This document shows positions 1 through 64,000 of a DNA stretch of 64,000 nt, one piece after another (position 1 is the stretch's first letter; each line of letters begins with the position of its first letter). Origin of the DNA: Planctomycetaceae bacterium. Its GTDB lineage: Bacteria; Planctomycetota; Planctomycetia; Planctomycetales; Planctomycetaceae. Both the position numbers and the translations under genes were made by a program. The notes beneath the pieces are model-generated. The model did not search any database and had not been told where the DNA came from. It was given only the letters and a program-made list of their open reading frames with translations. The stretch covers positions 1 through 64,000 of the forward strand of contig JAKFUF010000080.1 in assembly GCA_021732845.1 (NCBI GenBank), given 5' to 3'.

Positions 1-863
1 GGGCGGAGGCGGGCAAGGGGGTCTTCCCAACCATCATCGTTGGTGTGGGAAGTGGTGTGATTGTAGTTGGAGAGCAGACCTGGATGGCAGCCGATCTCGG
101 TCAAGCCGTAACCGGCGGAATGGACGAAATGCCGCAGGACTTTGAAGTCGATCCGTCCCGCATGGGACGTTCCAAAGTACCGGTCTGGATGTTCGATTTG
201 GGCTCGGTCAATCAGTTGTTCAAATTTCAGGGCGAAACGCCGCTTGATCGCCGCCATTGCTTCACGGGCGAGATCTCCCAGAGAGCGGAGTGACATCGCC
301 CCACGTTCACGAGCCACACGCGTCACAGTGATGTCGAAGCGTTCCAAGAGCGGTGGCATCAGTTCCGCGACGACAGGGAACATCTCCACATACTGGTGAC
401 CATTGGCATGCGAGGGCACGATCCCAAAATCACGCACGCGGGAGACCTGTTCGACAAGTTCTTTTCGCAGACCCTCCCGAAATCGTTGCGGATTTCGCAG
501 CAACTGCTGAAACACGCGAAACACGCCGGGGAAGCGGCCTCTGCTGTCCAACAGTTCCATTGGGTAGTCAGCCGTCAGCGGCCGGCCCTGCGTCAAGTTC
601 AGATGCAGCCCCAGGTCAAAGGGAAGTTCAGAATCTTCCAACCGCCGCCGGGCGTCTTGTGATGGCAGGCCGCCCACACGCTGCAGTTCCAGCAGGTCGC
701 GCCAGGCCCGCAGGGCTGAGCCACAGTCGGGGGCGTTGGCCAGAACGGAAGTGCTGGTCAACAAGCCATGGGTGAAGCCACGCAGAATGCCCTGGGTGAC
801 GGCGGGGTTCATCCCGTAGTCATCCGCGTGCAGAATCAGCGTTCGGCGGTAGGGGTTGTGCAT
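1..863 (-). CDS. YdjC/ChbG-family carbohydrate deacetylase, C-terminus cut by window edge
   Basis: The frame opens at ATG 863 and stays open for 287 codons to the window edge, so the C-terminus is missing. Residues 12-17 (HADDYG) form the Asp-Asp metal signature of the YdjC/ChbG/HpnK deacetylase family. LGLHLNLTQGRP (84-95) and PSHANGHQ (150-157) supply further His ligands typical of the family. Known members remove an N-acetyl group from chitooligosaccharides (ChbG) or from lipid-linked hexosamine in hopanoid glycosylation (HpnK). The start lies 8 bp after the stop of a GT2 glycosyltransferase on the same strand, so the two are probably co-transcribed and may act on the same glycolipid or glycan. 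That coupling is inference. The substrate cannot be told from sequence. Confidence 0.9.
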   Translation of the reverse strand, partial: MHNPYRRTLILHADDYGMNPAVTQGILRGFTHGLLTSTSVLANAPDCGSALRAWRDLLELQRVGGLPSQDARRRLEDSELPFDLGLHLNLTQGRPLTADYPMELLDSRGRFPGVFRVFQQLLRNPQRFREGLRKELVEQVSRVRDFGIVPSHANGHQYVEMFPVVAELMPPLLERFDITVTRVARERGAMSLRSLGDLAREAMAAIKRRFALKFEQLIDRAQIEHPDRYFGTSHAGRIDFKVLRHFVHSAGYGLTEIGCHPGLLSNYNHTTSHTNDDGWEDPLARLR

Positions 864-871
864 GGGCTTGC

Positions 872-1675
872 TCAGGCGGCCTTCTTCTGCGGCGGCAGGC
901 CTTCCAGGACTGGCTGGCGGTCATACTCGCCGCGCCAGGCCCGCATCCTCAGGTTGATGACGTCCAACAGCATCGGTAGTGCGTGCCGCGACAGGGACAG
1001 CGTCGAAGCGTACTCGTTGATCAGGACGACCGGGATCCGGCGGAAGGCCAGCCGCAGGTGATGCGTGAGATACACGACCTCGGCATCGAAGGCGAAGCCG
1101 TTGATGGTCGTCCGCGAAAAGATGGTTTGAGCCGCGCGGCGGCTGAAGATCTTGAGTCCGCACTGCGTGTCCGTGACCTCGCGCGAGACCAGCGATCGCA
1201 CGACCTCCCGAAAGACCGTGGTGGCGATGGTCCGCATGACCCGACGGCGGGCCTTGTACTCGGTGCCCACCATGTCCCGGGCGCCGAACACCACTTCCGT
1301 CTGGCCGCTGTGGATCAGGTGGTAGCCGTTGCGCAGTCCCGAAAGTTCGTAGGGCAGGTCGGCGTCCGTGAAGGACACGATCCGACCGGTGGCCTGCATC
1401 ATCCCGTTGCGGATGGCCGCCCCCTTACCGCTTTGGGGCTGGCTGATGGTGGAGAACCGCCGACCGTACGCATGAGTCAACCACGCCGTCTTGTCCACAC
1501 TGCCGTCATCAATCACGATGACACGATAATCGAGGCCCCATGCATCCAAATACGACTTGAGCCCATCGAGCGTCGCTGGCAGCCGCGACTCTTCGTTGTA
1601 AGCCGGTACGATCACCGTCAGATCGTGATCGGCGGGGACACTTGCCGCTGGTGTTGAAGACAGCACCATTTCCAT
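872..1675 (-). CDS. GT-A glycosyltransferase family 2 (dolichyl-phosphate glucosyltransferase-like)
   Basis: This predicted 267-aa enzyme has the family 2 layout: VIVPAYNEE at residues 21-29, the nucleotide-binding DDGSVDKT at 56-63, SGKGAAIRNG at 82-91 and the metal-binding FTDADL at 102-107. The order and spacing match the ALG5/DPG-synthase branch, which moves a hexose from a nucleotide sugar to a polyprenyl phosphate at the membrane. I chose ATG 1675 because the GT2 core begins about 20 residues later. The frame stays open upstream to a TTG at 1831, overlapping the previous gene, and ATG 1723 is another candidate. No membrane anchor is obvious, so it is probably cytoplasmic or peripheral. 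The YdjC-type deacetylase follows 8 bp downstream, suggesting a two-step lipid-linked sugar modification. Confidence 0.88.
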   Translation of the reverse strand: MEMVLSSTPAASVPADHDLTVIVPAYNEESRLPATLDGLKSYLDAWGLDYRVIVIDDGSVDKTAWLTHAYGRRFSTISQPQSGKGAAIRNGMMQATGRIVSFTDADLPYELSGLRNGYHLIHSGQTEVVFGARDMVGTEYKARRRVMRTIATTVFREVVRSLVSREVTDTQCGLKIFSRRAAQTIFSRTTINGFAFDAEVVYLTHHLRLAFRRIPVVLINEYASTLSLSRHALPMLLDVINLRMRAWRGEYDRQPVLEGLPPQKKAA

Positions 1676-1827
1676 GACTGACCCTGAGTTTGTACCGGAG
1701 TTGGCGGGGGACCGGCTGTGCATGCGGTCTGGCGAGACAGCCCGGCGGTGAAGCCAATCGACTGCGCGGCAAATCCAAGCACGTCCTGTCGGAGGGGCGG
1801 CAGGATTACCGCAATCGTCAGCGGGGG

Positions 1828-3483
1828 TCAACGCCGACTCCGGGCTCGGCGGTAAGGCTGCGGGGTTTCGGATGTCTGGGATGTTCTGTTTTTCACAACG
1901 CGGACGTCGGCGGCCTCAAGTTCGCTTGAGTCCTGTTCGAGTTGCAGCGAGGTCTGGTTGTACTGTGGCTGAGCCTCCAGTTCGTCCGTCAGCAGCGAGA
2001 CGAAGTCCTTGCTGGCCCGGTTGATGACGACAACCTTGCTGGCCGCCTGGGGCTGCCCAATGGGACGAATCACACAGACGATCTCGGCATCGGTGGCTCC
2101 GTCCACGGCTTCCGTGGCTGCGGCCCGACGCTTGGCATTGGGAGGCAGCTTTGCCGGCTTGGCAGTTTCCAGTACGGTTTCGCCAATCTCAACCTTGTCG
2201 TTCGCAGCGAGCGTCAACGCTGGCAGTTCATCCGTCTCGTCAGCAGGCTCTTCCTCCGAGGTGGCACCACCGTAGAGGTGTGACAGTTGGCATTGATCGA
2301 GCAGCTCCTGCACCGCCTTCAATCCGGCGTACAACCCGCGGCTGTCGCGTGGGTCCGCGGCGGTGCAAACTCCAATGACCTCGCCAGATTCAGCGAACAG
2401 CCCGCCGCCGGATCTCCCCTGAACGGGAACCCCGGTGCATTCGACATTTGCCGGGCCGACATAGCGGTTCAGCGCGGTGATCGACTGACGTTGGACGGTG
2501 GGGTCTTCGCCCCCGCCGCAACCCACCGTCACGACCCGCATTTTTTCCTGCATGACAAATTCGCCTGGCGCGACACGGGCAGCCACGACGGCTTCTGGAG
2601 TGGGCAGCAGGATCAATCCCAGATCTGACTTCTGGTCGTACTTGATCGGCTGGCCGACCAGAGTTTCGGTCTTGGCGTTGTTGACGAACAGGTCGACTTC
2701 GATGGTGCTGTCGGCTTCCAGATTTCGGAAAATGTGGCCGCAGGTCAGGATGATGGAGGTGCCTGGCTCGCTGAAAATCACCGTGCCCGAACCGAGATTC
2801 AGCCCCTTGCTGTCTTTGATGCGGATCCGCACGCTGGCATCGAGATAGCGGGCGTCCAGCGAAGGCTCTGGGTCATTTTCGCCGATGTTGCCACGGGCAA
2901 TGATTCCTGGAGTGTTAATGCTGCGGTTGTTTCCAGCGAGGCTTCGCTCAGCGACAGTGCGTTGGCCTCCCGGCCGCTTTGTATTTTTTGCATTTCCCTT
3001 GGCGACCTGCGAGGGCAGGACCGAGGGTTCTCCCAGCGATGCTTCTGGCTCCTGCACAGGCCCCCGATTGAGGGCACGTTGCTTGGGTGGTGGAGCGACC
3101 AATGGATTTTTTGCAGCAGGTTGCTGCCCAGCAAGATAGATTGGCGGATCCTGCGGTTTCGCCGGTCGGGCGTGCTGGGTGATCCGCATCATCATCCGCT
3201 TGAGATCCTGCTCCGAAACCTTTCCCACCACGCGGGTTGCTTCCTGGCCATCGACCACCAGCACAAAGGCGGGAATCGAGGAGACGTTAAACCGACGGGC
3301 AAGGTCTCTTTCCTGGTCGACATCGACCTTGCGGATGGGATAACCCTCGCGTTCCAGCCGGGAGACGATCGGGCTCATCTGCTGGCAGGGGCCGCACCAG
3401 GTGGCACTGAAGTCCAGAAGTACGTTGTCAGGATCACCGGCAAAAGCCACGGCGGACAACAAGACGACTTGCAGGGCACCCAT
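1828..3483 (-). CDS. Secreted thioredoxin-trypsin-like protease fusion
   Basis: Predicted 551 aa. Residues 1-16 form a short hydrophobic signal-like segment. A thioredoxin fold follows with WCGPC at 29-33 and the cis-proline region VSSIPAF near residue 70. A Pro/Lys/Arg-rich linker (about 105-200) leads to a chymotrypsin/DegP-type domain with His250 (ILTCGH), Asp287 (KSDLGL) and Ser358 (GRSGGG), so the catalytic triad is complete. The C-terminal 150 residues are low complexity with no recognised domain. The expected role is an envelope protein combining disulfide exchange with proteolysis. ATG 3483 was chosen because it begins the signal segment; the frame extends 28 codons further upstream without conserved sequence. 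The next gene downstream starts within about 150 bp on the same strand. The fusion is unusual and the substrate is unknown. Confidence 0.88.
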   Translation of the reverse strand: MGALQVVLLSAVAFAGDPDNVLLDFSATWCGPCQQMSPIVSRLEREGYPIRKVDVDQERDLARRFNVSSIPAFVLVVDGQEATRVVGKVSEQDLKRMMMRITQHARPAKPQDPPIYLAGQQPAAKNPLVAPPPKQRALNRGPVQEPEASLGEPSVLPSQVAKGNAKNTKRPGGQRTVAERSLAGNNRSINTPGIIARGNIGENDPEPSLDARYLDASVRIRIKDSKGLNLGSGTVIFSEPGTSIILTCGHIFRNLEADSTIEVDLFVNNAKTETLVGQPIKYDQKSDLGLILLPTPEAVVAARVAPGEFVMQEKMRVVTVGCGGGEDPTVQRQSITALNRYVGPANVECTGVPVQGRSGGGLFAESGEVIGVCTAADPRDSRGLYAGLKAVQELLDQCQLSHLYGGATSEEEPADETDELPALTLAANDKVEIGETVLETAKPAKLPPNAKRRAAATEAVDGATDAEIVCVIRPIGQPQAASKVVVINRASKDFVSLLTDELEAQPQYNQTSLQLEQDSSELEAADVRVVKNRTSQTSETPQPYRRARSRR

Positions 3484-3623
3484 GGAGCCTCCATGCTCGG
3501 GGTTGTAACTTGCGTCGCGAGTTTTACAAATTTGACTCGCAATCCACATCCTTGTGGATATTTTCATTCAAGTGCATTGTTCGTGCCACGAAGAAAAAAG
3601 CGGGTTCGAAATTTTTGCGTGGC

Positions 3624-6600
3624 TCATGGCAGGCTCCAAACGCGGACCGTTTGATCGAGTCCAGCGGTCACGGCCGTCTTGCCGTCGGACGACAGTGACA
3701 CCGCCACGACCGCCTCGGCATGGCCTTTCAAAATTGCCACCACCTTGCCGGTTTCCAGTGACCACAGTTTCACGTCAGTCGACCCGGCCGTGGGGTCGAA
3801 ATGTTTCACAGCGACTTTCAGCAAGGCTTCAGCCTTCGCGCGGGGTGGCTCAACGACAACTCCGCCCGACAGCAATTCATTCCTTGGAGACCCCTCCACG
3901 GGCTGGCCTTCGGCCAGAACTGTTTTGACACGATTCGAGGGGCTTCCAGCGAGCAGCCAGCGCCCGTCGGACGAGACTGCAAATGGCAGTTGTCCCTCTT
4001 CGCCTTTGCTGAGCGCGATTCGATGCTTTTCCGTGCCCTGTTCGATGTCGAGCACAACAACTTCCCGTTGAAGCTCGTCCCAAACCACCGCCAGCCGGCC
4101 ATCGGCCGAAAACTCAAGACATCCTGGTGCTGTTGCAGGAACCTTAACCTGATGGACGACATTTCCGGTGGTGGCCTCCCACTGCACAACCGACTCGCCG
4201 TCGTAGGCCATCAACCGCTGCGAACTGTTCGAGGCCCCGACCTTGAACACGGGATTCGGCCGCTTGCCGACCGGTTTCGAAACTCCACTCGTGCGGTCCA
4301 GGCGGGTCACAGAACCGTCCTGATGTCCACACAGGAGAAATCGGCCATCGGGACAAACTGCCACCGACAAAACGCCGCTTCCCGTGTAAGCCTGGGCAGG
4401 CGCGTACGTGGCTTCGTCCAGCGGCTGGCCATCGAGTGACGGCATGGTGAGGCCGTCGTTCGGAGGGCGCTTGGTCTTTTTTGCCGCTTTCGCGGACTTT
4501 GTCGACGGCTTCGGAGCGGGCTGTCCGGAGGCGGGCTTTCCGGAAACCACCGCTTTTTCACCGGGCACGGTCACGCTGAAATTGATCAGGTTGAGAAACA
4601 GCGGTCCGCGATGGACCGTGGCAAAGGCGGCCCCCTTGGAATCGGGCGAGAAGGAGAGCGTGCTGGACACCGCGGGCGCTGCCCCCTTCATCTGCCGCCC
4701 GATGCTGAATGACGGCAGATCCCAGAGCGTCAGGTCGCCCTGATCCGTCGCGGCAAGGCATCTCTTCGAGTCCGGCGAAATCGCCAGGGTGACGGGGAAC
4801 CCTTCGATTCCACTCAGTGTTCCCCGCTGTGCGATCGGCTTCGCGTCGGTTTCGGCGAACACCGCCTTCGCGGCGGAAGACTCCCGTTTCACGTTCCACA
4901 ATGCCATCACTTCGCCGCGGTTCACCGACCAGAATTGCGCCGCATCATCCAGCACGGTAAGACTCACCAGCGCGCGGGCGCTTTCGTCTGCGAGCAATGC
5001 GGCACGCGGCGAGCGGCGGCTGTTCGGCAAGGTCGGCGCGAATGGCATCCGGTCAATTTCGCCTCCCGCCGTGCTGCCTTCCGCGGCCTGAGTGATCCCG
5101 CCCGCCTCAATGTCCGAGAGCGATGAAAAGCCGGTCTTTTGGCCGGTCAGTGCCGACCAACGCTGGCAGCGGCCGCTCGCATGGCCAGTGACGAGCCAGT
5201 TGCCGTCTTCAGAAAAGTCGCTGCCCACGATCAAATCCAGTTCGGCATCGTGCAGGTTCGCCAACTGCGATCCCGTGGCCACGTCATACAAAAATCCGAC
5301 CGCGGGCTGCTGTCCGGTTTCCGAGGGGCTCACATCCGTGGCTCCGACAAACAACATTTGGCCGTCAGCCGTGAAAGCCACTGTCGAAGGCGACTGGCAC
5401 CGGAAGTCCGCCGTCTGTCTTCCCGTGTCCATGTCGTAAGACATCAGGCCGCCATCAGCGGTCATCACCGTGAGTTTCTTTGCATCGGACGAGAGCGCCG
5501 CCGAGAAGAAGGCATTCGGTGGCTGCTGCAACTGGCGATCGGGCACGAACACGCGTGCCATCGCGCCGCCGGCTGCCGGGGCCGACCGGCCCTGGCGTTC
5601 CTGCAGCGAAACCCGCCGCACAACGTCGCCCGAGTCCGTGCGATGCACACTCACCGCGGTGTCATGCACCACCACCATCAGGGTTCCATCGCGGAAAAAA
5701 CTGACGGATCGAACGGTGTCGGGCGAAGCGGGTGTGGCTCCCGCCGGAGCGATGCGCGACAACACCTGCCGGGCCACCGTGTCGATCACCATGACGGCTC
5801 CGCCAGCCGTGGCCACAGCCACCCGGCCTTCATCGCGGCTGACTGTCAGATGCGAGAATGTCGCCTCCACTTCGGTGGCGAGCGGTACCGAGTTCTCGAT
5901 GGCCCCGGTGCTGGTGTCAAACTGGTGCAGGGCGACAAGCGCGCCGTTCTCTCCCGGCATCGCGCCAGTGCCCCAGCCGCGCCGGCCGCTGCGGCCAATC
6001 GCGATGGCGGAGAACCCCTGCGGCGATTCGGTCGCCGCACGGCGGGCCTTCAGAAAGGGAGCTGCGGCACTGGCATTCGCGTCCGCCGGCACCGTGCGAG
6101 TCCCGAATGCCAGATCCAGGGAGGGGGCGGCGGATGGAGCTTGTTCGCCGGTCCGAACCAGGGCGGCGACCTCGGGCAGTTCCCACACATGAATCGAGTT
6201 CTGGCCCCCGCTGCTCTCCACTGCCACGACACGGCGGTGGTTGGAACTGATGACTGGAGAGGCCCCTGCGCGGCCAATTCCAAACGCACCGCCCATTCCC
6301 ATGGCGGTGCCGCCCATTCCCATGGTGCCGCCCGGCTGCGAGCCGGACGGGGCGGCCACTGCGAAAAATTCATCGCCGGTCGTGGCATCGGCCACGACCG
6401 TCTCGCCGTTGGACAATGTGGCCAGCAGGGCACGACCATTGCCGGATGTCGAAGCACCAGTCACGAACACCTGAGTCGCCACCGGCTGGCCTGCCAGCCG
6501 CTTGAACTGCCATTGACCGATCTCCTTCCCCTGCTGCACATCCCAAGTCTTGACCGATCCATCGGCGGAGAGCACAAGCGCCGTGTCGCGGCTGGGGGAC

Positions 6601-7400
6601 AATGCCACCGGGGGAACCGTACCCTGAAAACTTGTCGCCGCGGGCACCCGGCGGACGACCAGCCCCGTGCGCAGGTCTCGCACGAGGATCTCGCCCGTGT
6701 CGAGAGCCGCGTAGAACTGTCCGCCCGACTTCGAAAAGCAGATCCGGGTCACGGGTGTCTCGCCCGATCCGTAGCCCCTCACGCGCCGCGCCGAGGCAAC
6801 GTGATACAGGTCCACCGCGCGGCCATCCCGTCGGACGGCCAGCATCCAGTTCAAGTCCGCGGAAAACGCGCATGGGTCGTCGCCTGTCGGAACGGCGTTG
6901 GTGGATCGGCCGAGACCTCCAAAGCGGCCAACGCTTTCGTCAGCCGCTTCGGTGCGGACGGGAACAATGAGAAAGTGGGACTTGTTGTCGAATCCCATCC
7001 CCGCCGAGGCGATCTCCAATTCGGGAAATTTCCGCGCGGCTTCCAGCGGCAGTTCGGCCCCCGTTTCGACATCCCAGCCGCGCACCGTGCCGGACTGTTC
7101 CAGAGACAGCAGCCGGCGGCCATCGGCGGCGAGGGCCACACGCACTACCTGTTCCTTTTGAGGGATCGTACGCAGCAGTTTTGGTGCTGAAAGGGGGTTC
7201 GTGTTTCCGGCGGCTGTGTTCGCCGGAACTGCCTGACCTCCGGTCGCTGTCGACGGAACAGCCGCCGGAACGGGAGCCGGCTTTGCTCCGCAACCCACGG
7301 AGACGGAGAAGGCCAGCAGGAGGATCAGGGATGCCGTCAGACGCAGCCCGCCTCGACAGGCATGTGGAGCTGAAACCGAGGTTGAGCATGCTCGTTTCAT
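3624..7400 (-). CDS. Large WD40-repeat lipoprotein
   Basis: Predicted 1258 aa. The N-terminus has a hydrophobic stretch (residues 21-35) and a lipobox ending at Cys37 (SVSVGC), so the protein is probably lipid-anchored and extracytoplasmic. The rest is a long series of WD40-like blades. Examples are a TVRGWDVETG blade near residue 115, a SVKTWDVQQG blade near 290, and a canonical last blade reading DQTVRVWSLP at the C-terminus. A Gly/Met-rich insert lies near residues 380-400 and a Lys/Pro-rich insert near 950-980. Proteins of this type act as interaction platforms and have no catalytic residues that I can see. It is followed 140 bp downstream by the thioredoxin-protease gene on the same strand. 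The exact blade count needs a structure prediction. Confidence 0.88.
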   Translation of the reverse strand: MKRACSTSVSAPHACRGGLRLTASLILLLAFSVSVGCGAKPAPVPAAVPSTATGGQAVPANTAAGNTNPLSAPKLLRTIPQKEQVVRVALAADGRRLLSLEQSGTVRGWDVETGAELPLEAARKFPELEIASAGMGFDNKSHFLIVPVRTEAADESVGRFGGLGRSTNAVPTGDDPCAFSADLNWMLAVRRDGRAVDLYHVASARRVRGYGSGETPVTRICFSKSGGQFYAALDTGEILVRDLRTGLVVRRVPAATSFQGTVPPVALSPSRDTALVLSADGSVKTWDVQQGKEIGQWQFKRLAGQPVATQVFVTGASTSGNGRALLATLSNGETVVADATTGDEFFAVAAPSGSQPGGTMGMGGTAMGMGGAFGIGRAGASPVISSNHRRVVAVESSGGQNSIHVWELPEVAALVRTGEQAPSAAPSLDLAFGTRTVPADANASAAAPFLKARRAATESPQGFSAIAIGRSGRRGWGTGAMPGENGALVALHQFDTSTGAIENSVPLATEVEATFSHLTVSRDEGRVAVATAGGAVMVIDTVARQVLSRIAPAGATPASPDTVRSVSFFRDGTLMVVVHDTAVSVHRTDSGDVVRRVSLQERQGRSAPAAGGAMARVFVPDRQLQQPPNAFFSAALSSDAKKLTVMTADGGLMSYDMDTGRQTADFRCQSPSTVAFTADGQMLFVGATDVSPSETGQQPAVGFLYDVATGSQLANLHDAELDLIVGSDFSEDGNWLVTGHASGRCQRWSALTGQKTGFSSLSDIEAGGITQAAEGSTAGGEIDRMPFAPTLPNSRRSPRAALLADESARALVSLTVLDDAAQFWSVNRGEVMALWNVKRESSAAKAVFAETDAKPIAQRGTLSGIEGFPVTLAISPDSKRCLAATDQGDLTLWDLPSFSIGRQMKGAAPAVSSTLSFSPDSKGAAFATVHRGPLFLNLINFSVTVPGEKAVVSGKPASGQPAPKPSTKSAKAAKKTKRPPNDGLTMPSLDGQPLDEATYAPAQAYTGSGVLSVAVCPDGRFLLCGHQDGSVTRLDRTSGVSKPVGKRPNPVFKVGASNSSQRLMAYDGESVVQWEATTGNVVHQVKVPATAPGCLEFSADGRLAVVWDELQREVVVLDIEQGTEKHRIALSKGEEGQLPFAVSSDGRWLLAGSPSNRVKTVLAEGQPVEGSPRNELLSGGVVVEPPRAKAEALLKVAVKHFDPTAGSTDVKLWSLETGKVVAILKGHAEAVVAVSLSSDGKTAVTAGLDQTVRVWSLP

Positions 7401-7456
7401 CGCTGATCCTTTTAAGGTGAACTCTACAGAAGACGAGCCCTTCAGTCCAGAACTTC

Positions 7457-7708
7457 CGCGAGAGCCACCCTGGTCATCGTTCCCGGACCCGTGACGTTCA
7501 CGATGGGTTCGCCGTCCACGGAAGGCGACCGCGAGGGCGGTATCAGGCGGCGGACTATTGCAGCCAGTTGAGCCACGCGGAGAGTTTGCCGGAGACCGAG
7601 TGGTGCTATCTTCCCAACGAGAAGCAGGAGTTTGCTGCGGGGATACGTCCGGCGGAGAATTACCTGGAGCGGAAGGGGTATCGGCTGCCGACGGAACGGC
7701 ATGGCTGA
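7457..7708 (+). pseudogene. Relic of a formylglycine-generating-enzyme (FGE-sulfatase/C-type-lectin fold) protein
   Basis: Two pieces of one FGE-domain protein lie head to tail in different frames. Around 7463-7540 the frame reads LVIVPGPVTFTMGSPSTEG, which matches the N-terminal FxMGSP signature of the domain. From 7538 the neighbouring frame reads YQAADYCSQLS, then ETEWCYLPNEK and GYRLPTE, the central block of the same family, up to a TGA at 7706-7708. About 100 codons expected between the two pieces are missing, and the conserved C-terminus after RLPTE is absent. This is therefore a deletion and frameshift relic, not an active gene. The domain is a common variable-protein scaffold in diversity-generating retroelements, which fits the Avd-like fragment that begins 12 bp downstream. 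Confidence 0.78.
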
Positions 7709-7720
7709 TTCCGCGGAACT

Positions 7721-7834
7721 GTGATCACGAAAACCTATGACCTGATCCTCTGGACGTGCCAGCATACCGGCAAGTTCCCGCGGCACCACCGGTTTGGCTT
7801 GGGCGACCGGATTGAACGCCATCTGTCAGTTTGA
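7721..7834 (+). pseudogene. Truncated Avd-like protein (diversity-generating retroelement accessory protein)
   Basis: A GTG-initiated frame of 37 codons begins [11 protein letters not shown], continues with [18 protein letters not shown] and stops at 7832-7834. This matches the N-terminal helix pair of the Avd/bAvd four-helix-bundle family, whose hallmark is KTYDLILW followed by FPR..RF.LG.RIE. Full-length members are about 110-130 residues, so some two thirds is missing. Avd binds the reverse transcriptase and template RNA in diversity-generating retroelements. The fragment sits directly after an FGE-fold relic, the usual variable-protein-then-avd order. No reverse transcriptase or template repeat is visible in the window. 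The family match is by eye; the related 23S-rRNA intervening-sequence four-helix proteins are the main alternative. Confidence 0.65.
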
Positions 7835-7977
7835 AGCCGGTGTTCTGCGGGACCGAGATCAACATCACGCAGGAAGGGATCCGCGATGTGATCCCCGCCG
7901 AAGCCTGCCATCTCGGCTGGCAGGAGTCGCTCACGCTGCTGGCGCAGCTCGTCGAGGCGGCGATTCCCGATTCCTGA
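7831..7977 (+). pseudogene. C-terminal relic of an AHSA1/SRPBCC-domain protein
   Basis: The frame from 7831 to the TGA at 7975-7977 reads GTEINITQEGIRDVIP and then CHLGWQESLTLLAQLVE, ending AAIPDS. This is the typical last third of SRPBCC/AHSA1-type proteins: a final beta strand with T.EGIP.., then the C-terminal helix with GW..SL..L..L. No start or N-terminal two thirds is present, and the sequence abuts the end of the Avd-like fragment. It is best read as a gene end left after a deletion. It could be joined to the Avd relic by the same deletion event. It is unlikely to be expressed as a functional protein. Confidence 0.6.
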
Positions 7978-8088
7978 AGGAAACGGGGATCCCATTGCCG
8001 GCGTGTGACCTTAAGTGCGTTCCTTGACCCCTCCGAAGGGTGGCGTCAAACTGCGTACAAAGATTTCTGATTCTGGAAAGGCAGGACC

Positions 8089-8937
8089 ATGGAACCGTGG
8101 CCGATTGGGGTTTTCGCGTCTGTTGACGCGGGGCTGGGCGTGCATCTGGATGTGGCACAGGAACTGGGGATCCACACGGTCCAGTTGCATGCGCCGCATG
8201 TCGAAAGCCGGTCGAAGGCGGCCGCGGATGCGTTTCTAGCCCGCTGCAAGGCGGCCGGGATTGCGGTTTCGGTCGTCTTCGGTGGCTTCCACGGCGAGAG
8301 CTACGCGGACATCGCCACGACGGCACGGACCGTGGGGCTGGTGCCCAAGGAAACTCGGGCCGCACGGCTCGCGGAAATGACTGAAATCTCGGATTTCGCC
8401 GCACTCCTTGGCTGCGGGGCCGTCGGGCTCCATATCGGATTTGTGCCCCAGGACACCGCCAGCGAAGACTACCGGAACCTGGTAAGCGCCACGCGTGACC
8501 TGCTGGATCATGTGAACGGCAACGGTCAGACCCTCAACCTGGAAACCGGTCAGGAGAGCGCCGAGCACCTGCTGGAGTTCATCCATGCGGTGAACAGGGA
8601 CAACTTGTTCATCAACTTCGACCCCGCCAACATGATCCTGTACGGCTCGGGCGAACCGATTGATGCCCTGAAGAAGGTGGGGAAATACGTCCGCAGTGTC
8701 CACTGCAAGGACGCCAAGTGGGCCACGCAGAACCGCGGCGTCGACTGGGGTTGCGAAGTCGCCCTGGGCCAGGGGGATGTGGGCATGGAAACCTACCTGC
8801 GGACGCTGAAGGATCTGGGCTACACCGGACCGCTCACCATCGAGCGCGAGATCGCCCATGACCGCGAGCAGCAGAAAAAGGACATCGGTGCCGCGGTGAA
8901 ACTGCTCACGGACTTGCGGACAAAGATCTGGGGCTGA
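8089..8937 (+). CDS. Sugar phosphate isomerase/epimerase (xylose-isomerase-like TIM barrel)
   Basis: Predicted 282 aa, the usual length for the AP-endonuclease-2-like TIM-barrel family. The barrel strands carry the expected metal ligands: Glu152 in LNLETGQE, Asp178 in INFDPANM, His205 in SVHCKDAK and Glu252 in TIEREI. GHIGFV-like strand GLHIGFVP (113-120) also fits. Members isomerise or epimerise sugars or inositol derivatives, and planctomycetes carry many paralogues, so the substrate is open. ATG 8089 is preceded by an AGG-rich stretch (GGAAAGGCAGG) ending 4 bp before it. The gene stands alone after the relic region. A small membrane protein follows 70 bp downstream. Confidence 0.92.
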   Translation: MEPWPIGVFASVDAGLGVHLDVAQELGIHTVQLHAPHVESRSKAAADAFLARCKAAGIAVSVVFGGFHGESYADIATTARTVGLVPKETRAARLAEMTEISDFAALLGCGAVGLHIGFVPQDTASEDYRNLVSATRDLLDHVNGNGQTLNLETGQESAEHLLEFIHAVNRDNLFINFDPANMILYGSGEPIDALKKVGKYVRSVHCKDAKWATQNRGVDWGCEVALGQGDVGMETYLRTLKDLGYTGPLTIEREIAHDREQQKKDIGAAVKLLTDLRTKIWG

Positions 8938-9006
8938 TGGGGCCATGGATATTGACCTCGCGCAGGCCAAGATGAGTGCGAACGATTCCGGCGACCGGAG
9001 GGTGGC

Positions 9007-9405
9007 ATGTCGCATTCTGGAGACCAAGATCAAACACCATCGCGAGTGCTTCGGTTCTTGATCCTGAGCGGAGGCATCGCAGCATCGCTCGTTGTGTATA
9101 GAAACCGGTTGTGGCCGCAGGGTCCGGAGCGAGAGATTCTTGGCGCACTCATTTTAGTCGGCTTTGTCGTTTATCCCGTCAAATTCCTGTCAAACTGCCG
9201 TCAGTGGAGAGTTCCTGGCTGGCCAGCGTGGCCTGTTTACATCGTTGGTGCGTTGCTCGGATTTGCCGCGGGAACTGGCATTGAGGCTTTCATCGGAGTC
9301 ACTCCCAATGTGATTAGCGTGGGAATCTGGGGAGTTGTCGGGCTCTTCGTGGCAAGCGACCAAGTTGCCCGGCCCCACACGAAAACGGGAGAAAGCACTG
9401 CTTGA
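9007..9405 (+). CDS. Small membrane protein, unknown function
   Basis: I do not recognise this 132-aa protein. It has about four hydrophobic segments (roughly residues 16-31, 43-57, 74-92 and 98-116), a polar N-terminus and a polar C-terminal tail rich in Lys and Thr, so it is probably an inner-membrane protein. The ATG is at 9007, after a GA-rich stretch (CCGGAGGGTGGC) that provides a GGAGG about 6 bp upstream. Its stop at 9403-9405 lies 13 bp before the start proposed for the YggS-family gene, which suggests co-transcription. No motif indicates a function. Confidence 0.6.
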   Translation: MSHSGDQDQTPSRVLRFLILSGGIAASLVVYRNRLWPQGPEREILGALILVGFVVYPVKFLSNCRQWRVPGWPAWPVYIVGALLGFAAGTGIEAFIGVTPNVISVGIWGVVGLFVASDQVARPHTKTGESTA

Positions 9406-9418
9406 CGACGGTTCAAAA

Positions 9419-10111
9419 TTGTCTGACTCCGCGCTCATCTCCGCGAATTTAGAACTGGTCCGATCGCGGATGGCAGCGGCCGCGCTCGGTGCCGGACGTA
9501 TACCCGACGACGTGACGCTGGTGGCGGTCACCAAGTATGCCCAGATGGATTGGGTGCAGGCTCTGGCCGAAATCGCCCCGAGTTCAGATTTCGGCGAAAG
9601 CCGACCGCAACAGTTGGCTGAGCGGGCGCAACTGCTGCCAGGCATCCGCTGGCACCTGATCGGCCCGTTGCAACGGAACAAGATCCGCAAAACGCTTCCC
9701 GTCGTCAGCCGTATCCATTCGGTCGACAGCCTCAAGCTCCTGCAGGACATCGAACGCATCGCGCTCGAGGAAGGTCTGCACCCGAAAGTTCTGCTGGAAA
9801 TCAACCTCGTGCAGGATCCGGCGAAGCACGGGTTCCACCGGGATCTGCTGCTCTCACACTTGGACGAGATCTGCAAGGTCCGATCCACGCAGGTTGTGGG
9901 CCTGATGACGATGGCGGCACATTCCGACAGCGGCGAGGACTCCCGTCCCACCTTTGCCGGATTGCGAGAATTGCGCGATGAACTCGCCCGCCGTTCACCC
10001 TGGCCATTGCCGGAACTGTCGATGGGGATGACCGGCGATTTTGAAGTCGCCATTGAGGAGGGCGCGACCCATGTGCGGATTGGCAGCGCCTTGTGGGATG
10101 GGTTGGAATGA
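9419..10111 (+). CDS. YggS/PROSC-family PLP homeostasis protein
   Basis: Predicted 230 aa with the fold-type III PLP motifs of the family. LVAVTKY at 34-40 holds the Lys (39) that forms the Schiff base. FGESRPQQL replaces the usual FGENxxQE. WHLIGPLQRNK, SVDS, GLMTM and the C-terminal SMGMTGDFEVAI, with HVRIGSALW, are all recognisable. Members buffer pyridoxal phosphate in the cytoplasm and have no known catalytic activity. No ATG precedes the conserved helix; the TTG at 9419, in SDSALISANLELVRSR, gives the standard N-terminus and lies 13 bp after the preceding stop. The frame is open back to 9335. The Asn-to-Ser change in the FGEN motif is a small deviation. Confidence 0.93.
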   Translation: MSDSALISANLELVRSRMAAAALGAGRIPDDVTLVAVTKYAQMDWVQALAEIAPSSDFGESRPQQLAERAQLLPGIRWHLIGPLQRNKIRKTLPVVSRIHSVDSLKLLQDIERIALEEGLHPKVLLEINLVQDPAKHGFHRDLLLSHLDEICKVRSTQVVGLMTMAAHSDSGEDSRPTFAGLRELRDELARRSPWPLPELSMGMTGDFEVAIEEGATHVRIGSALWDGLE

Positions 10112-10140
10112 GGACGGACCCGACCAGCGGGAATCTCAGA

Positions 10141-10357
10141 TCTGACGTGTCCGACAAAAGTTGATTTCAAATCTCAAATCTCAAATTTCACAGTCTGTCC
10201 GACCGCATCGAACGATCGGCCATGCCTCCACAGCGAAGTACGTAACTCTCGCCCGGAAGGCCAGATGTCGCGAAAAAATATTTTACTGTGAAATTTGAAA
10301 TCTGAAATTTGAAATTGCGTTGAAACCAACAAGTGGACTTTTGTCGGACACGTCAGA
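10141..10357. repeat. Nested inverted-repeat element, family A copy 1
   Basis: A perfect 21-bp inverted repeat forms the outer ends (10141-10161 and 10337-10357, CTGACGTGTCCGACAAAAGT and its complement). Inside it lies a second inverted repeat of AT-rich arms (10164-10194 and 10285-10316, built of TTTCAAATC/TTTGAAATC units ending at CACAGT/ACTGTG). The roughly 90-bp centre includes CGTAACTCTCGCCC. The inner 153-bp unit recurs at 58798-58949 with clear similarity across arms and centre, but there the outer 21-bp repeat is absent. The element has no open frame. It resembles a non-autonomous MITE-like element or a structured RNA. It lies just after the YggS gene. Confidence 0.8.
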
Positions 10358-10390
10358 TATCTGAAAACAGTCTTAATAAAGCGTTGGATG

Positions 10391-10470
10391 TGCAAGGGGA
10401 CAGGATCGGAAATGATGCGAGAGGATCAGAAAGGATGTGGTCCATGAAGACAGATCTCTCACTGATCCTC
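10391..10470. repeat. GGACAGGAT / AAAGGATG-type intergenic repeat, copy 1
   Basis: A purine-rich unit GGGGACAGGATCGG, then AGAGGATCAGAAAGGATG, partly complements CTGATCCTCTC at 10458-10480 and could form a hairpin. Similar units occur at 44508-44550 and, in the opposite orientation, at 62110-62160. It is not coding. It lies between the family A element and the transposase relic. Confidence 0.5.
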
Positions 10471-10484
10471 TCTTGGGAACGCCG

Positions 10485-10943
10485 CAACACACTTCGCCGA
10501 GAACGTCCACAAATGCCAGCGGCGGGTGTTTGGTCCCAAGGCGGAGGCGGGAACTGTCTGGGCCGACGAACTGGGCGACGGCTTCCTGGAGCAGGGGTTT
10601 GAGGCGGGCTTTGAAAAACTCCTGGCCTGGCAGAACACGCTGTCGCGCGGGAAGAAGAAGCTGGCCACCCGGCTCACCAACTACCTCTCCGATCGGCGGC
10701 ACATGCTCAACTTTCCCGAGTTCTGAAAGTGGGGGCTGGCAGATCGGCAGCGGCCCGACAGAAGCCCGCTGCAAGACCACCACCTACCGCCTCAAAGGCC
10801 CCGGCTGCCGCTGGAACATCGGCAACGCCCGCGCCATCGCCGCCCTCACAACCCTTCAAGACAGCGGACAGTGGCAACAATACTGGCAACTCCGCACCGA
10901 GCCTGCAGGTTAGGGCTGCCAGAATGTTTGGCCACACCCCTTT
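10485..10943 (+). pseudogene. Transposase C-terminal relic (ISKra4-like), frameshifted
   Basis: The first frame (about 10485-10726) reads THFAENVHKCQRRVFGPK and ends NYLSDRRHMLNFPEF followed by a stop. The neighbouring frame picks up at about 10735 with GWQIGSGPTEARCKTTTYRL, then GPGCRWNIGNARAIAAL, SGQWQQYWQL and a TAG at 10911-10913. The IGSGPTEA.CKT..RLKG.G.RW pattern is the C-terminal catalytic block of ISKra4-like DDE transposases. The frameshift and the missing N-terminal half show it is dead. The end from 10845 to 10942 recurs in reverse orientation at 44679-44776 with one mismatch, which marks a shared insertion-sequence end. It sits directly upstream of the tRNA-Glu promoter. Confidence 0.72.
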
Positions 10944-10964
10944 GCACTTTGCACTCAGCGCCGC

Positions 10965-10993
10965 TTGACATCTGCCGGCTGGTCCTGTAGAAA
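10965..10993 (+). promoter_or_regulatory. Sigma-70-type promoter for tRNA-Glu
   Basis: A consensus -35 box TTGACA (10965-10970) is followed, after exactly 17 bp, by a -10 box TAGAAA (10988-10993). Transcription would start at about 11000, 7 bp before the tRNA. The match and position are strong, although no experimental data are available. Confidence 0.8.
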
Positions 10994-11006
10994 TCAGTTT
11001 CACCCC

Positions 11007-11079
11007 GCCCCCATCGTCTAGAGGCCCAGGACCCCGGGTTCTCAGTCCGGTAACAGGGGTTCGAATCCCCTTGGGGGTA
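11007..11079 (+). tRNA. tRNA-Glu (anticodon CTC)
   Basis: All four arms fold. The acceptor is GCCCCCA paired with TGGGGGT (a G-U at the first pair), the D arm is GTCT/GGAC, and the anticodon stem is CCGGG/TCCGG with the 7-nt loop TTCTCAG giving anticodon CTC. The T arm is AGGGG TTCGAAT CCCCT. The D-loop AGAGGCCCA and the overall layout match bacterial tRNA-Glu. It decodes GAG. The 3' CCA is not encoded, since the gene ends at A11079 followed by CTG. A strong promoter lies upstream and a terminator hairpin directly downstream. Confidence 0.95.
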
Positions 11080-11082
11080 CTG

Positions 11083-11118
11083 TGCCTCGCCTGCTTTTCG
11101 CTGGTGAGGCATTTTTTG
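11083..11118 (+). terminator. Rho-independent terminator/attenuator between tRNA-Glu and coaX
   Basis: The stem GCCTCGCC pairs with GGTGAGGC around an 11-nt loop (one G-T pair) and is followed by ATTTTTTG. It lies 4 bp after tRNA-Glu. The coaX ATG at 11123 is only about 5 bp past the T run, so read-through at this hairpin would be needed for coaX to be expressed from the tRNA promoter. Confidence 0.8.
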
Positions 11119-11122
11119 TGTC

Positions 11123-11956
11123 ATGACCTATCTCCCCTTCAGCAGTTCCCCGTCAGAGTTTCCCCAAACTCGACAATTCTCATCCGCTGAGAGTTCCGTT
11201 CTGACGGTGGATTTCGGCAACAGCCAGGTGAAGTTCGGCTTGCTGCACACCAGGCCAGGGTTGTTGCCGGAACTCATCAGGGTCATCGCGGTCGATCAAG
11301 ATGCGCCAACGCCGTGGTCCGAACTGGAGCGCTGGGCGGCTGATTTTCCTGCGCCGTCAAGATGTCTCGCCGCGGGAGTCAATCCGCGGCGCTTGAAGGA
11401 CTTTTGCGAAGCGTGGCTGGCGTCATCACTGGCCAGGCAGTGGCCGCAACCGCAAAGTGTGACGCGTAAGGAGTTGCCGCTCGAAGTCGATGTCGATTTC
11501 CCTGACAAGGTGGGCATCGACCGGCTGCTCAACGCGGTTGCGACCAATTTTCTCCGGCAGCCCGGCGAACCTGTGATTGTCGTGAGTGCGGGAACCGCCA
11601 CCACGGTGGACCTGGTCAGCCCTGCCGGGGCATTTCTCGGTGGCTGCATTCTGCCGGGAATTCGATTGGGGGCTCTGGCCCTGCATCACTACACAGCCCT
11701 GCTGCCGCTGCTGGATGATGAGCCTTCGGGCGAGCCACGCCTGCCGGGGCGAAATACCGTGGAGGCGATGCGCAATGGACTGGTCTGGGGCCAGTTGGGT
11801 GCGGTGCGCGAACTGGTCGCCCGCTTGAGTGCTGTCGTGGAAGGCCAGCCAGCACTGATCTTTACCGGCGGCGCGGGGGAATGGCTGAGTTCCCAGTTCG
11901 CCTCCGCCCGCTACGAGGCTCACCTGCCTTTAAAGGGGTTGGCAAGCCTGTCGTAG
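11123..11956 (+). CDS. coaX: Type III pantothenate kinase
   Basis: Predicted 277 aa. The family motifs are present: LTVDFGNSQVKFGL (27-40) with the first catalytic Asp30, VGIDRLLNAVA near residue 133, SAGTATTVDLV near residue 155, and the GGCILPGIRL block. CoaX phosphorylates pantothenate at the start of coenzyme A synthesis in the cytoplasm, without the regulation by CoA seen in type I kinases. The ATG at 11123 starts only 5 bp beyond the tRNA-Glu terminator; the first 26 residues are not conserved. No other upstream start fits. It ends 30 bp before the convergent sigma-factor gene. GNS in place of the more common GNT is a conservative change. Confidence 0.95.
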   Translation: MTYLPFSSSPSEFPQTRQFSSAESSVLTVDFGNSQVKFGLLHTRPGLLPELIRVIAVDQDAPTPWSELERWAADFPAPSRCLAAGVNPRRLKDFCEAWLASSLARQWPQPQSVTRKELPLEVDVDFPDKVGIDRLLNAVATNFLRQPGEPVIVVSAGTATTVDLVSPAGAFLGGCILPGIRLGALALHHYTALLPLLDDEPSGEPRLPGRNTVEAMRNGLVWGQLGAVRELVARLSAVVEGQPALIFTGGAGEWLSSQFASARYEAHLPLKGLASLS

Positions 11957-11986
11957 CGTGTCGCTGAATCGACTGTCGGGCGAGGT

Positions 11987-12841
11987 TCACCCGTTCTCCA
12001 GGCCGTGGGCCAGCTTGCCGAGGGCTTCGCTCTCGATCTGTCGGACACGTTCGCGAGTCAGCCCGAGGCTTTCGCCAATTTCCTTGAGGGTCTTGGGTTC
12101 GGAATCATCGAGTCCAAACCGCAGCCGCAAAATCGTGGCTTCCCGTTGGTCCATTGTCTCCAGCATGCGGAAGACATGCTTGAGGTTGTCGTGTTCCAGC
12201 ATCTCCGATTCGGGACCTTTTGTCCGGTCGTCGGCGATCAGTTCGCCCAGGGACCAGCCCGAATCGTTGTGGTCGCTCTGGGGAGTCGTGTTGTAGAGCT
12301 GAATCGCCTTCTTGACGATTCCCAGCTTCTTCTTCGGCACGCCCAGTTCCACGGCAATTTCTTCGGCAGTGGCGGGCCGGCCGAGTTCATCGGTCAGCTT
12401 GGCGTTGGCCCGCCGCCACTTCGAGAGCAGTTCGACCATGTAGGCTGGAATACGGATCGTTTTGGCGGAGTTGACCAAGGCCCGCTTGATCGACTGCTTG
12501 ATCCAGTAGCTGGCATAAGTGCTGAAGCGGGTGTTCATGCCCGGATCGAAGCCCTCCACGGCGCGGAGCAGTCCGAGGTTGCCCTCCTCGATCAAATCCT
12601 GCAGTTGCAGCCCCTTGCCGGAGTAGCCCCGGGCGATGTTGACCACGAGCCGCAGGTTGGCGCGGACCATCCGGTCGCGGGCCTCCTTTTCGCCGTCCGA
12701 GATCCGATAGGAGAGCTCTTTCTCCTCATCGGCGCTCAGCAGCGCGGTCTCGTTGATTTCTCGCAGGTAGGTTTCCAAGGGACTTTGCACGGCAGAACCA
12801 TAACGGCGACGTGTCCCGGGGGCGTGAGTGGTCTTCGACAT
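11987..12841 (-). CDS. Sigma-70 family RNA polymerase sigma factor (RpoD/RpoS-like, lacking region 1.1)
   Basis: Predicted 284 aa. Region 1.2 reads ETYLREINETALLSADEE, and region 2 contains NLRLVVNIARGY, LIEEGNLGL and FSTYASYWIKQSI (-10 recognition). Region 3 follows, and region 4.2 ends with TLKEIGESLGLTRERVRQIE (-35 recognition). Region 1.1 is absent, so it is a short primary-like or group 2 factor, not the full-length housekeeping sigma of proteobacteria. ATG 12841 was chosen because it begins MSKTTHAPG just before region 1.2; the frame is open upstream to 12934. It is convergent with coaX and is separated from lgt by a 380-bp divergent intergenic region. Confidence 0.93.
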   Translation of the reverse strand: MSKTTHAPGTRRRYGSAVQSPLETYLREINETALLSADEEKELSYRISDGEKEARDRMVRANLRLVVNIARGYSGKGLQLQDLIEEGNLGLLRAVEGFDPGMNTRFSTYASYWIKQSIKRALVNSAKTIRIPAYMVELLSKWRRANAKLTDELGRPATAEEIAVELGVPKKKLGIVKKAIQLYNTTPQSDHNDSGWSLGELIADDRTKGPESEMLEHDNLKHVFRMLETMDQREATILRLRFGLDDSEPKTLKEIGESLGLTRERVRQIESEALGKLAHGLENG

Positions 12842-13223
12842 GGTCGGAAGCGGGCCAGGGTGTAAAGACGGAACCGTTGGATTCCATTCACGGCGGGATT
12901 TTCCAGTGTGCGGTTCGGCAAGTCCGATCGGCACTTAAGATTTATCGGATGGGCAGCGCGGCGAACCGTAACGGAATGGACAGCCTGGAAGGGCTCCATC
13001 CTGGAGTTTGCCGTCCGCGCTGGTTGTAACGGTCAATGGTGCGCGGACTTTTCAAAAGTTCGGAGATTCTTAAAGCCACGGACAATTCCGAAAACGCGGG
13101 ATGTGGCGGAGAATCCTGCCTCGCTTGCCCCAGCGGAAAATCCCCCTCGTCCTATTCCCGGCGAATTCATACGATTCAACCTGACCCCTGCCTTGTCGAA
13201 TCGCCGGACTCTGAAGAAGACCT
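12842..13223. other. Divergent intergenic region between the sigma factor and lgt
   Basis: This 382-bp stretch separates two divergent genes and should hold both promoters. I see no convincing -35/-10 pair, no long inverted repeat and no open frame with family similarity. GAAGA lies just before the lgt ATG. Confidence 0.4.
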
Positions 13224-14270
13224 ATGCGCTCCATTCTGTTCACCATCTCCTTGAACTGGTCGTTCAACACCCACGTGACCCTCTGGGCTCTGTGGGTGAC
13301 CGCAGGCGTTGCGGGCTGGCTGCTGAGCAGGACAAAACAGGGTGGAAAGGTCGTCCCCGGCCTCGTTGGCCCGTGGCTCATCGTCGGGGCGGGGCTGCTC
13401 ATTCTCCCGCAACTCGTTTCACGGGCACCACAGTTGGCGGCGATGGGCATTCATCTTCCGAAAGACACGCCCATCTTTGGCTTCGGCCTGATGCTTTTCA
13501 TGGCCTTTTATGCGTCCAGCATGTTTGCCCAATGGCGTTTCAGCCAGGAAGGGTACGACGGTGAGATGGCCTGGGACATCGCCATGTGGAGCATGCTGGC
13601 GGGTGTGGTCGGAGCGCGTGTGTGGCACGTCATTCAATACTGGAACAACTTCGCGGCCGGTCCGCCCGGCAAGCTGTTCGCCCTGTGGGATGGCGGACTC
13701 GTGTTCTATGGCGGACTGATTGGCGGCATGCTGGCGTTCGTGGCCTACTGCCGCGCGCGGAAGCTCGACCCGGTGGTCATCGCCGACATTGTCATCCCCT
13801 CACTGTTCATCGGGATGGGGTTCGGGCGCATCGGCTGTTTTCTCAACGGCTGCTGCTTCGGCGACCCCTGCCAGGTGCCATGGGCGGTGTCGTTTCCCGT
13901 CAACAGTCCGCCGTTCATCGACCAGGTGAAAACCGGCCTGCTCAGCGTCTCGGCAACCGGCAGTCTGCCGGTGCATCCCACTCAACTCTACAGTGCCTTC
14001 GACGCTTTCATCATGGCGGCCCTGACCTGGGCCTACTACCCGTACCGGACGCGCGTCAGCGATGTCGTGGTTCTGGCGTGGGCAGGACACGCGGTTACCC
14101 GATTCTGCCTTGAATTCCTCCGGGCCGATGAACAAGGCCAGTTCTCCACCAGCCTGACGATCTCCCAGTGGTTCAGCATTGGACTGCTGGCAGCCGCCGG
14201 CGTCTTCTGGGTCTGGACGCGGTTTGCCTATTCACCGCTGAAACGGCAGGAACCGGTGGGACAGGCTTGA
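13224..14270 (+). CDS. lgt: Prolipoprotein diacylglyceryl transferase
   Basis: Predicted 348 aa with about seven membrane segments. The Lgt signature is present as GRIGCFLNGCCFG at 201-213 (GRIGNFINGE in Escherichia coli), with the essential Arg and the Asn-Gly pair retained. HPTQLYSAF near residue 253 matches HPSQLYE, and the C-terminal block FCLEFLRADEQGQF is also typical. The enzyme transfers diacylglycerol from phosphatidylglycerol to the lipobox Cys in the inner membrane, the first step in lipoprotein maturation. Several lipoproteins in this window (the WD40 protein and the 192-aa protein) would be substrates. The start ATGCGCTCC follows a GAAGA motif. The gene is a single unit, convergent with the POTRA-type gene. 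Confidence 0.93.
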   Translation: MRSILFTISLNWSFNTHVTLWALWVTAGVAGWLLSRTKQGGKVVPGLVGPWLIVGAGLLILPQLVSRAPQLAAMGIHLPKDTPIFGFGLMLFMAFYASSMFAQWRFSQEGYDGEMAWDIAMWSMLAGVVGARVWHVIQYWNNFAAGPPGKLFALWDGGLVFYGGLIGGMLAFVAYCRARKLDPVVIADIVIPSLFIGMGFGRIGCFLNGCCFGDPCQVPWAVSFPVNSPPFIDQVKTGLLSVSATGSLPVHPTQLYSAFDAFIMAALTWAYYPYRTRVSDVVVLAWAGHAVTRFCLEFLRADEQGQFSTSLTISQWFSIGLLAAAGVFWVWTRFAYSPLKRQEPVGQA

Positions 14271-14341
14271 GCGAAGAGCGCTTCCCGCGACTCTGCCAAT
14301 CGCCAGCAACGGTGAAATGCGATTGAGGCTCGCGTCCCAAG

Positions 14342-16765
14342 TCAAGCCGGCCGCACGACGCCCAAGTCACGCAGGGCTTCCAGACTGCGGCGCACCCGTT
14401 CGCGAAACAGCACCGGCCACAGTTCGGTCAAGACCTGGATCAGCACCACCCGTGGCTCATCCACCTGGTTGGTGTGGAATGACTGGAGGATCTGGCCGAC
14501 GTCGTTGGCGGACTCTGCCGGAGCCAGCAGCCGGGCCAGCAAGTTCAGCTCTTCGGGGGTGCACTGGACCAGGCCAGCGGCAAGATCGGTGGCGCAGCGC
14601 GACAGAAGTGTCTCGTCCCGCAGCAGTTCTTCACAGTCGCGGCGGAAGGCCTTCTCGTCGAGCTTTTTCAAGCCACGGTTGGCGAAGTTCTTGGCCACAT
14701 CGCGGCCGGCGACAAACTGCAACAACGATCCGGCATACAGACAGCCGACCGGACCGGTGTAGTGCGATTCGTACACTCCCGTGATTTCCTTGGCGGCAAA
14801 CCGTCCCTGTCCGGCGAAGATGAACAGAAACTCACGCGACACGATCCACGGCCAGTTCTCCTTGGGCAGCACCCGCCCGGCGGCATACATCCCATACCGC
14901 GCCAGCATTTCGGTCCAGGCCGCGCCCGGACGCTCCGGTGGAATGTAGAACGCTTCGCCCTGCCCGGGCGCCGCCTGCTGAACCACCAGGGCATCCACCT
15001 GCCGCAGGGGTTGACGCAGCAGCTTGACCGCCAGCCGCGAAGCTGTGGCTCCGTCCGGGTGTGAGGCATGCAGCAGACCTACGGCATCGGTGGCGACGAA
15101 CTCCACCAGCGATGCGATGGGATTTTGCGGATCGTGCAGGTTCTTGAACCCCTTCCGCTGCGTTTCGAGAGCCTGCACGCGTTCGTCGAACAGGCCCGGG
15201 CCGATTTTGACATTGGCCGACCCGGCTTCGGATCCCGACAATTCAATCAGCCGGCCCGTCTTTTCGTCAATGCGTACGGTCTGGTTCTCGCTCGTGATCG
15301 TGAGGATGTCGTTGTCGAACGAGTATTTTGCCGTGGGTTCATGGGCAAAGACCATCGCCGCGGCAGAGATGACCTTCACGCTGACTCCAATCGGCAGAGT
15401 AGGTCCGACCGCCTTTTTGTTGGTCACCCCAAAACCAAACATCATGTTCAGCGAGTTCTCGCTTTTGGGGTCCGGCAACCCGGTGAAGTTGATGGCGCCC
15501 AACAGCCGGCTCCCCGTGGGCATGAGACTCGTCCCCGCCGCGGCGCGGGCTTCCCAGCACTCCTTCCGAAGGAGTGAATTTGCCCGGATCCGCTCGGGTT
15601 GCAAGACCAGCTCCTGGTGCAGCAATGGCTTGTCGGCACCGTCGTTGACCCGGACATTCAGGTAAACGCCGCGGCGCGGCGCGAGGACCACCTCGCCGAA
15701 CACGGTCGTGACCTCGGCCGTCTGGGGCATCAAAACATCAAAGCCCGAGATCATCAGGTCGTCGGTTCCCTGGTCCCAGGTGTTCAGCCAGTCACAGAGC
15801 TTGCGGCAGGCCTGTTCCACGCGCGACAGAGGTTCACTCAGCCGGGCACCCGCCTTGGTTTCACGCACGGTAATCTTCAGCGTCACGGGCTGCCCCTCCT
15901 TGGGAGGCAGCACCTGCAGATCATGATGCAGGAACCGGGCCGACTGATCCAACTGCTGGGTCAGCCGCTGCCTGAGCGTGGCATCAAATTCCATGCCTTC
16001 CTTGAGCTGCAGGTAGTCCATCAATTCCTGCCGCGAGTTTCGGTTGAGCCCCACGATGTCGATCTGGCCCAGGGTTCCCTTGGGACCGACGGCATCGACC
16101 ATCACATTGAGCGTGGCCGTCCCGTCGTCACGGGGCGTGATCTCGATCCGAAATTTGGGAAAGAATCGCCCCTGCTGGGCCAGACCCTGGCGGAGAGTCT
16201 CCGTCAGCCCATGGACATAACCGGGGGTGAAGGCGGTTTTGTCTCCGGGGACCCATTTCGTCAACTCCTGTGCTGGCGGGGCGGCTCCCGGCGGCAGCGC
16301 TGGCTTGGGCGGTGCGGCGTCGGCACGCACCGCAAGATCGGCCATGGGTTTCAGCATCCATTCCTGCAAGGCGGCCGCGTCGATGTCGAGGGGGGCGTCG
16401 ACCGTCACTTTGCCACTGCTAAACCGCGGTCCCTCATGAACCGTGACCACAACTTTGCCGTTCACATACTTCGTTTCGACCTTGGCCCGCGCGAAGCCCC
16501 CCTGGCGATACCCAGCGGTCACCCGCTGGCTGATGGTCGTCAGAAACGGCTCAAACGAAGCCTTCGGATGGGCCGCCAGAATGAAATCGAAGTCGTTGGA
16601 GAGTCCCACACGCAGGGCATCCGGCGTGAAAGTCGTGGCTCCCTCAAACACAAAATCCGCCGGATCGCCCAACTCGCGGACAAAGAACCGCTGGTCGTCA
16701 CCTTGGGCAGATGTGGCCAAGAACGCGAGACACACCAACGATATCAGCCAGAATGCGCGCATCAT
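14342..16765 (-). CDS. Large exported protein with POTRA-like N-terminus
   Basis: Predicted 807 aa with a clear signal peptide (AFWLISLVCLAFLATSAQG). The first third resembles POTRA modules of Omp85/TamA proteins: FEGATTFTPDALRVGL, then GYRQGGFARAKVE..VNGKVVVTVHEGP near residues 85-120, and a second unit IDIVGLNRNSRQELMDYL, KEGMEFDATLRQRL near 240-275. There is no C-terminal beta-barrel signature. The last 300 residues are mixed alpha/beta with no recognised domain and contain a hydrophobic-poor helical region. A role in outer-envelope assembly or a periplasmic scaffold is inference. ATG 16765 was chosen; ATG 16762 is adjacent and the frame continues 7 codons upstream. A perfect 18-bp GC palindrome (16791-16808) lies just upstream, in the likely leader. 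Confidence 0.72.
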   Translation of the reverse strand: MMRAFWLISLVCLAFLATSAQGDDQRFFVRELGDPADFVFEGATTFTPDALRVGLSNDFDFILAAHPKASFEPFLTTISQRVTAGYRQGGFARAKVETKYVNGKVVVTVHEGPRFSSGKVTVDAPLDIDAAALQEWMLKPMADLAVRADAAPPKPALPPGAAPPAQELTKWVPGDKTAFTPGYVHGLTETLRQGLAQQGRFFPKFRIEITPRDDGTATLNVMVDAVGPKGTLGQIDIVGLNRNSRQELMDYLQLKEGMEFDATLRQRLTQQLDQSARFLHHDLQVLPPKEGQPVTLKITVRETKAGARLSEPLSRVEQACRKLCDWLNTWDQGTDDLMISGFDVLMPQTAEVTTVFGEVVLAPRRGVYLNVRVNDGADKPLLHQELVLQPERIRANSLLRKECWEARAAAGTSLMPTGSRLLGAINFTGLPDPKSENSLNMMFGFGVTNKKAVGPTLPIGVSVKVISAAAMVFAHEPTAKYSFDNDILTITSENQTVRIDEKTGRLIELSGSEAGSANVKIGPGLFDERVQALETQRKGFKNLHDPQNPIASLVEFVATDAVGLLHASHPDGATASRLAVKLLRQPLRQVDALVVQQAAPGQGEAFYIPPERPGAAWTEMLARYGMYAAGRVLPKENWPWIVSREFLFIFAGQGRFAAKEITGVYESHYTGPVGCLYAGSLLQFVAGRDVAKNFANRGLKKLDEKAFRRDCEELLRDETLLSRCATDLAAGLVQCTPEELNLLARLLAPAESANDVGQILQSFHTNQVDEPRVVLIQVLTELWPVLFRERVRRSLEALRDLGVVRPA

Positions 16766-16790
16766 GCCACCTGCTGCGATGATCACGGAG

Positions 16791-16808
16791 GGCCGCCCGC
16801 GGGCGGCC
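16791..16808. repeat. Perfect GC palindrome upstream of the POTRA-like gene
   Basis: GGCCGCCCGCGGGCGGCC is a perfect 18-bp palindrome ending 26 bp before the ATG of the minus-strand exported-protein gene. It could be a protein binding site or a very stable leader hairpin. No T run follows. Confidence 0.5.
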
Positions 16809-16960
16809 AGAGCGGACGCAGTTTATCCGGGAATCCGACAAAATCGTCAAGACGGGTGATTTTGCTCCGCACAAGAACGCGAACGTCTGGCGACAATGCC
16901 GACAGCGTGAATCCAGAGCCTCCGTGTTTGTCCGCGCTGGACCACGCTCGCGTCCTTTCG

Positions 16961-17120
16961 CAGAGCGAGAGGCAACACAAAATAGTCGAGTCACTCCGTG
17001 ACTCGCATCGTGGCTTCCTCGACGGCTTGCAAGTCAGAGACAGCGGCAGGGCACAAGCCCTCTGCTGAGCCTCAAAGTCGCCCAGCCACTCCGGCTGGGT
17101 TCGAGTCACGGAGTGACTCG
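16961..17120 (+). repeat. GAGTCAC-type dispersed element, copy 1
   Basis: The unit is bounded by GAGTCACTCCGTGACTCG (16988-17005) and GAGTCACGGAGTGACTCG (17103-17120), which are inverted copies of each other and each nearly palindromic. Between them lies a sequence containing CATCGTGGCTTCCTCGACGG and AGAGACAGCGGCAGGGCACA. The same unit occurs in reverse orientation at 28944-29076 with high similarity, and the similarity extends into the flanking GCGAGAGGCAACACAAA. It has no plausible coding frame and looks like a non-autonomous mobile or structured repeat. Confidence 0.78.
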
Positions 17121-17489
17121 GCAACGTTGCGGTGCCCGAGTGAGGACGACCTGAGGCTCGCGAGTTGCCCGCGGCTCTGGAGACCATAGCCCCATAGCCC
17201 TCCCGCCACGCCGATCGACGAATGGAACAACCGGTTTGTCCCTGCGGCTCACCGGACGGCTTGCGCCGTGCCGCCACAAGTGAATGGCGTAAAGTCGTCT
17301 TTTGCTCCCCAAACTGCGGGCGTACGTCACTATTCGCGCGTGAGCATGCTCACCTCGTCGGCCGCCCATCGCCTGGCTCAGAGGGAAAAAAAGTGACGCA
17401 CGCCCAGCGGCAGGGGTGCGCGCCGGGTTTGCGTGGTTTTCTGAAGATGTTAGAAGAGTCAGCGGGAAGTCGACGGATCGCGGGTTCGG
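17121..17489. other. Intergenic region between repeat and transposase relic
   Basis: About 370 bp without a recognisable gene. Open frames exist on both strands but show no family motifs. The area lies between two mobile-type remnants and is probably decayed insertion DNA. Confidence 0.35.
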
Positions 17490-17726
17490 GTGTTCGAGGC
17501 CGAGGTCCGGGAGATCCTGTACGGCGAGGCGGGATGCCCGGAACTTGGCACGAAATTCACCAGGATCGAGGCGATGGCGATGTCAGTCGGCGAGGAGGTG
17601 AGCCGCCGGCTGGTGGCCTCCACCGTGGGCCGGCAGGCGGAGACGATCCCGCCGGGCGAGGCGGCACCGTTGCCCCGGAAGATCCTGAGGAAGCCCGGCG
17701 CGACCATGCCGCCGACTCCGTCGTGA
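17490..17726 (+). pseudogene. Transposase N-terminal relic
   Basis: A 78-codon frame reads VREILYGEAG, ELGTKFTRIEAMAMSVGEEV, then SRRLVASTVGRQAE before a stop at 17724-17726. This resembles the N-terminal region of ISKra4-like transposases, where a helix with MS.G.E.SRR.V..TV..QAE precedes a zinc ribbon. The rest of the transposase is missing. A degenerate second copy of part of it follows at 17795-17860. This could be the N-terminal counterpart of the C-terminal relic at 10.5-10.9 kb. I judged family membership by eye. Confidence 0.5.
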
Positions 17727-17794
17727 CGGATGCGATCCTGCAGCCGTCCGTCGCGCACCCTTAACAGGCATTGTCGAGCAAAATCCAAGCACTG

Positions 17795-17860
17795 ACGATG
17801 ACGCTTGGTGAGCAGGTGAGCCGCTGGCTGGTGGGAGACGATTCCACCCGAGACGCAGGG
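17795..17860 (+). repeat. Degenerate partial duplicate of the transposase N-terminal relic
   Basis: The frame reads TMTLGEQVSRWLVG, closely similar to AMSVGEEVSRRLVAS at about 17580-17625. It is a short decayed second copy of the same segment, lying against the end of the lipid kinase gene. Confidence 0.4.
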
Positions 17861-17862
17861 GG

Positions 17863-18792
17863 TCAGCGAACATCTCCCTGTGGGCTGTAGACATCCAGAG
17901 CGCCGGGCAGGATGCGAATTTCGGCCGGCGTGAAGCCGGCGGGATCGCCATCAACCTGCATCGGCACCGCCACATCGGACTCGATGCGAATTCGCCGGGC
18001 CCGGACCGAAACAACATCGGAGAGCCCTTCATGCTGGCGAACGATGGTCGCGGTGAAATATCGCAGCATTTGCAGCAGGGAGCCGCCCTCAAACAATCGG
18101 ACGTCGAGCCACCCATCGTCGCCCTGGGCTTGCGCGGCGATGGGCAAACCAAGCGCATAGGCGGGCAGGTTCATGACCACCACGAACCGGCAGACATGCG
18201 GTTCAGTGGCGTCGTCGAGCCACACGCGCATGGGTGGATAGGGGTAATTCTGCACGGTGTCGCAAATCGGCTGCAGATAAGCCAGCCGCGTGATATGGCC
18301 CGTTCGGGCCGCGTGTGCGCGGTGAATGATGTCCGCATCAAAACCCGCACTGGCGACGACCGCGAACCGCTGCCGGATACTCGACGGATCTGCACTCAAA
18401 TGGTTCAACTCGCACAGGTCCAGCCGTCGCCGCCGGTTCTCGGCGATCATTCGACCGACAACTTCACCCGAGCACTCGATTCCCAGACAGCGCGAGAGGA
18501 GGTTCTCGGTGCCCATCGGCAGCAGGGCGACCGGAATGTCTGGATAACGGTTAAAGACATCGGCGGCTGTTCCGTCACCGCCGGCCGCCACGATACATCT
18601 CAAACGACCGCGTTTCTGTGGATCCTGAATCCAGCGGGCCAGTTGCGCGCGGTCCGCAAAGACGCGGGGCACAATTTCATGACGGTGCAGCTCCCGAATC
18701 AACTGCAGCAGCGTTTCACGTTGCGAACCCGCGCCAGACATGGGATTGCGCTGAATGGCAACCCACGGTTTTGCAGCAGTGGACTGGATCAT
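17863..18792 (-). CDS. Diacylglycerol kinase-family lipid kinase (YegS/DagK-like)
   Basis: Predicted 309 aa, the usual length for the family. The N-terminal domain has IQRNPMSGAG for phosphate binding, VAAGGDGTAADVFN for the GGDGT nucleotide motif and LLPMGTENLLSR, the family GT.N motif. The C-terminal beta-sandwich ends with MQVDGDPAGFTP, close to the family IDGE motif. The enzyme phosphorylates a lipid hydroxyl at the inner leaflet; diacylglycerol or a long-chain base are both possible substrates. ATG 18792 is supported by an AAGGAGG ribosome site 9 bp upstream, although the frame extends further. It stands alone, divergent from the lipoprotein gene. Confidence 0.93.
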   Translation of the reverse strand: MIQSTAAKPWVAIQRNPMSGAGSQRETLLQLIRELHRHEIVPRVFADRAQLARWIQDPQKRGRLRCIVAAGGDGTAADVFNRYPDIPVALLPMGTENLLSRCLGIECSGEVVGRMIAENRRRRLDLCELNHLSADPSSIRQRFAVVASAGFDADIIHRAHAARTGHITRLAYLQPICDTVQNYPYPPMRVWLDDATEPHVCRFVVVMNLPAYALGLPIAAQAQGDDGWLDVRLFEGGSLLQMLRYFTATIVRQHEGLSDVVSVRARRIRIESDVAVPMQVDGDPAGFTPAEIRILPGALDVYSPQGDVR

Positions 18793-19123
18793 GTTGGCGT
18801 GCCTCCTTTCTGGTCTCCATGCAGGAGCCACGCCAATCGTACGCAATCCTCCGATGTGTGACAAACTTTTCGGGTCTCCGACAACTTTTGGGGGTTCGCC
18901 GATGCGATCACGACTTCAAAGGCGAAGAGCGTTGGCGACGAAAGCTTTTTTGCCCTGTGCCGAAATTCCGTGAAGTCTCAGAGATTGTATCAGCACGGAA
19001 GCTGACTCATCCGATGATTCCACTTGGGGGCGCACAAACTGATCTTGCCGGTTTTTGCCATCCCTGCCACACTTCGCCGCGCGGATGGGAACCCATTCCC
19101 GCCACCTCCTCTCATAAGCCATC
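18793..19123. other. Divergent intergenic region between lipid kinase and lipoprotein genes
   Basis: This 331-bp stretch should hold promoters for both divergent genes. The minus-strand Shine-Dalgarno AAGGAGG of the kinase lies at its left edge. I see no strong terminator, repeat or extra gene. Confidence 0.4.
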
Positions 19124-19702
19124 ATGCTTGTCCGGATCTTCATTCTGTCGATGATCCTGAGCCCCCTGTTTCTGGCGGGGTGCGCCGGGATGCGTCCGGT
19201 GGCGGAAGCTGAACCGGAAATGAAGACCGCCCATGCGATGTTTGTCCCCGGCGACAACGACGAGGCGATGTGGGAGCGGACGATTGATGTCGTCCATAAC
19301 TATTTTGAGATCGCCCGCGAAAACAAGATGGATGGCGTGATCGAGACCCAGCCCAAGGTTGGGGCCAGTCTGTTCGAGCCGTGGCACCGCGATGCGGCAG
19401 GCTTTCACAACCGCCTCGAAGGCACGATGCAGTCGATCCGCAGGCGGGCATTCATCAATATTCGCCGAGAAAACGGCGGATACATGGTGGCCGTTGAAGT
19501 GTTGAAGGAACTGGAAGACCTGCCGGGACTGGCAGCCAACGCCCCCGGTGCGGCAACTTTCCAGACCAGCAACCCGCTGCAGCGCGACTTGAACCTGGTC
19601 GTTGGCCAGACCACCCCCTCCGGCTGGATTGCCGTTGGTCGCGACACCGCCCTCGAGCAGCGGATGATCTCGGCGCTTGAGCGTGAGTTTTCGACCAATT
19701 GA
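19124..19702 (+). CDS. Lipoprotein of unknown function
   Basis: Predicted 192 aa. A hydrophobic N-terminus (LVRIFILSMILSPLF) ends in the lipobox LAGC with Cys20, so it should be processed by Lgt and signal peptidase II. The mature part contains an EMWERT-like acidic helix, a DGVIETQP strand and an IRRRAFINIRREN strand in an alternating alpha/beta arrangement. I know of similar hypothetical lipoproteins in planctomycetes but no assigned function. It is monocistronic, followed by an EAL-domain relic. No catalytic motif is visible. Confidence 0.8.
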   Translation: MLVRIFILSMILSPLFLAGCAGMRPVAEAEPEMKTAHAMFVPGDNDEAMWERTIDVVHNYFEIARENKMDGVIETQPKVGASLFEPWHRDAAGFHNRLEGTMQSIRRRAFINIRRENGGYMVAVEVLKELEDLPGLAANAPGAATFQTSNPLQRDLNLVVGQTTPSGWIAVGRDTALEQRMISALEREFSTN

Positions 19703-19800
19703 CGTGCTCAGGCTGAGAGCTTGAGATTCGTTGGGCCGCAAGGCGAAACGTCACTGCCGGGGCATAATTTGATCTGCTCGATGACCGGCCATCCGCTGGC

Positions 19801-20145
19801 TCATGGCAACTCGGCCTGCTCAAAATCCGCCGAGATTCTGGAACGATTTCGCTCACCGAGGGCATCGAAACGGCGACGGAAGCTGTTGTATGCCGGGAGC
19901 TGGGGTTCGACCTGGCCCAAGGCTATCTTTTCGGCCAGCCAGAAGCGTTACCCGAAAAAAACGCTCTGTGCGATGGCGCGCCAGGTGCTGAGGACCACAC
20001 ACGGTCGACGCCAAGGCAGATTCGTCTGGGCAGAATCCGGCTTTTCCGGTACACCGTCGCCCCGCAGAGTGTTTGGACCACAGATCGACCTTCCGTTCTC
20101 AATGAAGGTCAACGGTACGGGCCAGTCATCGATCGTTGGCATTGA
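19801..20145 (+). pseudogene. C-terminal relic of an EAL-domain (cyclic-di-GMP phosphodiesterase) protein
   Basis: A 114-codon frame without a usable start contains LTEGIETATEAVVCRELG followed by FDLAQGYLFGQP. That is the last conserved block of EAL domains (the EGIET glutamate and the AQGYLFG.P helix). The remainder of the EAL domain, including the EAL signature and most metal ligands, is missing. About 75 residues without recognisable fold continue to the TGA at 20143-20145. It is best read as a truncated gene end. It lies 35 bp upstream of the FHA-cyclase gene on the same strand, so it may once have been part of a second-messenger locus. Confidence 0.72.
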
Positions 20146-20180
20146 GGGATTTCGCTGCGCCTCGCGGTTAGACCACGCCT

Positions 20181-21938
20181 ATGGATCTGGTCATACAGGG
20201 TGAAGACGCGAAGAATCGGCTGCACCGGCATATCCATCCCGGAGAGACGGTTCGCCTGGGCCGCGCGCCGCGGCACGGGTTGGTGGTCCATTGGGACATG
20301 GCGATGTCCCGTGAGCATGCCAACCTGACCGTGGCGGGCGAGACCCTTGAGGTCAAGTGCCTGGAGACCGCGCGCAATCCGATCGTGTATCGCGGCAATC
20401 GAGTTCGCGAGGTGACAATCGCCCCCGGCGACAAATTCAAGATCGGCGGCACGACGTTCGCACTGGAGGGCACGGTCGCCGCAGAGGCAAAAGAAGTCGA
20501 CTGGGAACGGCTGTTTCAGCCGGGAGAACTCACGAACTTCACCTTTGCCAATGCCCCGCAACGGTTGGAATTGTTGTCGCGGATTCCCAAATTGGTTGCC
20601 GTGGCCCGCACCGACGCGGACATCGCCCAGTGCCTGGTCAAAATGCTGATCCAGGCGATCCCCCATGCAGACGTGGCTGCCGCGCTGTGGTTCGAGCCCC
20701 ATGCCGACTTTGAAACCGAGATGCCCTCCATGCGCTGGGCAAGCCACGCGGATTACAACTCTCCGTTTCGCCCAAGCCGCCGGTTGATGCGAGCGGCCAT
20801 GACCAGCGGCAACGCGATTCTGCACTGCTGGTCTGAACAGAGTTCTGCCCTGTACTCGATGTCTGACACGGCCGATTGGGCATTTTGCTCACCGTTGCGG
20901 GCCGACACCAGCCGTGGCTGGTGTCTGTACGTTTCTGGCAAGTTTGGCTCGCGTCCCGGCGCGCCCCAAGCCGGCAATCCCGAGGCGCTCAACGAAGATC
21001 TGCGGTTTGCCGAACTTCTCAGTGAATTCCTCGGATCCTACCGCCACACGCGCGCGTTGGAACACCGCCATGTGCGGATGAGCCAGTTCTTTTCTCCCGC
21101 CGTACTGGAAACCCTCAGTGGCTCAGACTTCAATCTGGAGCCACGCGAATGTGACATCAGCGTGATCTTCTGCGATGTGCGAGGGTTCGCCAGGAAGGCC
21201 GAGGCCGAGCGCAAAACGCTGACAAAACTGTTGGAACGTGTCAGCCGAGCACTGGGGCTGATGACCAGCGCGATCGTGAAGCATGATGGCGTGATTGCCG
21301 ATTTTCAGGGGGACGCCGCGCTGGCGTTCTGGGGCTGGCCCCTGGACAACTCCGACGGGCCGCTTCCGGCATGCCGCGCGGCGCTTGAGATTCAAGCCGC
21401 CTTCATCGCGGCCGCCGCCGTACCCGACGGCCCGCTCTCAGACTTTCGCGTCGGCATCGGCGTGGCTCACGGACCGGCAGTCGCTGGCCGAATTGGCACC
21501 CTGGAGCAGTCCAAGGTGGGTGCCTTCGGCCCGGTCGTCAACCTCGGCTCGCGGCTGGAAGCCCTCACCAAGCAGCTTGGCGTCAGCTCTCTGGTCGACG
21601 AAGTCACCGCCGGATGGGTGCAGCATCTGCTGCCGAGATCAGAAGGCCGTTGCCGCAAGCTGGGACGGTTCCGCCCGTATGGCCTGAACGCCGATCTGGA
21701 TGTCTCTGAGCTGCTCCCCGCGGCAGGCCGTGGGGAAATCTTTTCTGAAGAGTATCTGGCGGCCTACGCGGCCGCGCTGGAGGCGTTTGAGCAGGGCAAC
21801 TGGCCTCTGGCCCGTGGACTCTTCGGCAAACTGCCCGGTCGAGATGGTGCCCGCGATTTCCTGCTGAAGTACCTCGCCGAACAACCCGCGGACGCCCCTC
21901 CCGACTGGAAAGGCGTCGTCGTTTTAACTTCCAAGTAG
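20181..21938 (+). CDS. FHA domain protein with GAF-like middle and class III adenylate/guanylate cyclase domain
   Basis: Predicted 585 aa. The FHA domain occupies about residues 1-95, with RLGRAPRHG and the phosphothreonine-binding MSREHANL. A GAF-like region spans about 130-300. The class III cyclase domain runs from about 322 to 500: VIFCDVRGF carries the first metal Asp, DFQGDAALAFWGWP the second, VGIGVAHGPAVAGRIG the central strand, and VNLGSRLE the transition-state Asn and Arg, so it may be active. The last 80 residues resemble the short helical tail seen after many cyclases. The protein probably links phosphopeptide recognition to cyclic nucleotide production in the cytoplasm. ATG 20181 directly precedes the FHA strand. 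Confidence 0.92.
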   Translation: MDLVIQGEDAKNRLHRHIHPGETVRLGRAPRHGLVVHWDMAMSREHANLTVAGETLEVKCLETARNPIVYRGNRVREVTIAPGDKFKIGGTTFALEGTVAAEAKEVDWERLFQPGELTNFTFANAPQRLELLSRIPKLVAVARTDADIAQCLVKMLIQAIPHADVAAALWFEPHADFETEMPSMRWASHADYNSPFRPSRRLMRAAMTSGNAILHCWSEQSSALYSMSDTADWAFCSPLRADTSRGWCLYVSGKFGSRPGAPQAGNPEALNEDLRFAELLSEFLGSYRHTRALEHRHVRMSQFFSPAVLETLSGSDFNLEPRECDISVIFCDVRGFARKAEAERKTLTKLLERVSRALGLMTSAIVKHDGVIADFQGDAALAFWGWPLDNSDGPLPACRAALEIQAAFIAAAAVPDGPLSDFRVGIGVAHGPAVAGRIGTLEQSKVGAFGPVVNLGSRLEALTKQLGVSSLVDEVTAGWVQHLLPRSEGRCRKLGRFRPYGLNADLDVSELLPAAGRGEIFSEEYLAAYAAALEAFEQGNWPLARGLFGKLPGRDGARDFLLKYLAEQPADAPPDWKGVVVLTSK

Positions 21939-21953
21939 ACGTCAAGAACAAGA

Positions 21954-23306
21954 TCACGCGAGCAGATCGTAGACGACCTCGCCGGCGGGCACGACGGGGT
22001 AGGGTCGCTGGAACTTGTCGAAAATCTGATGCTCGCTGGGGATTCCCAGGGCGTGGTAAATGGTGGAGATGATGTCGCCCGGAACCAGGGCCTGGCTGGC
22101 TGGGAATGCACCCGTGCCATCGCTGGAGCCATAGATCCGGCCGCCTTTGAAGCCACCGCCAATCAGCATCAGGCTATAGCAGTAGTTCCAGTGGTCGCGG
22201 CCACCGTTATTGCCGTTGACGCGCGGGGTGCGGCCGAAGTCTCCAAACACGGCCACGATGGTCCGCTCCAGCATGCCGCGTTCGGCGAGATCGGTCACGA
22301 GACTGGAACAGGCGGCATCGAGCTGTGGCAGCAGCGTCGTTTTGAGCTTTTCGAAGTTGCCGCCGTGGGTGTCCCAGGTGGCGTTGGCATCAGGTGCCCA
22401 CGAGATGGTCGCCAGACGCGTGCCGGCTTCAATCATGCGGCGGGCCAGCAGCACACTCTGACCGTAAATATTGCGGCCGTAGCGTTCGCGGTCGGCATCA
22501 CTTTCGTCGGTCAGACGGAAGGCTCGCTGAGTTTTCTCTGACGACAGCAGATCCAGCGCGCGGCTCTGCATGGAGGTCATTTCACTCGCAGGCGAACGGT
22601 CGGTACGCAACGGCAGCTCCGCCCCGATGCTTTCGAACAGGTGCCGACGGTCGGTCAAACGGGCGCTAGAGATCTCATTTTGCAGCGTCAGCTCGGGAAC
22701 GCGAAAATCTGGCGCGTTGGGATCCTTCAAGACGAACAGCGGATCGTACGATCGACCGAGGAAGCCGCCAAAGAACCCCGGTTGTGGAGGATTGCCCGCT
22801 CCCTCCTGGGTGATGTACGGCAGGTGGACATGTGGCACAATATTCGGAGGTGTGGGCCGCAGCTTCGCCAGCACTGCCCCCATGCAGGGGTGGTCTGTCT
22901 GAGCCACCAGTCCGCCGATTTCGCCGCGGTCGAGTCCGGTCAATGCCGTGTAGACCGCCGCGCCATGCGAATTGTTGACGGTATGGTGCATCGACCGGAC
23001 GACCGTCGCCCGGTGCATCAACTGGGAAATCTTGGGCATGTGCTCCGACATGCGGTAGCCGGGCAGAGAGGTGTCGATCGACTTGAACTCGCCGCGAATC
23101 CCCTCGGGGGCCTCCGGCTTCATGTCCCACATGTCCAGGTGGCTGGGTCCCCCATCCAGAAACAGGAGAATGCAGTTGTCTGCCGAAGGCCGAATGCCGT
23201 ACTGCGGAGCCTCCGCTTCAGCCTGCAACAGCCGCGGCAGAGCCAGACCGCCGCACACCGCTCCAGCACCCAGCGCCCCAACGCGCAGAAGTTGCCGGCG
23301 CGACAT
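21954..23306 (-). CDS. DUF1501 Tat-exported protein
   Basis: Predicted 450 aa. A twin-arginine signal (SRRQLLRVGALGAGAVCGG) starts the protein, which therefore is exported folded. The DUF1501 landmarks follow: LFLDGGPSHLDMWDMKP, then VVRSMHH.VNNSHG, WDTHGGNF, VAVFGDFGRTP and GRDHW. These match the alkaline-phosphatase-superfamily fold of this family. DUF1501 proteins are abundant in planctomycetes, usually beside DUF1549/DUF1553 cytochrome-like partners, but no such partner is next to it here. ATG 23306 was chosen; a GTG at 23321 gives VNPFSMSRRQ and is an equally plausible start. It lies downstream of the PIG-L gene on the same strand. Confidence 0.92.
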   Translation of the reverse strand: MSRRQLLRVGALGAGAVCGGLALPRLLQAEAEAPQYGIRPSADNCILLFLDGGPSHLDMWDMKPEAPEGIRGEFKSIDTSLPGYRMSEHMPKISQLMHRATVVRSMHHTVNNSHGAAVYTALTGLDRGEIGGLVAQTDHPCMGAVLAKLRPTPPNIVPHVHLPYITQEGAGNPPQPGFFGGFLGRSYDPLFVLKDPNAPDFRVPELTLQNEISSARLTDRRHLFESIGAELPLRTDRSPASEMTSMQSRALDLLSSEKTQRAFRLTDESDADRERYGRNIYGQSVLLARRMIEAGTRLATISWAPDANATWDTHGGNFEKLKTTLLPQLDAACSSLVTDLAERGMLERTIVAVFGDFGRTPRVNGNNGGRDHWNYCYSLMLIGGGFKGGRIYGSSDGTGAFPASQALVPGDIISTIYHALGIPSEHQIFDKFQRPYPVVPAGEVVYDLLA

Positions 23307-23494
23307 GGAAAACGGATTCACTTTGCTCACATCCACGAGCGGCTCTCCAGCAAGAATCTCAGCGCATTCAACGTGGCGAACGCAGCCACGGTCGAACGCA
23401 TCCAAGAATACCACTCCGTGCGACCGCAGGCAAACCGCGGAATGACGCTGCACGGCTGATCGGGTATCTCAATTCGGACAAACTCGGCGGTCGG

Positions 23495-24247
23495 CTACGC
23501 CAGCGCCGCCTGGAGCAGGTCATCGTGCGGGTAGGGATGCCCCTTGTGCTGGGTGAAGGCCTCGCCGTACTCGGCACCGATCGTGGCTCCCCGCTTGGCG
23601 CTCCACTTGCGGCAGCTATCCAGATATTCGTCCATGCCGTGTTGCCGCAGGAGCCAGTTTCTTTGGCTGGCGTGGCAGGCGAGCATGTCCTGCTTCAGGG
23701 CGAACTGCTTGGAAATGTCCACGATGAATCCGTACGGCAGCACATTGCCGTAGTAGTCGATCCCTTCGATGGCATCCATGTAATACAGATGCGGCATCTT
23801 GGGCAGGATCGGTGCCGGGTCCCACTGGTGGGTCGAATAATTCGGCACTGAAGCCGAAAAACAGGCATCGCGGACAAGGCGGCTCGTCATCTCATGATCG
23901 CTCATGTAGTCGATTGGCGCGGAGGTCAGCACGAGATCGGGCCGCGCCCTTCGCAGCGCCTCGCACACCTTGCGGCGGCTGTCGTTGTCGTGCGTGATGC
24001 TCAGATCGCGGAACTCCAGGCAAAGACAATCGGCCCCCAGCAACTTCGCGGCCGCCTGCGCCTCGGCCCGACGGATGGCGGAAATTTCTGCCGCACCATG
24101 CTCGGCACTGCCGCCGTCCCCCGGTGTCATGGTGGCGATGGTCACATGCCAGCCACGTTCCTTCAGCCGGATCAAAGTGCCGGCGCAGAGAAACTCGACA
24201 TCGTCCGGATGAGCATGAATGGCGAGAACACGGCGACCGTTCGACAT
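23495..24247 (-). CDS. PIG-L/LmbE-family N-deacetylase
   Basis: Predicted 250 aa. The zinc-binding HAHPDDVEF (10-18) is the family signature, and the third ligand region is DYMSDHEMTSRL near residue 118. The length and order match the BshB/MshB/LmbE family, which hydrolyses N-acetylglucosamine derivatives in bacillithiol, mycothiol or cell-envelope pathways. Substrate is unknown, and no other thiol-pathway gene is in the window. ATG 24247 begins MSNGRRVLAIH right before the first strand, and the region upstream falls into a repeat. The next gene downstream is DUF1501. In-frame reading continues for 55 codons beyond its TAG, which I treat as chance. Confidence 0.9.
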   Translation of the reverse strand: MSNGRRVLAIHAHPDDVEFLCAGTLIRLKERGWHVTIATMTPGDGGSAEHGAAEISAIRRAEAQAAAKLLGADCLCLEFRDLSITHDNDSRRKVCEALRRARPDLVLTSAPIDYMSDHEMTSRLVRDACFSASVPNYSTHQWDPAPILPKMPHLYYMDAIEGIDYYGNVLPYGFIVDISKQFALKQDMLACHASQRNWLLRQHGMDEYLDSCRKWSAKRGATIGAEYGEAFTQHKGHPYPHDDLLQAALA

Positions 24248-24300
24248 GGAGGGAGGAGCCTGGGGGAGGGAGCGGTTAGTTGGATGGAAGGTAACAGGGG

Positions 24301-24396
24301 AATGACTCAATGACCAAGGCCCCAATGACCAAGGCATTTGCCCTAACGGTTGTGGTAAGAAGCATTGGTCATTGACTCATTGGTCATTGGGTCATT
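24301..24396. repeat. CATTGGTCATTG-type intergenic palindrome, copy 1
   Basis: Left arm 24301-24335 (AATGACTCAATGACCAAGGC and following) is complementary to right arm 24362-24396 (CATTGGTCATTGACTCATTG and following) around a 26-bp spacer. Within each arm the unit CAATGACCAA is itself tandemly repeated. The same arms occur at 47710-47824 and 56311-56388. It lies between the PIG-L and PQQ-propeller genes, both on the minus strand. Confidence 0.75.
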
Positions 24397-24409
24397 GCGC
24401 AGCCACTGG

Positions 24410-25699
24410 TCATTTGGATTTATTTCCAAAGCAGTACAGCCACTCCTGCCCATCCTTGGCGACGCGCAGAAAAACTTGGCCGCCGCAAATCGCGGGGCTG
24501 GCGAAGCTAGAATCGCCGATCTGGTTCTTGGCAAGCTGGTCGTACTTTTCCGGAGTCGCCTTGAAGACGAACAGCGTGCCGCTTTCGTTGGCCCAGTAGA
24601 TGTTGCCGTTGGCCAGCACAGGCGAAGCGCTGACCAGGCCGCCGAGCCGTTGCCGCCACATCTCTTTGCCATCGGTGCCGCGCCAGCAGAACATGATTCC
24701 CTGGTCGTTAAAGGCGTAAACGTGCCCGTCATGAGCCAGCATCGACTGTTCGTAGCATTTCTGATTGTTCTTCCACAGCACCTTGTTTGATCCATCCGCC
24801 ACAACGGCGACGGTCTCCGCTTTGGGAAACCCGCCGCTGGCGAACACGACCTTGTCATCCCAGACCATTGTGCCACAGGTGGCGAGAGTGGTCCCAAGCA
24901 CGGACCACAGCGGTTCGCCCTTGGCGGGGTCATAGGATGAGACTCTGCCAGCACCGCTCAGCAGCAGTTGGTCTTTGCCGGCGACATGGCCCACGACCGG
25001 TGATGAAAAGCTGATCATCGGCAGCCGCTTCGTCTGCCAGACCTGGTCGCCGGTGGCGCGATCCAGTGCGGAAATGAAGCTGTCGCCGTCGTACTCGGAA
25101 GTGACGATGACCGTATTCTGGTAGATCAGCGGCGATGGGGCATAGCCATATTCATAGGCCTTGGGCCGGAAAGGGGCGACCTTCTTCTTCCACAGGACTT
25201 TCCCATCAACGCTGAGAGCCAGCGTCTCCACCATGTCGTGATGATAGAAGGTGGTGAACAGCCGTTCGCCGTCGCACGCCACACTGGGCGTGGCTTCGGT
25301 ATTCTTCGAATGGTTCCTGGCGGGGAAGGCCCCCTGGTTGACTTGCTCCTGCCACAGCTTCGCGCCCGTCGTCCGGTCGAACGCCAGCACGAAGTGCTTT
25401 TGTTCGGCCTTGAGGGCAGTGGTCAGGTAGACCCGGTTGCCGACGACGATTGGCGACGAGTGTCCACGGCCGGGAACCTGCACTTTCCAGAGCAGGTTCT
25501 CCGTGTCGCTCAACGTAGTGGGAACCGGCGTGTTGCTGGCCACGCCGTCGCGAGTCGGGCCACGCCACCACGGCCAGTCGGTGGTCGCCGAGAGCCCGGG
25601 AAAATCAGCGATCCCGCCTTCGCCAGCCATGGCGGGAACAGCCAGCAAGGCGCAGTTCAGAATGAAGCCGAGAAGCATGCGAGTGTAGAACCGCATCAT
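24410..25699 (-). CDS. Secreted PQQ-type beta-propeller protein (BamB/quinoprotein-like)
   Basis: Predicted 429 aa. A signal peptide (LLGFILNCALLAVPAMAG) precedes an eight-bladed-type propeller whose blades carry the family AxDxxTGxxxW pattern, such as AFDRTTGAKLWQ, ALDRATGDQVWQ and CWRGTDGKEMW. WPWWRGPTRDG near residue 43 is the N-terminal hallmark of planctomycete outer-membrane/secreted quinoprotein-like proteins. No PQQ cofactor-binding residues can be assigned with confidence, so it may be a structural propeller. ATG 25699 was chosen because MMRFYTRM begins the signal. The PIG-L gene follows downstream, separated by a palindromic repeat. Confidence 0.9.
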   Translation of the reverse strand: MMRFYTRMLLGFILNCALLAVPAMAGEGGIADFPGLSATTDWPWWRGPTRDGVASNTPVPTTLSDTENLLWKVQVPGRGHSSPIVVGNRVYLTTALKAEQKHFVLAFDRTTGAKLWQEQVNQGAFPARNHSKNTEATPSVACDGERLFTTFYHHDMVETLALSVDGKVLWKKKVAPFRPKAYEYGYAPSPLIYQNTVIVTSEYDGDSFISALDRATGDQVWQTKRLPMISFSSPVVGHVAGKDQLLLSGAGRVSSYDPAKGEPLWSVLGTTLATCGTMVWDDKVVFASGGFPKAETVAVVADGSNKVLWKNNQKCYEQSMLAHDGHVYAFNDQGIMFCWRGTDGKEMWRQRLGGLVSASPVLANGNIYWANESGTLFVFKATPEKYDQLAKNQIGDSSFASPAICGGQVFLRVAKDGQEWLYCFGNKSK

Positions 25700-25763
25700 G
25701 TTGACATTCTCAAAGTCGACTGAAGAAGTATTTGATGTGCGCGGTGTTTTAAACGTCAGGGGA

Positions 25764-26537
25764 TCAGGCAAAAAACTTGCCGTAGTTTTTGCAGATCGCG
25801 TCCAATCCGGCATTGATGATGCGGAAATCGGAAGCCACCGAGATCATTCGGCAGCCCTTTTCGACACACATGGTGGCATAGTCTGGATTGACCGGCACGA
25901 CGCCCCACGGCTTCTTGTGTTTGGCACAGGCGGCGGACAGGTGGTCGATCGCCTCCAGGCATTTGGGATTCATGAAGTCGCCGATGACCCCCAGACTTTG
26001 GCTCATGTCCGCCGGCCCCAGGAAGAGCAGGTCCACACCGTCGATCGCGGCAATCTTCTCGGCTTCGTCGAGAGCCGACAGGGTTTCAATCTGGATGGCG
26101 ACGAATGTGTCGCGGTTCGCCCTCTCGGCGAACTGCGCCGCAGGCAGGCGGCCGAAGTGGGCGTCCCAGCCGGCGGTGTTCAAGCCGCGGCAGCCACGAG
26201 GGTGAAACTTTGACCATTTCACGACCTGTTCGGCTTCGGCGGCATTCTGCACCTGCGCCGCCATGATGCCGCCTGCCCCCGCTTCGAGAGCCCGGGTGAC
26301 GCACGCGTAATCGGTCACCGCCAGCCGGACAAAGCTGTCCATGCCCAGGCTGCGGCTGGCCAGCGTGCCGACTTCCAGCTTCTCGGTCGGATACTCCATA
26401 TGCTCCATGTCGAACCACAGCGCGTGGAATCCGCCCTGCAGGCCGATCATCTGGATCAGGTTGTGATGAACGATCCGTCCGACGGCCGCGACGTTGAGAA
26501 CCTGCCCGTCCGCGAGCCGCTGCTTGATGGTCTGCAT
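25764..26537 (-). CDS. HpcH/HpaI-family class II aldolase
   Basis: Predicted 257 aa, close to the family norm. The barrel shows the metal and substrate residues: WFDMEHMEYP (equivalent to the D.EH motif), AIQIETLSAL with the metal Glu, and VDLLFLGPADMSQSLG with the metal Asp. Members cleave or form 2-keto-3-deoxy acids, for example 4-hydroxy-2-oxo-heptanedioate or 2-keto-3-deoxy-L-rhamnonate, releasing pyruvate. Which sugar acid is used cannot be decided. ATG 26537 begins MQTIKQRLADG, the usual N-terminus. It is the first gene of the leftward run 26.5-22 kb. Confidence 0.92.
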   Translation of the reverse strand: MQTIKQRLADGQVLNVAAVGRIVHHNLIQMIGLQGGFHALWFDMEHMEYPTEKLEVGTLASRSLGMDSFVRLAVTDYACVTRALEAGAGGIMAAQVQNAAEAEQVVKWSKFHPRGCRGLNTAGWDAHFGRLPAAQFAERANRDTFVAIQIETLSALDEAEKIAAIDGVDLLFLGPADMSQSLGVIGDFMNPKCLEAIDHLSAACAKHKKPWGVVPVNPDYATMCVEKGCRMISVASDFRIINAGLDAICKNYGKFFA

Positions 26538-26911
26538 GAAATTGTTCGCCTGGGATTCGCGTTGTGGAGTATTCGAACTTTGATGTTGCCAACAATGGCT
26601 TGAATTGTCAGGCAAGATTGAAGCAGTGCCGACATGGTCGACGAAAGTCGACTCTCAAATCTTGGAAGAATTTTCGTCAAAGAGCATTGTATTGCTAACT
26701 TTTAAATCTGAAATTTGAATTTTCTCAGAGCAAAACATCGACCCATGCCGGAGAGGTGTCTTCTCTCACCCTGCGATTATCGCCCTCCCTCACAGGATTG
26801 CAACGCGCGGATTTTGAGACAAGAGGCACGGTTGCCGTTGCGGAAGCCGGGTGCTAACAGTGGTACGGTGAAGCCATCGACGGTGGGCATTTCTCTGGAC
26901 GGCAGCGATTC
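26538..26911. other. Divergent intergenic region between aldolase and DUF2721 genes
   Basis: This 374-bp stretch lies between divergent genes. It contains a small hairpin GTCGAC-GAAA-GTCGAC at 26637-26652 and, near 26700-26725, AAATCTGAAATTTGAATTTT, which looks like one decayed arm of the family A element. No other gene is visible. Confidence 0.45.
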
Positions 26912-27394
26912 ATGGACCCGAACCCTTTTGCCGTGCTGCCGCTGATTGTCGCGCCGGCGATCCTCACCAATGCGTCGTCCGTGCTGATCATGAGCACCAG
27001 CAACCGCCTGGCACGGGCTGTCGACCGCGCGCGGGAAATCTCGCTGCAGCTTGAATCCACGACGGATTTCAACTCGCCGGAGGCCCAGCGGCGGCTGCGG
27101 GAGCTGAAGGCGGCGGAAACACGGGCTCTGCTCCTGCTGCGCGGCCTGCGTTGCTTCTACCTGACGCTCAGTGGCTTCTCCGCGGCCACGCTCCTGTCGC
27201 TTCTGGGGGCAATGCTCGTGCCCATTCGGCCGCTCCTGATTGTCTCGTTTCTCGAGATCGCGGGGCTGGTCGCAGGGATCCTCGCCGTCGGCGCACTTGT
27301 GTACGGCTCGGCACTCCTGCTGCGGGAAACCCGCATTGCCGTGCTCGTGCTGAGCGAACGCGCGGCGACCGTGCATGCCCGCGCGGGATCGTGA
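26912..27394 (+). CDS. DUF2721 membrane protein
   Basis: Predicted 160 aa. The N-terminal helix reads LIVAPAILTNASSVLIMSTSNRLARAVDR, the hallmark of DUF2721, followed by a polar coiled segment (residues 40-75) and two further membrane helices (about 78-100 and 105-135). The family is a small integral membrane protein of unknown function found in many bacteria. The ATG at 26912 directly precedes the first helix. The asparagine-synthase-like gene begins 117 bp downstream on the same strand, with no visible terminator between them. Confidence 0.88.
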   Translation: MDPNPFAVLPLIVAPAILTNASSVLIMSTSNRLARAVDRAREISLQLESTTDFNSPEAQRRLRELKAAETRALLLLRGLRCFYLTLSGFSAATLLSLLGAMLVPIRPLLIVSFLEIAGLVAGILAVGALVYGSALLLRETRIAVLVLSERAATVHARAGS

Positions 27395-27511
27395 CAGCAT
27401 GCCGCTCCCCATTCCGGGGTGGCAATTGACGCCGCGCGGGTTGAAGATTCATCGTGCCGAAAATAGCATCAGCCTCACGGTCTGGCCGCTCTCGCTCATT
27501 GGTGTCATCAC

Positions 27512-28861
27512 ATGCAGCCCACTTCAACGCCTGTCACCAATCTCGCGGTCGTGGAGCGGTTGGCGGATCTCACGGATCCGCTGGCCAATGTCTATCTCAA
27601 CATGACGCACGAGGAAGCGCTGGCCTGTCTGGCCTCGGGGGATCCACAACAGGTTCGGGCGATCGACGGGCAGTTCGCGCTGGTTCATAAGGAAGGCAAA
27701 ACGGTGCGGATGGCGCGGTCGATTGGCCGGCCACTGCGATATTTCATCGCCAAACGCGCGGCGGGGCCGTGTCTGGTCGTGTCCGAACGGATCGATGAAA
27801 TTCATCGGTGGCTGCAGGCGGAAGGGCTGGCAGGTCAATTCCATCCCTCCTACACCCGCATGGTGCCGGCGCACTATGTCACCGAGATTGCGCTGCTTGG
27901 CTGCCCCGACCCCAACCCCCAATATCAGCGGTTCTTCACGCCGCAGCGGAACAAGCTCCCGGCGGATTTGGATGAGATCGGCAAAGCCTACATTGGTGCC
28001 CTCGCCCTCGAATGTGACCGATGGCTGGCCCGCATCGGCCGGTCGGAGCCGGTGGGCGTGCTGTTTTCCGGCGGCATCGACAGCGGGGCGCTGTTCCTCG
28101 TGCTGTACACGGTCATGCTCCGCCGTGGCGAATCGCCGTCGCGGCTTAAGGCGTTTTCCCTGTCTGTTGGCGGCGAAGGGGCCGACGCTCGGCAGGCTGA
28201 AGAATTTCTGGACGCCCTGAATCTGAAGTTTTTCCTCGAAACCATTGATGTGGCTCCCGCGGACTTGAAGCTTGAGGACGCCGTCCAGGTGATGGAAGAC
28301 TACAAGCCGCTCGATGTCCAGTCGGCCGCGATGGGGCTCGCGCTGTGCCGGGGCATCCGCCAGCGCCATGCCGACTGGAAGCATCTGGCGGATGGGGACG
28401 GTGGCGACGAGAACCTCAAGGACTACCCAATCGAAGACAACCCCGAGCTGACCATCCGCAGCGTTCTCAACAACATGATGCTCTATCAGGAAGGCTGGGG
28501 GGTGGGGGCGATCAAACATTCTTTGACCTACACCGGCGGGCAAAGCCGTGGACATGTGCGCTCCTATGCGCCCGCACGGTCGCTGGGGTTCCAGGGGTTC
28601 AGCCCGTACGCCCTGCCCAATGTGATCGAGGTCGCCGAGGGGATTCCGTTTATCGAGCTGACGGACTGGAGCCACGACAGGTTGTACGCCCTTAAGGGGG
28701 AAATTGTTCGCCGCGGTGTGCTGGCGCTCACCGGATTGGAGATGCCAGTGTTCGAGAAGCGCCGCTTTCAGCACGGAGCCGCCGCGGCCACGCTGTTTGC
28801 CGAAAGGTTTCCCAGCGACCCTGCCCCCTACCGCGCGGCGTTTTCAACACTCTATGCGTGA
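27512..28861 (+). CDS. Asparagine-synthase-like protein with no catalytic N-terminal Cys
   Basis: Predicted 449 aa. The C-terminal half has the PP-loop VLFSGGIDSGALF (about 184-196) and the DGDGGDENL magnesium motif of AsnB-type synthetases. The N-terminal 150 residues keep the outline of a GATase-II fold (DGQFALVHKEG, RSIGRPLRYF), but the mature protein starts MQPTSTP and lacks the Cys1 nucleophile, so the glutaminase half should be inactive. Enzymes with this change include beta-lactam synthetases and some aminotransfer-independent amide or lasso-peptide cyclases. It therefore may adenylate a carboxylate and couple it to ammonia or an internal amine. No pathway neighbours reveal the substrate. 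Confidence 0.82.
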   Translation: MQPTSTPVTNLAVVERLADLTDPLANVYLNMTHEEALACLASGDPQQVRAIDGQFALVHKEGKTVRMARSIGRPLRYFIAKRAAGPCLVVSERIDEIHRWLQAEGLAGQFHPSYTRMVPAHYVTEIALLGCPDPNPQYQRFFTPQRNKLPADLDEIGKAYIGALALECDRWLARIGRSEPVGVLFSGGIDSGALFLVLYTVMLRRGESPSRLKAFSLSVGGEGADARQAEEFLDALNLKFFLETIDVAPADLKLEDAVQVMEDYKPLDVQSAAMGLALCRGIRQRHADWKHLADGDGGDENLKDYPIEDNPELTIRSVLNNMMLYQEGWGVGAIKHSLTYTGGQSRGHVRSYAPARSLGFQGFSPYALPNVIEVAEGIPFIELTDWSHDRLYALKGEIVRRGVLALTGLEMPVFEKRRFQHGAAAATLFAERFPSDPAPYRAAFSTLYA

Positions 28862-28943
28862 CTGCTGACTTTGCTTCGAGGTTGTGTTTTTTTGAATCCA
28901 CCGAGTTTTCCTCGGGGCGGCGGCAGTGAGTCACAAAGTAGGC

Positions 28944-29076
28944 GAGTCACTCCGTGACTCGAACCCGGCGGGAGTGACTGGGCGACTTTGAGACTCACCG
29001 GAGAGCTTGTGCCCTGCCGCTGTCTCTAACTTGCAAGCCGTCGAGGAAGCCACGATGCGAGTCACGGAGTGACTCG
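28944..29076 (-). repeat. GAGTCAC-type dispersed element, copy 2
   Basis: This is the reverse-orientation copy of the element at 16988-17120: the same inverted ends GAGTCACTCCGTGACTCG (28944-28961) and GAGTCACGGAGTGACTCG (29059-29076), and the same interior (AGAGACAGCGGCAGGGCAC on the minus strand) with small substitutions. Similarity runs on past the right end into GCGAGTT-like flank (GCGACTTTGTGTTGCCTTTCGC). It lies between the asparagine-synthase-like gene and the BlaI regulator. Confidence 0.78.
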
Positions 29077-29224
29077 GCGACTTTGTGTTGCCTTTCGCTT
29101 TGCGAGAGGCACGGCAGTCCAGCGATGGCAAGTACCGATTAAACCGACTGGCCCTCGGAAACGGAATTGGCAGCATGCTCCCGGGAGGGCAGCGTGGTGA
29201 AATTCGTGGTCCGACGCGCCAAAC

Positions 29225-29265
29225 TACGAAGCTCTTCGTTGACTCTACGAACACCTTCGTATAAC
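29225..29265 (+). promoter_or_regulatory. Twin BlaI-type operators overlapping a promoter
   Basis: Two near-identical palindromes occur: TACGAA-GCTC-TTCGTT (29225-29240) and TACGAA-CACC-TTCGTA (29246-29261). Their centres are 21 bp apart, about two helical turns, which suits side-by-side dimers. The second palindrome overlaps a probable -10 TATAAC (29260-29265) and the first a possible -35 TTGACT (29239-29244, with a short 15-bp spacer). The location upstream of a BlaI/MecI repressor gene implies autoregulation. Confidence 0.7.
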
Positions 29266-29333
29266 ATCACTCCATCTGTATGAACCGCAATCACGAATTG
29301 CAGGCCGGAGCGGTTTCTCAAAACAGGAGCGCG

Positions 29334-29726
29334 ATGGTGGCGAAGAAACAACTGCCCAGGCCGACTGATGCCGAGTTGGCGATTCTCCGCGTGCTGTGGG
29401 AGCGCGGGGCGTCGACGGTGCGCGAGGTCGCCGAGGTGCTGCAGAAGGAGCGCGGGACGGGCTACACCACGGCGCTGAAGCTGATGCAGATCATGACTGA
29501 CAAGGGGCTCGTCCAGCGCGACGACTCGAGCCGGTCGCATGTTTACGAGGCGGTTGCCCCGGCGGAAGAGACGCAGCGGCAACTGGTCGGCGACCTGTTG
29601 GACCGGGCCTTTGGCGGCTCCGCGCAGCAGCTTGTCCTGCGGGCTCTGTCGGCACGCAAGGCGTCGCCCGCGGAGCTGGCGGAGATCCGGCAACTGCTCG
29701 ACGAGATGGAGAAGAAGGCGAAGTAG
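29334..29726 (+). CDS. BlaI/MecI/CopY-family transcriptional repressor
   Basis: Predicted 130 aa. The winged-helix domain starts PTDAELAILRVLWERG and continues with VREVAEVL and GYTTALKLMQIMTDKGLV, all standard for the family. The C-terminal helix region (about 80-130) is the dimerisation domain. Repressors of this family are inactivated by cleavage triggered by a membrane M56 sensor. ATG 29334 has an AGGAG site 6 bp upstream (29323-29327). An earlier ATG at 29280 is possible but not conserved. Twin palindromes upstream are probable operators. The M56 sensor gene begins 140 bp downstream, so the pair forms a BlaI-BlaR1-type regulatory unit. Confidence 0.93.
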   Translation: MVAKKQLPRPTDAELAILRVLWERGASTVREVAEVLQKERGTGYTTALKLMQIMTDKGLVQRDDSSRSHVYEAVAPAEETQRQLVGDLLDRAFGGSAQQLVLRALSARKASPAELAEIRQLLDEMEKKAK

Positions 29727-29866
29727 CCACGTCTTCCAGCAACCGCACACATCCAGCTTTCGCCAAACAGCCTTGCAGGAATTCGGGACGCCAACTGCGG
29801 ATCGTCTTGGGATTCGCCGAACCGCGACAGGCGTGTCTGAATTTTGCAAAATGGAAAAGGTGAACC

Positions 29867-32800
29867 ATGAGCAGCCTTCTGCGCACTCTCGAAATGTCCG
29901 CAATTGAAGCCTTGGGATGGGCTCTGCTCCACTTCCTGTGGCAGGGCACGTTGGTTGCGGCGCTCACCACCGGGCTGCTCTTTGCCATGCGGCGAGCCTC
30001 GGCAGGAAGCCGGTATCTCGTTTTGTGCGGCATGCTTGCTCTAATGGTCGCGTGTCCCGTGGCTTCGTGGAGCTGGATTGCCGCCACTTTGCCAGCGACC
30101 GACCGCAAAGTGGCATCACGAGAGACTCCGCTTGCGGGAACATCTCCTTCACCCATCGTGCCGAGGATGGTTGAACTTGATGGAGCGGTCTCCGAGCCAC
30201 CGCGCGGAGAGGCCATGCCGCAACTGCGCGACCAGATTGAAGGCGAGCGTCTCGGAAATCCAGGCCGCGTCGCGGTGGCCAACGACGCACGCTTCCAAAC
30301 TGCACTGCGAATGATCGAGCCCGCTCTGCCTTGGTTTGTGGCGGCGTGGCTCACGGGAGTGTCCATCCTGTCGCTACGGCTGCTGGTCGGCTGGCGGACC
30401 GTGCATCGGTTGCGATCTGTCGCGGTGACACCGGCAGCCGAGGCCTGGCAGGCGCGGATGCGAGATCTCGCCGCACGGCTGCGTGTCACGCGAACGGTTC
30501 GCCTGGTGGAGTCGGCACTGGTCGATGTCCCCACGGTCATCGGGTGGCTCAGGCCGATGATCCTGGTTCCGGCCAGTGCCCTGACCGGCCTGACCCCGCG
30601 AGAACTGGAAGCGATCCTGGCCCACGAACTGGCACACGTTCGCCGGCACGACTACCTCGTCAACCTGATGCAGACTGTCATTGAGACGCTGCTGTTTTAT
30701 CACCCGGCCGTCTGGTGGCTGTCTGGCCGCATCCGTGAGGAACGCGAGCATTGCTGTGATGATCTCGCCGTCGAGGCCTGCGGCAGCCGGCTGGCTTTTG
30801 CCCAGGCCCTGACCACGATGGAAGAGTTGCGCTCGCGGGACATTCGCCATCGCCCCGCGGCCCTCGCGCTCGCCGCCGATGGAGGCTCGTTGCTGGCCCG
30901 CATCCGCCGCCTCGCCCTGGGCAGTGCCGCTGACGCGCGCCGCTCCAACTGGTGGGGGGCGAGCCTCATCTCGCTGGCGTTCGTCGCGGTGCTGGGCGTT
31001 GCCGCCTACATCGCCGCGGCGGCCGCCGCCGATCAACCCAACCAACCCAACGCAGAAACTGCAATCGAATCGAAACTCGACCCGGAATGGGGACCAGTCG
31101 TCAACGGCCTGCGCATGCGCGTCGTTCCTGTGCTGGCCACGATGGATGAGAACGCGATTGATGTGACGCAGCGTGTTTCGAAATTTGAATCTCCAAACGA
31201 TGTCGCCTTGGCGGTGGAGATCGAAAATGTCTCCGACGAGCCCGTCAAACTGGCGGGAACACGGTATGGTGACAATTTTGGCAATGCGAAGGGAAAGTCG
31301 AACTCGGACCGGTTCGGGCAGTACTTGTTTGCCATCGACTACCTGAGTGCCAACGACGAACCCATCGAACGACCGGAAGTCAGTTCGGTCGGTGGGCCCC
31401 GAGCGGTCGACGGTGTGCTGCTGGAAACGGTTGAGCCGAAGCAAAAACTGCGTGTCCTCCTGCGTCCGGCGAGGTGGATGAGCGTGCTTTCGCAGCGGCC
31501 ATTGCTGGGAAAGCAGCGGGCCGTGGCGCGCTATCTGGGAATCTCACCCTCGGGCAAAGAGCCGGCTCCCCAGCACCCGGTGGACGAGATCGTGGCACCG
31601 GCCGTCGAGTTTGAAGTTCGTGGGCCGGGCTATCGTTCAACCCAGGCCCCGCTGCCGGGGCTCGGCGAAGAGGATGTGGCGAGGAATGCCGACGGTACCG
31701 ACGTGGATCCGGGAAAATTTCTCGTCTGGGGCGAAGTCACCAACGGACTGCGAGCGGCCCTGGAGATCGTTCCCGAAGAGGGGCGACAGATGTTGAGCCA
31801 CGGCACGAAGCCAATGTTAAAACTGCATGTGCAGAATGTGGGCGAGCAAACGGTTTCGCTGGCATCGCTGACGAGGCTCCCCGAATTGCTGACGACCGTG
31901 ACCAACGACAAGTCCGAGGCCATTCCGTTCCAAGGTCACTTGTCGACCGGCGTCACCCCAGCAGTGCGGATCGTGCTGAAGCCGCGACAGACTGTGACGT
32001 TTGATGCGGGGAGTCTGGGGCTCGCCGTGACGAAGGCACGGGCGGAAGCGTTTGAGCGTCCCACCATGCGAACGCTGGTCGCCCCCAGTGGCAAATACTC
32101 TCTGCAGGCGGTGGAGCGATTCGGACTCAGCTTTCAGATGCGGGACGGAAACGGCCAATTGTTCGCGCCACTGGAGAGGGATTGGAAAGGCGAACTGAAA
32201 ACAGGCGTCGCCACCGTCAACATCTCCAACGAGATCATCGACTGTGAAATCGTCGATGCCGTGACTGGGCAGTTGATCTCAGACACCACGACCAGTTTTG
32301 GATTCATTAAACCGAAGTCAGAAAACGCCCCGGAAGAGCGCGTGGGTCTGATGGCCTGGGGCCCAAAAGGGCCGGGTCGCATCTACTTCTCGATTCCCGA
32401 CCAGATCATGCAGCGGCCGGACCGTGAAGAACTCGAAGTCCAATGGGGTACGGGAAATCATCCGGACTACGAAAATTATGCACCTGCCGAGCGCATCCCG
32501 CTGAAACAGTTCTTCACCGTCGGACCGAAGGCGGCTCGTGAAGCTCTGAGCAAAATCAAGCTCACGCCAAAGGCGCAGGCCGCGAAGCCGGTTGCCGCTG
32601 TGGACGCGAAAGCCGAGGTCAACCCAAAGGGCGAAGCTGAACCGTTGCCGAAGGGGGAAGCCGCACAGACGCTGTTCAAGACTTGGAAGCGCGGGGCACG
32701 TATCAACGGAAACATCCCTGGCGGAGCCCTGGGACCGCTGGTGCGGGTGATGACCAACTTCGTCAAGCACAACCCCACCCATGAAGCGGCGCCCAAATTC

Positions 32801-35800
32801 ACCGAGTTGCTCAAACGGATTGACGTGACTCATGACTGGACCGTAAAGGAGGCCGCCGCGCTGCTCGACGAAGTGACGGCGATCTATGCCAGCCTGCCGG
32901 AATGGGTGGAAGAGGAAGACCGGTTCACGATTGGTCGCGAAGTCCAGGCTGGGCGTCCCCTGCCGGCGGATTTGGAAAATGCGCCATGGGGCGAGGCCAA
33001 ACCGAATGGCCTGCGAACGGCGTGGCTGCTTGAGCCACGTGCGGAGCAATATGCCATCGGTGCCCGACTGAGGTCGCGGATTCTCATTCATAACTCGGGT
33101 AAGGAAACAATCTTCTTCGTGGCGAATTCGTTCAACCAGGCGGGAGGCGAGGCACGTGACGCGAAGGGCGCGGAGGTCAAAATGTCCGCCACCTACTGGA
33201 CAACGATCGGGCAGTTGATCGTCTTCCGGCTGGCCCCCGGCCAGTACTGCGAACTGACCGCACCAGGAATCTGCGTCGGGACCATGAACAATGACGACGA
33301 GGAGTGGTCGGATGTGCGCATCGGTGCCTGGATTGAGGCGCAGGCGGGACATGAAGTGACCTTCACACCCGAGCCCGTGTCGGTGAACGGCACGCGCGGT
33401 GGGGGTGAGGGCGACCCGAAGATGTGGCTCGGATTCATCAAGGAGCGGCTGAGCCTCGACACGCCGCTGCCAGCCGACGCCGCCGAACGCAAGCCGATTC
33501 TCGCGCGAGTGACGCTCGACCTGTTCGGCACGGTTCCGACCGCGGAGGAACTCGCGGCCTTCACGGCTGACGGAGCCACGGCGTTGGATGCGCTGGCGGA
33601 ACGGCTGGCCCAGCGGACCGGCACCACCCCCTTCACGGGTAGCTTGCAGGGTGGAGCGACCAAGTTTCGCGTGGTGGCCAATGATGCGGAGGCGGCGAGC
33701 AAGCCACGGGTCTGTGTCGGGCCGGGGAACCGCACGCTCGGCGGGAATGCGCGGCTCGTGATCGTGCAGAAGCCGGTGGGCGACCGCCGGGTGAACGAGG
33801 CGCACATCAAGTTTTCTCAGCCCGACCCGGAAGCCGCGCGGCCCCCCGAAGCGTATGCGATCAAGCTTCCCGATGGACACCTGACCTGGGCCATTGCGTG
33901 GGAACGGGGCTCCAAGGTGCTGTGGGTCGCGGAGAAAGGCCGTGTTCGCAGTTACCGCTTCGGTGTTCCGCATAAAGTGCTGGAGGCGCGCTTTGAGCCC
34001 GGCAGCATCATTGATGTGCCGGAGCAGTTCTACCCGATCGGTTGGCAGAGCGACAAAAGCACGCTGTGGCTCACTCAAAAAGGGATCCTCCACACCTACG
34101 ACTTCTCCTTCCCCGGGCAGCGGCGCGATTCGCGGTATGAGGCCGGAGCGCGGATTCAGATCCCCGAGGAATTTCGCCCAGGACAGGCTCCGAAGCCTGA
34201 CGAATCGAAAAAGGAGGGTGCCGAAGCGAAGCGCGTACTCCCACAACGGACGCATTTTTTCAACAAACAGCACTCAGCCGTCGGCGTGATGACCGGCAAC
34301 GAAGTGAAATTTGTCATCGCCTATGCGGGCTTCCTGTCCTCGGGCATGCAGAGTTGGGAACGCGGCGATCCCGCCGCTGGCTGGGGGTTCGACGGCTTCT
34401 TGTATCTCATCGACCAAGAGAAGACGCGCACGGCGGGCAAGAACGTGGACAAGCGGCGGTTCACCGTCAAATTCACCTCGGACGCTCCGGACACGTTGTT
34501 TCTCGATGGAAAGCCATACGACCTGACGCAGCCAGGGCGGGTGTTCGTCCTCTTCGACACCGGCGAACCACAGCGGAGCGAGCGAACATTGCCGTTGCAG
34601 GACCAGGGCGACCTCGTGGCGATCGGCAAGCTCATTGAAGTCGAACGCGATCAACGCTTCTCGCTGTCCCATGCCACGCAGGAATTCAACCAGGAGAACA
34701 ACCGGCTTGGCATCGGGCTCGATCAACCACCACTGACAGAGGACGAAGTTGTCGCGGCGATCAAGCAGAGCAAATGGGAGATCAAATCGAATCGGCTCAA
34801 CGAAAAGGAGATCGCCGCGTTCAAGACGGTGACTGAGACGCGTCTTCTGCCAGAAGGCTCCTATTTCCAGGCATGGACGAACGACCAGCACGAGACGCTG
34901 CTCGTCAAAAACTACTGGCTGGTCGAACTCTACGTGCCCGCGATGGGTCACGACGGATTCGTCGGCTTCGTGATTCGCCACACCAAGCTGGCGGACGAAA
35001 AGATTGATCCGAAGTTCATCGCGTGGGGCCGACCAGATGCCGATGGGTTGTCGCTTGGGATCTGTCTCACACCGCGGAAAACCCAGTACCAGGTCGGCGA
35101 GCGCGTCCGCTTGCGGCTGTTCGTGCGCAACGACAGCCAGAAGTTTGTCGAGACAACCTGGGCCAACACCACCCACCCGATGCCGGACGATTTCTCCGTC
35201 ACCGACGAAGCCGGCGCGAAGGTCGCCGTGCACATCGCCCACGACCAATGGCGACACCCGTGGCTCTCGGGCTACATCGAAGGCGGAATCGCGGCCGGAG
35301 ACATCCACGCCTTCAACGTCCCCTACGAAATCAGCATCGGTGGGGGGAAATCCGCCGAGGCCAATAAGTTGATTGGGCGCATCATTGAGGCCCGCGCGGG
35401 CCAGACATTGAACCTCAAGGTTCGCTCAGCCATTGGAAGCGAGCGCACGCCCGGCGCCAACGAGCTGGCCCCGGAATCGGGAAGCGTCGCGTTTCAGGTC
35501 GCACCGCGATCAGGCACGCCAGCGAACGACAATGCCGGCGTCCAGTCGGTTCCGCCTCGTTTGGAGTTCCGGATCGTGGCTCAACCCGCCGACGGCAAGG
35601 CTGGGCCACGCGCGCCGGCGGACTACCAAACGCGGGACTACCCCGGCAACTCGGTCATCGGGCGGATGGTGGCCAAAGACAAAGGCTTCATCTGGGTTGA
35701 AGCCGTTGGGTTCACCGACGAGCCGCTTCCCGAACAGCCCGTCGAGCGGCTGCGTGGCGGCAAGATCCGCGAGGTCTTGCTGGCCGACACGCCCGAACAT

Positions 35801-36085
35801 GTCCTGTCCTTCAACGGCAAGTGGTCCATTGTAGACTGCCGAGTCGTGCCCGATGAAAACGGCGGCGACCGCTTCCGCATCGAGGTCAAACTCAACGCGG
35901 CGGGCGGCGAGGCGCTGCGGAAACTCACAAAGTCACACCCTGGTCAGCCCTTGGCCATTGTTGTCGAAAACAGAGTCCTCACCGCCCCCGTGATCAACAG
36001 TGAGATCGGGCGGGACATCGCCATCACGGGAAGATTCACTCGCGAGCAGGCGGAGAAAATCGCGGCAGTGCTGCGGCCGCGCTGA
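29867..36085 (+). CDS. Giant BlaR1-like M56 metallopeptidase sensor with repeated extracytoplasmic modules and SecD-like C-terminus
   Basis: Predicted 2072 aa. Residues 1-390 form the M56 membrane domain: hydrophobic helices near 18-40, 50-72, 150-170 and 365-390, zinc motif HELAH at 253-257 and the acidic EREHCCDD near 290. The tail has no penicillin-binding domain. It contains four copies of a WG..xxGL-led beta module, starting near residues 406, 620, 1040 and 1718. A stretch near 1205 (VTLDLFGTVPTAEELAAF) recalls the helix of DUF1549 proteins. The last 180 residues resemble the SecD P1-head fold (IEVKLNAAGGEALRKLT, LAIVVENRVLTAPVINSEI). It probably senses an envelope signal through the tail and cleaves BlaI. 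The ligand is unknown. Frame is continuous and codon use uniform. Confidence 0.88.
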   Translation: MSSLLRTLEMSAIEALGWALLHFLWQGTLVAALTTGLLFAMRRASAGSRYLVLCGMLALMVACPVASWSWIAATLPATDRKVASRETPLAGTSPSPIVPRMVELDGAVSEPPRGEAMPQLRDQIEGERLGNPGRVAVANDARFQTALRMIEPALPWFVAAWLTGVSILSLRLLVGWRTVHRLRSVAVTPAAEAWQARMRDLAARLRVTRTVRLVESALVDVPTVIGWLRPMILVPASALTGLTPRELEAILAHELAHVRRHDYLVNLMQTVIETLLFYHPAVWWLSGRIREEREHCCDDLAVEACGSRLAFAQALTTMEELRSRDIRHRPAALALAADGGSLLARIRRLALGSAADARRSNWWGASLISLAFVAVLGVAAYIAAAAAADQPNQPNAETAIESKLDPEWGPVVNGLRMRVVPVLATMDENAIDVTQRVSKFESPNDVALAVEIENVSDEPVKLAGTRYGDNFGNAKGKSNSDRFGQYLFAIDYLSANDEPIERPEVSSVGGPRAVDGVLLETVEPKQKLRVLLRPARWMSVLSQRPLLGKQRAVARYLGISPSGKEPAPQHPVDEIVAPAVEFEVRGPGYRSTQAPLPGLGEEDVARNADGTDVDPGKFLVWGEVTNGLRAALEIVPEEGRQMLSHGTKPMLKLHVQNVGEQTVSLASLTRLPELLTTVTNDKSEAIPFQGHLSTGVTPAVRIVLKPRQTVTFDAGSLGLAVTKARAEAFERPTMRTLVAPSGKYSLQAVERFGLSFQMRDGNGQLFAPLERDWKGELKTGVATVNISNEIIDCEIVDAVTGQLISDTTTSFGFIKPKSENAPEERVGLMAWGPKGPGRIYFSIPDQIMQRPDREELEVQWGTGNHPDYENYAPAERIPLKQFFTVGPKAAREALSKIKLTPKAQAAKPVAAVDAKAEVNPKGEAEPLPKGEAAQTLFKTWKRGARINGNIPGGALGPLVRVMTNFVKHNPTHEAAPKFTELLKRIDVTHDWTVKEAAALLDEVTAIYASLPEWVEEEDRFTIGREVQAGRPLPADLENAPWGEAKPNGLRTAWLLEPRAEQYAIGARLRSRILIHNSGKETIFFVANSFNQAGGEARDAKGAEVKMSATYWTTIGQLIVFRLAPGQYCELTAPGICVGTMNNDDEEWSDVRIGAWIEAQAGHEVTFTPEPVSVNGTRGGGEGDPKMWLGFIKERLSLDTPLPADAAERKPILARVTLDLFGTVPTAEELAAFTADGATALDALAERLAQRTGTTPFTGSLQGGATKFRVVANDAEAASKPRVCVGPGNRTLGGNARLVIVQKPVGDRRVNEAHIKFSQPDPEAARPPEAYAIKLPDGHLTWAIAWERGSKVLWVAEKGRVRSYRFGVPHKVLEARFEPGSIIDVPEQFYPIGWQSDKSTLWLTQKGILHTYDFSFPGQRRDSRYEAGARIQIPEEFRPGQAPKPDESKKEGAEAKRVLPQRTHFFNKQHSAVGVMTGNEVKFVIAYAGFLSSGMQSWERGDPAAGWGFDGFLYLIDQEKTRTAGKNVDKRRFTVKFTSDAPDTLFLDGKPYDLTQPGRVFVLFDTGEPQRSERTLPLQDQGDLVAIGKLIEVERDQRFSLSHATQEFNQENNRLGIGLDQPPLTEDEVVAAIKQSKWEIKSNRLNEKEIAAFKTVTETRLLPEGSYFQAWTNDQHETLLVKNYWLVELYVPAMGHDGFVGFVIRHTKLADEKIDPKFIAWGRPDADGLSLGICLTPRKTQYQVGERVRLRLFVRNDSQKFVETTWANTTHPMPDDFSVTDEAGAKVAVHIAHDQWRHPWLSGYIEGGIAAGDIHAFNVPYEISIGGGKSAEANKLIGRIIEARAGQTLNLKVRSAIGSERTPGANELAPESGSVAFQVAPRSGTPANDNAGVQSVPPRLEFRIVAQPADGKAGPRAPADYQTRDYPGNSVIGRMVAKDKGFIWVEAVGFTDEPLPEQPVERLRGGKIREVLLADTPEHVLSFNGKWSIVDCRVVPDENGGDRFRIEVKLNAAGGEALRKLTKSHPGQPLAIVVENRVLTAPVINSEIGRDIAITGRFTREQAEKIAAVLRPR

Positions 36086-36177
36086 CCAAGCCAAACCGCC
36101 CGCAGACGCCTCGACTGACAGAGTTTTGAGGAACTTGCCGGTCAAACGGCCGACGGCTACGATCACGCCGTGTGCTC

Positions 36178-37356
36178 ATGACGGTTCGACCGCATGATTC
36201 CTCTTCCCTCCCACTCGATCGGTGGACCGTGACCAGCCTGCAGTATGCCCAGGAGCTTGTGCGGTTCGAGTCGACCAGCGTGCTTTCAAACGTCGCGGTG
36301 ACGGACCACGTTGAGTCTGTGCTGCGAAGCCTGGGCTTCGACACGGAACGCGTCGACTACGACGACGAGCACGGAGTTCGCAAAGCAAACGTGATTGGCA
36401 AGAAGGGGCCGGGCACGGGCGGAATGGCCTATTTTGGCCACACCGACGTGGTTCCGGCCAAGCCGTGGTTATTTCCCGATCACGGTCCCTTCGTCCCAAC
36501 CATCAAGGAGGGCCGCCTTTACGGGCGGGGAAGCTGCGACATGAAAGGATCTGTCGCCTGCATGCTGGCCGCGGCCGCTGCAGTTTCCGCCGGCCAGTTG
36601 CGGAAACCGGTGTACATCACCTGCACGGCCGACGAGGAGATTGGTTTCGCGGGTGCGGAAAATGTCGCCAGACGGTCTCAGTTGTTTCGCGAGATGGTGG
36701 CGGGCCAGTCCCATGGAGTGATCGGCGAGCCAACCCTGCTGGAAGTGGTGCATGCCCACAAGGGCATCTACGGTTTTGTCGCCACCTCACGTGGAATCGC
36801 GGCACATTCGAGCAGCAAACGCGGGCGCAATGCCAATCTGGCGATGATTCCGTTCTTGGCCGAAATGAAGGCCATTCATGATGAGCTGGAAACCGAACTG
36901 TTCTGGCGGCATGGCGAGTTTGACCCGCCGACGATGTGCTGGAACATTGGCATCAATGATCACACCTCTGCCGTCAACATCACGGCGCCACAGAGTGTCT
37001 GCACGGTCTACTTCCGCCCCATGCCGGGGCAGGATGTCGAACCGCTGCTGCAGCGTGCCGAGGCTGCCGCCAAAAAGCACGGGTTGGACTTTGAAGTTCG
37101 CTGCCGCGGGCTGCCGGTTTACGTCGACCCAAACAGCGAGTTCGTTCAGGATGTGCTCAAGATTGCCGGTCAGCCCGCCGCCCGCACCGTCGCCTATGGC
37201 ACCGACGGCGGCATGTTCCATGAACTGTCGCAACTCGTGGTGCTGGGGCCAGGTTCGATCGCCCAGGCGCACACGCACGACGAATGGATCGACCTGTCAC
37301 AGCTTGAACAGGGCACCGCCCTGTATTCCCGCCTGATTGAGCATTGGTGCTTTTGA
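36178..37356 (+). CDS. M20-family metallopeptidase (ArgE/DapE-like)
   Basis: Predicted 392 aa. Metal-binding motifs appear in order: FGHTDVVP (first His), GRGSCDMKGS (bridging Asp), TADEEIGFAGAE (catalytic Glu pair), GEPT, and the C-terminal His in IAQAHTHDEWIDL. The dimerisation/lid domain lies between about 185 and 300. Family members hydrolyse N-acyl amino acids, including acetylornithine and succinyl-diaminopimelate. No biosynthetic neighbours fix the substrate. ATG 36178 follows two alternative in-frame starts (GTG 36172). It is on the same strand as the M56 sensor, 92 bp downstream, but probably a separate unit. Confidence 0.92.
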   Translation: MTVRPHDSSSLPLDRWTVTSLQYAQELVRFESTSVLSNVAVTDHVESVLRSLGFDTERVDYDDEHGVRKANVIGKKGPGTGGMAYFGHTDVVPAKPWLFPDHGPFVPTIKEGRLYGRGSCDMKGSVACMLAAAAAVSAGQLRKPVYITCTADEEIGFAGAENVARRSQLFREMVAGQSHGVIGEPTLLEVVHAHKGIYGFVATSRGIAAHSSSKRGRNANLAMIPFLAEMKAIHDELETELFWRHGEFDPPTMCWNIGINDHTSAVNITAPQSVCTVYFRPMPGQDVEPLLQRAEAAAKKHGLDFEVRCRGLPVYVDPNSEFVQDVLKIAGQPAARTVAYGTDGGMFHELSQLVVLGPGSIAQAHTHDEWIDLSQLEQGTALYSRLIEHWCF

Positions 37357-37508
37357 GTGGGCTTCCCTGTTGCTGGAGGAGCCGGCAAACCATGCGGCGC
37401 TGCCGTAGATGGTGCCACGCACAACATTCCCCTTGCAGCACACCACGAAATTGCACATAGTCCCCCCCCGAAACAGGATGTTCCGTTCGGCTTCAGGAGA
37501 GTCTGCCG

Positions 37509-38675
37509 ATGTTGCGTACATGGATGTTGTCATTGCTGGCTGTGTGCCTGCTGGGTGCGGACGCCCCCCCAACCGAACTGATGGTCGGGCAGATGGCCCC
37601 GAAGCTCGCGGTGCAGGAGTTCGTCAAAGGCGAACCTGTCGCGAAGTTTGAAAAGGGTGAGGTTTACGTCATCGAGTTCTGGGCCACATGGTGTGGTCCC
37701 TGCGTCCAGAGCATTCCCCTGCTGACGGAACTTCAGCACAAGTTCCCCAAGGTGAAGTTCATCGGCATCGACGTGCTGGAAAACGACCTCGACACCGTGC
37801 GTGAGTTCGTGGCCAAGCAGAAAACGAAGATGGATTACCGGGTCGCGATCGACAAGCCCGGCCCGATGGGCGAGGAAGTCCCCGGAAGCATGGCCAAAGG
37901 CTGGATTGAAGCCAGCTATCGTCAGGGCATTCCGGCCACCTTCGTCATTGATCAGACGGGCAAAGTCGCCTGGATCGGCCATCCGTTTGAACTCGAGAAG
38001 CCCCTGCAGCAGATCGTGAACGGAAAGTGGGATCTGGCCGCCGCCGCGAAGAGGCATGCGGAAGAGGTGATCCCCATTCGCGAAAAGACGATCCTCGAAC
38101 GCAAATTCGCCAAAGCACGCGAGAATGGTGGCACGCCAGCCGATCTGGTGCGTGTCCTGGACGCAAGTTTTGAACGCTATCCCCCTCTGCAAAGTGAGTA
38201 CGGTTCGCTCAAGATCATCCTGCTGATGGGTGACCCGGCCACCCGGCCCGATGCGGTTGAGTATGGCAAATACCTCATCACCGAAGTGCATCAAGAGAAC
38301 CTCGTGGGTCTGGCCGACATGGCGATCGCCATTCTCAATCAGGCTGACGGCACCCCCCGGAAAGTCCACCCGGAAATCGCCCGACTGGCCCTGCTGGCAG
38401 TGCAGACGGCCCAAAAGGTTCCCGGCGACCGTGAGCCTGAAGACAACGCCGGCCTCGCCGACCTGCTGGCGCAGTGCTACTACGCCCTCGGCGATTTTCC
38501 CAAGGCGGTCGCCACCCAGCGGCAGGCACTGAAGCTGGCGGAGAAGACCCATCTGGAAGACGACGAGGACATGCTTGCCCGCATGAAACGCTACGATCAG
38601 GCCGCCGCCGCGGCTCCCAAGGCGGCGGGAGTTCCCAAAGCCGCCGGGACCGCGAAACCGGCCACGCGTCGATAG
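37509..38675 (+). CDS. TlpA-like secreted thioredoxin with C-terminal helical repeat
   Basis: Predicted 388 aa. A signal peptide (LRTWMLSLLAVCLLGAD) leads to a TlpA/ResA-type thioredoxin domain with EFWATWCGPC (active site 61-65), the inserted helix typical of TlpA and the cis-Pro loop GIPATFVIDQ. The second half is alpha-helical and contains TPR-like sequence near 290-350 (LADLLAQCYYALGDFPKAV). An Ala/Pro-rich tail ends the protein. It is probably a periplasmic thiol-disulfide protein, anchored or soluble. ATG 37509 is preceded by AGGAGA 8 bp upstream. A strong hairpin follows the stop. Confidence 0.92.
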   Translation: MLRTWMLSLLAVCLLGADAPPTELMVGQMAPKLAVQEFVKGEPVAKFEKGEVYVIEFWATWCGPCVQSIPLLTELQHKFPKVKFIGIDVLENDLDTVREFVAKQKTKMDYRVAIDKPGPMGEEVPGSMAKGWIEASYRQGIPATFVIDQTGKVAWIGHPFELEKPLQQIVNGKWDLAAAAKRHAEEVIPIREKTILERKFAKARENGGTPADLVRVLDASFERYPPLQSEYGSLKIILLMGDPATRPDAVEYGKYLITEVHQENLVGLADMAIAILNQADGTPRKVHPEIARLALLAVQTAQKVPGDREPEDNAGLADLLAQCYYALGDFPKAVATQRQALKLAEKTHLEDDEDMLARMKRYDQAAAAAPKAAGVPKAAGTAKPATRR

Positions 38676-38700
38676 GCCGAATCTTCAGAATTTGACCACA

Positions 38701-38724
38701 GAGGCGCGGCGAAATCCGCGCCTC
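38701..38724 (+). terminator. Strong hairpin after the TlpA-like gene
   Basis: GAGGCGCGG pairs perfectly with CCGCGCCTC (9 bp) around the loop CGAAAT. Only a weak T-containing tail follows, so it may be a factor-dependent terminator or an mRNA-stabilising 3' hairpin. It lies 26 bp after the stop at 38675. Confidence 0.45.
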
Positions 38725-38900
38725 CGTGCATTTGGCCCGATTGAAGTTGTGCAACAGAAATCCACGACTGCACCGAAACGAAAGTTCGCGGGAGATGCTG
38801 CTTGACGACGGTCGCCACGCGCTTGAATAATCGCCAGATCTTGTCGGTGTTTGAGGCTTCGAAAGTCGCTCACGCCTGATCCCTCTCGAATCGCACCCCT

Positions 38901-40718
38901 ATGGACTACGAGCTTCTCAAACGGCGCGGTGCGTTGAATGACGGGCCATCCAATCTGGATGAAGCGGTGGCGGAGTGGGTCAGCGCGCCTGCTACCCCGA
39001 AAGAGCCATCGCTCTTGGCGGTCGACACCTTGAGCGGGGAGATTCCGAGCGAGTTGCTGGCTCGCATTCCAGAGTCCATTTGCCGCGAGAACCTCTGCTT
39101 CCCCATCGCCGCCAAGGACGACCGGCTGTACGTCGCCGCGATTGACGCCGACGACCTGGCGCTGAAGGACAAGTTGACGTTCGTCCTCGGTGCTGATGTG
39201 CGGCTGTTGGCGGCACCAGCGGAGAAGATCAAGGCGGCGATCAACCGCCACTATACTGATGACAGGCTGACATCCGTCGACTCGATGCTCTGCGAGTTCA
39301 CGGAGACTGCTGTCGATTTTTGCGAGACCGAATCCTCCGACTCAACCAGCGACTCGCTCCCGCGCCCGGTGCGACCTCCCCTGTTTGCAGCACCTAATGC
39401 CTCCGCGACCTCCCACGTCAAAAGACGGGCGATCGCCGCGTCTGCCGGTGTTGAACACCGCCTTCCATCGGAATCGAGGACCAGCATGTTCCATTACACG
39501 ATCCCCGAAGGCTGGCGCGTCTTGCGGACCCTGCCCAATGGGGCTCGTGAAGTCCTGATTGGCCCGCGCCGTGTGTTTCGCGGTTGGTCGGAATTCCTGG
39601 TGATGGCCCACCATGTGGCTCACCCCGGCGACTACCTGATCGTCCGCTTTCGCGATGGGCATCAGGAACACCGGATTGGTCCGGCCGAAGTCTGGGAAGA
39701 CCCGCGTATTCATGACCGGATCGAACGCGCTGAAGGGCTGCAGATCGACTCCAAGGAGGCGATTGTGGTCTATTCTCATACGGGAGCCACGGATCAGCAG
39801 CCGACCGCGACGAACCGCCGCATTGTCTACGGTCCAAACCTGTTTGTGCCCCAACCCGGCGAATGGCTGCACACCTTTTCTTGGCATGCCTCCAAAGGCG
39901 GGTCCAAGGGGGTCGAGAAAACCCCGAACGGTCTGGTCTTCCAAAAACTGTGGCTCATGCCCGACCAGATGTATCACGATGTCCACGATGTTCGCACATC
40001 CGATGACGCGGTGCTGACCATCCGGCTGATGATCTTCTTTGAACTCGTGAACATCGAATTGATGCTGGATGCGACGCACGACCCGATTGGCGATTTCGTC
40101 AACGCCGCGACCGCCGATGTCGTGGAGTTCACGGGTCGCTACGACTTTGAAGCGTTCAAGCACAACACCGAAAAACTGAACCAGATCGGTACGTATCAGC
40201 AGTTGGCCAGTCGTGCCAAGCAGATCGGCTACCACATCCACACCGTGGTCTACCGTGGATATGGTGCGGCCAGCTCACTCCAGCAGATGCACAATCAGGC
40301 GATCGAAGCCCGCACAAAACTCCAGTTGGACCGGGCCACCGAGCAGCAGGCGCAGGAACTGGAAAGCTACCGGCTGGAAAGCCAGTTGGCCCGCGCTGCC
40401 AAACGGCGTTCAGAACAGGCGAACGAAGTGGCGCACGATCTCGAACTCAACCACCTGCGGGCCAAGAACGAGCTGGAGATCAAGGAAACCCAGCAGGCGT
40501 TCGATCGCCACCAGCGGCTGGAGGACGCCAAGGCGCGTGACACCGTGGAGCGGATGTCCGCCGCACAGAAGCAGGCCCACCTGGCCTCACTGCGCGAGAT
40601 GGGGGTCGAGTTAACATCCTACCTCACGCAGAACCGGGCCGACCAAGTCTTCGAGTTCCGCGGCCAGGCCGCGCCGCATGTGCACCTGGATCCGCCGAAG
40701 CTGGCGAAAAAAGGGTAG
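38901..40718 (+). CDS. Fusion of GspE N-terminal-like domain and vault-shoulder/SPFH-like protein
   Basis: Predicted 605 aa. Residues 45-120 resemble the GspE/MshE N-terminal cyclic-nucleotide-like domain (IPESICRENLCFPIA, AINRHY). A Ser/Pro-rich linker (140-195) leads to a second part that begins MFHYTIPEGWRVL. This part has beta-repeat units with IGPRRV and IGPAEV, then RRIVYGPNLFVPQPGEWLH, PDQMYHDVHDVRTSD and FEAFKHNT. These match the order of the shoulder domain of eukaryotic major vault protein, an SPFH relative, followed by a long coiled helix (440-560). An internal ATG at 39486 with GAGGA 6 bp upstream could start a shorter vault-like protein. Function is unknown; particle formation is inference. 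Confidence 0.8.
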   Translation: MDYELLKRRGALNDGPSNLDEAVAEWVSAPATPKEPSLLAVDTLSGEIPSELLARIPESICRENLCFPIAAKDDRLYVAAIDADDLALKDKLTFVLGADVRLLAAPAEKIKAAINRHYTDDRLTSVDSMLCEFTETAVDFCETESSDSTSDSLPRPVRPPLFAAPNASATSHVKRRAIAASAGVEHRLPSESRTSMFHYTIPEGWRVLRTLPNGAREVLIGPRRVFRGWSEFLVMAHHVAHPGDYLIVRFRDGHQEHRIGPAEVWEDPRIHDRIERAEGLQIDSKEAIVVYSHTGATDQQPTATNRRIVYGPNLFVPQPGEWLHTFSWHASKGGSKGVEKTPNGLVFQKLWLMPDQMYHDVHDVRTSDDAVLTIRLMIFFELVNIELMLDATHDPIGDFVNAATADVVEFTGRYDFEAFKHNTEKLNQIGTYQQLASRAKQIGYHIHTVVYRGYGAASSLQQMHNQAIEARTKLQLDRATEQQAQELESYRLESQLARAAKRRSEQANEVAHDLELNHLRAKNELEIKETQQAFDRHQRLEDAKARDTVERMSAAQKQAHLASLREMGVELTSYLTQNRADQVFEFRGQAAPHVHLDPPKLAKKG

Positions 40719-40732
40719 CGAGCCACGGACTG

Positions 40733-40880
40733 GGACGGCCATCCTACGGGAGTTTGTAGAATGGCCTTCCTAGGCCGTTTGGTGGGCGGTTGACGTTCGC
40801 TGGGCAGAACATCTCGGATTGGCCAAATCGATTGGCGAATGGAGAATCAACCGTCCATCGGGACGGCCTCGGAAGGCCAT
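40733..40880. repeat. GGCCTTCC/GGAAGGCC inverted repeat element
   Basis: ATGGCCTTCCTAGGCCGT (40761-40778) is complementary, with one mismatch, to ACGGCCTCGGAAGGCCAT (40863-40880). GACGGCCATCCTACGG at 40734-40749 repeats part of the right end (CGGAAGGCCATCCTACGG at 40870-40887). The 80-bp interior is unremarkable. It lies between the vault-like gene and the end of the convergent PAP2-GT2 gene. Confidence 0.7.
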
Positions 40881-40896
40881 CCTACGGTGTGGGCGA

Positions 40897-42708
40897 TTAC
40901 GCCACGCGTGAGCGTGGGGCTTCGGCTTCAAAGTTGACGAGATTGCGAATGGCGTAGCTCGTGCGATCCTGCGACTCGAAGTAAGTTCGTACCGCGACTT
41001 CGCCCAAGGCACCCAGGCAGAAGAACTGCGTCCCGAGCATCGCCGAGAAGACACTGCCCAAAAGCAGCGGGTTGCCAGTCATATCGACACCGCTGATGAG
41101 CTTCATACCAATCGTCAGCAGACCGGCGAGCACACCCACGCCGACCGAGGCCAGGCCGAGATTGCCAAACAGCTTCATCGGGCTGACAAAGTATTGGGTC
41201 AGGAACTTCACGGTCAACAGGTCCAGCATCACGCGCACGGTGCGCGACAGGCCGTACTTGGACGTTCCGAACCGCCGGGGATGGTGCTTCGTCACCACTT
41301 CGACACAGCGGGCTCCGCGGTAGTGCGCCAGGATGGGGATGAAGCGGTGCATTTCGCCATACAGGTGCATGTCGCGGGCGATCTCGCGCCGCAGCACCTT
41401 GAGCGTGCATCCGAGGTCGTTCACGGGAAAACCGGTTGTCTTGGAAATAATGCGGTTGGCGATCATCGATGGCAGCCGCCGGTCGAGGAACCGGTCGTGC
41501 CGGTTCTTACGCCAACCGTGGACCAGGTCGTAACCCTGTTCCAGTTTCGCCAGCATCATCGGGATGTCGGTCGGATCGTTCTGCAGGTCGCCGTCCATCA
41601 GCACGATGGCATCGCCCGTGGCATGATGCAGCCCGGCGTTCATGGCGGCGGTCTGTCCAAAATTTCGACGGAACTGAATCAGCTTGACCCGCGTGTCGCG
41701 GCTGGCCAGTTCGCGCAACAGCGTGGTGGTGCCATCCGTCGAACCATCGTCAATCAGCACGATTTCAAAGGGCAGCCGCAGGCTCGTCAGCGTGGGCAGC
41801 AGCGCATCGTACAACCGGTTGACGTTGTCGCGTTCGTTGTACATCGGGACGACGATGGAAACGGAAGCCACGGGCCGCAAGGGCAGCACGCAGGGCAGCT
41901 CCGAATTCGCTTCGGTATCGAGTTCTTCTGCCTGCGGCTCTTGTTCGATTTCGGCGGTCGATGGTGTCTCAGCTCCGGACCAGCGGAGTTCCTGCCGGTC
42001 GAACCAGGCGCTGAGCGAAGTCTGGCCGAAGAAGCAGAGATACACCGCATAGCCGGCGGCCGAGCCCCACAGCGTGTCGCTCAAGAAATGCGAACCGACC
42101 TCGACGCGTTCAAACCCCACGAGGGCGGCGATCAACAGAAAGTACCAGCGGGCCTTGGGGAACAGCACCGCCAGACTCGCAGCCAGCGCGACGGCCGTGG
42201 CCGCATGCGCCGAGGGAAAACTCTGCCCCGCCGAACCGGCCGTGATTCCCGGAAACACAGCCCGAAACGACGCGTAGAACGGAGCGCCATTGGGGTTTTC
42301 GTACGGTCGGGCGCGGGCGATCGTCATCTTCAAGAGATTGGCCAGCATACCGCCGCCTGCGGCACACGCCGCCACGCGCGGGATCGTCCAGCGGCGACTG
42401 GGGCTGGCAACGACAAGGCCGCCCAAGACCAGCACGATGATGATGGCGTGGCCCAGGAGTTCCACATCCTCAAGGATGCCGCTCCACTTCCGCAGCACCT
42501 GCTCATGAACCAACTTGGAGCACAACTGAGCATCGACCAACAGGGCCAGCACGCCGAGAATCGCCAGCACGATCACGATGCGCCACCCGGCTTGAATGGG
42601 GGCGCTGGCGGACAGGGGAGCCACGAGTTGCGACTCACGCGAATCAGTTTGTGGGCTGAGTTCCGCGGAATTGGTGGCTTCACTCGTCGTGTGTGGCTCC
42701 ACAGCCAT
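40897..42708 (-). CDS. PAP2 phosphatase-GT2 glycosyltransferase fusion
   Basis: Predicted 603 aa. The N-terminal PAP2 domain spans roughly residues 45-215, with KMTIARARP, FPSAHAATA and GSHFLSDTLWG carrying the catalytic His and Asp residues. After a Glu-rich linker, the GT2 domain starts VSIVVPMYNERDN near 290, with DDGSTDGT and LMDGDLQNDP metal motifs, in the dolichyl-phosphate mannose synthase branch. Two or three C-terminal membrane helices end the chain. The fusion suggests a coupled job: dephosphorylating a polyprenyl diphosphate, then glycosylating the resulting polyprenyl phosphate. That is inference. ATG 42708 has GGGAGG 6 bp upstream. It is divergent from the YVTN propeller gene. 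Confidence 0.9.
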   Translation of the reverse strand: MAVEPHTTSEATNSAELSPQTDSRESQLVAPLSASAPIQAGWRIVIVLAILGVLALLVDAQLCSKLVHEQVLRKWSGILEDVELLGHAIIIVLVLGGLVVASPSRRWTIPRVAACAAGGGMLANLLKMTIARARPYENPNGAPFYASFRAVFPGITAGSAGQSFPSAHAATAVALAASLAVLFPKARWYFLLIAALVGFERVEVGSHFLSDTLWGSAAGYAVYLCFFGQTSLSAWFDRQELRWSGAETPSTAEIEQEPQAEELDTEANSELPCVLPLRPVASVSIVVPMYNERDNVNRLYDALLPTLTSLRLPFEIVLIDDGSTDGTTTLLRELASRDTRVKLIQFRRNFGQTAAMNAGLHHATGDAIVLMDGDLQNDPTDIPMMLAKLEQGYDLVHGWRKNRHDRFLDRRLPSMIANRIISKTTGFPVNDLGCTLKVLRREIARDMHLYGEMHRFIPILAHYRGARCVEVVTKHHPRRFGTSKYGLSRTVRVMLDLLTVKFLTQYFVSPMKLFGNLGLASVGVGVLAGLLTIGMKLISGVDMTGNPLLLGSVFSAMLGTQFFCLGALGEVAVRTYFESQDRTSYAIRNLVNFEAEAPRSRVA

Positions 42709-43109
42709 TGCGCCTCCCTGCGCCTCTGGTAGATGAGTTTTTGGCCTGGCATTGTGGGGCGAAGGCGATTCCGCCTTCCCCGAGTGGGCCAAACCAAGGC
42801 GTTGAATATCCAAACGCCCCCAGATGGTCAAGGTGGACAGGCCTGTACACACGGACAGATCGGACGGCTGGCTAGTTTTCAAAATCAGCCGGAACGCGTT
42901 AGCGTCCGGTTCCAGAATTTACGAGATCGCCGCTCTTTGGCACGGGTCGAACCGGGGCCTAACGGCCTCCGGCTGATTCGGCTTTCGCCAGCTTCAAAAA
43001 CTGGACAGCCCTGCAGACTGATAGGAGACGGTCGAAAAACGTGGCTCAAGATGGTATTGAACAGACCCAACACATCATCCATCCGGTGACATTCGAAAGC
43101 GGGCGACCG
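42709..43109. other. Divergent intergenic region with palindromic elements
   Basis: This 401-bp stretch separates the PAP2-GT2 gene and the YVTN gene. It holds a short hairpin GAAGGCG-ATTC-CGCCTTC (about 42761-42778) and the long CGTTAGCG-type palindrome (42883-42978). Promoters are not obvious. Confidence 0.5.
42883..42978. repeat. CGTTAGCG-type palindromic element
   Basis: The left arm (42883-42912), containing AATCAGCCGGAACGCGTTAG, is complementary to the right arm (42949-42978), containing GCCTCCGGCTGATT, with a few mismatches around a 36-bp spacer. The inner CGGAACGCGTTAGCGTCCGG is also self-complementary, so nested hairpins form. The sequence looks like a short interspersed palindromic repeat. 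Confidence 0.65.
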
Positions 43110-44297
43110 ATGAGCGCGAAACGGCAGAGAACGGCTTGGCTGATTGTTCTGGTGCTGGCGGGGCTGTGTCCCACGGCGGCAAACGCCCAGTTGATCATTT
43201 CGGGCAACGAACTCAAGATCGACCTGAACCCCGGACTGCCGACGGTCGTTCCCAACGCCGGCCCCGATTCCCTCTCACTGCTCGATTTCAGTGTGTTTCC
43301 GCCCAAGGTGCGGCACCTCTCCGGGATTCCCAACACCGTCATCGGGCCGCCATCGAACATCGCCATCACTCCGAATGGCCAACTGGCGCTGATTGCCAGT
43401 TCCCTCAAAGTCGAGGCTGGCGCGAAATTGACGGGCGTGCCTCCGGGCACCGTGCCAGACGCGACGGTTTTTGTCCTCGACCTGACTGTCGATCCTCCCA
43501 AGGTGATTGGTGAGGCGAAAACCGGAAGGCAACCGTCCGGAATTTCCATCACCCCCGATGGCAAACGCGCCCTCGTGGCCAACCGCAACGGCGGCAGCGT
43601 GACTGTCTTGAACATCGCGGGCAAGTCGGTCACCACCGGCGAGACCCTCGAATTGGCGAAGCCCGAAGACCAGGTTTCGGACGTGGCCATCAGTCCCGAC
43701 GGAAAGCTGGCGTTGGTCAGCGTCACCGAGGCCGGATACTTGGCGGTTGTCGACCTGACCGATGGCATCAAGTTGACCCCGCGCAAACTGGGTGTCTTTG
43801 GTCGTCCATACCGCTGCGTGATCACTCCCGACGGAGCGTTGGGCATCACCGCCGGGACCGGGCGCGGTGAGACGCCGGATACGGACGCGATCAGCATCGT
43901 GGACTTGAAGGCCAAGCCGATGCAGGTGGTCGATCACGTGCCCATCGGCTCCGGCCCCGAATCGTTTGAGATCAGCCCGGATGGCAAGTTGATTGCCGCC
44001 GTCCTGATGAACGGCTCCAACCTCGCGGCCGACGCTCCACAACGCACTCAAGAAGCATTGATCACCCTGCTGGCACGCCGCGGCAACACCTATGTCCGCG
44101 TGCAGCAACTGCCGACAGGCCGCATTCCGGAAGGCGTCGCATTCACCAGTGATGGTAAATATCTGGTGGTGCAATGCCACCCCGACCAGCAATTGCGGAT
44201 CTACAAGGTCAACGGGGAGAAAATCGAAGACACCGGCGAACGCGTGGCTGTTCCCGGTCGACCGTCCGCCCTGCGCGCAGCGATTCCAGGGCGGTGA
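43110..44297 (+). CDS. Secreted YVTN-type beta-propeller protein
   Basis: Predicted 395 aa. The signal peptide (AWLIVLVLAGLCPTAANAQ) is followed by repeated blades of the YVTN/lactonase type, with ITPDGKRALVANRNGGSVTV, ISPDGKLALVSV and ISPDGKLIAAVLMNG as clear units. The seven-bladed fold fits 6-phosphogluconolactonase-like or surface-layer propellers. I see no catalytic lactonase residues. ATG 43110 begins the signal sequence. It stands alone on the plus strand, divergent from the PAP2-GT2 gene, with about 690 bp of intergenic sequence behind it. Confidence 0.9.
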   Translation: MSAKRQRTAWLIVLVLAGLCPTAANAQLIISGNELKIDLNPGLPTVVPNAGPDSLSLLDFSVFPPKVRHLSGIPNTVIGPPSNIAITPNGQLALIASSLKVEAGAKLTGVPPGTVPDATVFVLDLTVDPPKVIGEAKTGRQPSGISITPDGKRALVANRNGGSVTVLNIAGKSVTTGETLELAKPEDQVSDVAISPDGKLALVSVTEAGYLAVVDLTDGIKLTPRKLGVFGRPYRCVITPDGALGITAGTGRGETPDTDAISIVDLKAKPMQVVDHVPIGSGPESFEISPDGKLIAAVLMNGSNLAADAPQRTQEALITLLARRGNTYVRVQQLPTGRIPEGVAFTSDGKYLVVQCHPDQQLRIYKVNGEKIEDTGERVAVPGRPSALRAAIPGR

Positions 44298-44985
44298 AGT
44301 GGGCGGTAAGGACCGTGGCAAGAATAACTGTCGACTTTTGACAAGCGGTACAGCCAATGAGCCATTGGGCCTTAGCCCACGGTTGGAGGATAATCGGAAG
44401 ACGCCAACGCCATGAACCGGACTGATGAATCTGCACTCAATCGGCGTCCATCCCAAGCAACTTCACCATGTTATTGTTGCCGCGATCTTAACGCGCCTCA
44501 CGGAATTTGGGACAGGATGAGAGAGAATGAAAAGGGATCAGGACCGGACAAAGAATAAAAGCACGCTTCAAGAGGCTGGCCGAAGGCCAGACTTAGGCAG
44601 CGAGACGGGGAACCACGAATTTTCACGAATAAGACGAATGTCACCAATTTACAACCAGCAGGATTCTATCGCCCGCCAAGGGGTGTGGCCAAACATTCTG
44701 GCAGCCCTAACCTGCAAGCTCGGTGCGGAGTTGCCAGTATTGTTGCCACTGTCCGCTGTCTTGAAGGGTTGTGAGAGCCCTTCACCAGACGCGGCAGCGG
44801 CCGGCATTTCTTCCCGCATTTGCGGCGTTTTTCGAGGGTCTTCTTCCGCCTGAGGAGCTTCTCCGCCTCGGTGATCACCGGAACCATCAGCAAAAGCAGG
44901 AACGTTTGGGCGTTCAATTTGGACGGTCGTGCATGTGGTTCTACACCAAGTGGAGCAGTCACGGACCAAGGAGGTTCGCTCCTTC
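44298..44985. other. Intergenic region with IS end and repeats
   Basis: About 690 bp between convergent genes. It contains a GGACAGGATGAGAG-type unit near 44508-44550 and the insertion-sequence end at 44679-44776. A 142-codon minus-strand frame across the rest (Arg/Lys-rich, LLLLMVPVITEAEKLLRRKK) has no recognised family. Confidence 0.5.
44679..44776 (-). mobile_element. Solo insertion-sequence end matching the transposase relic at 10.8-10.9 kb
   Basis: These 98 bp are the reverse complement of 10845-10942 with a single mismatch, covering the end of the transposase reading frame (SGQWQQYWQLRTE region) and the following non-coding GCCAGAATGTTTGGCCACAC. Only this end remains, so it marks a former insertion that was deleted or truncated. 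The near identity implies the two copies separated recently or were corrected by recombination. Confidence 0.8.
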
Positions 44986-46035
44986 TCAACCAAAAACCCG
45001 TGCCGGAATCCTTTCGCTGACCTCTTGTGCATAGGCGAACAGCGCCGGGGTGCCGCCGGTATGGACAAACACCAGCGTTTCGCCCGACTTCCACCGCCCC
45101 TTGCGAACATCGTCAATCAGGCCGGCCAGGGCTTTGCCGCTGTACATCGGATCAATCAAAATCCCCTCGGTTCGCGCCAGGAGTTGGAGGGCTTCGAGGC
45201 CATCGACAGAGCATTTGCCATAATCGGGGCCGATGTAGTCAAACGTGACATCCACTTTTGCGGGAGGAATTCGCAGGTCCAGGCCGACGAGCCGGCCGGC
45301 GGCTTCCGCGATGTGTGCCATGTCGGCCTGTGTGTCCCAAGGCCAGTTGATCGGGGCGATGTGGCGAATCGGTTTGTTCCAACCGAGCGCGGCCGCGCCC
45401 ATCTCCAGCCCGGCACCCGTCGACCCTGCCGAACTCCCATACAGGGCATCCGCCTCGATTCCCAGCGTCTCCGACTGCTCGAAAATCTCCGCCAGGCAAA
45501 TGGCGTAGCTGACCGCCGCCAGTGGCTTCACCCGTTCCTTGTCCCAAAAATAGACCTTGCGGCCCTTCTGCCGCTGCCGTTCGGCCTCTTCCGCAATGCG
45601 AATATCGAGCGCGGGGCCAATCCGCTCGTCGACAATCTTGATCTGCGCGCCGACGAGATGATCGATCAGCAAATTCCCTTGTAGTGGCTCAGGCCCCGTG
45701 CTTGGTCCCCCACGGCCCAGCACAAGCAGGCAGTCGAGGCCCACTTTGGCACAAGCGGCAGCGGTTTGCCGGCAGTTGTTGCTCTGGACCCCGGCACCCC
45801 AGACGAAGATATCCGCCCCTTGAGCCAAGGCATCGCCAATCAGGAATTCGTTGTGGCGCGTCTTGTTGCCACCGAAGACAAGTCCGGTGCAGTCATCGCG
45901 CTTGATGAAGATTCGCGGCCCGCCCAAAGCGGCCGTGAGCCGCGGCAGAAATTCGAGCGGCGTGGGGTAGTGCCCGAGAAGCGTCCGGGGCAGACGGGCG
46001 ATGGCGTCGCGAAGTTGCAGGGTCGTGAGGGGCAT
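44986..46035 (-). CDS. D-cysteine desulfhydrase/ACC deaminase-family PLP enzyme
   Basis: Predicted 349 aa. The PLP Lys is in FGGNKTRHNEF near residue 58, the phosphate-binding loop is GSSAGSTGAGLEMG near residue 205, and the C-terminal VFVHTGGTPALFAY closes the site. The length and motifs fit fold-type II enzymes that release ammonia from D-cysteine or 1-aminocyclopropane-1-carboxylate. The typical ACC-deaminase residues cannot be distinguished from D-cysteine desulfhydrase by eye. ATG 46035 begins MPLTTLQLRDAI. It is transcribed toward the repeat-rich intergenic region. Confidence 0.9.
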   Translation of the reverse strand: MPLTTLQLRDAIARLPRTLLGHYPTPLEFLPRLTAALGGPRIFIKRDDCTGLVFGGNKTRHNEFLIGDALAQGADIFVWGAGVQSNNCRQTAAACAKVGLDCLLVLGRGGPSTGPEPLQGNLLIDHLVGAQIKIVDERIGPALDIRIAEEAERQRQKGRKVYFWDKERVKPLAAVSYAICLAEIFEQSETLGIEADALYGSSAGSTGAGLEMGAAALGWNKPIRHIAPINWPWDTQADMAHIAEAAGRLVGLDLRIPPAKVDVTFDYIGPDYGKCSVDGLEALQLLARTEGILIDPMYSGKALAGLIDDVRKGRWKSGETLVFVHTGGTPALFAYAQEVSERIPARVFG

Positions 46036-46212
46036 GCGAAGGTTTTTGATGCGATTCGATGGCGGCCAATCCAAACGGCCGCGTCATCGTATCAGATCAT
46101 CAAGAAACCGTCTCCAACTCGTCCAGTGCGAAATTCGCCGGGACACGTGCCATTGAGGGGCACCAATGCGGTTTGCACGGGATCCCGTGGCAGTGTCCCG
46201 GGATTTCGCCGT

Positions 46213-46560
46213 TTAGTTGACCTTCCCCATGAACCGTCCGCCGCTCAGGAACATCCCGCCCTCCTGCGGGTCGCACCATTCGAGGTTGACCTTATATTCA
46301 AACTCGCGGGTGTCGCTGGCCAGCTTCACCAGGATCTCGCCGGGCCGCACCGCGCCGCGATGGATGAGCCCAATGCCGGTGCGGCTGATCTCGCGGGTCA
46401 TCGCCGAGACCGTGTTCCCGCGGTCCGTCGTGATCTCGGCGGGAACCGACAGTTCGATCCGTTCGACCTGGCGATTGTGTTCGTCATCCGACTTGCCGAT
46501 GTTCTCGAGAATCCGCTTGAGATCCTCCACGGATGGCCGTCCCCAAGGATCAGTCGACAT
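46213..46560 (-). CDS. PilZ-domain protein
   Basis: Predicted 115 aa. After a short charged N-terminus (RQVERIEL), the PilZ beta-barrel follows, with EISRTGIGLIH as the (D/N)xSxxG cyclic-di-GMP motif (Ser-Arg-Thr-Gly form) and GEILVKL, VNLEWCDPQEGGMFLSG as the later strands. An upstream RxxxR-type arginine pair is weak. It may bind cyclic-di-GMP, or may be a degenerate adaptor. ATG 46560 is well placed before the first strand. It forms a short separate transcription unit. Confidence 0.85.
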   Translation of the reverse strand: MSTDPWGRPSVEDLKRILENIGKSDDEHNRQVERIELSVPAEITTDRGNTVSAMTREISRTGIGLIHRGAVRPGEILVKLASDTREFEYKVNLEWCDPQEGGMFLSGGRFMGKVN

Positions 46561-46964
46561 GAATCACAAGCTCCTGCCCGCAGTAATGAGTTGTTGGAAA
46601 CATCCTTCCGCCCAAACGTACGTCAGAAATCCTCTTCCGGAATGCCGATTCGATCGCTGCCAGTCTCCCCTCGTGGGGATCTTTGGGATTGAGCCAGATC
46701 TGCCGACTTTGCCGGGTGGTATCTGCCGGAGGCGACAAACGCCTCCGCCGCTCTGGTCGCTCAGCGAACGGCCGGTGCGCCAAACACCCAATGCGCTCAC
46801 CAATGCCCAGAGGCGTGCCAACCGCAAAGTAAAGCGAGAAAAGACCTTAACGCGCCACCCAGAATTGTCGAAGGCGTGGCGCGATTGTTGCTGTTTCCCA
46901 AGGCGGAACAAAGCAAACCGGCAGCGTTGGCCAGGTTGATCAACACCTAGAACGGAGAACGATC
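46561..46964. other. Divergent intergenic region
   Basis: About 400 bp between the PilZ gene and the Gly/Tyr-rich gene. Minus-strand frames through it show no family motif. The only clear signal is GGAGAACG 6-7 bp before the ATG at 46965. Confidence 0.4.
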
Positions 46965-47228
46965 ATGAAACGCCGGATCATTGCGACTGTGTTGGGTACG
47001 GCCATGTTTGCTGGTCTGTTCGCGCCGTCGACGGCAGAAGCACGCTGGTATCGGGGAGGTGGGTTCTATGGGCCACGATTCGGCATCCGCATTGGGCCGG
47101 GCTACGGATACTACGGCGGCGGCTATGGTTACGGCTACGGCCGGAGCTACTATCGCCCGTATTACGGTGGCTACTATGGCGGATACAATGGTGGCTATTA
47201 CGCGACTCCGTACTACTACGGCTGGTAG
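46965..47228 (+). CDS. Small secreted Gly/Tyr-rich protein
   Basis: Predicted 87 aa. A signal peptide (RRIIATVLGTAMFAGLFAPS) is followed by a mature part made almost only of Gly and Tyr, with repeated YYGGYYGG and GYGYG runs and no Cys. Such chains are usually disordered or form surface or matrix material. The ribosome site GGAGAACG is close to the ATG and a strong terminator follows. I see no enzyme domain. Planctomycetes encode many small secreted proteins of this composition. Confidence 0.82.
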   Translation: MKRRIIATVLGTAMFAGLFAPSTAEARWYRGGGFYGPRFGIRIGPGYGYYGGGYGYGYGRSYYRPYYGGYYGGYNGGYYATPYYYGW

Positions 47229-47244
47229 CCATCAAAGGCCGCAA

Positions 47245-47282
47245 AGCGGCGTTCAAATCATGGACGCCGCTGTTGTTTTTTG
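47245..47282 (+). terminator. Rho-independent terminator after the Gly/Tyr-rich gene
   Basis: AGCGGCGT (47245-47252) pairs perfectly with ACGCCGCT (47264-47271), an 8-bp stem with an 11-nt loop, followed by GTTGTTTTTTGG. It lies 16 bp after the stop codon. Confidence 0.8.
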
Positions 47283-47402
47283 GCCGACGTTCCGATTGTT
47301 CCGGCGCGCTCGCCACGGTGAAAGCGCCCGATCTTGGTTGTGCCGATACCTCAAGTTGTGCCTGCTTGCTCGTCAGACACAATCCTGCCTTGAGGAATCT
47401 TC

Positions 47403-47705
47403 ATGACCGAGATCGAAGCCCAGAAGCGTCTGGAACAAGTGCAGAACCTGCCGGATCTCCGCGCTTTCGTTCACCAAACCCTGTGCGACCGCGAGAACAT
47501 TCTTCTGGAGCAGTTTCCCCTTAAAGAGCTGACGCTCACCAAAGCCGGACGCCAGTGCGGCTGGCAATTCGCCGTCCAAGGCCCCCGCAGCGTGCGGTTG
47601 CAGGCCATCTGGGACGCAGACCATAATCTCCTCTACTTCTACGATGCCCGCGGCACCCGGTTTTTGAAACTGCGGCTACCGCAACGCATTCCCGCGGCCG
47701 CATGA
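47403..47705 (+). CDS. Small hypothetical protein
   Basis: Predicted 100 aa, not recognised. It starts with a helical, acidic region (IEAQKRLEQVQNLPDL), continues with a Lys-containing middle (EQFPLKELTLTKAGR) and a beta-rich end (GPRSVRLQAIWDADHNLLYF). The composition is that of a soluble cytoplasmic protein. The ATG at 47403 begins right after a TCTTC region and no clear Shine-Dalgarno. It is followed by the CATTGGTCATTG repeat and the SET-domain gene. Confidence 0.6.
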   Translation: MTEIEAQKRLEQVQNLPDLRAFVHQTLCDRENILLEQFPLKELTLTKAGRQCGWQFAVQGPRSVRLQAIWDADHNLLYFYDARGTRFLKLRLPQRIPAAA

Positions 47706-47709
47706 GGGG

Positions 47710-47824
47710 AATGCTCCAATGACCAATGAATCAATGACCAATGGGGGGATCAGCAGTTCTTGGTTCGTTCCTGACGCTCAAATTCCACAAGATTGGTCAT
47801 TGGGACATTGGTCATTGATTCATT
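47710..47824. repeat. CATTGGTCATTG-type intergenic palindrome, copy 2
   Basis: The left arm (47710-47743, AATGCTCCAATGACCAATGA and on) and right arm (47792-47824, ATTGGTCATTGGGACATTGG and on) are inverted copies around a 48-bp spacer. The right arm runs into the start of the SET-domain gene, whose candidate TTG start codons lie inside it. Confidence 0.75.
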
Positions 47825-48293
47825 CGCGCCAGCGCCGCTCCTCGAAATCGCTCCCAGCGACATTGGCCTCGGTGTGTTTGCCCGCGAGCCGATTGTTGAA
47901 GGCCACACGATCTGCGTGTTGCGCGGGCCATTGTTGAACCTGCAGGAGGTGCGGGCGAAAGGGGCGGCGGCAGGCAATGTTCTGCAAGTTGGGACCAACC
48001 GCTACCTCGACCTTGAGCCACCGGGACGCTACCTCAACCATGCCTGCGTCCCGAATGCTGGCCTGCGCGATGACACCCGGCTGGTGGCCTTGAGCCACAT
48101 TCCCGCGGATACGGAAATCCGTTTCGACTATTCCACCACCATTGGCGATGGCTGGACGATGCCGTGCGCGTGTGGAGCCGTCGGCTGCCGCGGTAAAATC
48201 GCGGCGTTCCAATGTCTTCCGGCGGAATTGCGCCAGCGCTATCTCACTTGGGACATCGTTCAGCGGTTCCTGTGGCAGGAACTCGGTGCCTGA
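47808..48293 (+). CDS. SET-domain protein
   Basis: Predicted 161 aa from the TTG at 47808 (the frame is open to 47793). The SET landmarks are present: GLGVFAREPIVEGHTI, RYLNHACVPNAGL (the NHSCxPN motif), EIRFDYSTT and a post-SET-like CACGAVGCRG with three Cys. Such bacterial SET proteins are generally lysine methyltransferases of unknown substrate. There is no ATG before the first conserved strand. Start codons lie inside the CATTGGTCATTG repeat, so the repeat supplies the translation start. This makes the N-terminus uncertain. Confidence 0.85.
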   Translation: MVIDSFAPAPLLEIAPSDIGLGVFAREPIVEGHTICVLRGPLLNLQEVRAKGAAAGNVLQVGTNRYLDLEPPGRYLNHACVPNAGLRDDTRLVALSHIPADTEIRFDYSTTIGDGWTMPCACGAVGCRGKIAAFQCLPAELRQRYLTWDIVQRFLWQELGA

Positions 48294-48315
48294 AAGGGTA
48301 GAGGACCAGCGGATC

Positions 48316-49782
48316 TCATTTCGGCGGCAACGGCAGCGGCACTGGTGTCGGGGGCTGAATCACGTATTCAAACTCCTGACCGCGGTTGACGATGATCGTG
48401 AGATCCATCGCGGACTGCATCTCCGACGCGTTTCCAAACCAGAACTGCATGTCCCAAATGCCGCAGGTGTAGCGCCATTCGATGTTCTCGCCAGAAGCGG
48501 CTTTTCCACGCAGAATCAGGCTGTCGTTGGGACCAAGGCCCGTCGGCTGACGCATGGCAATAAATGGCAGTTTGCAGTCCACCGTCAGCGCACAGACGCC
48601 ACCTTTCGCTTTCCCTTCCACTTGCCCTGGAATGCCAAACGGCTGCATGGAGGCACTGGAAGAGCCCTCGCCGGTCGACGAAACGCTGACCGAATGTTTG
48701 ATCTTGCCCCGTCCGCTGAACAACAGTTCGATCGCGACGCCATCCACCTTCAGCGTCTGGCCAAGCATAAGCACCTTGTCGGTCTCTGGCAGACTCATGG
48801 CGGGCACGACTGCGGTCACTAGTGGCTCAAATTTGGCAGACTCTTTGCGACTTGCCTGAAGCCTGACTGACCACGGCTCCTTCGGGGACAGATCACTGTT
48901 CCAGGCATAACTCTTGTTGCCAAAGGGATCTGAAACCTGATTCAGCCCGAACTGCCATTCAACGGTCGGTTTTCCCTGCCAGAGAATCTCGGCGTCAACC
49001 TGCAGGTTGAGCGGGCTTCGAAACGGCTTGAGAGGTGCATTCCAGTCTTCATACGGCGACTCTTTCGCCACGAGTGACTTCAGCGTGAGTGCCAGATCCC
49101 CCTTGATTTTGGTCGAGGGCAGTGACTCAGGTTTCAGCTCGACTGGGGGCGGCCCGGCTGGCATTGGCACATTGAACGTGGCAACCAGAACATCCGTCGC
49201 GTTGTACACCTTGAGTTCAAATGTGCCATCGTCCCGTGGCCGGAAGACCCGCATCTGGCTATGGCCAATGTGATACGGGTGGCTCGGCTCCGACTTCAGC
49301 GGTCGTGTCCCGCCGCGGCTGCTTGAACCATATTCGCTGAAGTCCTCCAAGTAGGCGGCAGTGTCAATAAAGGCGACGCCATTCTTGTCGGTGCCAACCG
49401 AATGCTTCCACCAGTCAAAATCCAGGTATCTGCCGCTCTTGGCATCGCGCCGCGTAAACCACAACACCAGGCGTTCGTCGCCATTCCCATGTGCATAATG
49501 CTGGAAGGATCGCACACGCTGGCCAAAGATGTACGGCCAGACTGGGAATTTCATGTCAAAGTTGTGGCGTGCCGTGCCGCGCGTGACCTTCTCCAATCGT
49601 AGTATGGAGCCGTCGGGCAGGACCCTGGCATTATCGGGCTGCAGCGTGGCCGGTTCGAACCACAGCGCCACAGCCAATATCCCTACGAACCCCAGCGGCA
49701 GCAGAATGCTGGCGAGGATCGTCAATACCCACGGCGAGATCCGCAAAGTTCGTGGCTCGGGCACAGCCGACGTTTCGTTCAT
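48316..49782 (-). CDS. Membrane-anchored hypothetical protein
   Basis: Predicted 488 aa, not recognised. One membrane helix (about residues 17-40, VLTILASILLPLGFVGILAV) follows a short cytoplasmic N-terminus; the remaining 440 residues are beta-rich and extracytoplasmic. Two Trp-rich strands (WPYIFGQRV, FDWWKHSVG) and repeated beta strands with GxxxL patterns suggest sandwich domains. ATG 49782 begins MNETSAVPE. No enzyme motif is visible. It is convergent with the SET-domain gene. Confidence 0.7.
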   Translation of the reverse strand: MNETSAVPEPRTLRISPWVLTILASILLPLGFVGILAVALWFEPATLQPDNARVLPDGSILRLEKVTRGTARHNFDMKFPVWPYIFGQRVRSFQHYAHGNGDERLVLWFTRRDAKSGRYLDFDWWKHSVGTDKNGVAFIDTAAYLEDFSEYGSSSRGGTRPLKSEPSHPYHIGHSQMRVFRPRDDGTFELKVYNATDVLVATFNVPMPAGPPPVELKPESLPSTKIKGDLALTLKSLVAKESPYEDWNAPLKPFRSPLNLQVDAEILWQGKPTVEWQFGLNQVSDPFGNKSYAWNSDLSPKEPWSVRLQASRKESAKFEPLVTAVVPAMSLPETDKVLMLGQTLKVDGVAIELLFSGRGKIKHSVSVSSTGEGSSSASMQPFGIPGQVEGKAKGGVCALTVDCKLPFIAMRQPTGLGPNDSLILRGKAASGENIEWRYTCGIWDMQFWFGNASEMQSAMDLTIIVNRGQEFEYVIQPPTPVPLPLPPK

Positions 49783-49885
49783 TCCTGCGGACTCCTCAAC
49801 TTCGCCTTGGGGGGACACGACAGATCAACGGCCCCGCCGAACTCTTGGATCAATCGAACCTGGCGATTTGCCCCATCGTGATTGT

Positions 49886-50428
49886 TTATTTGAAGACGAC
49901 TTTTGCGGTGGGATCTTCCTTGTAGGTGACTTCGTGACCAGGCTTCCATTCGCCGTTGACCAGGAGTTCCGTCGAAACGTGCAAGGTACCGTTTTCCAAC
50001 AGCTCGCTCGTGCCTCGAACTTCCGTGGCTCCTCCCGCGCTGCCTGAGACAACTTCATGGGTGATCATTTTGCCGTCCTTGAAGGACATGGTGCCCACGG
50101 TCGTGAAGCCGGCGGTGGTAAAATAGTGGTACTCGACGGTCTTCTTCGCCTCATTCCACATGAAAATCGTTTCACCACCGTAGGCCCCGCCGTTCACCGA
50201 GTGCAGCACACGGACTGCCTTGCCGTTGAGTGCGCGCTCCCATCGCTTGATGTCCACGATCGGCCGTTCGGGGGTGCTGTTCTTGAAAGAACCGCTCCAC
50301 GTCTTGTCGAGGAAGGGCCTCAGTGGCTCCAGTTGGGGTGCCAGCGCGGGCTTCTCGTCCGCGGCAGCCAGCGGCGACGCGGTGGCCAGGCAGACCAAAA
50401 CCGCGAAACAACGACAGAACGCTTTCAT
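49886..50428 (-). CDS. Secreted lipocalin-like protein (DUF1579-like)
   Basis: Predicted 180 aa. A signal peptide (CRCFAVLVCLATASPLAAA) is followed by alternating strands with WSGSFKNSTPE, IVDIKRWERALNGKAV and VEYHYFTTAGFTT, which resemble lipocalin-like secreted domains such as DUF1579. No enzyme residues are visible. ATG 50428 was chosen because MKAFCRCFAVL is a standard signal start; the frame extends upstream another 30 codons without conserved sequence. It stands alone. Confidence 0.72.
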   Translation of the reverse strand: MKAFCRCFAVLVCLATASPLAAADEKPALAPQLEPLRPFLDKTWSGSFKNSTPERPIVDIKRWERALNGKAVRVLHSVNGGAYGGETIFMWNEAKKTVEYHYFTTAGFTTVGTMSFKDGKMITHEVVSGSAGGATEVRGTSELLENGTLHVSTELLVNGEWKPGHEVTYKEDPTAKVVFK

Positions 50429-50902
50429 AGCATGACTCCGGAACGCGAGTTCCGCGTTCACAACCGCGAGGCAGGTTACAGCCGAAAGGATTGGAAAGGT
50501 ACCGGCACAGTCTATCACGCCTGTGAGCAGTCGTCAGCCACGGACGTGAACCTCATCCGTCCGGGCGCCGAGTTCAGGCCAGTGGCTCCCGAATTTCTCC
50601 GGAATATATATATTTTTTTTAATCTATACTATAGAAAAACACTTCCACACTGTTAATATAAAGCTGATTAGCCGGCAGGGTGGCGAAGTCCGCGGCCGTG
50701 AAGATTTCTCCCGGAATCAGCAAAATCGCGGCAGAAAACCGACAACCGCTGCCGGCGAATGCAGGAAATCCATGGAAGAAACGTAGAAAATACCGGGAAA
50801 TCGCAGGGATTTCATTGACAATTGGATTTCGCCTGAGTTAGATACCAGCGCAACCTTCGCCAGGGATGGGTTCAGGAACACCAGACAACTTGGGAGATAC
50901 AG
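50429..50902. other. AT-rich divergent intergenic region upstream of the HU gene
   Basis: Within this 474-bp stretch lies a run of about 65 bp at 50602-50666 that is far more AT-rich than the rest of the window (GGAATATATATATTTTTTTT and following). A consensus promoter for the HU gene is at 50815-50843. No extra gene is visible. Confidence 0.5.
50815..50843 (+). promoter_or_regulatory. Sigma-70-type promoter for the HU-family gene
   Basis: TTGACA (50815-50820), then a 17-bp spacer, then TTAGAT (50838-50843). Transcription would begin near 50850, about 50 bp before the ATG at 50903. The -35 box matches consensus exactly. Confidence 0.75.
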
Positions 50903-51217
50903 ATGGCTGAAGCGAAGCAGAAGGCCCCGTCAAAAACTGAAATCATCGCGGCCCTCTCCGAATCCACGGGAGTCGACAAGAAGATGGTCGGTTCCGTCCT
51001 CGATGGGCTCACGACCTTGGTCGCCAAGACGATCGGCAAGAAGGGGCCTGGCGTGTTCAAGCTGCCCGGCCTGCTCCAGATCAAGGTGGTGACGCGGAAA
51101 GCCACGCCTGCCAAGAAGAATGTGATGATGATGGGCAAGCTGATGGACATCGCCGCCAAGCCAGCCTCGAAGAAGGTCAAGGTCGTGGTGCTGAAGTCGC
51201 TGAAGGAAATGGTGTAG
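50903..51217 (+). CDS. HU/IHF-family DNA-binding protein
   Basis: Predicted 104 aa. It has the HU core: SKTEIIAALSESTGVDKKMV (helices 1 and 2), GPGVFKLPGLLQIKVVTRKA for the beta saddle and DNA-binding arm, and Lys-rich C-terminal strands. The length is a little above the 90-aa average because of a Lys-containing N-terminal extension. It should bind DNA as a dimer. The start follows GGGAGATACAG. A consensus promoter lies about 60 bp upstream and the gene is a single unit. Confidence 0.9.
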   Translation: MAEAKQKAPSKTEIIAALSESTGVDKKMVGSVLDGLTTLVAKTIGKKGPGVFKLPGLLQIKVVTRKATPAKKNVMMMGKLMDIAAKPASKKVKVVVLKSLKEMV

Positions 51218-51437
51218 AGACCCGGTTGCCGCCGTGTTCTCATGCGTGGCAGGTTGAGGTGTGGCGCTGGAACTCTCCGCGGGAACTTGTTCCCGCGGTT
51301 CATTCCAGCGTGAACACACCGATCTCTTTCGACCCTCTCGGCTGTCGGCTCCATGATGCGGGCCGCGCAAGTACTGCAATTGCGGGCACCCGATTGGCGC
51401 TGCAACTGACGCTCTCTGGCGCGTTGGACTGGGATGA

Positions 51438-53249
51438 ATGAGTTTCAACCTGTCGTCCCCGCGTCTTCACCAAGCCTATGAAGCCGCCCGAGCCGCATTG
51501 ATGGCGGAGATGGGCGATGACGGTCATTGGACCGGGGCTCTCTCCACCTCTGCCCTCTCCACGGCCACGGCCTGTCTGGCGTTGACCCTCGTCTCGCGAT
51601 CTCGGCCCGACGCCAAGCTGCAGGCCCTCGTGCAGTCGGGACTGCGGTGGCTCGCCGAGCATCAAAACCCAGACGGCGGCTGGGGCGACACGACACTCAG
51701 CATCAGCAACATCTCCACGACGATGCTGTGTCATGCGGTGTTCCATGGTGCCGATGCCATTCAGACGTACCCCGAGGTGGTGGCTCGAACCCAGGCCCAT
51801 CTGGACAAGGCCGGAGGCGTGAAAGCGGTCAAGGCCCGCTATGGAAAGGACCACACCTTCTCCGTTCCGATCCTCACGCACACCGCCTTGGCGGGCTTGG
51901 TCGATTGGAAAACCATTCCATCCCTCCCCTTCGAACTCGCCTGGATTCCGCACCAGTTCTACAAGTTCGTGCGGCTCCCGGTGGTGAGCTACGCCCTGCC
52001 GGCATTGATTGCCATTGGACAAGTGCGGCATCATTTCCGGCCCACGTGGTTTTGGCCGTGGCGGTGGCTCAGAAATCTGGCGATTCGACCGACCCTTCGT
52101 AAACTGACTTCAATTCAGCCGACCAGCGGCGGATTTCTGGAAGCCACGCCGCTCACGGCGTTTGTCACAATGAGTCTGGCCGGCATGGGACGGGCAGAAC
52201 ACCCGGTGGCTCAAAAGGGTGTCGATTTTCTGGTCGACTCGGTGCGGCCCGACGGAAGCTGGCCCATCGACACCAACCTCGCCACGTGGGTGACCACGCT
52301 TTCCATCAACGCTCTGGGGCAGGATCTTCCCGAGGACCGGATCGAGCCTCTCAACCGGTGGCTCCTTGGGCAGCAGTACAAGGACGTCCACCCGTACACA
52401 CAAGCCGCACCGGGTGCGTGGGCGTGGACGGACCTGAGCGGCGGTGTCCCCGATGCCGACGACACCCCCGGGGCGATTCTGGCGCTCTGCGAACTTGCGC
52501 GGCGAAGGCCATCGCCCCAGAATGACATTCGCCCTGCGCTGCTGGCTGCCGTGGGCTGGCTCCTTGATCTGCAGAATGGAGATGGTGGGTGGCCCACATT
52601 CTGCCGGGGCTGGGGGACGCTGCCGTTCGATCGAAGTGCGGCTGACCTGACCGCGCATGTCTTGCGGGCGTTTCGGGCGGTCCGCGCCCATTTCCGGGAA
52701 ACAGTCAGCGACAAACCGATCGACCCCAAGGTCCTGAACCGCATGGAGCAGGCAGAGGTTCGCGGCCGGCGGCATCTCGAACAGGTCCAGCGCAAGGATG
52801 GCTCGTGGCTGCCGTTGTGGTTCGGCAATCAGCACGCCCCCGACGACATCAACCCGGTCTACGGCACGGCGCGGGTACTGGCGGCGTATCGAGACTGCGG
52901 GTGGGAGCGCAGCCCGGCGGCATACCGCGGGGAGACGTGGCTCATTCATGCCCAGAATGCCGATGGCGGCTGGGGTGGCGTGCGCGGCGTGCCGTCAACT
53001 GTTGAAGAAACCGCTCTGGCCGCGGAAATCCTGCTGGCCACGCCCACCGGTTTAACCGCTGCGACGCGCGGGATCGAATGGCTCGTGGAGCAGGTGGAAC
53101 GGCAAACATTCCGGCAACCTTCGCCCATCGGCTTCTATTTTGCTAAGCTGTGGTACCATGAAAAGCTGTATCCGTTGATCTTCGCGACCGCGGCCCTGCG
53201 GAGGGCTGTGGAAGCGGGCAGTGTCGCCCACGGCGGGCGGGACGGTTGA
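51438..53249 (+). CDS. Class II terpene cyclase (squalene-hopene cyclase family)
   Basis: Predicted 603 aa. The catalytic DADD (about 338-341, in [10 protein letters not shown]) is the DxDD proton donor of the family. Repeated QW-like units include [28 protein letters not shown] and [13 protein letters not shown]. The barrel domains of squalene-hopene cyclase are recognisable, but the protein lacks the N-terminal extension of full squalene-hopene cyclase (which is nearer 650-700 aa), so it may cyclise a different polyprenoid. It overlaps or abuts the DUF116-polyprenyl synthase downstream, strongly suggesting one pathway. ATG 51438 follows GGATGA; the frame is closed 13 codons upstream. Confidence 0.9.
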
Positions 53250-53274
53250 GACGGATCGCCTGGAGGAGTGCATC

Positions 53275-55158
53275 TTGACGATCGGCACCAGTGACTTCCA
53301 TCACGAGGACGACCTGCCAGCGACGGATGTCATGGAGAGAGATGCTCACCTGGAAGAAGACGATCCGCAGCCCAAGAAACGCGAAAAGGTCCGGCGCAGC
53401 ACAAGCCACCTGAAGGCTGTTCCGGACACGCTGGCCGACCGTGAATTCATCAAGGCCGAGGCGGAAAAGTACGCGCGGTCGCTCGACCGCAGCCAGCCGT
53501 TCACCAAGGATCAGCTCGAAACACACGGCCGCCGGCTGCTGCAGCAGTTGGACCAGCCGGAGAAGCTCCTCGGCTTCGCCATGGTGCTGATCGGTAATTT
53601 CTTTTGGAAGCAGCAGTTCCTCGCGATCCCCTTCCACCGGCGGATGCTGCTCCTGCCGCACTGCCTCAAGCACGCCGAAGGCTGCCCGGCCGACTACGAC
53701 GAATTTGGCCTTGACTGCGAAAAGTGCGGGGCCTGCTCGATCGCCGACTACAAAGTGCGGGCCGAGCAACTCGGCTACAAGGTGCTGGTCGCCGAGGGTT
53801 CGCCGATTGTTCTCAAGATCATCGTCTCCGGCCACATCGACGGCATCCTCGGCGTTGCCTGCCTGAATGTGCTCGAGAAGGCGATCGACAAGATTCTGAT
53901 TGCCGGTGTGCCCTCGTATGCCATCCCGCTGCACTCGGGTGACTGCAAGAACACCACGCTGGATGAGCCGTGGGTTTGGGATGTGCTCGAAAAATACGAA
54001 GAGCTGCCCGCCCAGCCCACGACCAGCTACGTCCCCCTGATGCGGGCCTCGAACGAGATGTTCGAGAAACATTTTGCGCGGCTCTTGCCACGCATCCGCA
54101 GCAAAGGCGACGACTCAGACCTCAAGTCGCCTCTCGCCGCCACCGAAGCCATTGCCTACGACTGGCTCGCCAACGGTGGCAAGCGGTTCCGCCCGTTCAT
54201 CACGCTGGCCGCCTACGATGCCGCCACGGGCGGCGCGGCTGTGTCTGCGGGAGCCGGCAAGACCGTCCCGGAATTCCCTGATGCCGTTTGCCGGGTGGCG
54301 ATGGCGATCGAAGCCTTTCACAAGGCTTCGCTGGTCCATGACGACATCGAAGACGATGACCAGTACCGTTATGGGCGCGAGACACTGCACCGCCGTCACG
54401 ACCTCGGCACCGCCATCAATGTCGGCGACCATTTGATCGGCCTGGGCTATCGCCTCGTGAGCGCCGGACGCAAGGATGTGGGGGCGGAAGTTGCCGCCGA
54501 CATCACCGACCGGATGGCCGCCGCCCACATCAAGCTGTGCGATGGCCAAGGAGCCGAGATGCAATGGCAGCGGTCGCCCAGTCCGCTTAAGCCACTGGAT
54601 GCCCTGCAGATTTACGCCCTCAAGACTTCTCCCGCCTTTGAAGCCGCCCTCTATGCCGGGCTGCGGCTCGCCGGGGCGGTGGATCAATACGAAGAACTGA
54701 TCCCCCAGTTCTGCCGCCACCTGGGCGTGGGGTTCCAGGTACTGAACGACCTCAACGACTGGCGCGGCGACGACCACAACAAGCTGGTGGCTGGGCAGGA
54801 TGCGGAAGCCCTGCGTCCGACATTGCTGCTAGCCCTCGCCTTCGACACCGCCAACCCTGCCCAGCGGCTGGAACTGGAAGAAATTCTTCGCGGCGAAGGC
54901 AATCCCGCCATGCGCTCGGGCCGATTGCGGCGGATCTTTGACGCCTGCCGTGTGTTCGACACCGCGCAAAGTCTCGTCGACAAATCACGGGCGCGGTCTG
55001 AAGCCCTCGCGGACGATGTGAAGTCGGAGCCTGTGCGGCAACTGCTGTACTTCCTCGTCGACATGGTCCTCGCCGACTCGACGCCGGAGATGCCGCCGGC
55101 GGCGAAGGCGCTGGTATCGCTGCCGGTTGTCGCTCTGCCGGTTGTGGCGGCAACGTGA
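53275..55158 (+). CDS. DUF116-polyprenyl synthase fusion
   Basis: Predicted 627 aa from the TTG at 53275, supported by GGAGGAG 6 bp upstream (53262-53268). Residues 80-255 form a DUF116 domain with [13 protein letters not shown] and [14 protein letters not shown], and [17 protein letters not shown] polyprenyl synthase domain follows (about 280-570): GGKRFRPFI, the first Asp-rich motif VHDDIEDDD and the second region [10 protein letters not shown], which lacks the usual final DxxD arrangement. Such synthases extend allylic diphosphates. The DUF116 part has Cys residues that may hold a metal. The 25-bp gap from the terpene cyclase stop indicates translational coupling. The altered second Asp motif may change chain length or leave it non-catalytic. 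Confidence 0.88.
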
Positions 55159-55248
55159 GGGATTTGCGGCGCGACGATTCTTCCCCTTCAACGCCCGCCA
55201 CTAGACTGGATCGACGACAATTTCGCGATTGCGTGCGCTCTCACGCAA

Positions 55249-56304
55249 TCACGAACGGATTTTGTCGGCCAGCAACCTGCCCAAGGCGGGCGCGAGCAGA
55301 AATTCGTCTTCAGCACCACAATGTGACAGCCACGCGTTGATCGCATCAGGCATCAGGGACGGCAGGGTTGAGACGCTCTCCGCGACTGACCAGATTCGAG
55401 TCCATTCCACGGATCCCAGTTCTGCAAAAACTCCCGCAGGGATCCGTGGCGGTTGGTCAATGGGCATTGAAGTGACCAGGTCGCCGGACCGCAATTGCAC
55501 CAGCGGATAATCTGCGAGCAGTCCAACCTTGAGCAGGGGCGGCTGCGGTGATGTCGCGAATCCCACCGATGTGCCAGTCACTGGTGGGGGATGCATTCCC
55601 AACTTCAAGAGGGATGATGCGTGGGTCGTCACCGCGAGCGAGTGGAATGTCAGTTCGCCGACGGAAGTCGTGGCTCCCACAATCCGGTCCCCGTGATGAA
55701 CCGCGGTGAAAGATACGCCGGAGGCGAGTTTCACGCCACGTTTGCGGCAGGCACGCACCAGCGAAACGGCGGATTTCACCGGATGACCTTGAGCCTCGGA
55801 GGGAAAATGCAGTCCACCCCGCGACGCCCAGTCGGTCGTCACCCGAGGCTCAAGCTGCGCAATCTGCTCGGCATCGACAGCAGTTACAGAACAACCCAGG
55901 TCCAGCGCGCGGTTCGCCCGCTCTGCTGCCGTTTCGTCCCGGGCGAGCGGGGACAACTCCAGCAAGCCGTTCACGCGCCAGTCAAAGGAGAACTCGGGCC
56001 GTACGGCAAACTTCGCCCACTGGTCGCGCCCCTGCTGAGCGAGTTCATGCAGTTCCACGTCTGGACACCGCAGAGCGAACGCACTGGGCCACAAGGCACC
56101 CGTCCCGTGCTCGCTGCCAGCCCCCAGCCGTGGCTCCTCCGCAATGACTTGGACAGTGACTTTGCGCTCAGCGAGGAAATACGCCGTCACCAATCCCAGC
56201 AAACCGCCGCCGACGACCAAAACCTCGCAGTTGGAGGCGAGAACATCGGAATGATTGAGAACGCGCCGATCGTCTGGAGAGAGGGTTTCCAGCCAGGGAG
56301 ACAT
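55249..56304 (-). CDS. FAD-dependent oxidoreductase (DAO/glycine-oxidase-like)
   Basis: Predicted 351 aa. The dinucleotide-binding loop VLVVGGGLLGLVTAYFL (about 27-43) is followed by the DAO-type middle (GGLHFPSEAQGHPVK) and a C-terminal region with LLAPALGRLLADKI. Members oxidise amino acids or related amines. The substrate is unknown. ATG 56304 begins MSPWLETLSP; the frame continues upstream through a repeat. It lies directly behind the molybdenum hydroxylase operon on the same strand and may be its last gene, with a CATTGGTCATTG-type element between. Confidence 0.85.
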   Translation of the reverse strand: MSPWLETLSPDDRRVLNHSDVLASNCEVLVVGGGLLGLVTAYFLAERKVTVQVIAEEPRLGAGSEHGTGALWPSAFALRCPDVELHELAQQGRDQWAKFAVRPEFSFDWRVNGLLELSPLARDETAAERANRALDLGCSVTAVDAEQIAQLEPRVTTDWASRGGLHFPSEAQGHPVKSAVSLVRACRKRGVKLASGVSFTAVHHGDRIVGATTSVGELTFHSLAVTTHASSLLKLGMHPPPVTGTSVGFATSPQPPLLKVGLLADYPLVQLRSGDLVTSMPIDQPPRIPAGVFAELGSVEWTRIWSVAESVSTLPSLMPDAINAWLSHCGAEDEFLLAPALGRLLADKIRS

Positions 56305-56310
56305 AAGGGG

Positions 56311-56388
56311 GATTGACCCAATGACCAATGAAACAATGCCCAATGGAGTTAGACCCATGAGCACCAATTGGGCATTGGGACATTGGGG
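56311..56388. repeat. CATTGGTCATTG-type intergenic palindrome, copy 3
   Basis: The arms GATTGACCCAATGACCAATG (from 56311) and CCAATTGGGCATTGGGACAT (from 56364) are inverted, with more mismatches than copies 1 and 2. It lies in the gap between the molybdenum hydroxylase large subunit and the FAD oxidoreductase. Confidence 0.65.
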
Positions 56389-56397
56389 CTTCGTTTT

Positions 56398-58680
56398 TCA
56401 GTGTTTCCCGTTTGAGGCAGCGGCCTTGGCGAGGATCGCCTTCAGCACTGCCGGCGGTGACATCGGCAGCGTCTGCATGCGGACGCCCGTGGCGTGGTAA
56501 ATGGCATTGGCCAGCGCGGCCGGAGGCGGAACGATCGGGACTTCACCAACGCCGCGAACACCAAAGGGATGGCCGGGGTTCGGGACTTCCACGATGATCG
56601 TGTCGAGCAGGGGCAGGTCGTAGCTCGTGGGCATGCGGTAGTCGAGGAAGCTGGCGTTGCGCATCGTGCCGCTGGCGTCGTAGAAGTATTCTTCGTTGAG
56701 CGCCCAGCCGATCCCCTGAGCCACGCCGCCCTGCATCTGGCCTTCGACATAAGCCGGGTGAATGGCCGTTCCAACATCTTGAACGAGTGTTGAGCGGAGG
56801 ACCGTCACTTTGCCCGTGTCGACATCGACTTCCACGTCGACGACATGCGTGGCAAAGGCGCCGCCACAGCCATGCGGGTCGACCGCCGCGTAGGCCACAA
56901 TCGCTTCGCCGGTTTTGGTGATCTGAGCCGCCAGTTCCTTGAATGTGAATTGCTTGCCCGCCGGACCAACGATCGTGCCCTCCTGGTAGCTCACGGTGGC
57001 GGGTTCGACTTCCCAGATCTTCGCGGCCCGCAGGCAGCATTGGCGCTGAATCTCGAGGCCGACCTGGTAGGCCGCATGGCCCGTGGCAAACGTCACCCGG
57101 CTCCCGCCCGTGACGTCGGTGTAGCCAATGCTGTCGGTGTCCACCACCCGTGGCACAATCTGTTCGGCGGGGATGCCGAGAGTTTCCGCCAGTTGCATGG
57201 CGAGCCCGGCCCGGCTGCCACCAATGTCCGTCGAGCCTTCCAGCAGGACCACGCTGCCATCGGGATTGACCGTGGCCGATGCGGCCGATTTCAGCCCGGC
57301 GTTGAACCAGAATCCGGTGGCCACGCCGCGGCCCTGGTGCTTGCCCGTCAGCGGAGTCTTCCAGTGTTCGCTGTTCTTCGCGGCGTCCAGCGTTTCGATC
57401 ATCCCAATCCGCGGATAGACCGGCCCGTCGACGCGCCGCGAGCCCTCCTTCACGGCATTTTTGAGACGAAATTCCAGCGGATCGAGTTTCAGCTTCTCGC
57501 ACAGCTCATCGACAAGCGTCTCCACGGCGAACGCCGCCTGCGTGGCACCCGGAGCGCGGTAGGCTGAAGTCTGTGGTCTGTTGACACAGACATCGAAGCC
57601 GTCAACTTTGGCGTTGGGGATCTCGTAGCACGAGAACACGCACATTGCCGCCGCACCGACGGGTGAACCCGGGTAACCACCGGCTTCGAAGGCAATGTAG
57701 GCCTCGCCGGCAACGAGCTTGCCGCTGGCGTCGACACCCAGTTTGATCTTCATGTAGGAACCGGGCGTCGGACCGGTCGACTCGAACACATCGGCGCGGC
57801 TCATCACCAGTTGCACGGGCAGGCCGCTCTTGCGGGAGAGCGCCGCGGCCACGGGTTCGAGGTAGACCCGAATCTTGCCGCCGAAGCCGCCGCCGATCTC
57901 CATCGGCACCACTTTGACCTTCGAAATGGCCACATCCAGCAGCTCGGCCACCTGCTGCCGCGTCGTGAAGATCCCCTGCGTGCTTGTCCACACCGTGATG
58001 TGGCCATCGGCCGTGTACAGCGCCGTGGCATTGTGTGGCTCGATGTAACCCTGATGCACGGTGGCCGTCGTGAACTCCCGCTCCACGATGTGGGCGGCGT
58101 TTTTAAAGCCGGCTTCCAGATCACCCTGCTCAAAACGGAAGTGCCGCGCCACATTGCTCGCCGTCGTCGACTTTGTCCCCAACTCGTCGGTGAAAACATC
58201 GTCATGCAGCAATGGGGCACCCGGCTTCATTGCCTCCCGGATGTCCATCACGGGCGGCAGGAGTTCGTACTCCACCTTGATCAGCGCCGCCGCTTCTTCC
58301 GCGATGTGGATGGAATCAGCGGCGACGGCCGCGATGGGGTGCCCGCGGTACAGGACCTTGTCACCCGCCAGACAGTTGTTGCTCAGGTGCTTCAGGTTGA
58401 CCGCACCTTCGCCCAGTTCCAGAATCGTGTTGCCCGGCTCCCGCAAGTCCTTGTGCGTCACCACGGCCCGGACACCTGGCAGCTTTGCCGCCGCGGACGT
58501 GTCGACGGATTTGAGCTTCGCATGCGCGTGCGGACTGCGGACCAGCACTCCGTAGATCATCCCCGTGGGGTGAATGTCAGACCCATACTTCGCCCGGCCG
58601 GTGACCTTGTCGACGCCATCATGCCGGATCGGCCGGGTGCCGATGACTTTGTACTTCGGGTTCTCGGTGGTGCTGGCCAT
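56398..58680 (-). CDS. Xanthine-dehydrogenase-family molybdopterin-binding subunit
   Basis: Predicted 760 aa, the usual size of CoxL/XdhB-type large subunits. It begins PIRHDGVDKVTGRAKYGSD, the standard N-terminal strand, and has GGGFGGKIRVYLEP, NRPQTSAYRAPGATQ, the equivalent of the form II CO-dehydrogenase-like AYRGAGR region, and QGIGWALNEE. The C-terminal GVRGVGEVPIVPPPAAL contains the catalytic Glu. This is a molybdenum hydroxylase that oxidises an aldehyde or heterocycle, not form I CO dehydrogenase. ATG 58680 was chosen. The 2Fe-2S subunit gene lies upstream (higher coordinates) separated by a family A repeat, and the FAD subunit precedes that. Confidence 0.93.
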   Translation of the reverse strand: MASTTENPKYKVIGTRPIRHDGVDKVTGRAKYGSDIHPTGMIYGVLVRSPHAHAKLKSVDTSAAAKLPGVRAVVTHKDLREPGNTILELGEGAVNLKHLSNNCLAGDKVLYRGHPIAAVAADSIHIAEEAAALIKVEYELLPPVMDIREAMKPGAPLLHDDVFTDELGTKSTTASNVARHFRFEQGDLEAGFKNAAHIVEREFTTATVHQGYIEPHNATALYTADGHITVWTSTQGIFTTRQQVAELLDVAISKVKVVPMEIGGGFGGKIRVYLEPVAAALSRKSGLPVQLVMSRADVFESTGPTPGSYMKIKLGVDASGKLVAGEAYIAFEAGGYPGSPVGAAAMCVFSCYEIPNAKVDGFDVCVNRPQTSAYRAPGATQAAFAVETLVDELCEKLKLDPLEFRLKNAVKEGSRRVDGPVYPRIGMIETLDAAKNSEHWKTPLTGKHQGRGVATGFWFNAGLKSAASATVNPDGSVVLLEGSTDIGGSRAGLAMQLAETLGIPAEQIVPRVVDTDSIGYTDVTGGSRVTFATGHAAYQVGLEIQRQCCLRAAKIWEVEPATVSYQEGTIVGPAGKQFTFKELAAQITKTGEAIVAYAAVDPHGCGGAFATHVVDVEVDVDTGKVTVLRSTLVQDVGTAIHPAYVEGQMQGGVAQGIGWALNEEYFYDASGTMRNASFLDYRMPTSYDLPLLDTIIVEVPNPGHPFGVRGVGEVPIVPPPAALANAIYHATGVRMQTLPMSPPAVLKAILAKAAASNGKH

Positions 58681-58797
58681 GGTGTCCCCCGTCTTGTTTC
58701 GTATGACAGCGTGCGATGGCACGGCAGGTTTGCGGCGAAAACCTTCTTTCACCTGGCAGGTTGATGGGTCCGTGCCGGGTGAGTTGTACTCAAAATA

Positions 58798-58949
58798 ATT
58801 TCAAATTTCAGATTTCAAATTTCACAGTCTGTACAGCAGCTTCGAACTGTCGGCTTCGCTTCAGCAGCCAGAAACGTAACGCTCGCCCCGCAGGCTGAGC
58901 ATTAAGAAAAGCATTTTACTGTGAAGTTTGAAATCTGAAATCTGAAATT
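58798..58949. repeat. Nested inverted-repeat element, family A copy 2
   Basis: Left arm ATTTCAAATTTCAGATTTCA (from 58798, ending CACAGT at 58828) and right arm ACTGTGAAGTTTGAAATCTG (58918-58949) are inverted. The centre shares ACGTAACGCTCGCCC with the copy at 10164-10316. The outer 21-bp repeat of copy 1 is absent. It splits the hydroxylase operon between the large subunit and the 2Fe-2S subunit. Confidence 0.8.
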
Positions 58950-58990
58950 CGTCACTTACGGCTCGCTGATGTTGAACGATTCCCCGTTGC

Positions 58991-59506
58991 TCACGAGGCC
59001 GCCGCCTGTGTTTTGGCAGCTTCTTTCTTTAACCCTTTACCCACGCGGGCGGCGTCGAGGACGGCTCGGATGATCTTGTCGTAGCCGGTGCAGCGGCAGA
59101 GGTTGCCGGCGAGGTAGAAGCGGATGTCGTGTTCGGTGGGATCGGGGTTTTCGGCCAGCAGTGCCGTGGCCGACATGATGAAGCCGGGAGTGCAGATGCC
59201 GCATTGCAGGGCGGCGTTCTGCAGGAAGGCCTGTTGCAGTTCGTTCAGTCCCGAAGTGGGGGACACGCCTTCAATCGTCTGGAGTTTGGCTCCGCAGGCT
59301 TCGACGGCCAGCACCAGACAACTGTCGACGGGACGGCCATCCATCAGCACGGTACAGGCACCGCAGTTGCCGTTGGAGCAGCCTTCCTTGGTCCCGGTCA
59401 GGTCAAGTTGATTCCGCAGGACTTCCAGCAGCGTCTGCCGGGGCTCGCAGAGGAACTCGGTCTTGCGGCCGTTGATTTCTGTTTCGACGACGCGTTTCTT
59501 CGCCAT
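58991..59506 (-). CDS. 2Fe-2S subunit of molybdenum hydroxylase
   Basis: Predicted 171 aa. The plant-type cluster is CSNGNCGACTVLMDG with the fourth Cys about 12 residues on, and the second helical cluster is CGICTPGFIM and LCRCTGY. This matches CoxS/XdhC-type small subunits. Electrons pass from the Mo site to FAD through it. It lies between the FAD subunit (53 bp upstream) and the large subunit on the same strand. Confidence 0.95.
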   Translation of the reverse strand: MAKKRVVETEINGRKTEFLCEPRQTLLEVLRNQLDLTGTKEGCSNGNCGACTVLMDGRPVDSCLVLAVEACGAKLQTIEGVSPTSGLNELQQAFLQNAALQCGICTPGFIMSATALLAENPDPTEHDIRFYLAGNLCRCTGYDKIIRAVLDAARVGKGLKKEAAKTQAAAS

Positions 59507-59559
59507 GGTCTTCGATAACTCCGTGAGGAGAGCGACGTGAATGAATGAAACGGCCGGAT

Positions 59560-60426
59560 TCAGGAGCGGGCGCGGTCGATCGAGGCTTGCAGCGAGCGCC
59601 GAACCAGCACTCCTGTGACATGGATGCGAAATTCCTTGGTGCCCCGCATGTCGTCGATTGGCGTGGCATGACTCCGCGCCAGCTCTGCGGCCTTGTCGAG
59701 CGAAGTTTCATCGGCGGGCAGGCCCGCCAATGCATCTCCGGCTGACTTGGCGAAGATCGGCGTGGGACCGACAGCCCCCAGGGCAATGCGGGCCGAGACG
59801 ATTTTCTCTTTCTTCGCATCCAGCACCACGGCGGTTCCCACTCCCACCACCGCGATGTCCATCTCGTTGCGGGGAATGAACCGCACATAGTGCGAGCCGC
59901 TGATGGCCGGACGCGCGGGGAACTTCAATTCAACGAGAATCTCTCCGGCTGCCAGCACGTTCTTCCCCGGCCCCGTGCAGAAGTTCTCGACGGGAACTTC
60001 GCGTGTTCCCTCTGGCCCGGCGATGACAGCCACGGCACCCAGTGCAATGAGCGAGGGGGTGGAATCGGCAGCCGGTCCCGAATTGCAGAGGTTGCCGCCG
60101 ATGCTGCCGCGGCTTTGAATCTGGATTCCGCCGATGATCCGGGCGCTGTCGGCCAGGGCCGCATACGCCTGGACCAGTCCTTCGTGCCCGTACACCTTGT
60201 AACAGGGAACAGCCGCCCCCAGCCGCAGGCCGCTGGCGGACAATTCCAACACGTTGAGTTCCGGAACCTTCTTGAGATCGACAAGCAGGTCGGGCTTGAG
60301 CCGGCCGACACGAATCTGGTCGATCAAGTCGGTTCCGCCCGCCAGGGGCCGTGCCGTTCCGTTCCGGCTGAGGAGTGCCACGGCATCCGCCACCGAATTG
60401 GGGGCCTCGTACTCAAAATCACGCAT
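59560..60426 (-). CDS. FAD-binding medium subunit of molybdenum hydroxylase
   Basis: Predicted 288 aa. FAD-binding motifs are PLAGGTDLIDQIRVG near residue 28 and GSIGGNLCNSGPAADSTPS near residue 107, the CoxM/XdhB pattern. A later IALGAVGPTPIFA strand is typical. ATG 60426 begins MRDFEYEAPNS, the standard start of the family. It is the first gene of the three-subunit operon, and the 2Fe-2S gene follows 53 bp downstream. Confidence 0.95.
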   Translation of the reverse strand: MRDFEYEAPNSVADAVALLSRNGTARPLAGGTDLIDQIRVGRLKPDLLVDLKKVPELNVLELSASGLRLGAAVPCYKVYGHEGLVQAYAALADSARIIGGIQIQSRGSIGGNLCNSGPAADSTPSLIALGAVAVIAGPEGTREVPVENFCTGPGKNVLAAGEILVELKFPARPAISGSHYVRFIPRNEMDIAVVGVGTAVVLDAKKEKIVSARIALGAVGPTPIFAKSAGDALAGLPADETSLDKAAELARSHATPIDDMRGTKEFRIHVTGVLVRRSLQASIDRARS

Positions 60427-60534
60427 GACAGGACGACCTTGGAACGTGAAACTATCGACCTCGTCCCGTCATCCTATGGGACGGGGGGATCGTTGCAAGG
60501 GAACGGCGAAGAAAATTCGGGTCGATCCGCTGCG

Positions 60535-61833
60535 TCACTTCGCCGCCACGCGATCTGCCTGTGGGACATACTTCGGCAGCGACTGCGGCGCGAAAATCGG
60601 CTTGATTTGCGCCAGACGCATCCGGCCACCGTTCATCGGCACACTGACCCAGTCTTCACCCACAAGGGGAGAAGCGTATTTCAGGAAATCGTCGGTGACA
60701 TCGTTGCCGCTTTGAGAGATCCAGTTCGACGGGAAATGGCGTTCGCTGTTGGCCACCAGGGGCAGCGGAACCTTGTCGTATCGCACCCCGTAGACATCGC
60801 CAGGATTGCGCAGAATGGTGGACATGAAACCGCTCTCGCCAGCCGCCGCCAGCAGCGCCGCCTTCTGGCCGACTTTGTACGCCTCTTCGAGGTCGACGGT
60901 GGAGGCGTAGACCATGTTGTGCCGCTGGTCCGTCCCCGGCACATTGCACCGCGCGGCCCCCTTGGCGGCCAGGCCGCGTTCGTTCAAGCCGTTCACGAGC
61001 ATTTGAGCCACGGTGACCTTGCTGGAACTGAACTGGGTGTGGCCGAAGGCGTCCTTGGTTTCGCCAATGTCGCCAATCTTGAGGCCCTCGCTCACCACCA
61101 CAACACATCGTCCGGTCTTCTTGAGTTGGTCGTTGATATTGTCCGCGATCTGGCTCAGGCTGATGGGGCGTTCGGCCAGGTAAATCTGCAGGGGCAGTTC
61201 GCGGTGCGGATCGGCAAGACGGGCGGCGGCGGGAATGAAGCCGATGGCCCGGCCCATCGCCTGCAGCACCAGCACCGGGTCGGCAGGGCAACTGCCGGAG
61301 TTCTCTTCGTTGGCGAGCTGCACCATGTGCGACCAGTAGCGGGCGACGCTGCCGTAGCCGGGCGTATGGTCGATGATCTTGAATTCGCTGTCGCCGACAT
61401 CGTTGTCGATTGTCTTGGGGACGCCCACCGCGACCAGGTCGACCCCGCGCTGCTGCGCCATCAGGGCCACCTTGTTCGCCGTGTCCATCGAGTCGTTGCC
61501 GCCGATGTAGCAGAAGTACCCAATATTGTGGGTCTTCACCACTTCGAGCACGCGATCAAAATCTTCCGTCTGCTTCTCCCGCAGCTTGTAGCGGCAGGTG
61601 CCAATGGAACCGGCGGCCGGTGTCGTCCGCAGCAGCGCGATCTCTTCCGCGGGCTGGGCCGACAGGTCCAGCAGCTCTTCCTTCAGCACGCCTTCGATGC
61701 CATGCCAGCCGCCATACACCGTGCCGATCTGCGGCAGGTCGCGGCAGGTTTCGACGAGACCCCGCAGGGTGTTGTTGATGACGGGCGAAGGACCGCCCGA
61801 CTGGGCGACAAGCAGGTTGCGGGGCGTGGACAC
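60535..61833 (-). CDS. Pyrophosphate-type 6-phosphofructokinase
   Basis: Predicted 432 aa starting at GTG 61833 (MSTPRNLLVAQSGGP). Fructose-6-phosphate and nucleotide regions are recognisable. YIGGNDSMDT replaces the ATP-type GGDGS, and PKTIDND has the Lys of the PPi-type PKTIDND. Both features match pyrophosphate-dependent enzymes, which run glycolysis reversibly. The first Asp of the usual PPi GGDDS is Asn here. It is separated from the hydroxylase operon by 110 bp on the same strand, and probably a separate unit. Confidence 0.92.
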   Translation of the reverse strand: MSTPRNLLVAQSGGPSPVINNTLRGLVETCRDLPQIGTVYGGWHGIEGVLKEELLDLSAQPAEEIALLRTTPAAGSIGTCRYKLREKQTEDFDRVLEVVKTHNIGYFCYIGGNDSMDTANKVALMAQQRGVDLVAVGVPKTIDNDVGDSEFKIIDHTPGYGSVARYWSHMVQLANEENSGSCPADPVLVLQAMGRAIGFIPAAARLADPHRELPLQIYLAERPISLSQIADNINDQLKKTGRCVVVVSEGLKIGDIGETKDAFGHTQFSSSKVTVAQMLVNGLNERGLAAKGAARCNVPGTDQRHNMVYASTVDLEEAYKVGQKAALLAAAGESGFMSTILRNPGDVYGVRYDKVPLPLVANSERHFPSNWISQSGNDVTDDFLKYASPLVGEDWVSVPMNGGRMRLAQIKPIFAPQSLPKYVPQADRVAAK

Positions 61834-62109
61834 CGGAATGATTCCTCAACTGCGAACAGACAACTTTTATGGGACGCCGAGGGGCGGATCTCACGCGCAC
61901 CGACGACTCCTCATCAGGCAACAAGCACACGCAGAGAGTATAAAAGCCCGCTTGCGGATTCCATCAGGCGAGAGGGAAGAGAATCTCGGCAATTGAGGTG
62001 CGAGTTCAAATTTCCTGCCCGTCGCGGATTTTGGCTGGCAACGATTCTTGGGAAAGCGTGAAACCGATCAGGAATCAAAGAGGATGCAAAAGGATGGGTT
62101 CGACGGTCT

Positions 62110-62160
62110 TCCAGCAACAACATCCTTTCCCATCCCCATTTAATCCTCTGCATCCTGTCC
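62110..62160. repeat. GGACAGGAT / AAAGGATG-type intergenic repeat, opposite orientation
   Basis: CATCCTTTCCCATCCCC and ATCCTCTGCATCCTGTCC read, in reverse complement, as GGACAGGATGCAGAGGAT..GGAAAGGATG, matching the pattern at 10391-10440. Upstream AAAGAGGATGCAAAAGGATG (62078-62098) can pair with it to form a hairpin. It lies between the phosphofructokinase gene and the gene cut by the window edge. Confidence 0.55.
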
Positions 62161-62190
62161 AATTCCCAGTCACATCCGTGCCAGAACCCA

Positions 62191-64000
62191 CTATTCCCCT
62201 TCAAACAGCGGTGCCAACAGGTTGTCGACGGGGGCGAAATCGTCCGTCAGAATCTGGCCGCGGGCAAAACTGAGTATGGCAGGCATCTGACCGCCATCTT
62301 TCATTGGCCCGGCATCAGTTGTTTCGGACCAGGCAAATGGTGCTGTCGGCCAATGGCCGCCAGCCTGAACCAGGTTCTCGAAATTCAGCGGCCGCATTGA
62401 ACAGGCGACGACGAATGTGTCGCGGTCGTTGGAAGGCCGGCCCTCGTTGCTCGTGAACACATAGACGTTGGGAAACACCCGTCTGACAGTGTTCACATAC
62501 CGGCCCAGAAACTGGCCGACCCGTTGCGACCGCGAGCCCTCGGCCAGTTTGTCGACCGCTTCGGCAAACGGCGCGTCGTGGGGGGCGAGCTGTTTGAGCT
62601 TCGCCTGGGCCTCGTCCGACATCATTCCACGGTAACCAAGGATAAGCCGGCCAGGGCCGCGCTCCAGTACTTCGACATCCAAAAACGGCGCGGCGGCGAG
62701 AGTCCAGTCGTCCCGGACAGTGGTCACCGGCAGGGCCGCAGGCAGCGGATGCAGATAGGCAAACCGCTCGTGGGTGGCGGTATAAAGCTGATGCACCGCA
62801 TCGCGATAGACCGCCAGGTCGAGGATTTCCCGGCCATTCAACCTGGCCAGATCCGCCAACCCTTTCCGCGTTTCAGGCGTCATTGCTTCGTTGTACCAGA
62901 GTTCATATTTGTCCCCATCCGACCAGCGGATCTGCAGTTTTTCAAACGGTTTGGCCGCGGGACACCAAGCTCCCACCACGAAGTTGGTCGGCTCCAAAGA
63001 CACGGGGATCCTGCCAGCGCAGGTCACCGTTCCCGAACCAATCTCCTGGCTGGCAGGTGGGAACTCCGTGCGCGGGAAGATGTCGATGATGTTGACCAGG
63101 TACACCCCCTCCCGCGGGCTCAGCAGCGCTTTGACCTTCTGGCTGAACTCCTCCGTGGTGAGGTGCCAGGGCACGCTGTAGTGATTGAAGGCGTCGCCGT
63201 AGACAAAGTCGTAATGCACCGCCTCAGCCGGAGCCACACGGGCGTTTTTGTGCAGAACATCGTCAATAAACTTACGGGCGTCGGCGACGTGCGACCGGAC
63301 TGCCGTCAACTTCGGATCCGCCGGCAACCCCATCGCGATCTGCACGGCCAGAACCACGGCGGGGTCAATCTCGGCCACATCAATCAATGGCTTGTTGGGG
63401 AATTTGGCTTCGATCCATCGGGGAAACACAAACCCACCGCCACCAATAAACAGCGTGCTGGTATGCCGCGACTCCCGATAGAGCTGGAACACGTCCTCCA
63501 TGTACGCCTTTTGCTCGTTCGCCAGGAGTATCAGGCCCATCGCCTCCTCCAGCGACAGCGGCTTGTCGCACACGATCTCGCGGACGAACGGGTCGTAGCG
63601 GACTTTTTCGGCGATGCTCAACGGAAACTCAACGCCTTCCGGCAGTTCCTGCAGTGGTGTTCCCAGCGACTCGCCTTGTCGGACGTGGGATAGTGTCCAA
63701 GCGGCGAGAACGGCGGTGCGAAATGTGCCCAGGCTGCCGAGGCCCGCGAGATCGCGCAGTTGGTGGTCGGACATTGCGCCCGTGATCTGCAATTTTTTTG
63801 TGGCTTGATCGTAGTTCACGCCCTCAGGCAGTTTTTCGTTGAACGCATCCTGGGGAACTTCGCGCAAAGTGATGCTGGACGTGCGCTGCCAACTGTTGGC
63901 GGAACGCTCGGTGATCCCCGCGTAAACCTGTTCGTAGTCGTAATTGAGCCGCGTGGGGTCGTCGGCATCCCAATAACTGTGCTGCAGGGCATCCAGCACC
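62191..64000 (-). CDS. Spermidine-synthase-like SAM-fold protein, N-terminus cut by window edge
   Basis: 602 codons are visible and the frame is open at the right edge, so the N-terminus is missing. The central part has the spermidine-synthase Rossmann pattern: TLFIGGGGFVFPRWIEAKFP, then IDVAEIDPAV and a later DFVYGDAFNHY. The residue between strands is G-G-G rather than the GGGEG of true synthases, so the acceptor may be different. The C-terminal 250 residues repeat parts of a fused MFS/spermidine-synthase-type protein seen in other bacteria, but I cannot define it. It lies upstream of the phosphofructokinase gene on the same strand. Confidence 0.75.
   Translation of the reverse strand, partial: VLDALQHSYWDADDPTRLNYDYEQVYAGITERSANSWQRTSSITLREVPQDAFNEKLPEGVNYDQATKKLQITGAMSDHQLRDLAGLGSLGTFRTAVLAAWTLSHVRQGESLGTPLQELPEGVEFPLSIAEKVRYDPFVREIVCDKPLSLEEAMGLILLANEQKAYMEDVFQLYRESRHTSTLFIGGGGFVFPRWIEAKFPNKPLIDVAEIDPAVVLAVQIAMGLPADPKLTAVRSHVADARKFIDDVLHKNARVAPAEAVHYDFVYGDAFNHYSVPWHLTTEEFSQKVKALLSPREGVYLVNIIDIFPRTEFPPASQEIGSGTVTCAGRIPVSLEPTNFVVGAWCPAAKPFEKLQIRWSDGDKYELWYNEAMTPETRKGLADLARLNGREILDLAVYRDAVHQLYTATHERFAYLHPLPAALPVTTVRDDWTLAAAPFLDVEVLERGPGRLILGYRGMMSDEAQAKLKQLAPHDAPFAEAVDKLAEGSRSQRVGQFLGRYVNTVRRVFPNVYVFTSNEGRPSNDRDTFVVACSMRPLNFENLVQAGGHWPTAPFAWSETTDAGPMKDGGQMPAILSFARGQILTDDFAPVDNLLAPLFEGE

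Follow-up and report, generated by a model that had tools for sequence, protein, structure and literature searches.

Shredded remains of a probable diversity-generating retroelement target gene with an avd stub in a Planctomycetaceae genome

A short run of gene scraps in the genome of a Planctomycetaceae bacterium is most probably what is left of a dispersed gene that was a target of a diversity-generating retroelement (DGR) and carried a stub of avd behind it, rather than the remains of a whole DGR cassette. The run occupies positions 7400-8089 of the window, as we call the whole 64,000-nucleotide stretch of DNA analysed, and consists of parts of at least three genes between two intact ones. 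An earlier note on this DNA had proposed the relic of a retroelement at this place. What stands of that proposal is a DGR target with a piece of avd; a whole retroelement is the less likely reading, because no trace of a reverse transcriptase (RT) or of a template was found beside the stub in the window, where a fragment of an unrelated gene comes next.

The scraps sit within an 88.6-kb contig (C18). On one side they are flanked by an intact gene for a WD40/beta-propeller protein of 1258 amino acids (3624-7400, minus strand), and on the other by an intact gene for a xylose-isomerase-like TIM barrel protein (PF01261; 8089-8937, plus strand). Next to the WD40 gene, positions 7408-7468 (minus strand) are a copy of 61 bp that comprises the last 8 codons, the stop codon and the downstream flank of a Gfo/Idh/MocA oxidoreductase gene. 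The copy translates to VALAEVLD* and is 95% identical to positions 21728-21788 of contig C5, where the source gene is intact (PF01408 match, E 1.8e-10). Then follow, on the plus strand, FGE-sulfatase fragment 1 (TLVIVPGPVTFTMGSPSTEGDREG) at 7467-7540 and, in another frame, FGE-sulfatase fragment 2 (YQAADYCSQLS...GYRLPT) at 7539-7695. A deletion junction at 7696-7700 (plus strand), placed by collinear comparison with contig C197 of the same genome, separates fragment 2 from an Avd N-terminal stub at 7701-7834 (plus strand), which has its own ATG at 7701. After this ATG, seven codons are followed by a stop, owing to a 4-bp deletion relative to C197 in an alignment made by eye, and the second Avd frame of the stub runs from 7721 to 7834 (37 residues). 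The last scrap, at 7834-7977 (plus strand), is the C-terminal fragment of an AHSA1/SRPBCC-type gene that is unrelated to DGRs; it matched positions 88-125 of 125 of PF08327 with an E value of 0.0015, below the cut-off of that profile, and no second copy of it was found in the genome. The peptides quoted in the earlier note were all present at their place, in different frames, and the decay proposed there is upheld.

The genome (9.25 Mb in 262 contigs, 95.7% complete) was searched at the DNA level with window positions 7400-8060. Besides the query itself, four matches were obtained: the 61-bp stretch on C5, and three blocks on C197 that are collinear with the window, in the same order and orientation, and well above chance level. 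The blocks correspond to window positions 7467-7540 (E 7.6e-14; 61/74 identical to C197:9089-9016), 7539-7695 (E 5.4e-37; 128/157 identical to C197:8851-8695) and 7697-7820 (E 3.6e-29; 88/100 identical to the C197 stub), with ungapped DNA identities of 82%, 82% and 88%, respectively. The 164 bp of C197 that separate FGE fragments 1 and 2 are absent from the window. At 7696-7700 a further ~520 bp were lost relative to C197, namely the remaining FGE domain, the variable repeat (VR), a downstream hairpin and a spacer. The C-terminal variable region, whose absence had been remarked before, was removed with the C-terminal FGE part between 7695 and 7701. The C197 gene codes for a protein of 1667 amino acids with Pkinase (residues 14-261), DUF4062 (450-532), nSTAND1 (558-905) and FGE (1409-1662) domains. 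Its FGE domain scored 131.9 bits against PF03781, it has a DGR-like C-terminal end, and ~140 bp past its stop codon lies a 46-codon Avd stub. An FGE-sulfatase domain, one of the FGE/C-type-lectin-fold type of DGR target, is therefore present both at the window locus and on C197. The FGE-type variable protein suggested in the earlier note is sustained by the 82% identity of the window pieces to the C197 domain, with the correction that this was a large kinase-nSTAND protein, to which the FGE part belongs as its C-terminal domain. Over the whole genome there are 59 PF03781 (FGE-sulfatase) matches, many of them in frames longer than 700 amino acids.

The identity of the Avd piece follows from its genomic context, i.e., the FGE-avd-RT cassettes of relatives, and not from the score of the fragment alone. 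The 36-amino acid piece by itself reached 13.3 bits (E 0.12) with bAvd and 11.7 bits with the 23S rRNA intervening-sequence protein (IVP) family, both below cut-off, and the Pfam bAvd model gave no match in the own genome at E 0.001, though no control genome matched either. Since scores of 13.3 and 11.7 bits do not separate the two families, the window might hold a gene of the 23S-IVP type that has nothing to do with the FGE-like gene and came to adjoin it by chance. The identical pair was seen on C197 and in the FGE-avd-RT cassettes of relatives, which refutes such a pairing and leaves it a negligible probability; an IVP (PF05635) origin of the piece was rejected on the same genomic context. 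The 46-amino acid query matched in 16 of the 149 genomes searched, the own genome counted. Several of these matches were Avd genes of ~115 codons between an FGE gene and an RT (with motifs such as GIPIGNQTSQFFAN), and in the cassettes of such relatives the RT is followed by a template copy, rich in asparagine, of the end of the FGE gene. A profile built from nine Avds of related cassettes matched the window with an E value of 4.4e-13 and C197 with 3.4e-14. An Avd-type protein, as named in the earlier note, is thus recognized by this profile, the Pfam-level match alone being below cut-off. Within the own genome the nine-Avd profile, 116 columns long, had two matches, one on C197 (columns 3-43) and one in the window (columns 8-44). 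Both matches are stubs and no full Avd was found with it: Avd (bAvd, PF22296) is a four-helix bundle of about 110-125 amino acids, and the own-genome copies end after ~43 profile columns. More widely, the profile matched 48 of 170 genomes of the family at E 0.001, and 72 of 397 genomes of the class at E 0.0001, where some weak full-length matches may be other four-helix proteins. The outcome that the earlier note had named as speaking against it, an IVP-type or unmatched 37-residue frame in a genome with neither RT nor template repeat, does not occur: the frame is avd, and the genome does have an RT as well as a template repeat (TR).

Similarity to Avd ends at about the same codon in the window and C197 stubs, and over the 25 bp beyond the shared end the alignment of the two was no better than that of shuffled sequences (20% of shuffles reached its score). 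Because the end of the C197 stub is so nearly the same, the Avd piece had probably been shortened already when the window locus decayed, and its truncation, which had been taken as a sign of this decay, is probably not a product of it. The prior shortness is judged from one shared end point, and the two copies could alternatively have been truncated independently at the same codon. The two stubs show 11 differences in 32 codons, all of them synonymous (22.2 synonymous and 73.8 nonsynonymous sites; dS 0.81, dN 0). Between the FGE pieces of the window and C197 there are ~25 nonsynonymous differences in 171.5 sites (dN 0.16), so that nonsynonymous changes are rarer in the Avd stub than in the FGE pieces (Fisher p 1e-4). 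These differences indicate that the peptide was under selection while both copies diverged, either as a whole Avd or as a stub.

FGE-avd-RT cassettes were found in relatives (e.g., L082, L084, L091 and L093), and avd matches shortened at their 3′ side recur across them. An FGE-type tail lay directly upstream in 10 of 15 partial loci of a first set, which includes the two of the own genome, and in 5 of 10 of a second set; several partial Avd loci without an FGE tail sit at most 300 bp from a contig end. A DGR RT motif was present in the fetched flank of 1 of 25 partial loci (G225), versus 4 of 5 full-length controls. The causes of the stubs vary, with Avd joined to the TR (G225), joined to the RT (G001) or plainly truncated, and frameshifted Avds were seen in G307, G373_C483 and G206_C143. 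In G225 (L138, G225:C1025) avd is cut at ~38 codons and runs directly into the template repeat, and an RT with a DGR motif follows 1.2 kb on. Past the break, G206_C57 and C143 share a 230-bp repeat: the stubs of both loci (L134 and L135, at G206:C57 and G206:C143) break at the start of this same partly palindromic element, 92% identical, which is perhaps MITE-like. A complete FGE-avd-RT-TR cassette might have decayed in place in the window, its full-length avd being cut by the event that removed RT and TR, since complete cassettes in this order occur in related genomes and Avds fused by deletion to RT or TR exist in relatives (G001, G080, G225). However, the C197 gene, a target that is whole, has an equally short avd, and in the window the stub is followed by the AHSA1 fragment and by no RT or template trace. 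We consider it rather unlikely that a whole cassette decayed in place, and prefer a dispersed target with an Avd stub.

In one relative, a stub-bearing target could be compared with an intact cassette on the same contig. In the MAG Planctomycetaceae bacterium AS06rmzACSIP_219 (JAAYAY010000354.1), L203 is an intact cassette and L201 a second target that is followed by a 43-codon stub; the similarity of the two spans from the variable repeat to avd codon 43 (385 aligned columns, 79%). The VR of L201 differs from the L203 template at 14/33 A, 1/39 C and 0/49 G+T positions; the cassette's own VR differs from its TR at 16/33 A and 1/39 C. These adenine-specific differences indicate that a stub-bearing target can be, or recently has been, hypermutated in trans. 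In the own genome a stub was found behind only 1 of 39 FGE-type tails, and no shorter stubs behind other FGE genes were found among these 39. A hot spot of stub end points at profile columns 32-44 was considered and rejected. Related loci were collapsed to 21 hand-listed events, and the densest 3-column interval held 5 of them (p 0.05 under a uniform null, 0.42 under an exponential null). This set left out frameshifted Avds (G307, G373_C483, G057 and G206_C143, a copy of C57), contig-edge matches (G010, G021, L202, G011 and G424), C-terminal or middle pieces (G215:C245, G212:C42 and G194) and weak or diverged partial matches (G065, G258, G316, G351, G349_C179 and G373_C190), and it included the unclean G001 and G080, fused to RT, and G225, which runs into the TR.

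The stub might instead be a kept functional element and not debris, either as a mini-Avd of 40-46 amino acids or as a 3′ flank of the target that is needed, e.g., for homing in trans. The 11 synonymous and 0 nonsynonymous differences in the stubs, set beside the dN of the FGE pieces, would fit this, as would the stub behind the hypermutated L201 target. However, full-length Avds show a similar pattern across genomes (G049 versus G172: dS 0.82, dN 0.09), so that the constraint on the stub may predate the truncation. In addition, stubs at other loci show frameshifts, fusions to RT or TR or a direct run into a repeat, the end points show no hot spot against the exponential null, and a single FGE-type tail of the own genome has a stub. 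The evidence against a functional stub outweighs the evidence for it, and we regard it as distinctly improbable; the stub is better read as debris trailing a dispersed target.

A PF00078 search revealed five RTs in the genome, none of them on C18, and the window contained no DGR RT motif. One belongs to a DGR on contig C185, with the RT motif GLPIGALTSQHFAN, an HRDC accessory (PF00570, E 2.3e-18), a template and an upstream FGE gene; the other four, as read from their motifs, are of other RT classes. HRDC-accessory DGRs are a known type, and a DGR is reported from Treponema denticola. The DGR on C185 is apparently intact, with the VR at 3609-3747 and the TR at about 5395-5533 of locus L043. 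In the 139-bp VR/TR match, 16/35 template adenines and 2/104 other bases differ (p 1e-9), i.e., 16 of the 18 mismatches are at template adenines. A retroelement elsewhere in the genome, which the earlier note had envisaged, is thus present (RT, TR and adenine-specific differences), although it uses HRDC and not Avd. This DGR of the window's own genome combines an FGE variable gene, an accessory gene, an RT and a TR that shows adenine-specific differences, but its accessory is not the one of the window locus; for this reason the C185 DGR cannot be the partner that is missing there. At E 1e-5, no match to the variable repeat of C197 was obtained with its template. The 3′ ends of six other FGE genes (L003, L028, L021, L017, L023 and L016) are 70-76% identical to the C185 template, and their mismatches are concentrated at its adenines; these genes may have been targets of the C185 DGR in the past or be orphan targets of it.

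When a template for the C197 variable repeat was sought by DNA search, the genome yielded the repeat itself and 5 short weak matches (E 0.0014 to 0.76), a negative result that holds for an assembly 95.7% complete. Compared with the template of a related cassette (G056), the C197 repeat has mismatches at 13/24 A and 10/65 other bases (Fisher p 0.0006), a comparison across species and hence indirect. Because the repeat is adenine-patterned relative to this template and has no template in its own genome, C197 was probably once served by an Avd-type DGR that the assembly now lacks. As the assembly is incomplete and divided into 262 contigs, an Avd cassette could also be missing from it.

Other pieces of the same gene family were found on C5. 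Its minus strand carries, in order, the first part of a transposase of the IS110 type (below the PF01548 cut-off, with E 0.006), a 145-bp NTPase piece, a 17-bp piece, the 61-bp sequence and the intact oxidoreductase gene. The NTPase piece is 79% identical to C197, and the 17-bp piece is an exact match to C197 with an E value of 0.01 alone. On the reverse complement of C197, the C5 pieces fall at 1966-2110 and 4109-4125, collinear with and upstream of the window pieces, which fall at 4232-4305, 4470-4626 and 5173-5272 (computed from match coordinates). The 61-bp sequence is common to the C5 and C18 loci and lies beside each half. From this collinearity, and from the same 61 bp beside both sets of pieces, one gene of the kinase-nSTAND-FGE family appears to be split between C5 and C18. 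At G000:C5:21000-22500 (L042 3000-4466) the IS110-type transposase start is fused to the fragment of a gene of this family. That the 61-bp copy marks an old oxidoreductase-WD40 neighbourhood, i.e., a broken operon, was rejected: no such pair was found in 9 relative loci, bar one generic WD40 match. A run of short gene scraps in a 262-contig draft assembly could also be a mosaic made by the misjoining of a metagenomic or draft contig. The pieces cannot be misplaced reads of the other copies found in the genome, since they differ from every one of these by 5-18%, and they are embedded in a contig of 88.6 kb with an intact gene on either side. We deem an assembly artefact very unlikely, and the window locus is in all likelihood a genuine, if inert, fossil of a dispersed DGR target.

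The following course of events is consistent with these data. In living relatives, targets stand within cassettes of the order FGE(VR)-avd-RT-TR, and a second target that is trailed by no more than the first ~40 avd codons can be hypermutated in trans from an intact template, as shown for one relative. The source gene of the window pieces would have encoded a kinase-nSTAND-FGE sensor-like protein, and we infer that an avd fragment trailed it as a by-product of the copying or deletion of the original cassette. The Avd-type cassette would then have gone from this genome, the orphan target and its stub persisting on C197. A second copy of the target would have been cut up, leaving its 3′ pieces (FGE and avd stub) in the window and its 5′ pieces (the NTPase piece and, more weakly, the 17-bp piece) on C5, with the same 61 bp at both junctions. 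The window copy, without a variable repeat and out of frame, would be inert now.

Several known systems resemble parts of this arrangement. Cassettes of the BPP-1 Avd type (PMC6642488) resemble those of the relatives, where variable gene, avd, RT and TR are adjacent and VR changes are adenine-specific, and they differ from the window, which has no RT, TR or VR. FGS-domain (FGE) DGR targets have been described in ternary conflict systems, and planctomycetes with FGS effectors are mentioned there (PMC7159879). As in that work, the target is a multi-domain protein with a C-terminal FGE domain and a link to DGRs; unlike in it, the C197 protein is of the Pkinase-DUF4062-nSTAND1-FGE type and not a vWA-MoxR protein. 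A parallel in decay is Thiohalocapsa PB-PSB1, for which a report (PMC10907252) describes degenerate DGR loci with machinery missing or pseudogenised and with involvement of transposons, and explores diversification in trans. The likeness extends to the absence of key DGR machinery, to Pkinase or nSTAND1 targets with a C-terminal lectin-fold domain and to transposon-shaped decay. In PB-PSB1, however, MITE-like arrays replace the RT or TR, whereas here the target is followed by a 5′ stub of avd, and of the window copy only scraps remain, which include no variable repeat. In the main text of that report avd is not mentioned. In the open-access literature, mostly at the level of abstracts, no description of avd stubs behind targets was found.

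Known biology is not overturned by these findings, degenerate DGR loci being of a kind already known. Were the stub functional after all, which we think improbable, stub-bearing targets would form a defined class and not random debris. Hypermutation in trans of a second target that bears a stub could be tested on the L201/L203 pair. The genome of the window has apparently lost its Avd-type DGR and kept the HRDC-type one, and FGE genes that are followed by an Avd stub can be used to recognize DGR targets, former or remote, which RT-based surveys would miss.

Follow-up and report, generated by a model that had tools for sequence, protein, structure and literature searches.

The locus and its encoded protein

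The window, i.e. the whole stretch of DNA analysed, is a 64,000-nucleotide segment of contig JAKFUF010000080.1 from a Planctomycetaceae bacterium. It contains an intact ORF of 605 amino acids with an ATG start, which encodes an MshEN domain, a linker and a core of 410 residues, in this order. Core residues are numbered from an internal ATG at 39,486. The features of the gene, all on the forward strand, are as follows.

38,901–40,718 (+): long-form coding sequence, 605 aa, stop codon within the range (ORF calling)
38,901–38,942 (+): N-terminal peptide MDYELLKRRGALND, resembling the YxxxxxxGALQE start of MshEN-less relatives and unmatched in some relatives
39,027–39,263 (+): MshEN/GspE-N-like domain, aa 43–121, without the c-di-GMP motif (Pfam; motif from PMC5013675)
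39,264–39,485 (+): linker, aa 122–195, of low conservation in the relatives compared
39,476–39,480 (+): internal Shine-Dalgarno-like GAGGA, 5 nt before ATG 39,486
39,486–39,488 (+): internal ATG, proposed start of a 410-aa short form (start codon and Shine-Dalgarno counts in relatives)
39,486–39,617 (+): vault-like repeat 1, core 1–44 (predicted structure, fold match)
39,618–39,749 (+): vault-like repeat 2, core 45–88 (predicted structure, fold match)
39,750–39,935 (+): vault-like repeat 3, core 89–150 (predicted structure, fold match), with near-invariant W127, H129, F131, W133 and H134
39,936–40,271 (+): shoulder/SPFH domain, core 151–262, the most conserved part (profile and fold match)
40,272–40,598 (+): predicted cap helix, core 263–371, 109 residues (98, 109, 120 or 131 in relatives)
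40,599–40,691 (+): conserved C-terminal tail GVELTSYLTQ..ADQVFEFRG...HVHL (alignment; low model confidence)

The core carries the motifs VYGPNLFVPQPGE, LMPDQMYHDVHDVRTSDD, MIFFEL, GDFVNAA and FEAFKHN in succession, followed by a long helix. This is the order, from a V.GP-type strand to a coiled helix, that a preliminary description of the sequence had likened to the shoulder of the eukaryotic major vault protein (MVP). The repeated IGP motifs it had noted are three GP turns (core residues 26–27, 65–66 and 116–117) that are invariant throughout the family. A near-invariant block spans core residues 127–161 (window 39,864–39,968) and includes W127, H129, F131, W133, H134, K145 and PDQ159–161; these most conserved residues sit at the junction of repeat 3 and the shoulder. 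In human vaults, ADP-ribose or NAD is bound at the shoulder (PMC13174449), and the W-H-F-W-H...K...PDQ block is possibly a ligand or interface site. No hydrophobic N-terminal segment or membrane anchor was found in the protein, whose 19-residue hydropathy maximum lies inside the SPFH strands at aa 371. Matches to Rpf1_C and other weak Pfam matches were dismissed as chance level.

Relationship of the core to the major vault protein

Searched against the PDB as a single sequence, the 410-aa core gave no match. A profile of 24 family members placed MVP at the top (E = 0.0024, aligned to MVP residues 476–612) and HflK second (E = 0.0092). The model of the core (pLDDT 79.6, pTM 0.46) comprises 150 beta-rich residues, an SPFH domain and then a 109-residue helix; because of the low pTM, the orientation of the repeats relative to the shoulder is uncertain. 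Foldseek ranked eleven MVP chains first with this model (E 3e-14 to 3e-10), the best other SPFH protein following at 3.7e-8. VIA-align superposed the model on MVP over 341 residues (Z 15.4, 10.8 Å), with a range among the best MVP chains of Z 13.9–15.4, 313–362 residues and rmsd 10–13 Å, and in other MVP chains model residues 1–382 were collinear with MVP 320–769. The large overall rmsd presumably reflects differing domain angles in the predicted structure. Sequence identity to MVP is 16–18%. Crystal structures of stomatin SPFH domains aligned with the core model over 109–112 residues (VIA-align Z 13.6, 2.0–2.1 Å), so the SPFH fold is present.

These results could also be read as those of an ordinary soluble SPFH scaffold of the flotillin/HflK type, in which the vault likeness is simply the shared SPFH fold plus a helix. 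HflK, flotillin, erlin and stomatin are indeed good matches to the core as well, and Band_7 is weakly detected in some family members: Pfam reported no Band_7 match for the window protein, while a sister-clade member reached 17 bits (cut-off 23.6). Core residues 1–158 were modelled alone, from 47 sequences, so that the repeats could be judged with no contribution from the SPFH domain (pLDDT 88.4). The top 15 Foldseek rows for this part were all MVP, with probability 1.00, and the next, unrelated row stood at E 0.31, which upholds the earlier suggestion of vault-like N-terminal beta units. In the superposition, 142 residues fell on MVP 320–519 (2.8 Å, Z about 7), and comparison with the first MVP repeats (residues 5–166) gave Z up to 8.8 (3.9 Å, 133 residues). 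With the SPFH domain excluded, the beta part thus matches only MVP repeats along its entire length, whereas flotillin and erlin cover just 42 of its residues, and MVP tops every list. We consider the ordinary SPFH scaffold unlikely.

Sequence profiles gave a compatible picture for the beta part, which matched six full-length bacterial MVPs in a profile–profile comparison at P = 1.2e-6; the shoulder alone had weak sequence scores against MVP. As a control, Band_7 proteins from this genome, eight in all and each used as a single sequence, scored no better than 0.018 against the MVP profile; since that profile was built from six sequences, the comparison taken alone is not an even one. The Pfam cut-offs for MVP_shoulder and Vault repeats were passed by none (best E 0.012 and 0.19, in relatives), and matches below the cut-offs comprised MVP_shoulder in five members and Vault_3 in two, with Vault_3 at 0.026 in the sister clade.

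The fold match of residues 1–158 and the profile match of the beta part together indicate that three MVP-type repeats are present, and the modelled core is very probably MVP-like in architecture. By computation, its parts correspond in order to the last three repeats, the shoulder and the cap helix of MVP, with no membrane anchor. The MVP kinship proposed in the preliminary description, which had named MVP and band-7/SPFH structures as the comparisons to make, therefore stands for repeats, shoulder and cap helix; it does not extend to repeat number, three instead of nine, or to the Pfam cut-offs. The outcomes named there as speaking against it, a profile placement outside both families or a prediction lacking MVP-like repeats and shoulder, did not occur. 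The protein is a vault-like SPFH protein; its size, its number of repeats and its Pfam scores place it outside MVP proper.

Distribution and phylogeny

Homologues of the core were found at 42 loci in other genomes (48–80% identity). Their hosts are Planctomycetota, Myxococcota and a few bins labelled Deltaproteobacteria or Proteobacteria, and include the genera Gemmata, Singulisphaera, Limnoglobus, Zavarzinella and Nannocystis, which have cultured members. The gene is sparsely distributed, being present in 9/294 and 12/392 sampled Planctomycetota genomes and in 5/189 and 10/313 sampled Myxococcota genomes. Its own genome carries a single copy, alongside eight ordinary matches to Band_7.

A tree of 54 cores separates a short clade B (about 405 aa, without an N-terminal extension) from a long clade A. 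The MshEN carriers form one group inside clade A (support 94/88), and MshEN was therefore probably gained once, in Planctomycetota. Full-length MVP homologues of about 750–1000 aa (L063–L068, in genomes G123, G191, G134, G065, G178 and G081) were detected above the Pfam MVP_shoulder cut-off in 6/199 sampled Planctomycetota genomes.

The fold match to eukaryotic MVP is clear, and the gene could on that ground descend from part of a eukaryotic MVP gene that bacteria took up. Such an origin is highly improbable: the family consists of two deep and internally very divergent bacterial clades, its identity to MVP is only 16–18%, its tail and length pattern are peculiar to it, and full-length MVPs exist separately in other Planctomycetota.

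Lengths of the cap helix

Between conserved anchors, the cap helix measures 98 residues in 9 sequences, 109 in 41, 120 in three and 131 in one, so that the length differences are multiples of 11 in all 54 sequences. By our own count, the tree implies roughly eight separate length changes, each of them a multiple of 11, an outcome with a chance probability near 1/11 for any single change. Three helical turns comprise eleven residues, and the packing face would thus be kept across all lengths. Steps of this size are as expected if the helices need to pack laterally in a cap. Coiled-coil periodicity is weak, low at the heptad value and not decisive. In SPFH proteins, the length of the CC1 helix has been related to copy number by y = 0.1782x + 10.22 (PMC12624060); extrapolated to this family, the regression gives 29.6 subunits for 109 residues and 28–34 over the family, 11 residues being worth about two subunits.

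An internal start and two probable products

The preliminary description had pointed to the internal ATG at 39,486 with its Shine-Dalgarno (SD) sequence and asked whether a 410-aa product is translated from it. A start codon (ATG or GTG) occurs at the matching position in 35 of the 42 long-form (clade A) genes, and 25 of these 35 have an SD ahead of it, scored as a string of at least four bases at the usual spacing; the figure for other Met/Val codons is 10%. As a null, synonymous codons were reshuffled according to each gene's own usage with the amino acids kept. This gave 5.05/35 on average, with a maximum of 12, and the observed 25 was reached in 0 of 2000 trials. Reduced to one gene per lineage (<72% identity), the SD is present in 12/17 against 3.3 expected (null maximum 9). 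It also recurs in three of four clade A relatives outside the first set. Clade B genes start at, or within one or two codons of, the place equivalent to 39,486, and two of three further ones have an SD-like GGGAG or GGGGAG ahead of the start. In layout, the 410-aa short form corresponds to the sole product of this sister clade.

Alternatively, the 605-aa form may be the sole product and the internal SD a by-product of codon or amino-acid constraints. The internal start codon is absent in seven of the 42 genes, some genes with the ATG have no SD, and GGAG-like strings are favoured by glycine and arginine codons. The reshuffling preserves the amino acids and nevertheless falls far short of the observed count, in the full set as in independent lineages, and the figure for other Met/Val codons, the new relatives and the start of the sister clade all speak against a by-product; we regard a single product as rather unlikely. 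The internal ATG is very probably a real second start, and both forms, of 605 and 410 aa, are probably made. Comparison among relatives strongly supports two products for most lineages, and the 410-aa product suggested earlier has gained that support short of direct proof. The two-form arrangement is not universal in the family: the internal start codon is missing from the seven long-form genes mentioned, and the SD at that site from several Gemmataceae. In L021, L022, L028 and L029 the internal signal is absent (three have TTC, the fourth an ATG but no SD), and these genes have a strong SD at the long start, the reverse of most relatives.

The N-terminal part

The GspE-like front recognized in the preliminary description is the Pfam MshEN domain (aa 43–121, E = 2.4e-17, 63.1 bits against a cut-off of 23.1), the only confident Pfam domain of the window protein. 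NCBIfam PilB and GspE gave weak matches to the N-domain only, far below cut-off, and no ATPase domain follows the N-domain in the window protein. The MshEN motif that binds c-di-GMP has 24 residues (PMC5013675). The tandem RLGxx...LxxxLxxQ motifs are absent from the MshEN domain of the window protein and its relatives, and c-di-GMP sensing through this domain was rejected on that ground; of the five further MshEN loci of the genome, two show the motif. A role in protein binding is the likelier one, because the c-di-GMP motif is missing from the sequence.

pN/pS is about 0.5–0.7 in the N-terminal part and 0.1–0.3 in the core. With fewer amino-acid than synonymous changes, the N-terminal part is translated and under purifying selection, though looser than that on the core. 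Clade A members without MshEN begin with a YxxxxxxGALQE-type peptide, and the similarity of MDYELLKRRGALND to it makes the long start at 38,901 credible.

Alternatively, the protein could serve type II secretion or type IV pili as an accessory, with MshEN/GspE-N as its central element. The MshEN match is above cut-off and the genome has five more such loci. Against this, MshEN is confined to one clade of the family, no ATPase domain is present, and no secretion or pilus gene lies beside the gene in the window. An accessory role of this kind is improbable.

Genomic neighbourhood

No neighbouring gene or potential partner recurs beside the gene beyond close relatives. Association with a mobile element was rejected, as no match was found in plasmids or phages. 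In the window, a convergent single ORF at 40,897–42,882 (−) combines PAP2 phosphatase and family-2 glycosyltransferase domains, and an ORF of 2072 aa at 29,867–36,085 (+) begins as an M56 (BlaR1-type) peptidase, continues with a PSCyt2-like stretch and carries a SecDF P1-head domain at its C-terminus.

TROVE-domain genes co-occur with the vault-like gene in Planctomycetota (4/9 gene-carrying genomes, 10/237 others, p = 0.0007) and in Myxococcota (3/10 and 24/303, p = 0.046), statistics that ignore relatedness and genome size; three of the four Planctomycetota belong to one family, and the genes are unlinked. As a clue to a vault ribonucleoprotein, this co-occurrence is a lead only. The window genome encodes a TROVE-domain protein (L104, G000:C19:78912-79124), and within family f1, as sampled, TROVE was found in 3/3 genomes with the vault-like gene and in 0/10 listed without it, relatedness being uncorrected.

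A proposed vault-type cage

On balance, we favour the view that the gene specifies two forms of a short, vault-like bacterial cage protein of the MVP-type SPFH kind. Translation from 38,901 and from the internal ATG would yield the 605-aa and 410-aa forms, and the subunits would associate laterally into a soluble, membrane-free dome of about 30, with the helices as its cap and the vault-like repeats as its open rim. That the subunits form a ring or dome appears likely. The short form would make up most of the wall and the long form would be incorporated occasionally, with its MshEN-like adaptor and N-terminal peptide flexibly tethered at the rim so as to hold a partner, cargo or membrane machine. 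The placement of the adaptor at the rim is plausible but somewhat doubtful. Eukaryotic vaults hold TEP1. The most elaborate version of the proposal, a Planctomycetota/Myxococcota mini-vault that is a two-isoform cytosolic cage, closed or half-open, with a size set in 11-residue steps and perhaps a TROVE/Ro RNA–protein cargo, is speculative and as a whole unlikely.

To our knowledge, descriptions of vault walls usually treat them as eukaryotic, and we know of no settled purpose for vaults. According to published statements, prokaryotes lack vaults (PMC9778704) and MVP repeats are found only in the vault (PMC13100048), while one review mentions putative bacterial MVP homologues and calls a bacterial origin of MVP unresolved (PMC7916137). 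No bacterial protein of the present build was found in the open-licence literature searched. The family appears to be new as a bacterial build and a variant of the MVP/SPFH type, a vault-type cage protein by predicted anatomy. A 410-aa protein in genera with cultured members offers a small system in which to study the assembly, size control and function of vault-type cages. The 11-residue steps provide a simple prediction of how cage size could be set, and the internal start points to a way in which one gene could supply both plain and tagged subunits to a cage.

Comparison with known systems

PilB, GspE and MshE share the MshEN/GspE-N domain with the window protein, whose MshEN lacks the 24-residue c-di-GMP motif and an ATPase and is instead fused to a cage-type protein. 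The SPFH proteins HflK/C, flotillin, stomatin, prohibitin, erlin and QmcA also have an SPFH domain followed by a long helix, and follow a related dome-forming principle (PMC12624060). MVP repeats precede this domain in the core but not in those proteins, most of which are membrane-associated, typically with an N-terminal anchor, unlike the window protein. The full-length bacterial MVP homologues share MVP-type repeats and the shoulder with the core but have many repeats, pass the Pfam MVP_shoulder cut-off and occur in other genomes.

Eukaryotic MVP has nine repeats in about 850–900 aa and builds a 78-subunit barrel of two 39-mers. Like MVP, the core combines MVP repeats, a shoulder/SPFH domain and a long cap helix without a membrane anchor. 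It differs in having three repeats, a cap helix of 109 residues and a C-terminal tail of its own within 410 aa, to which the window protein adds an N-terminal MshEN arm and two probable products.
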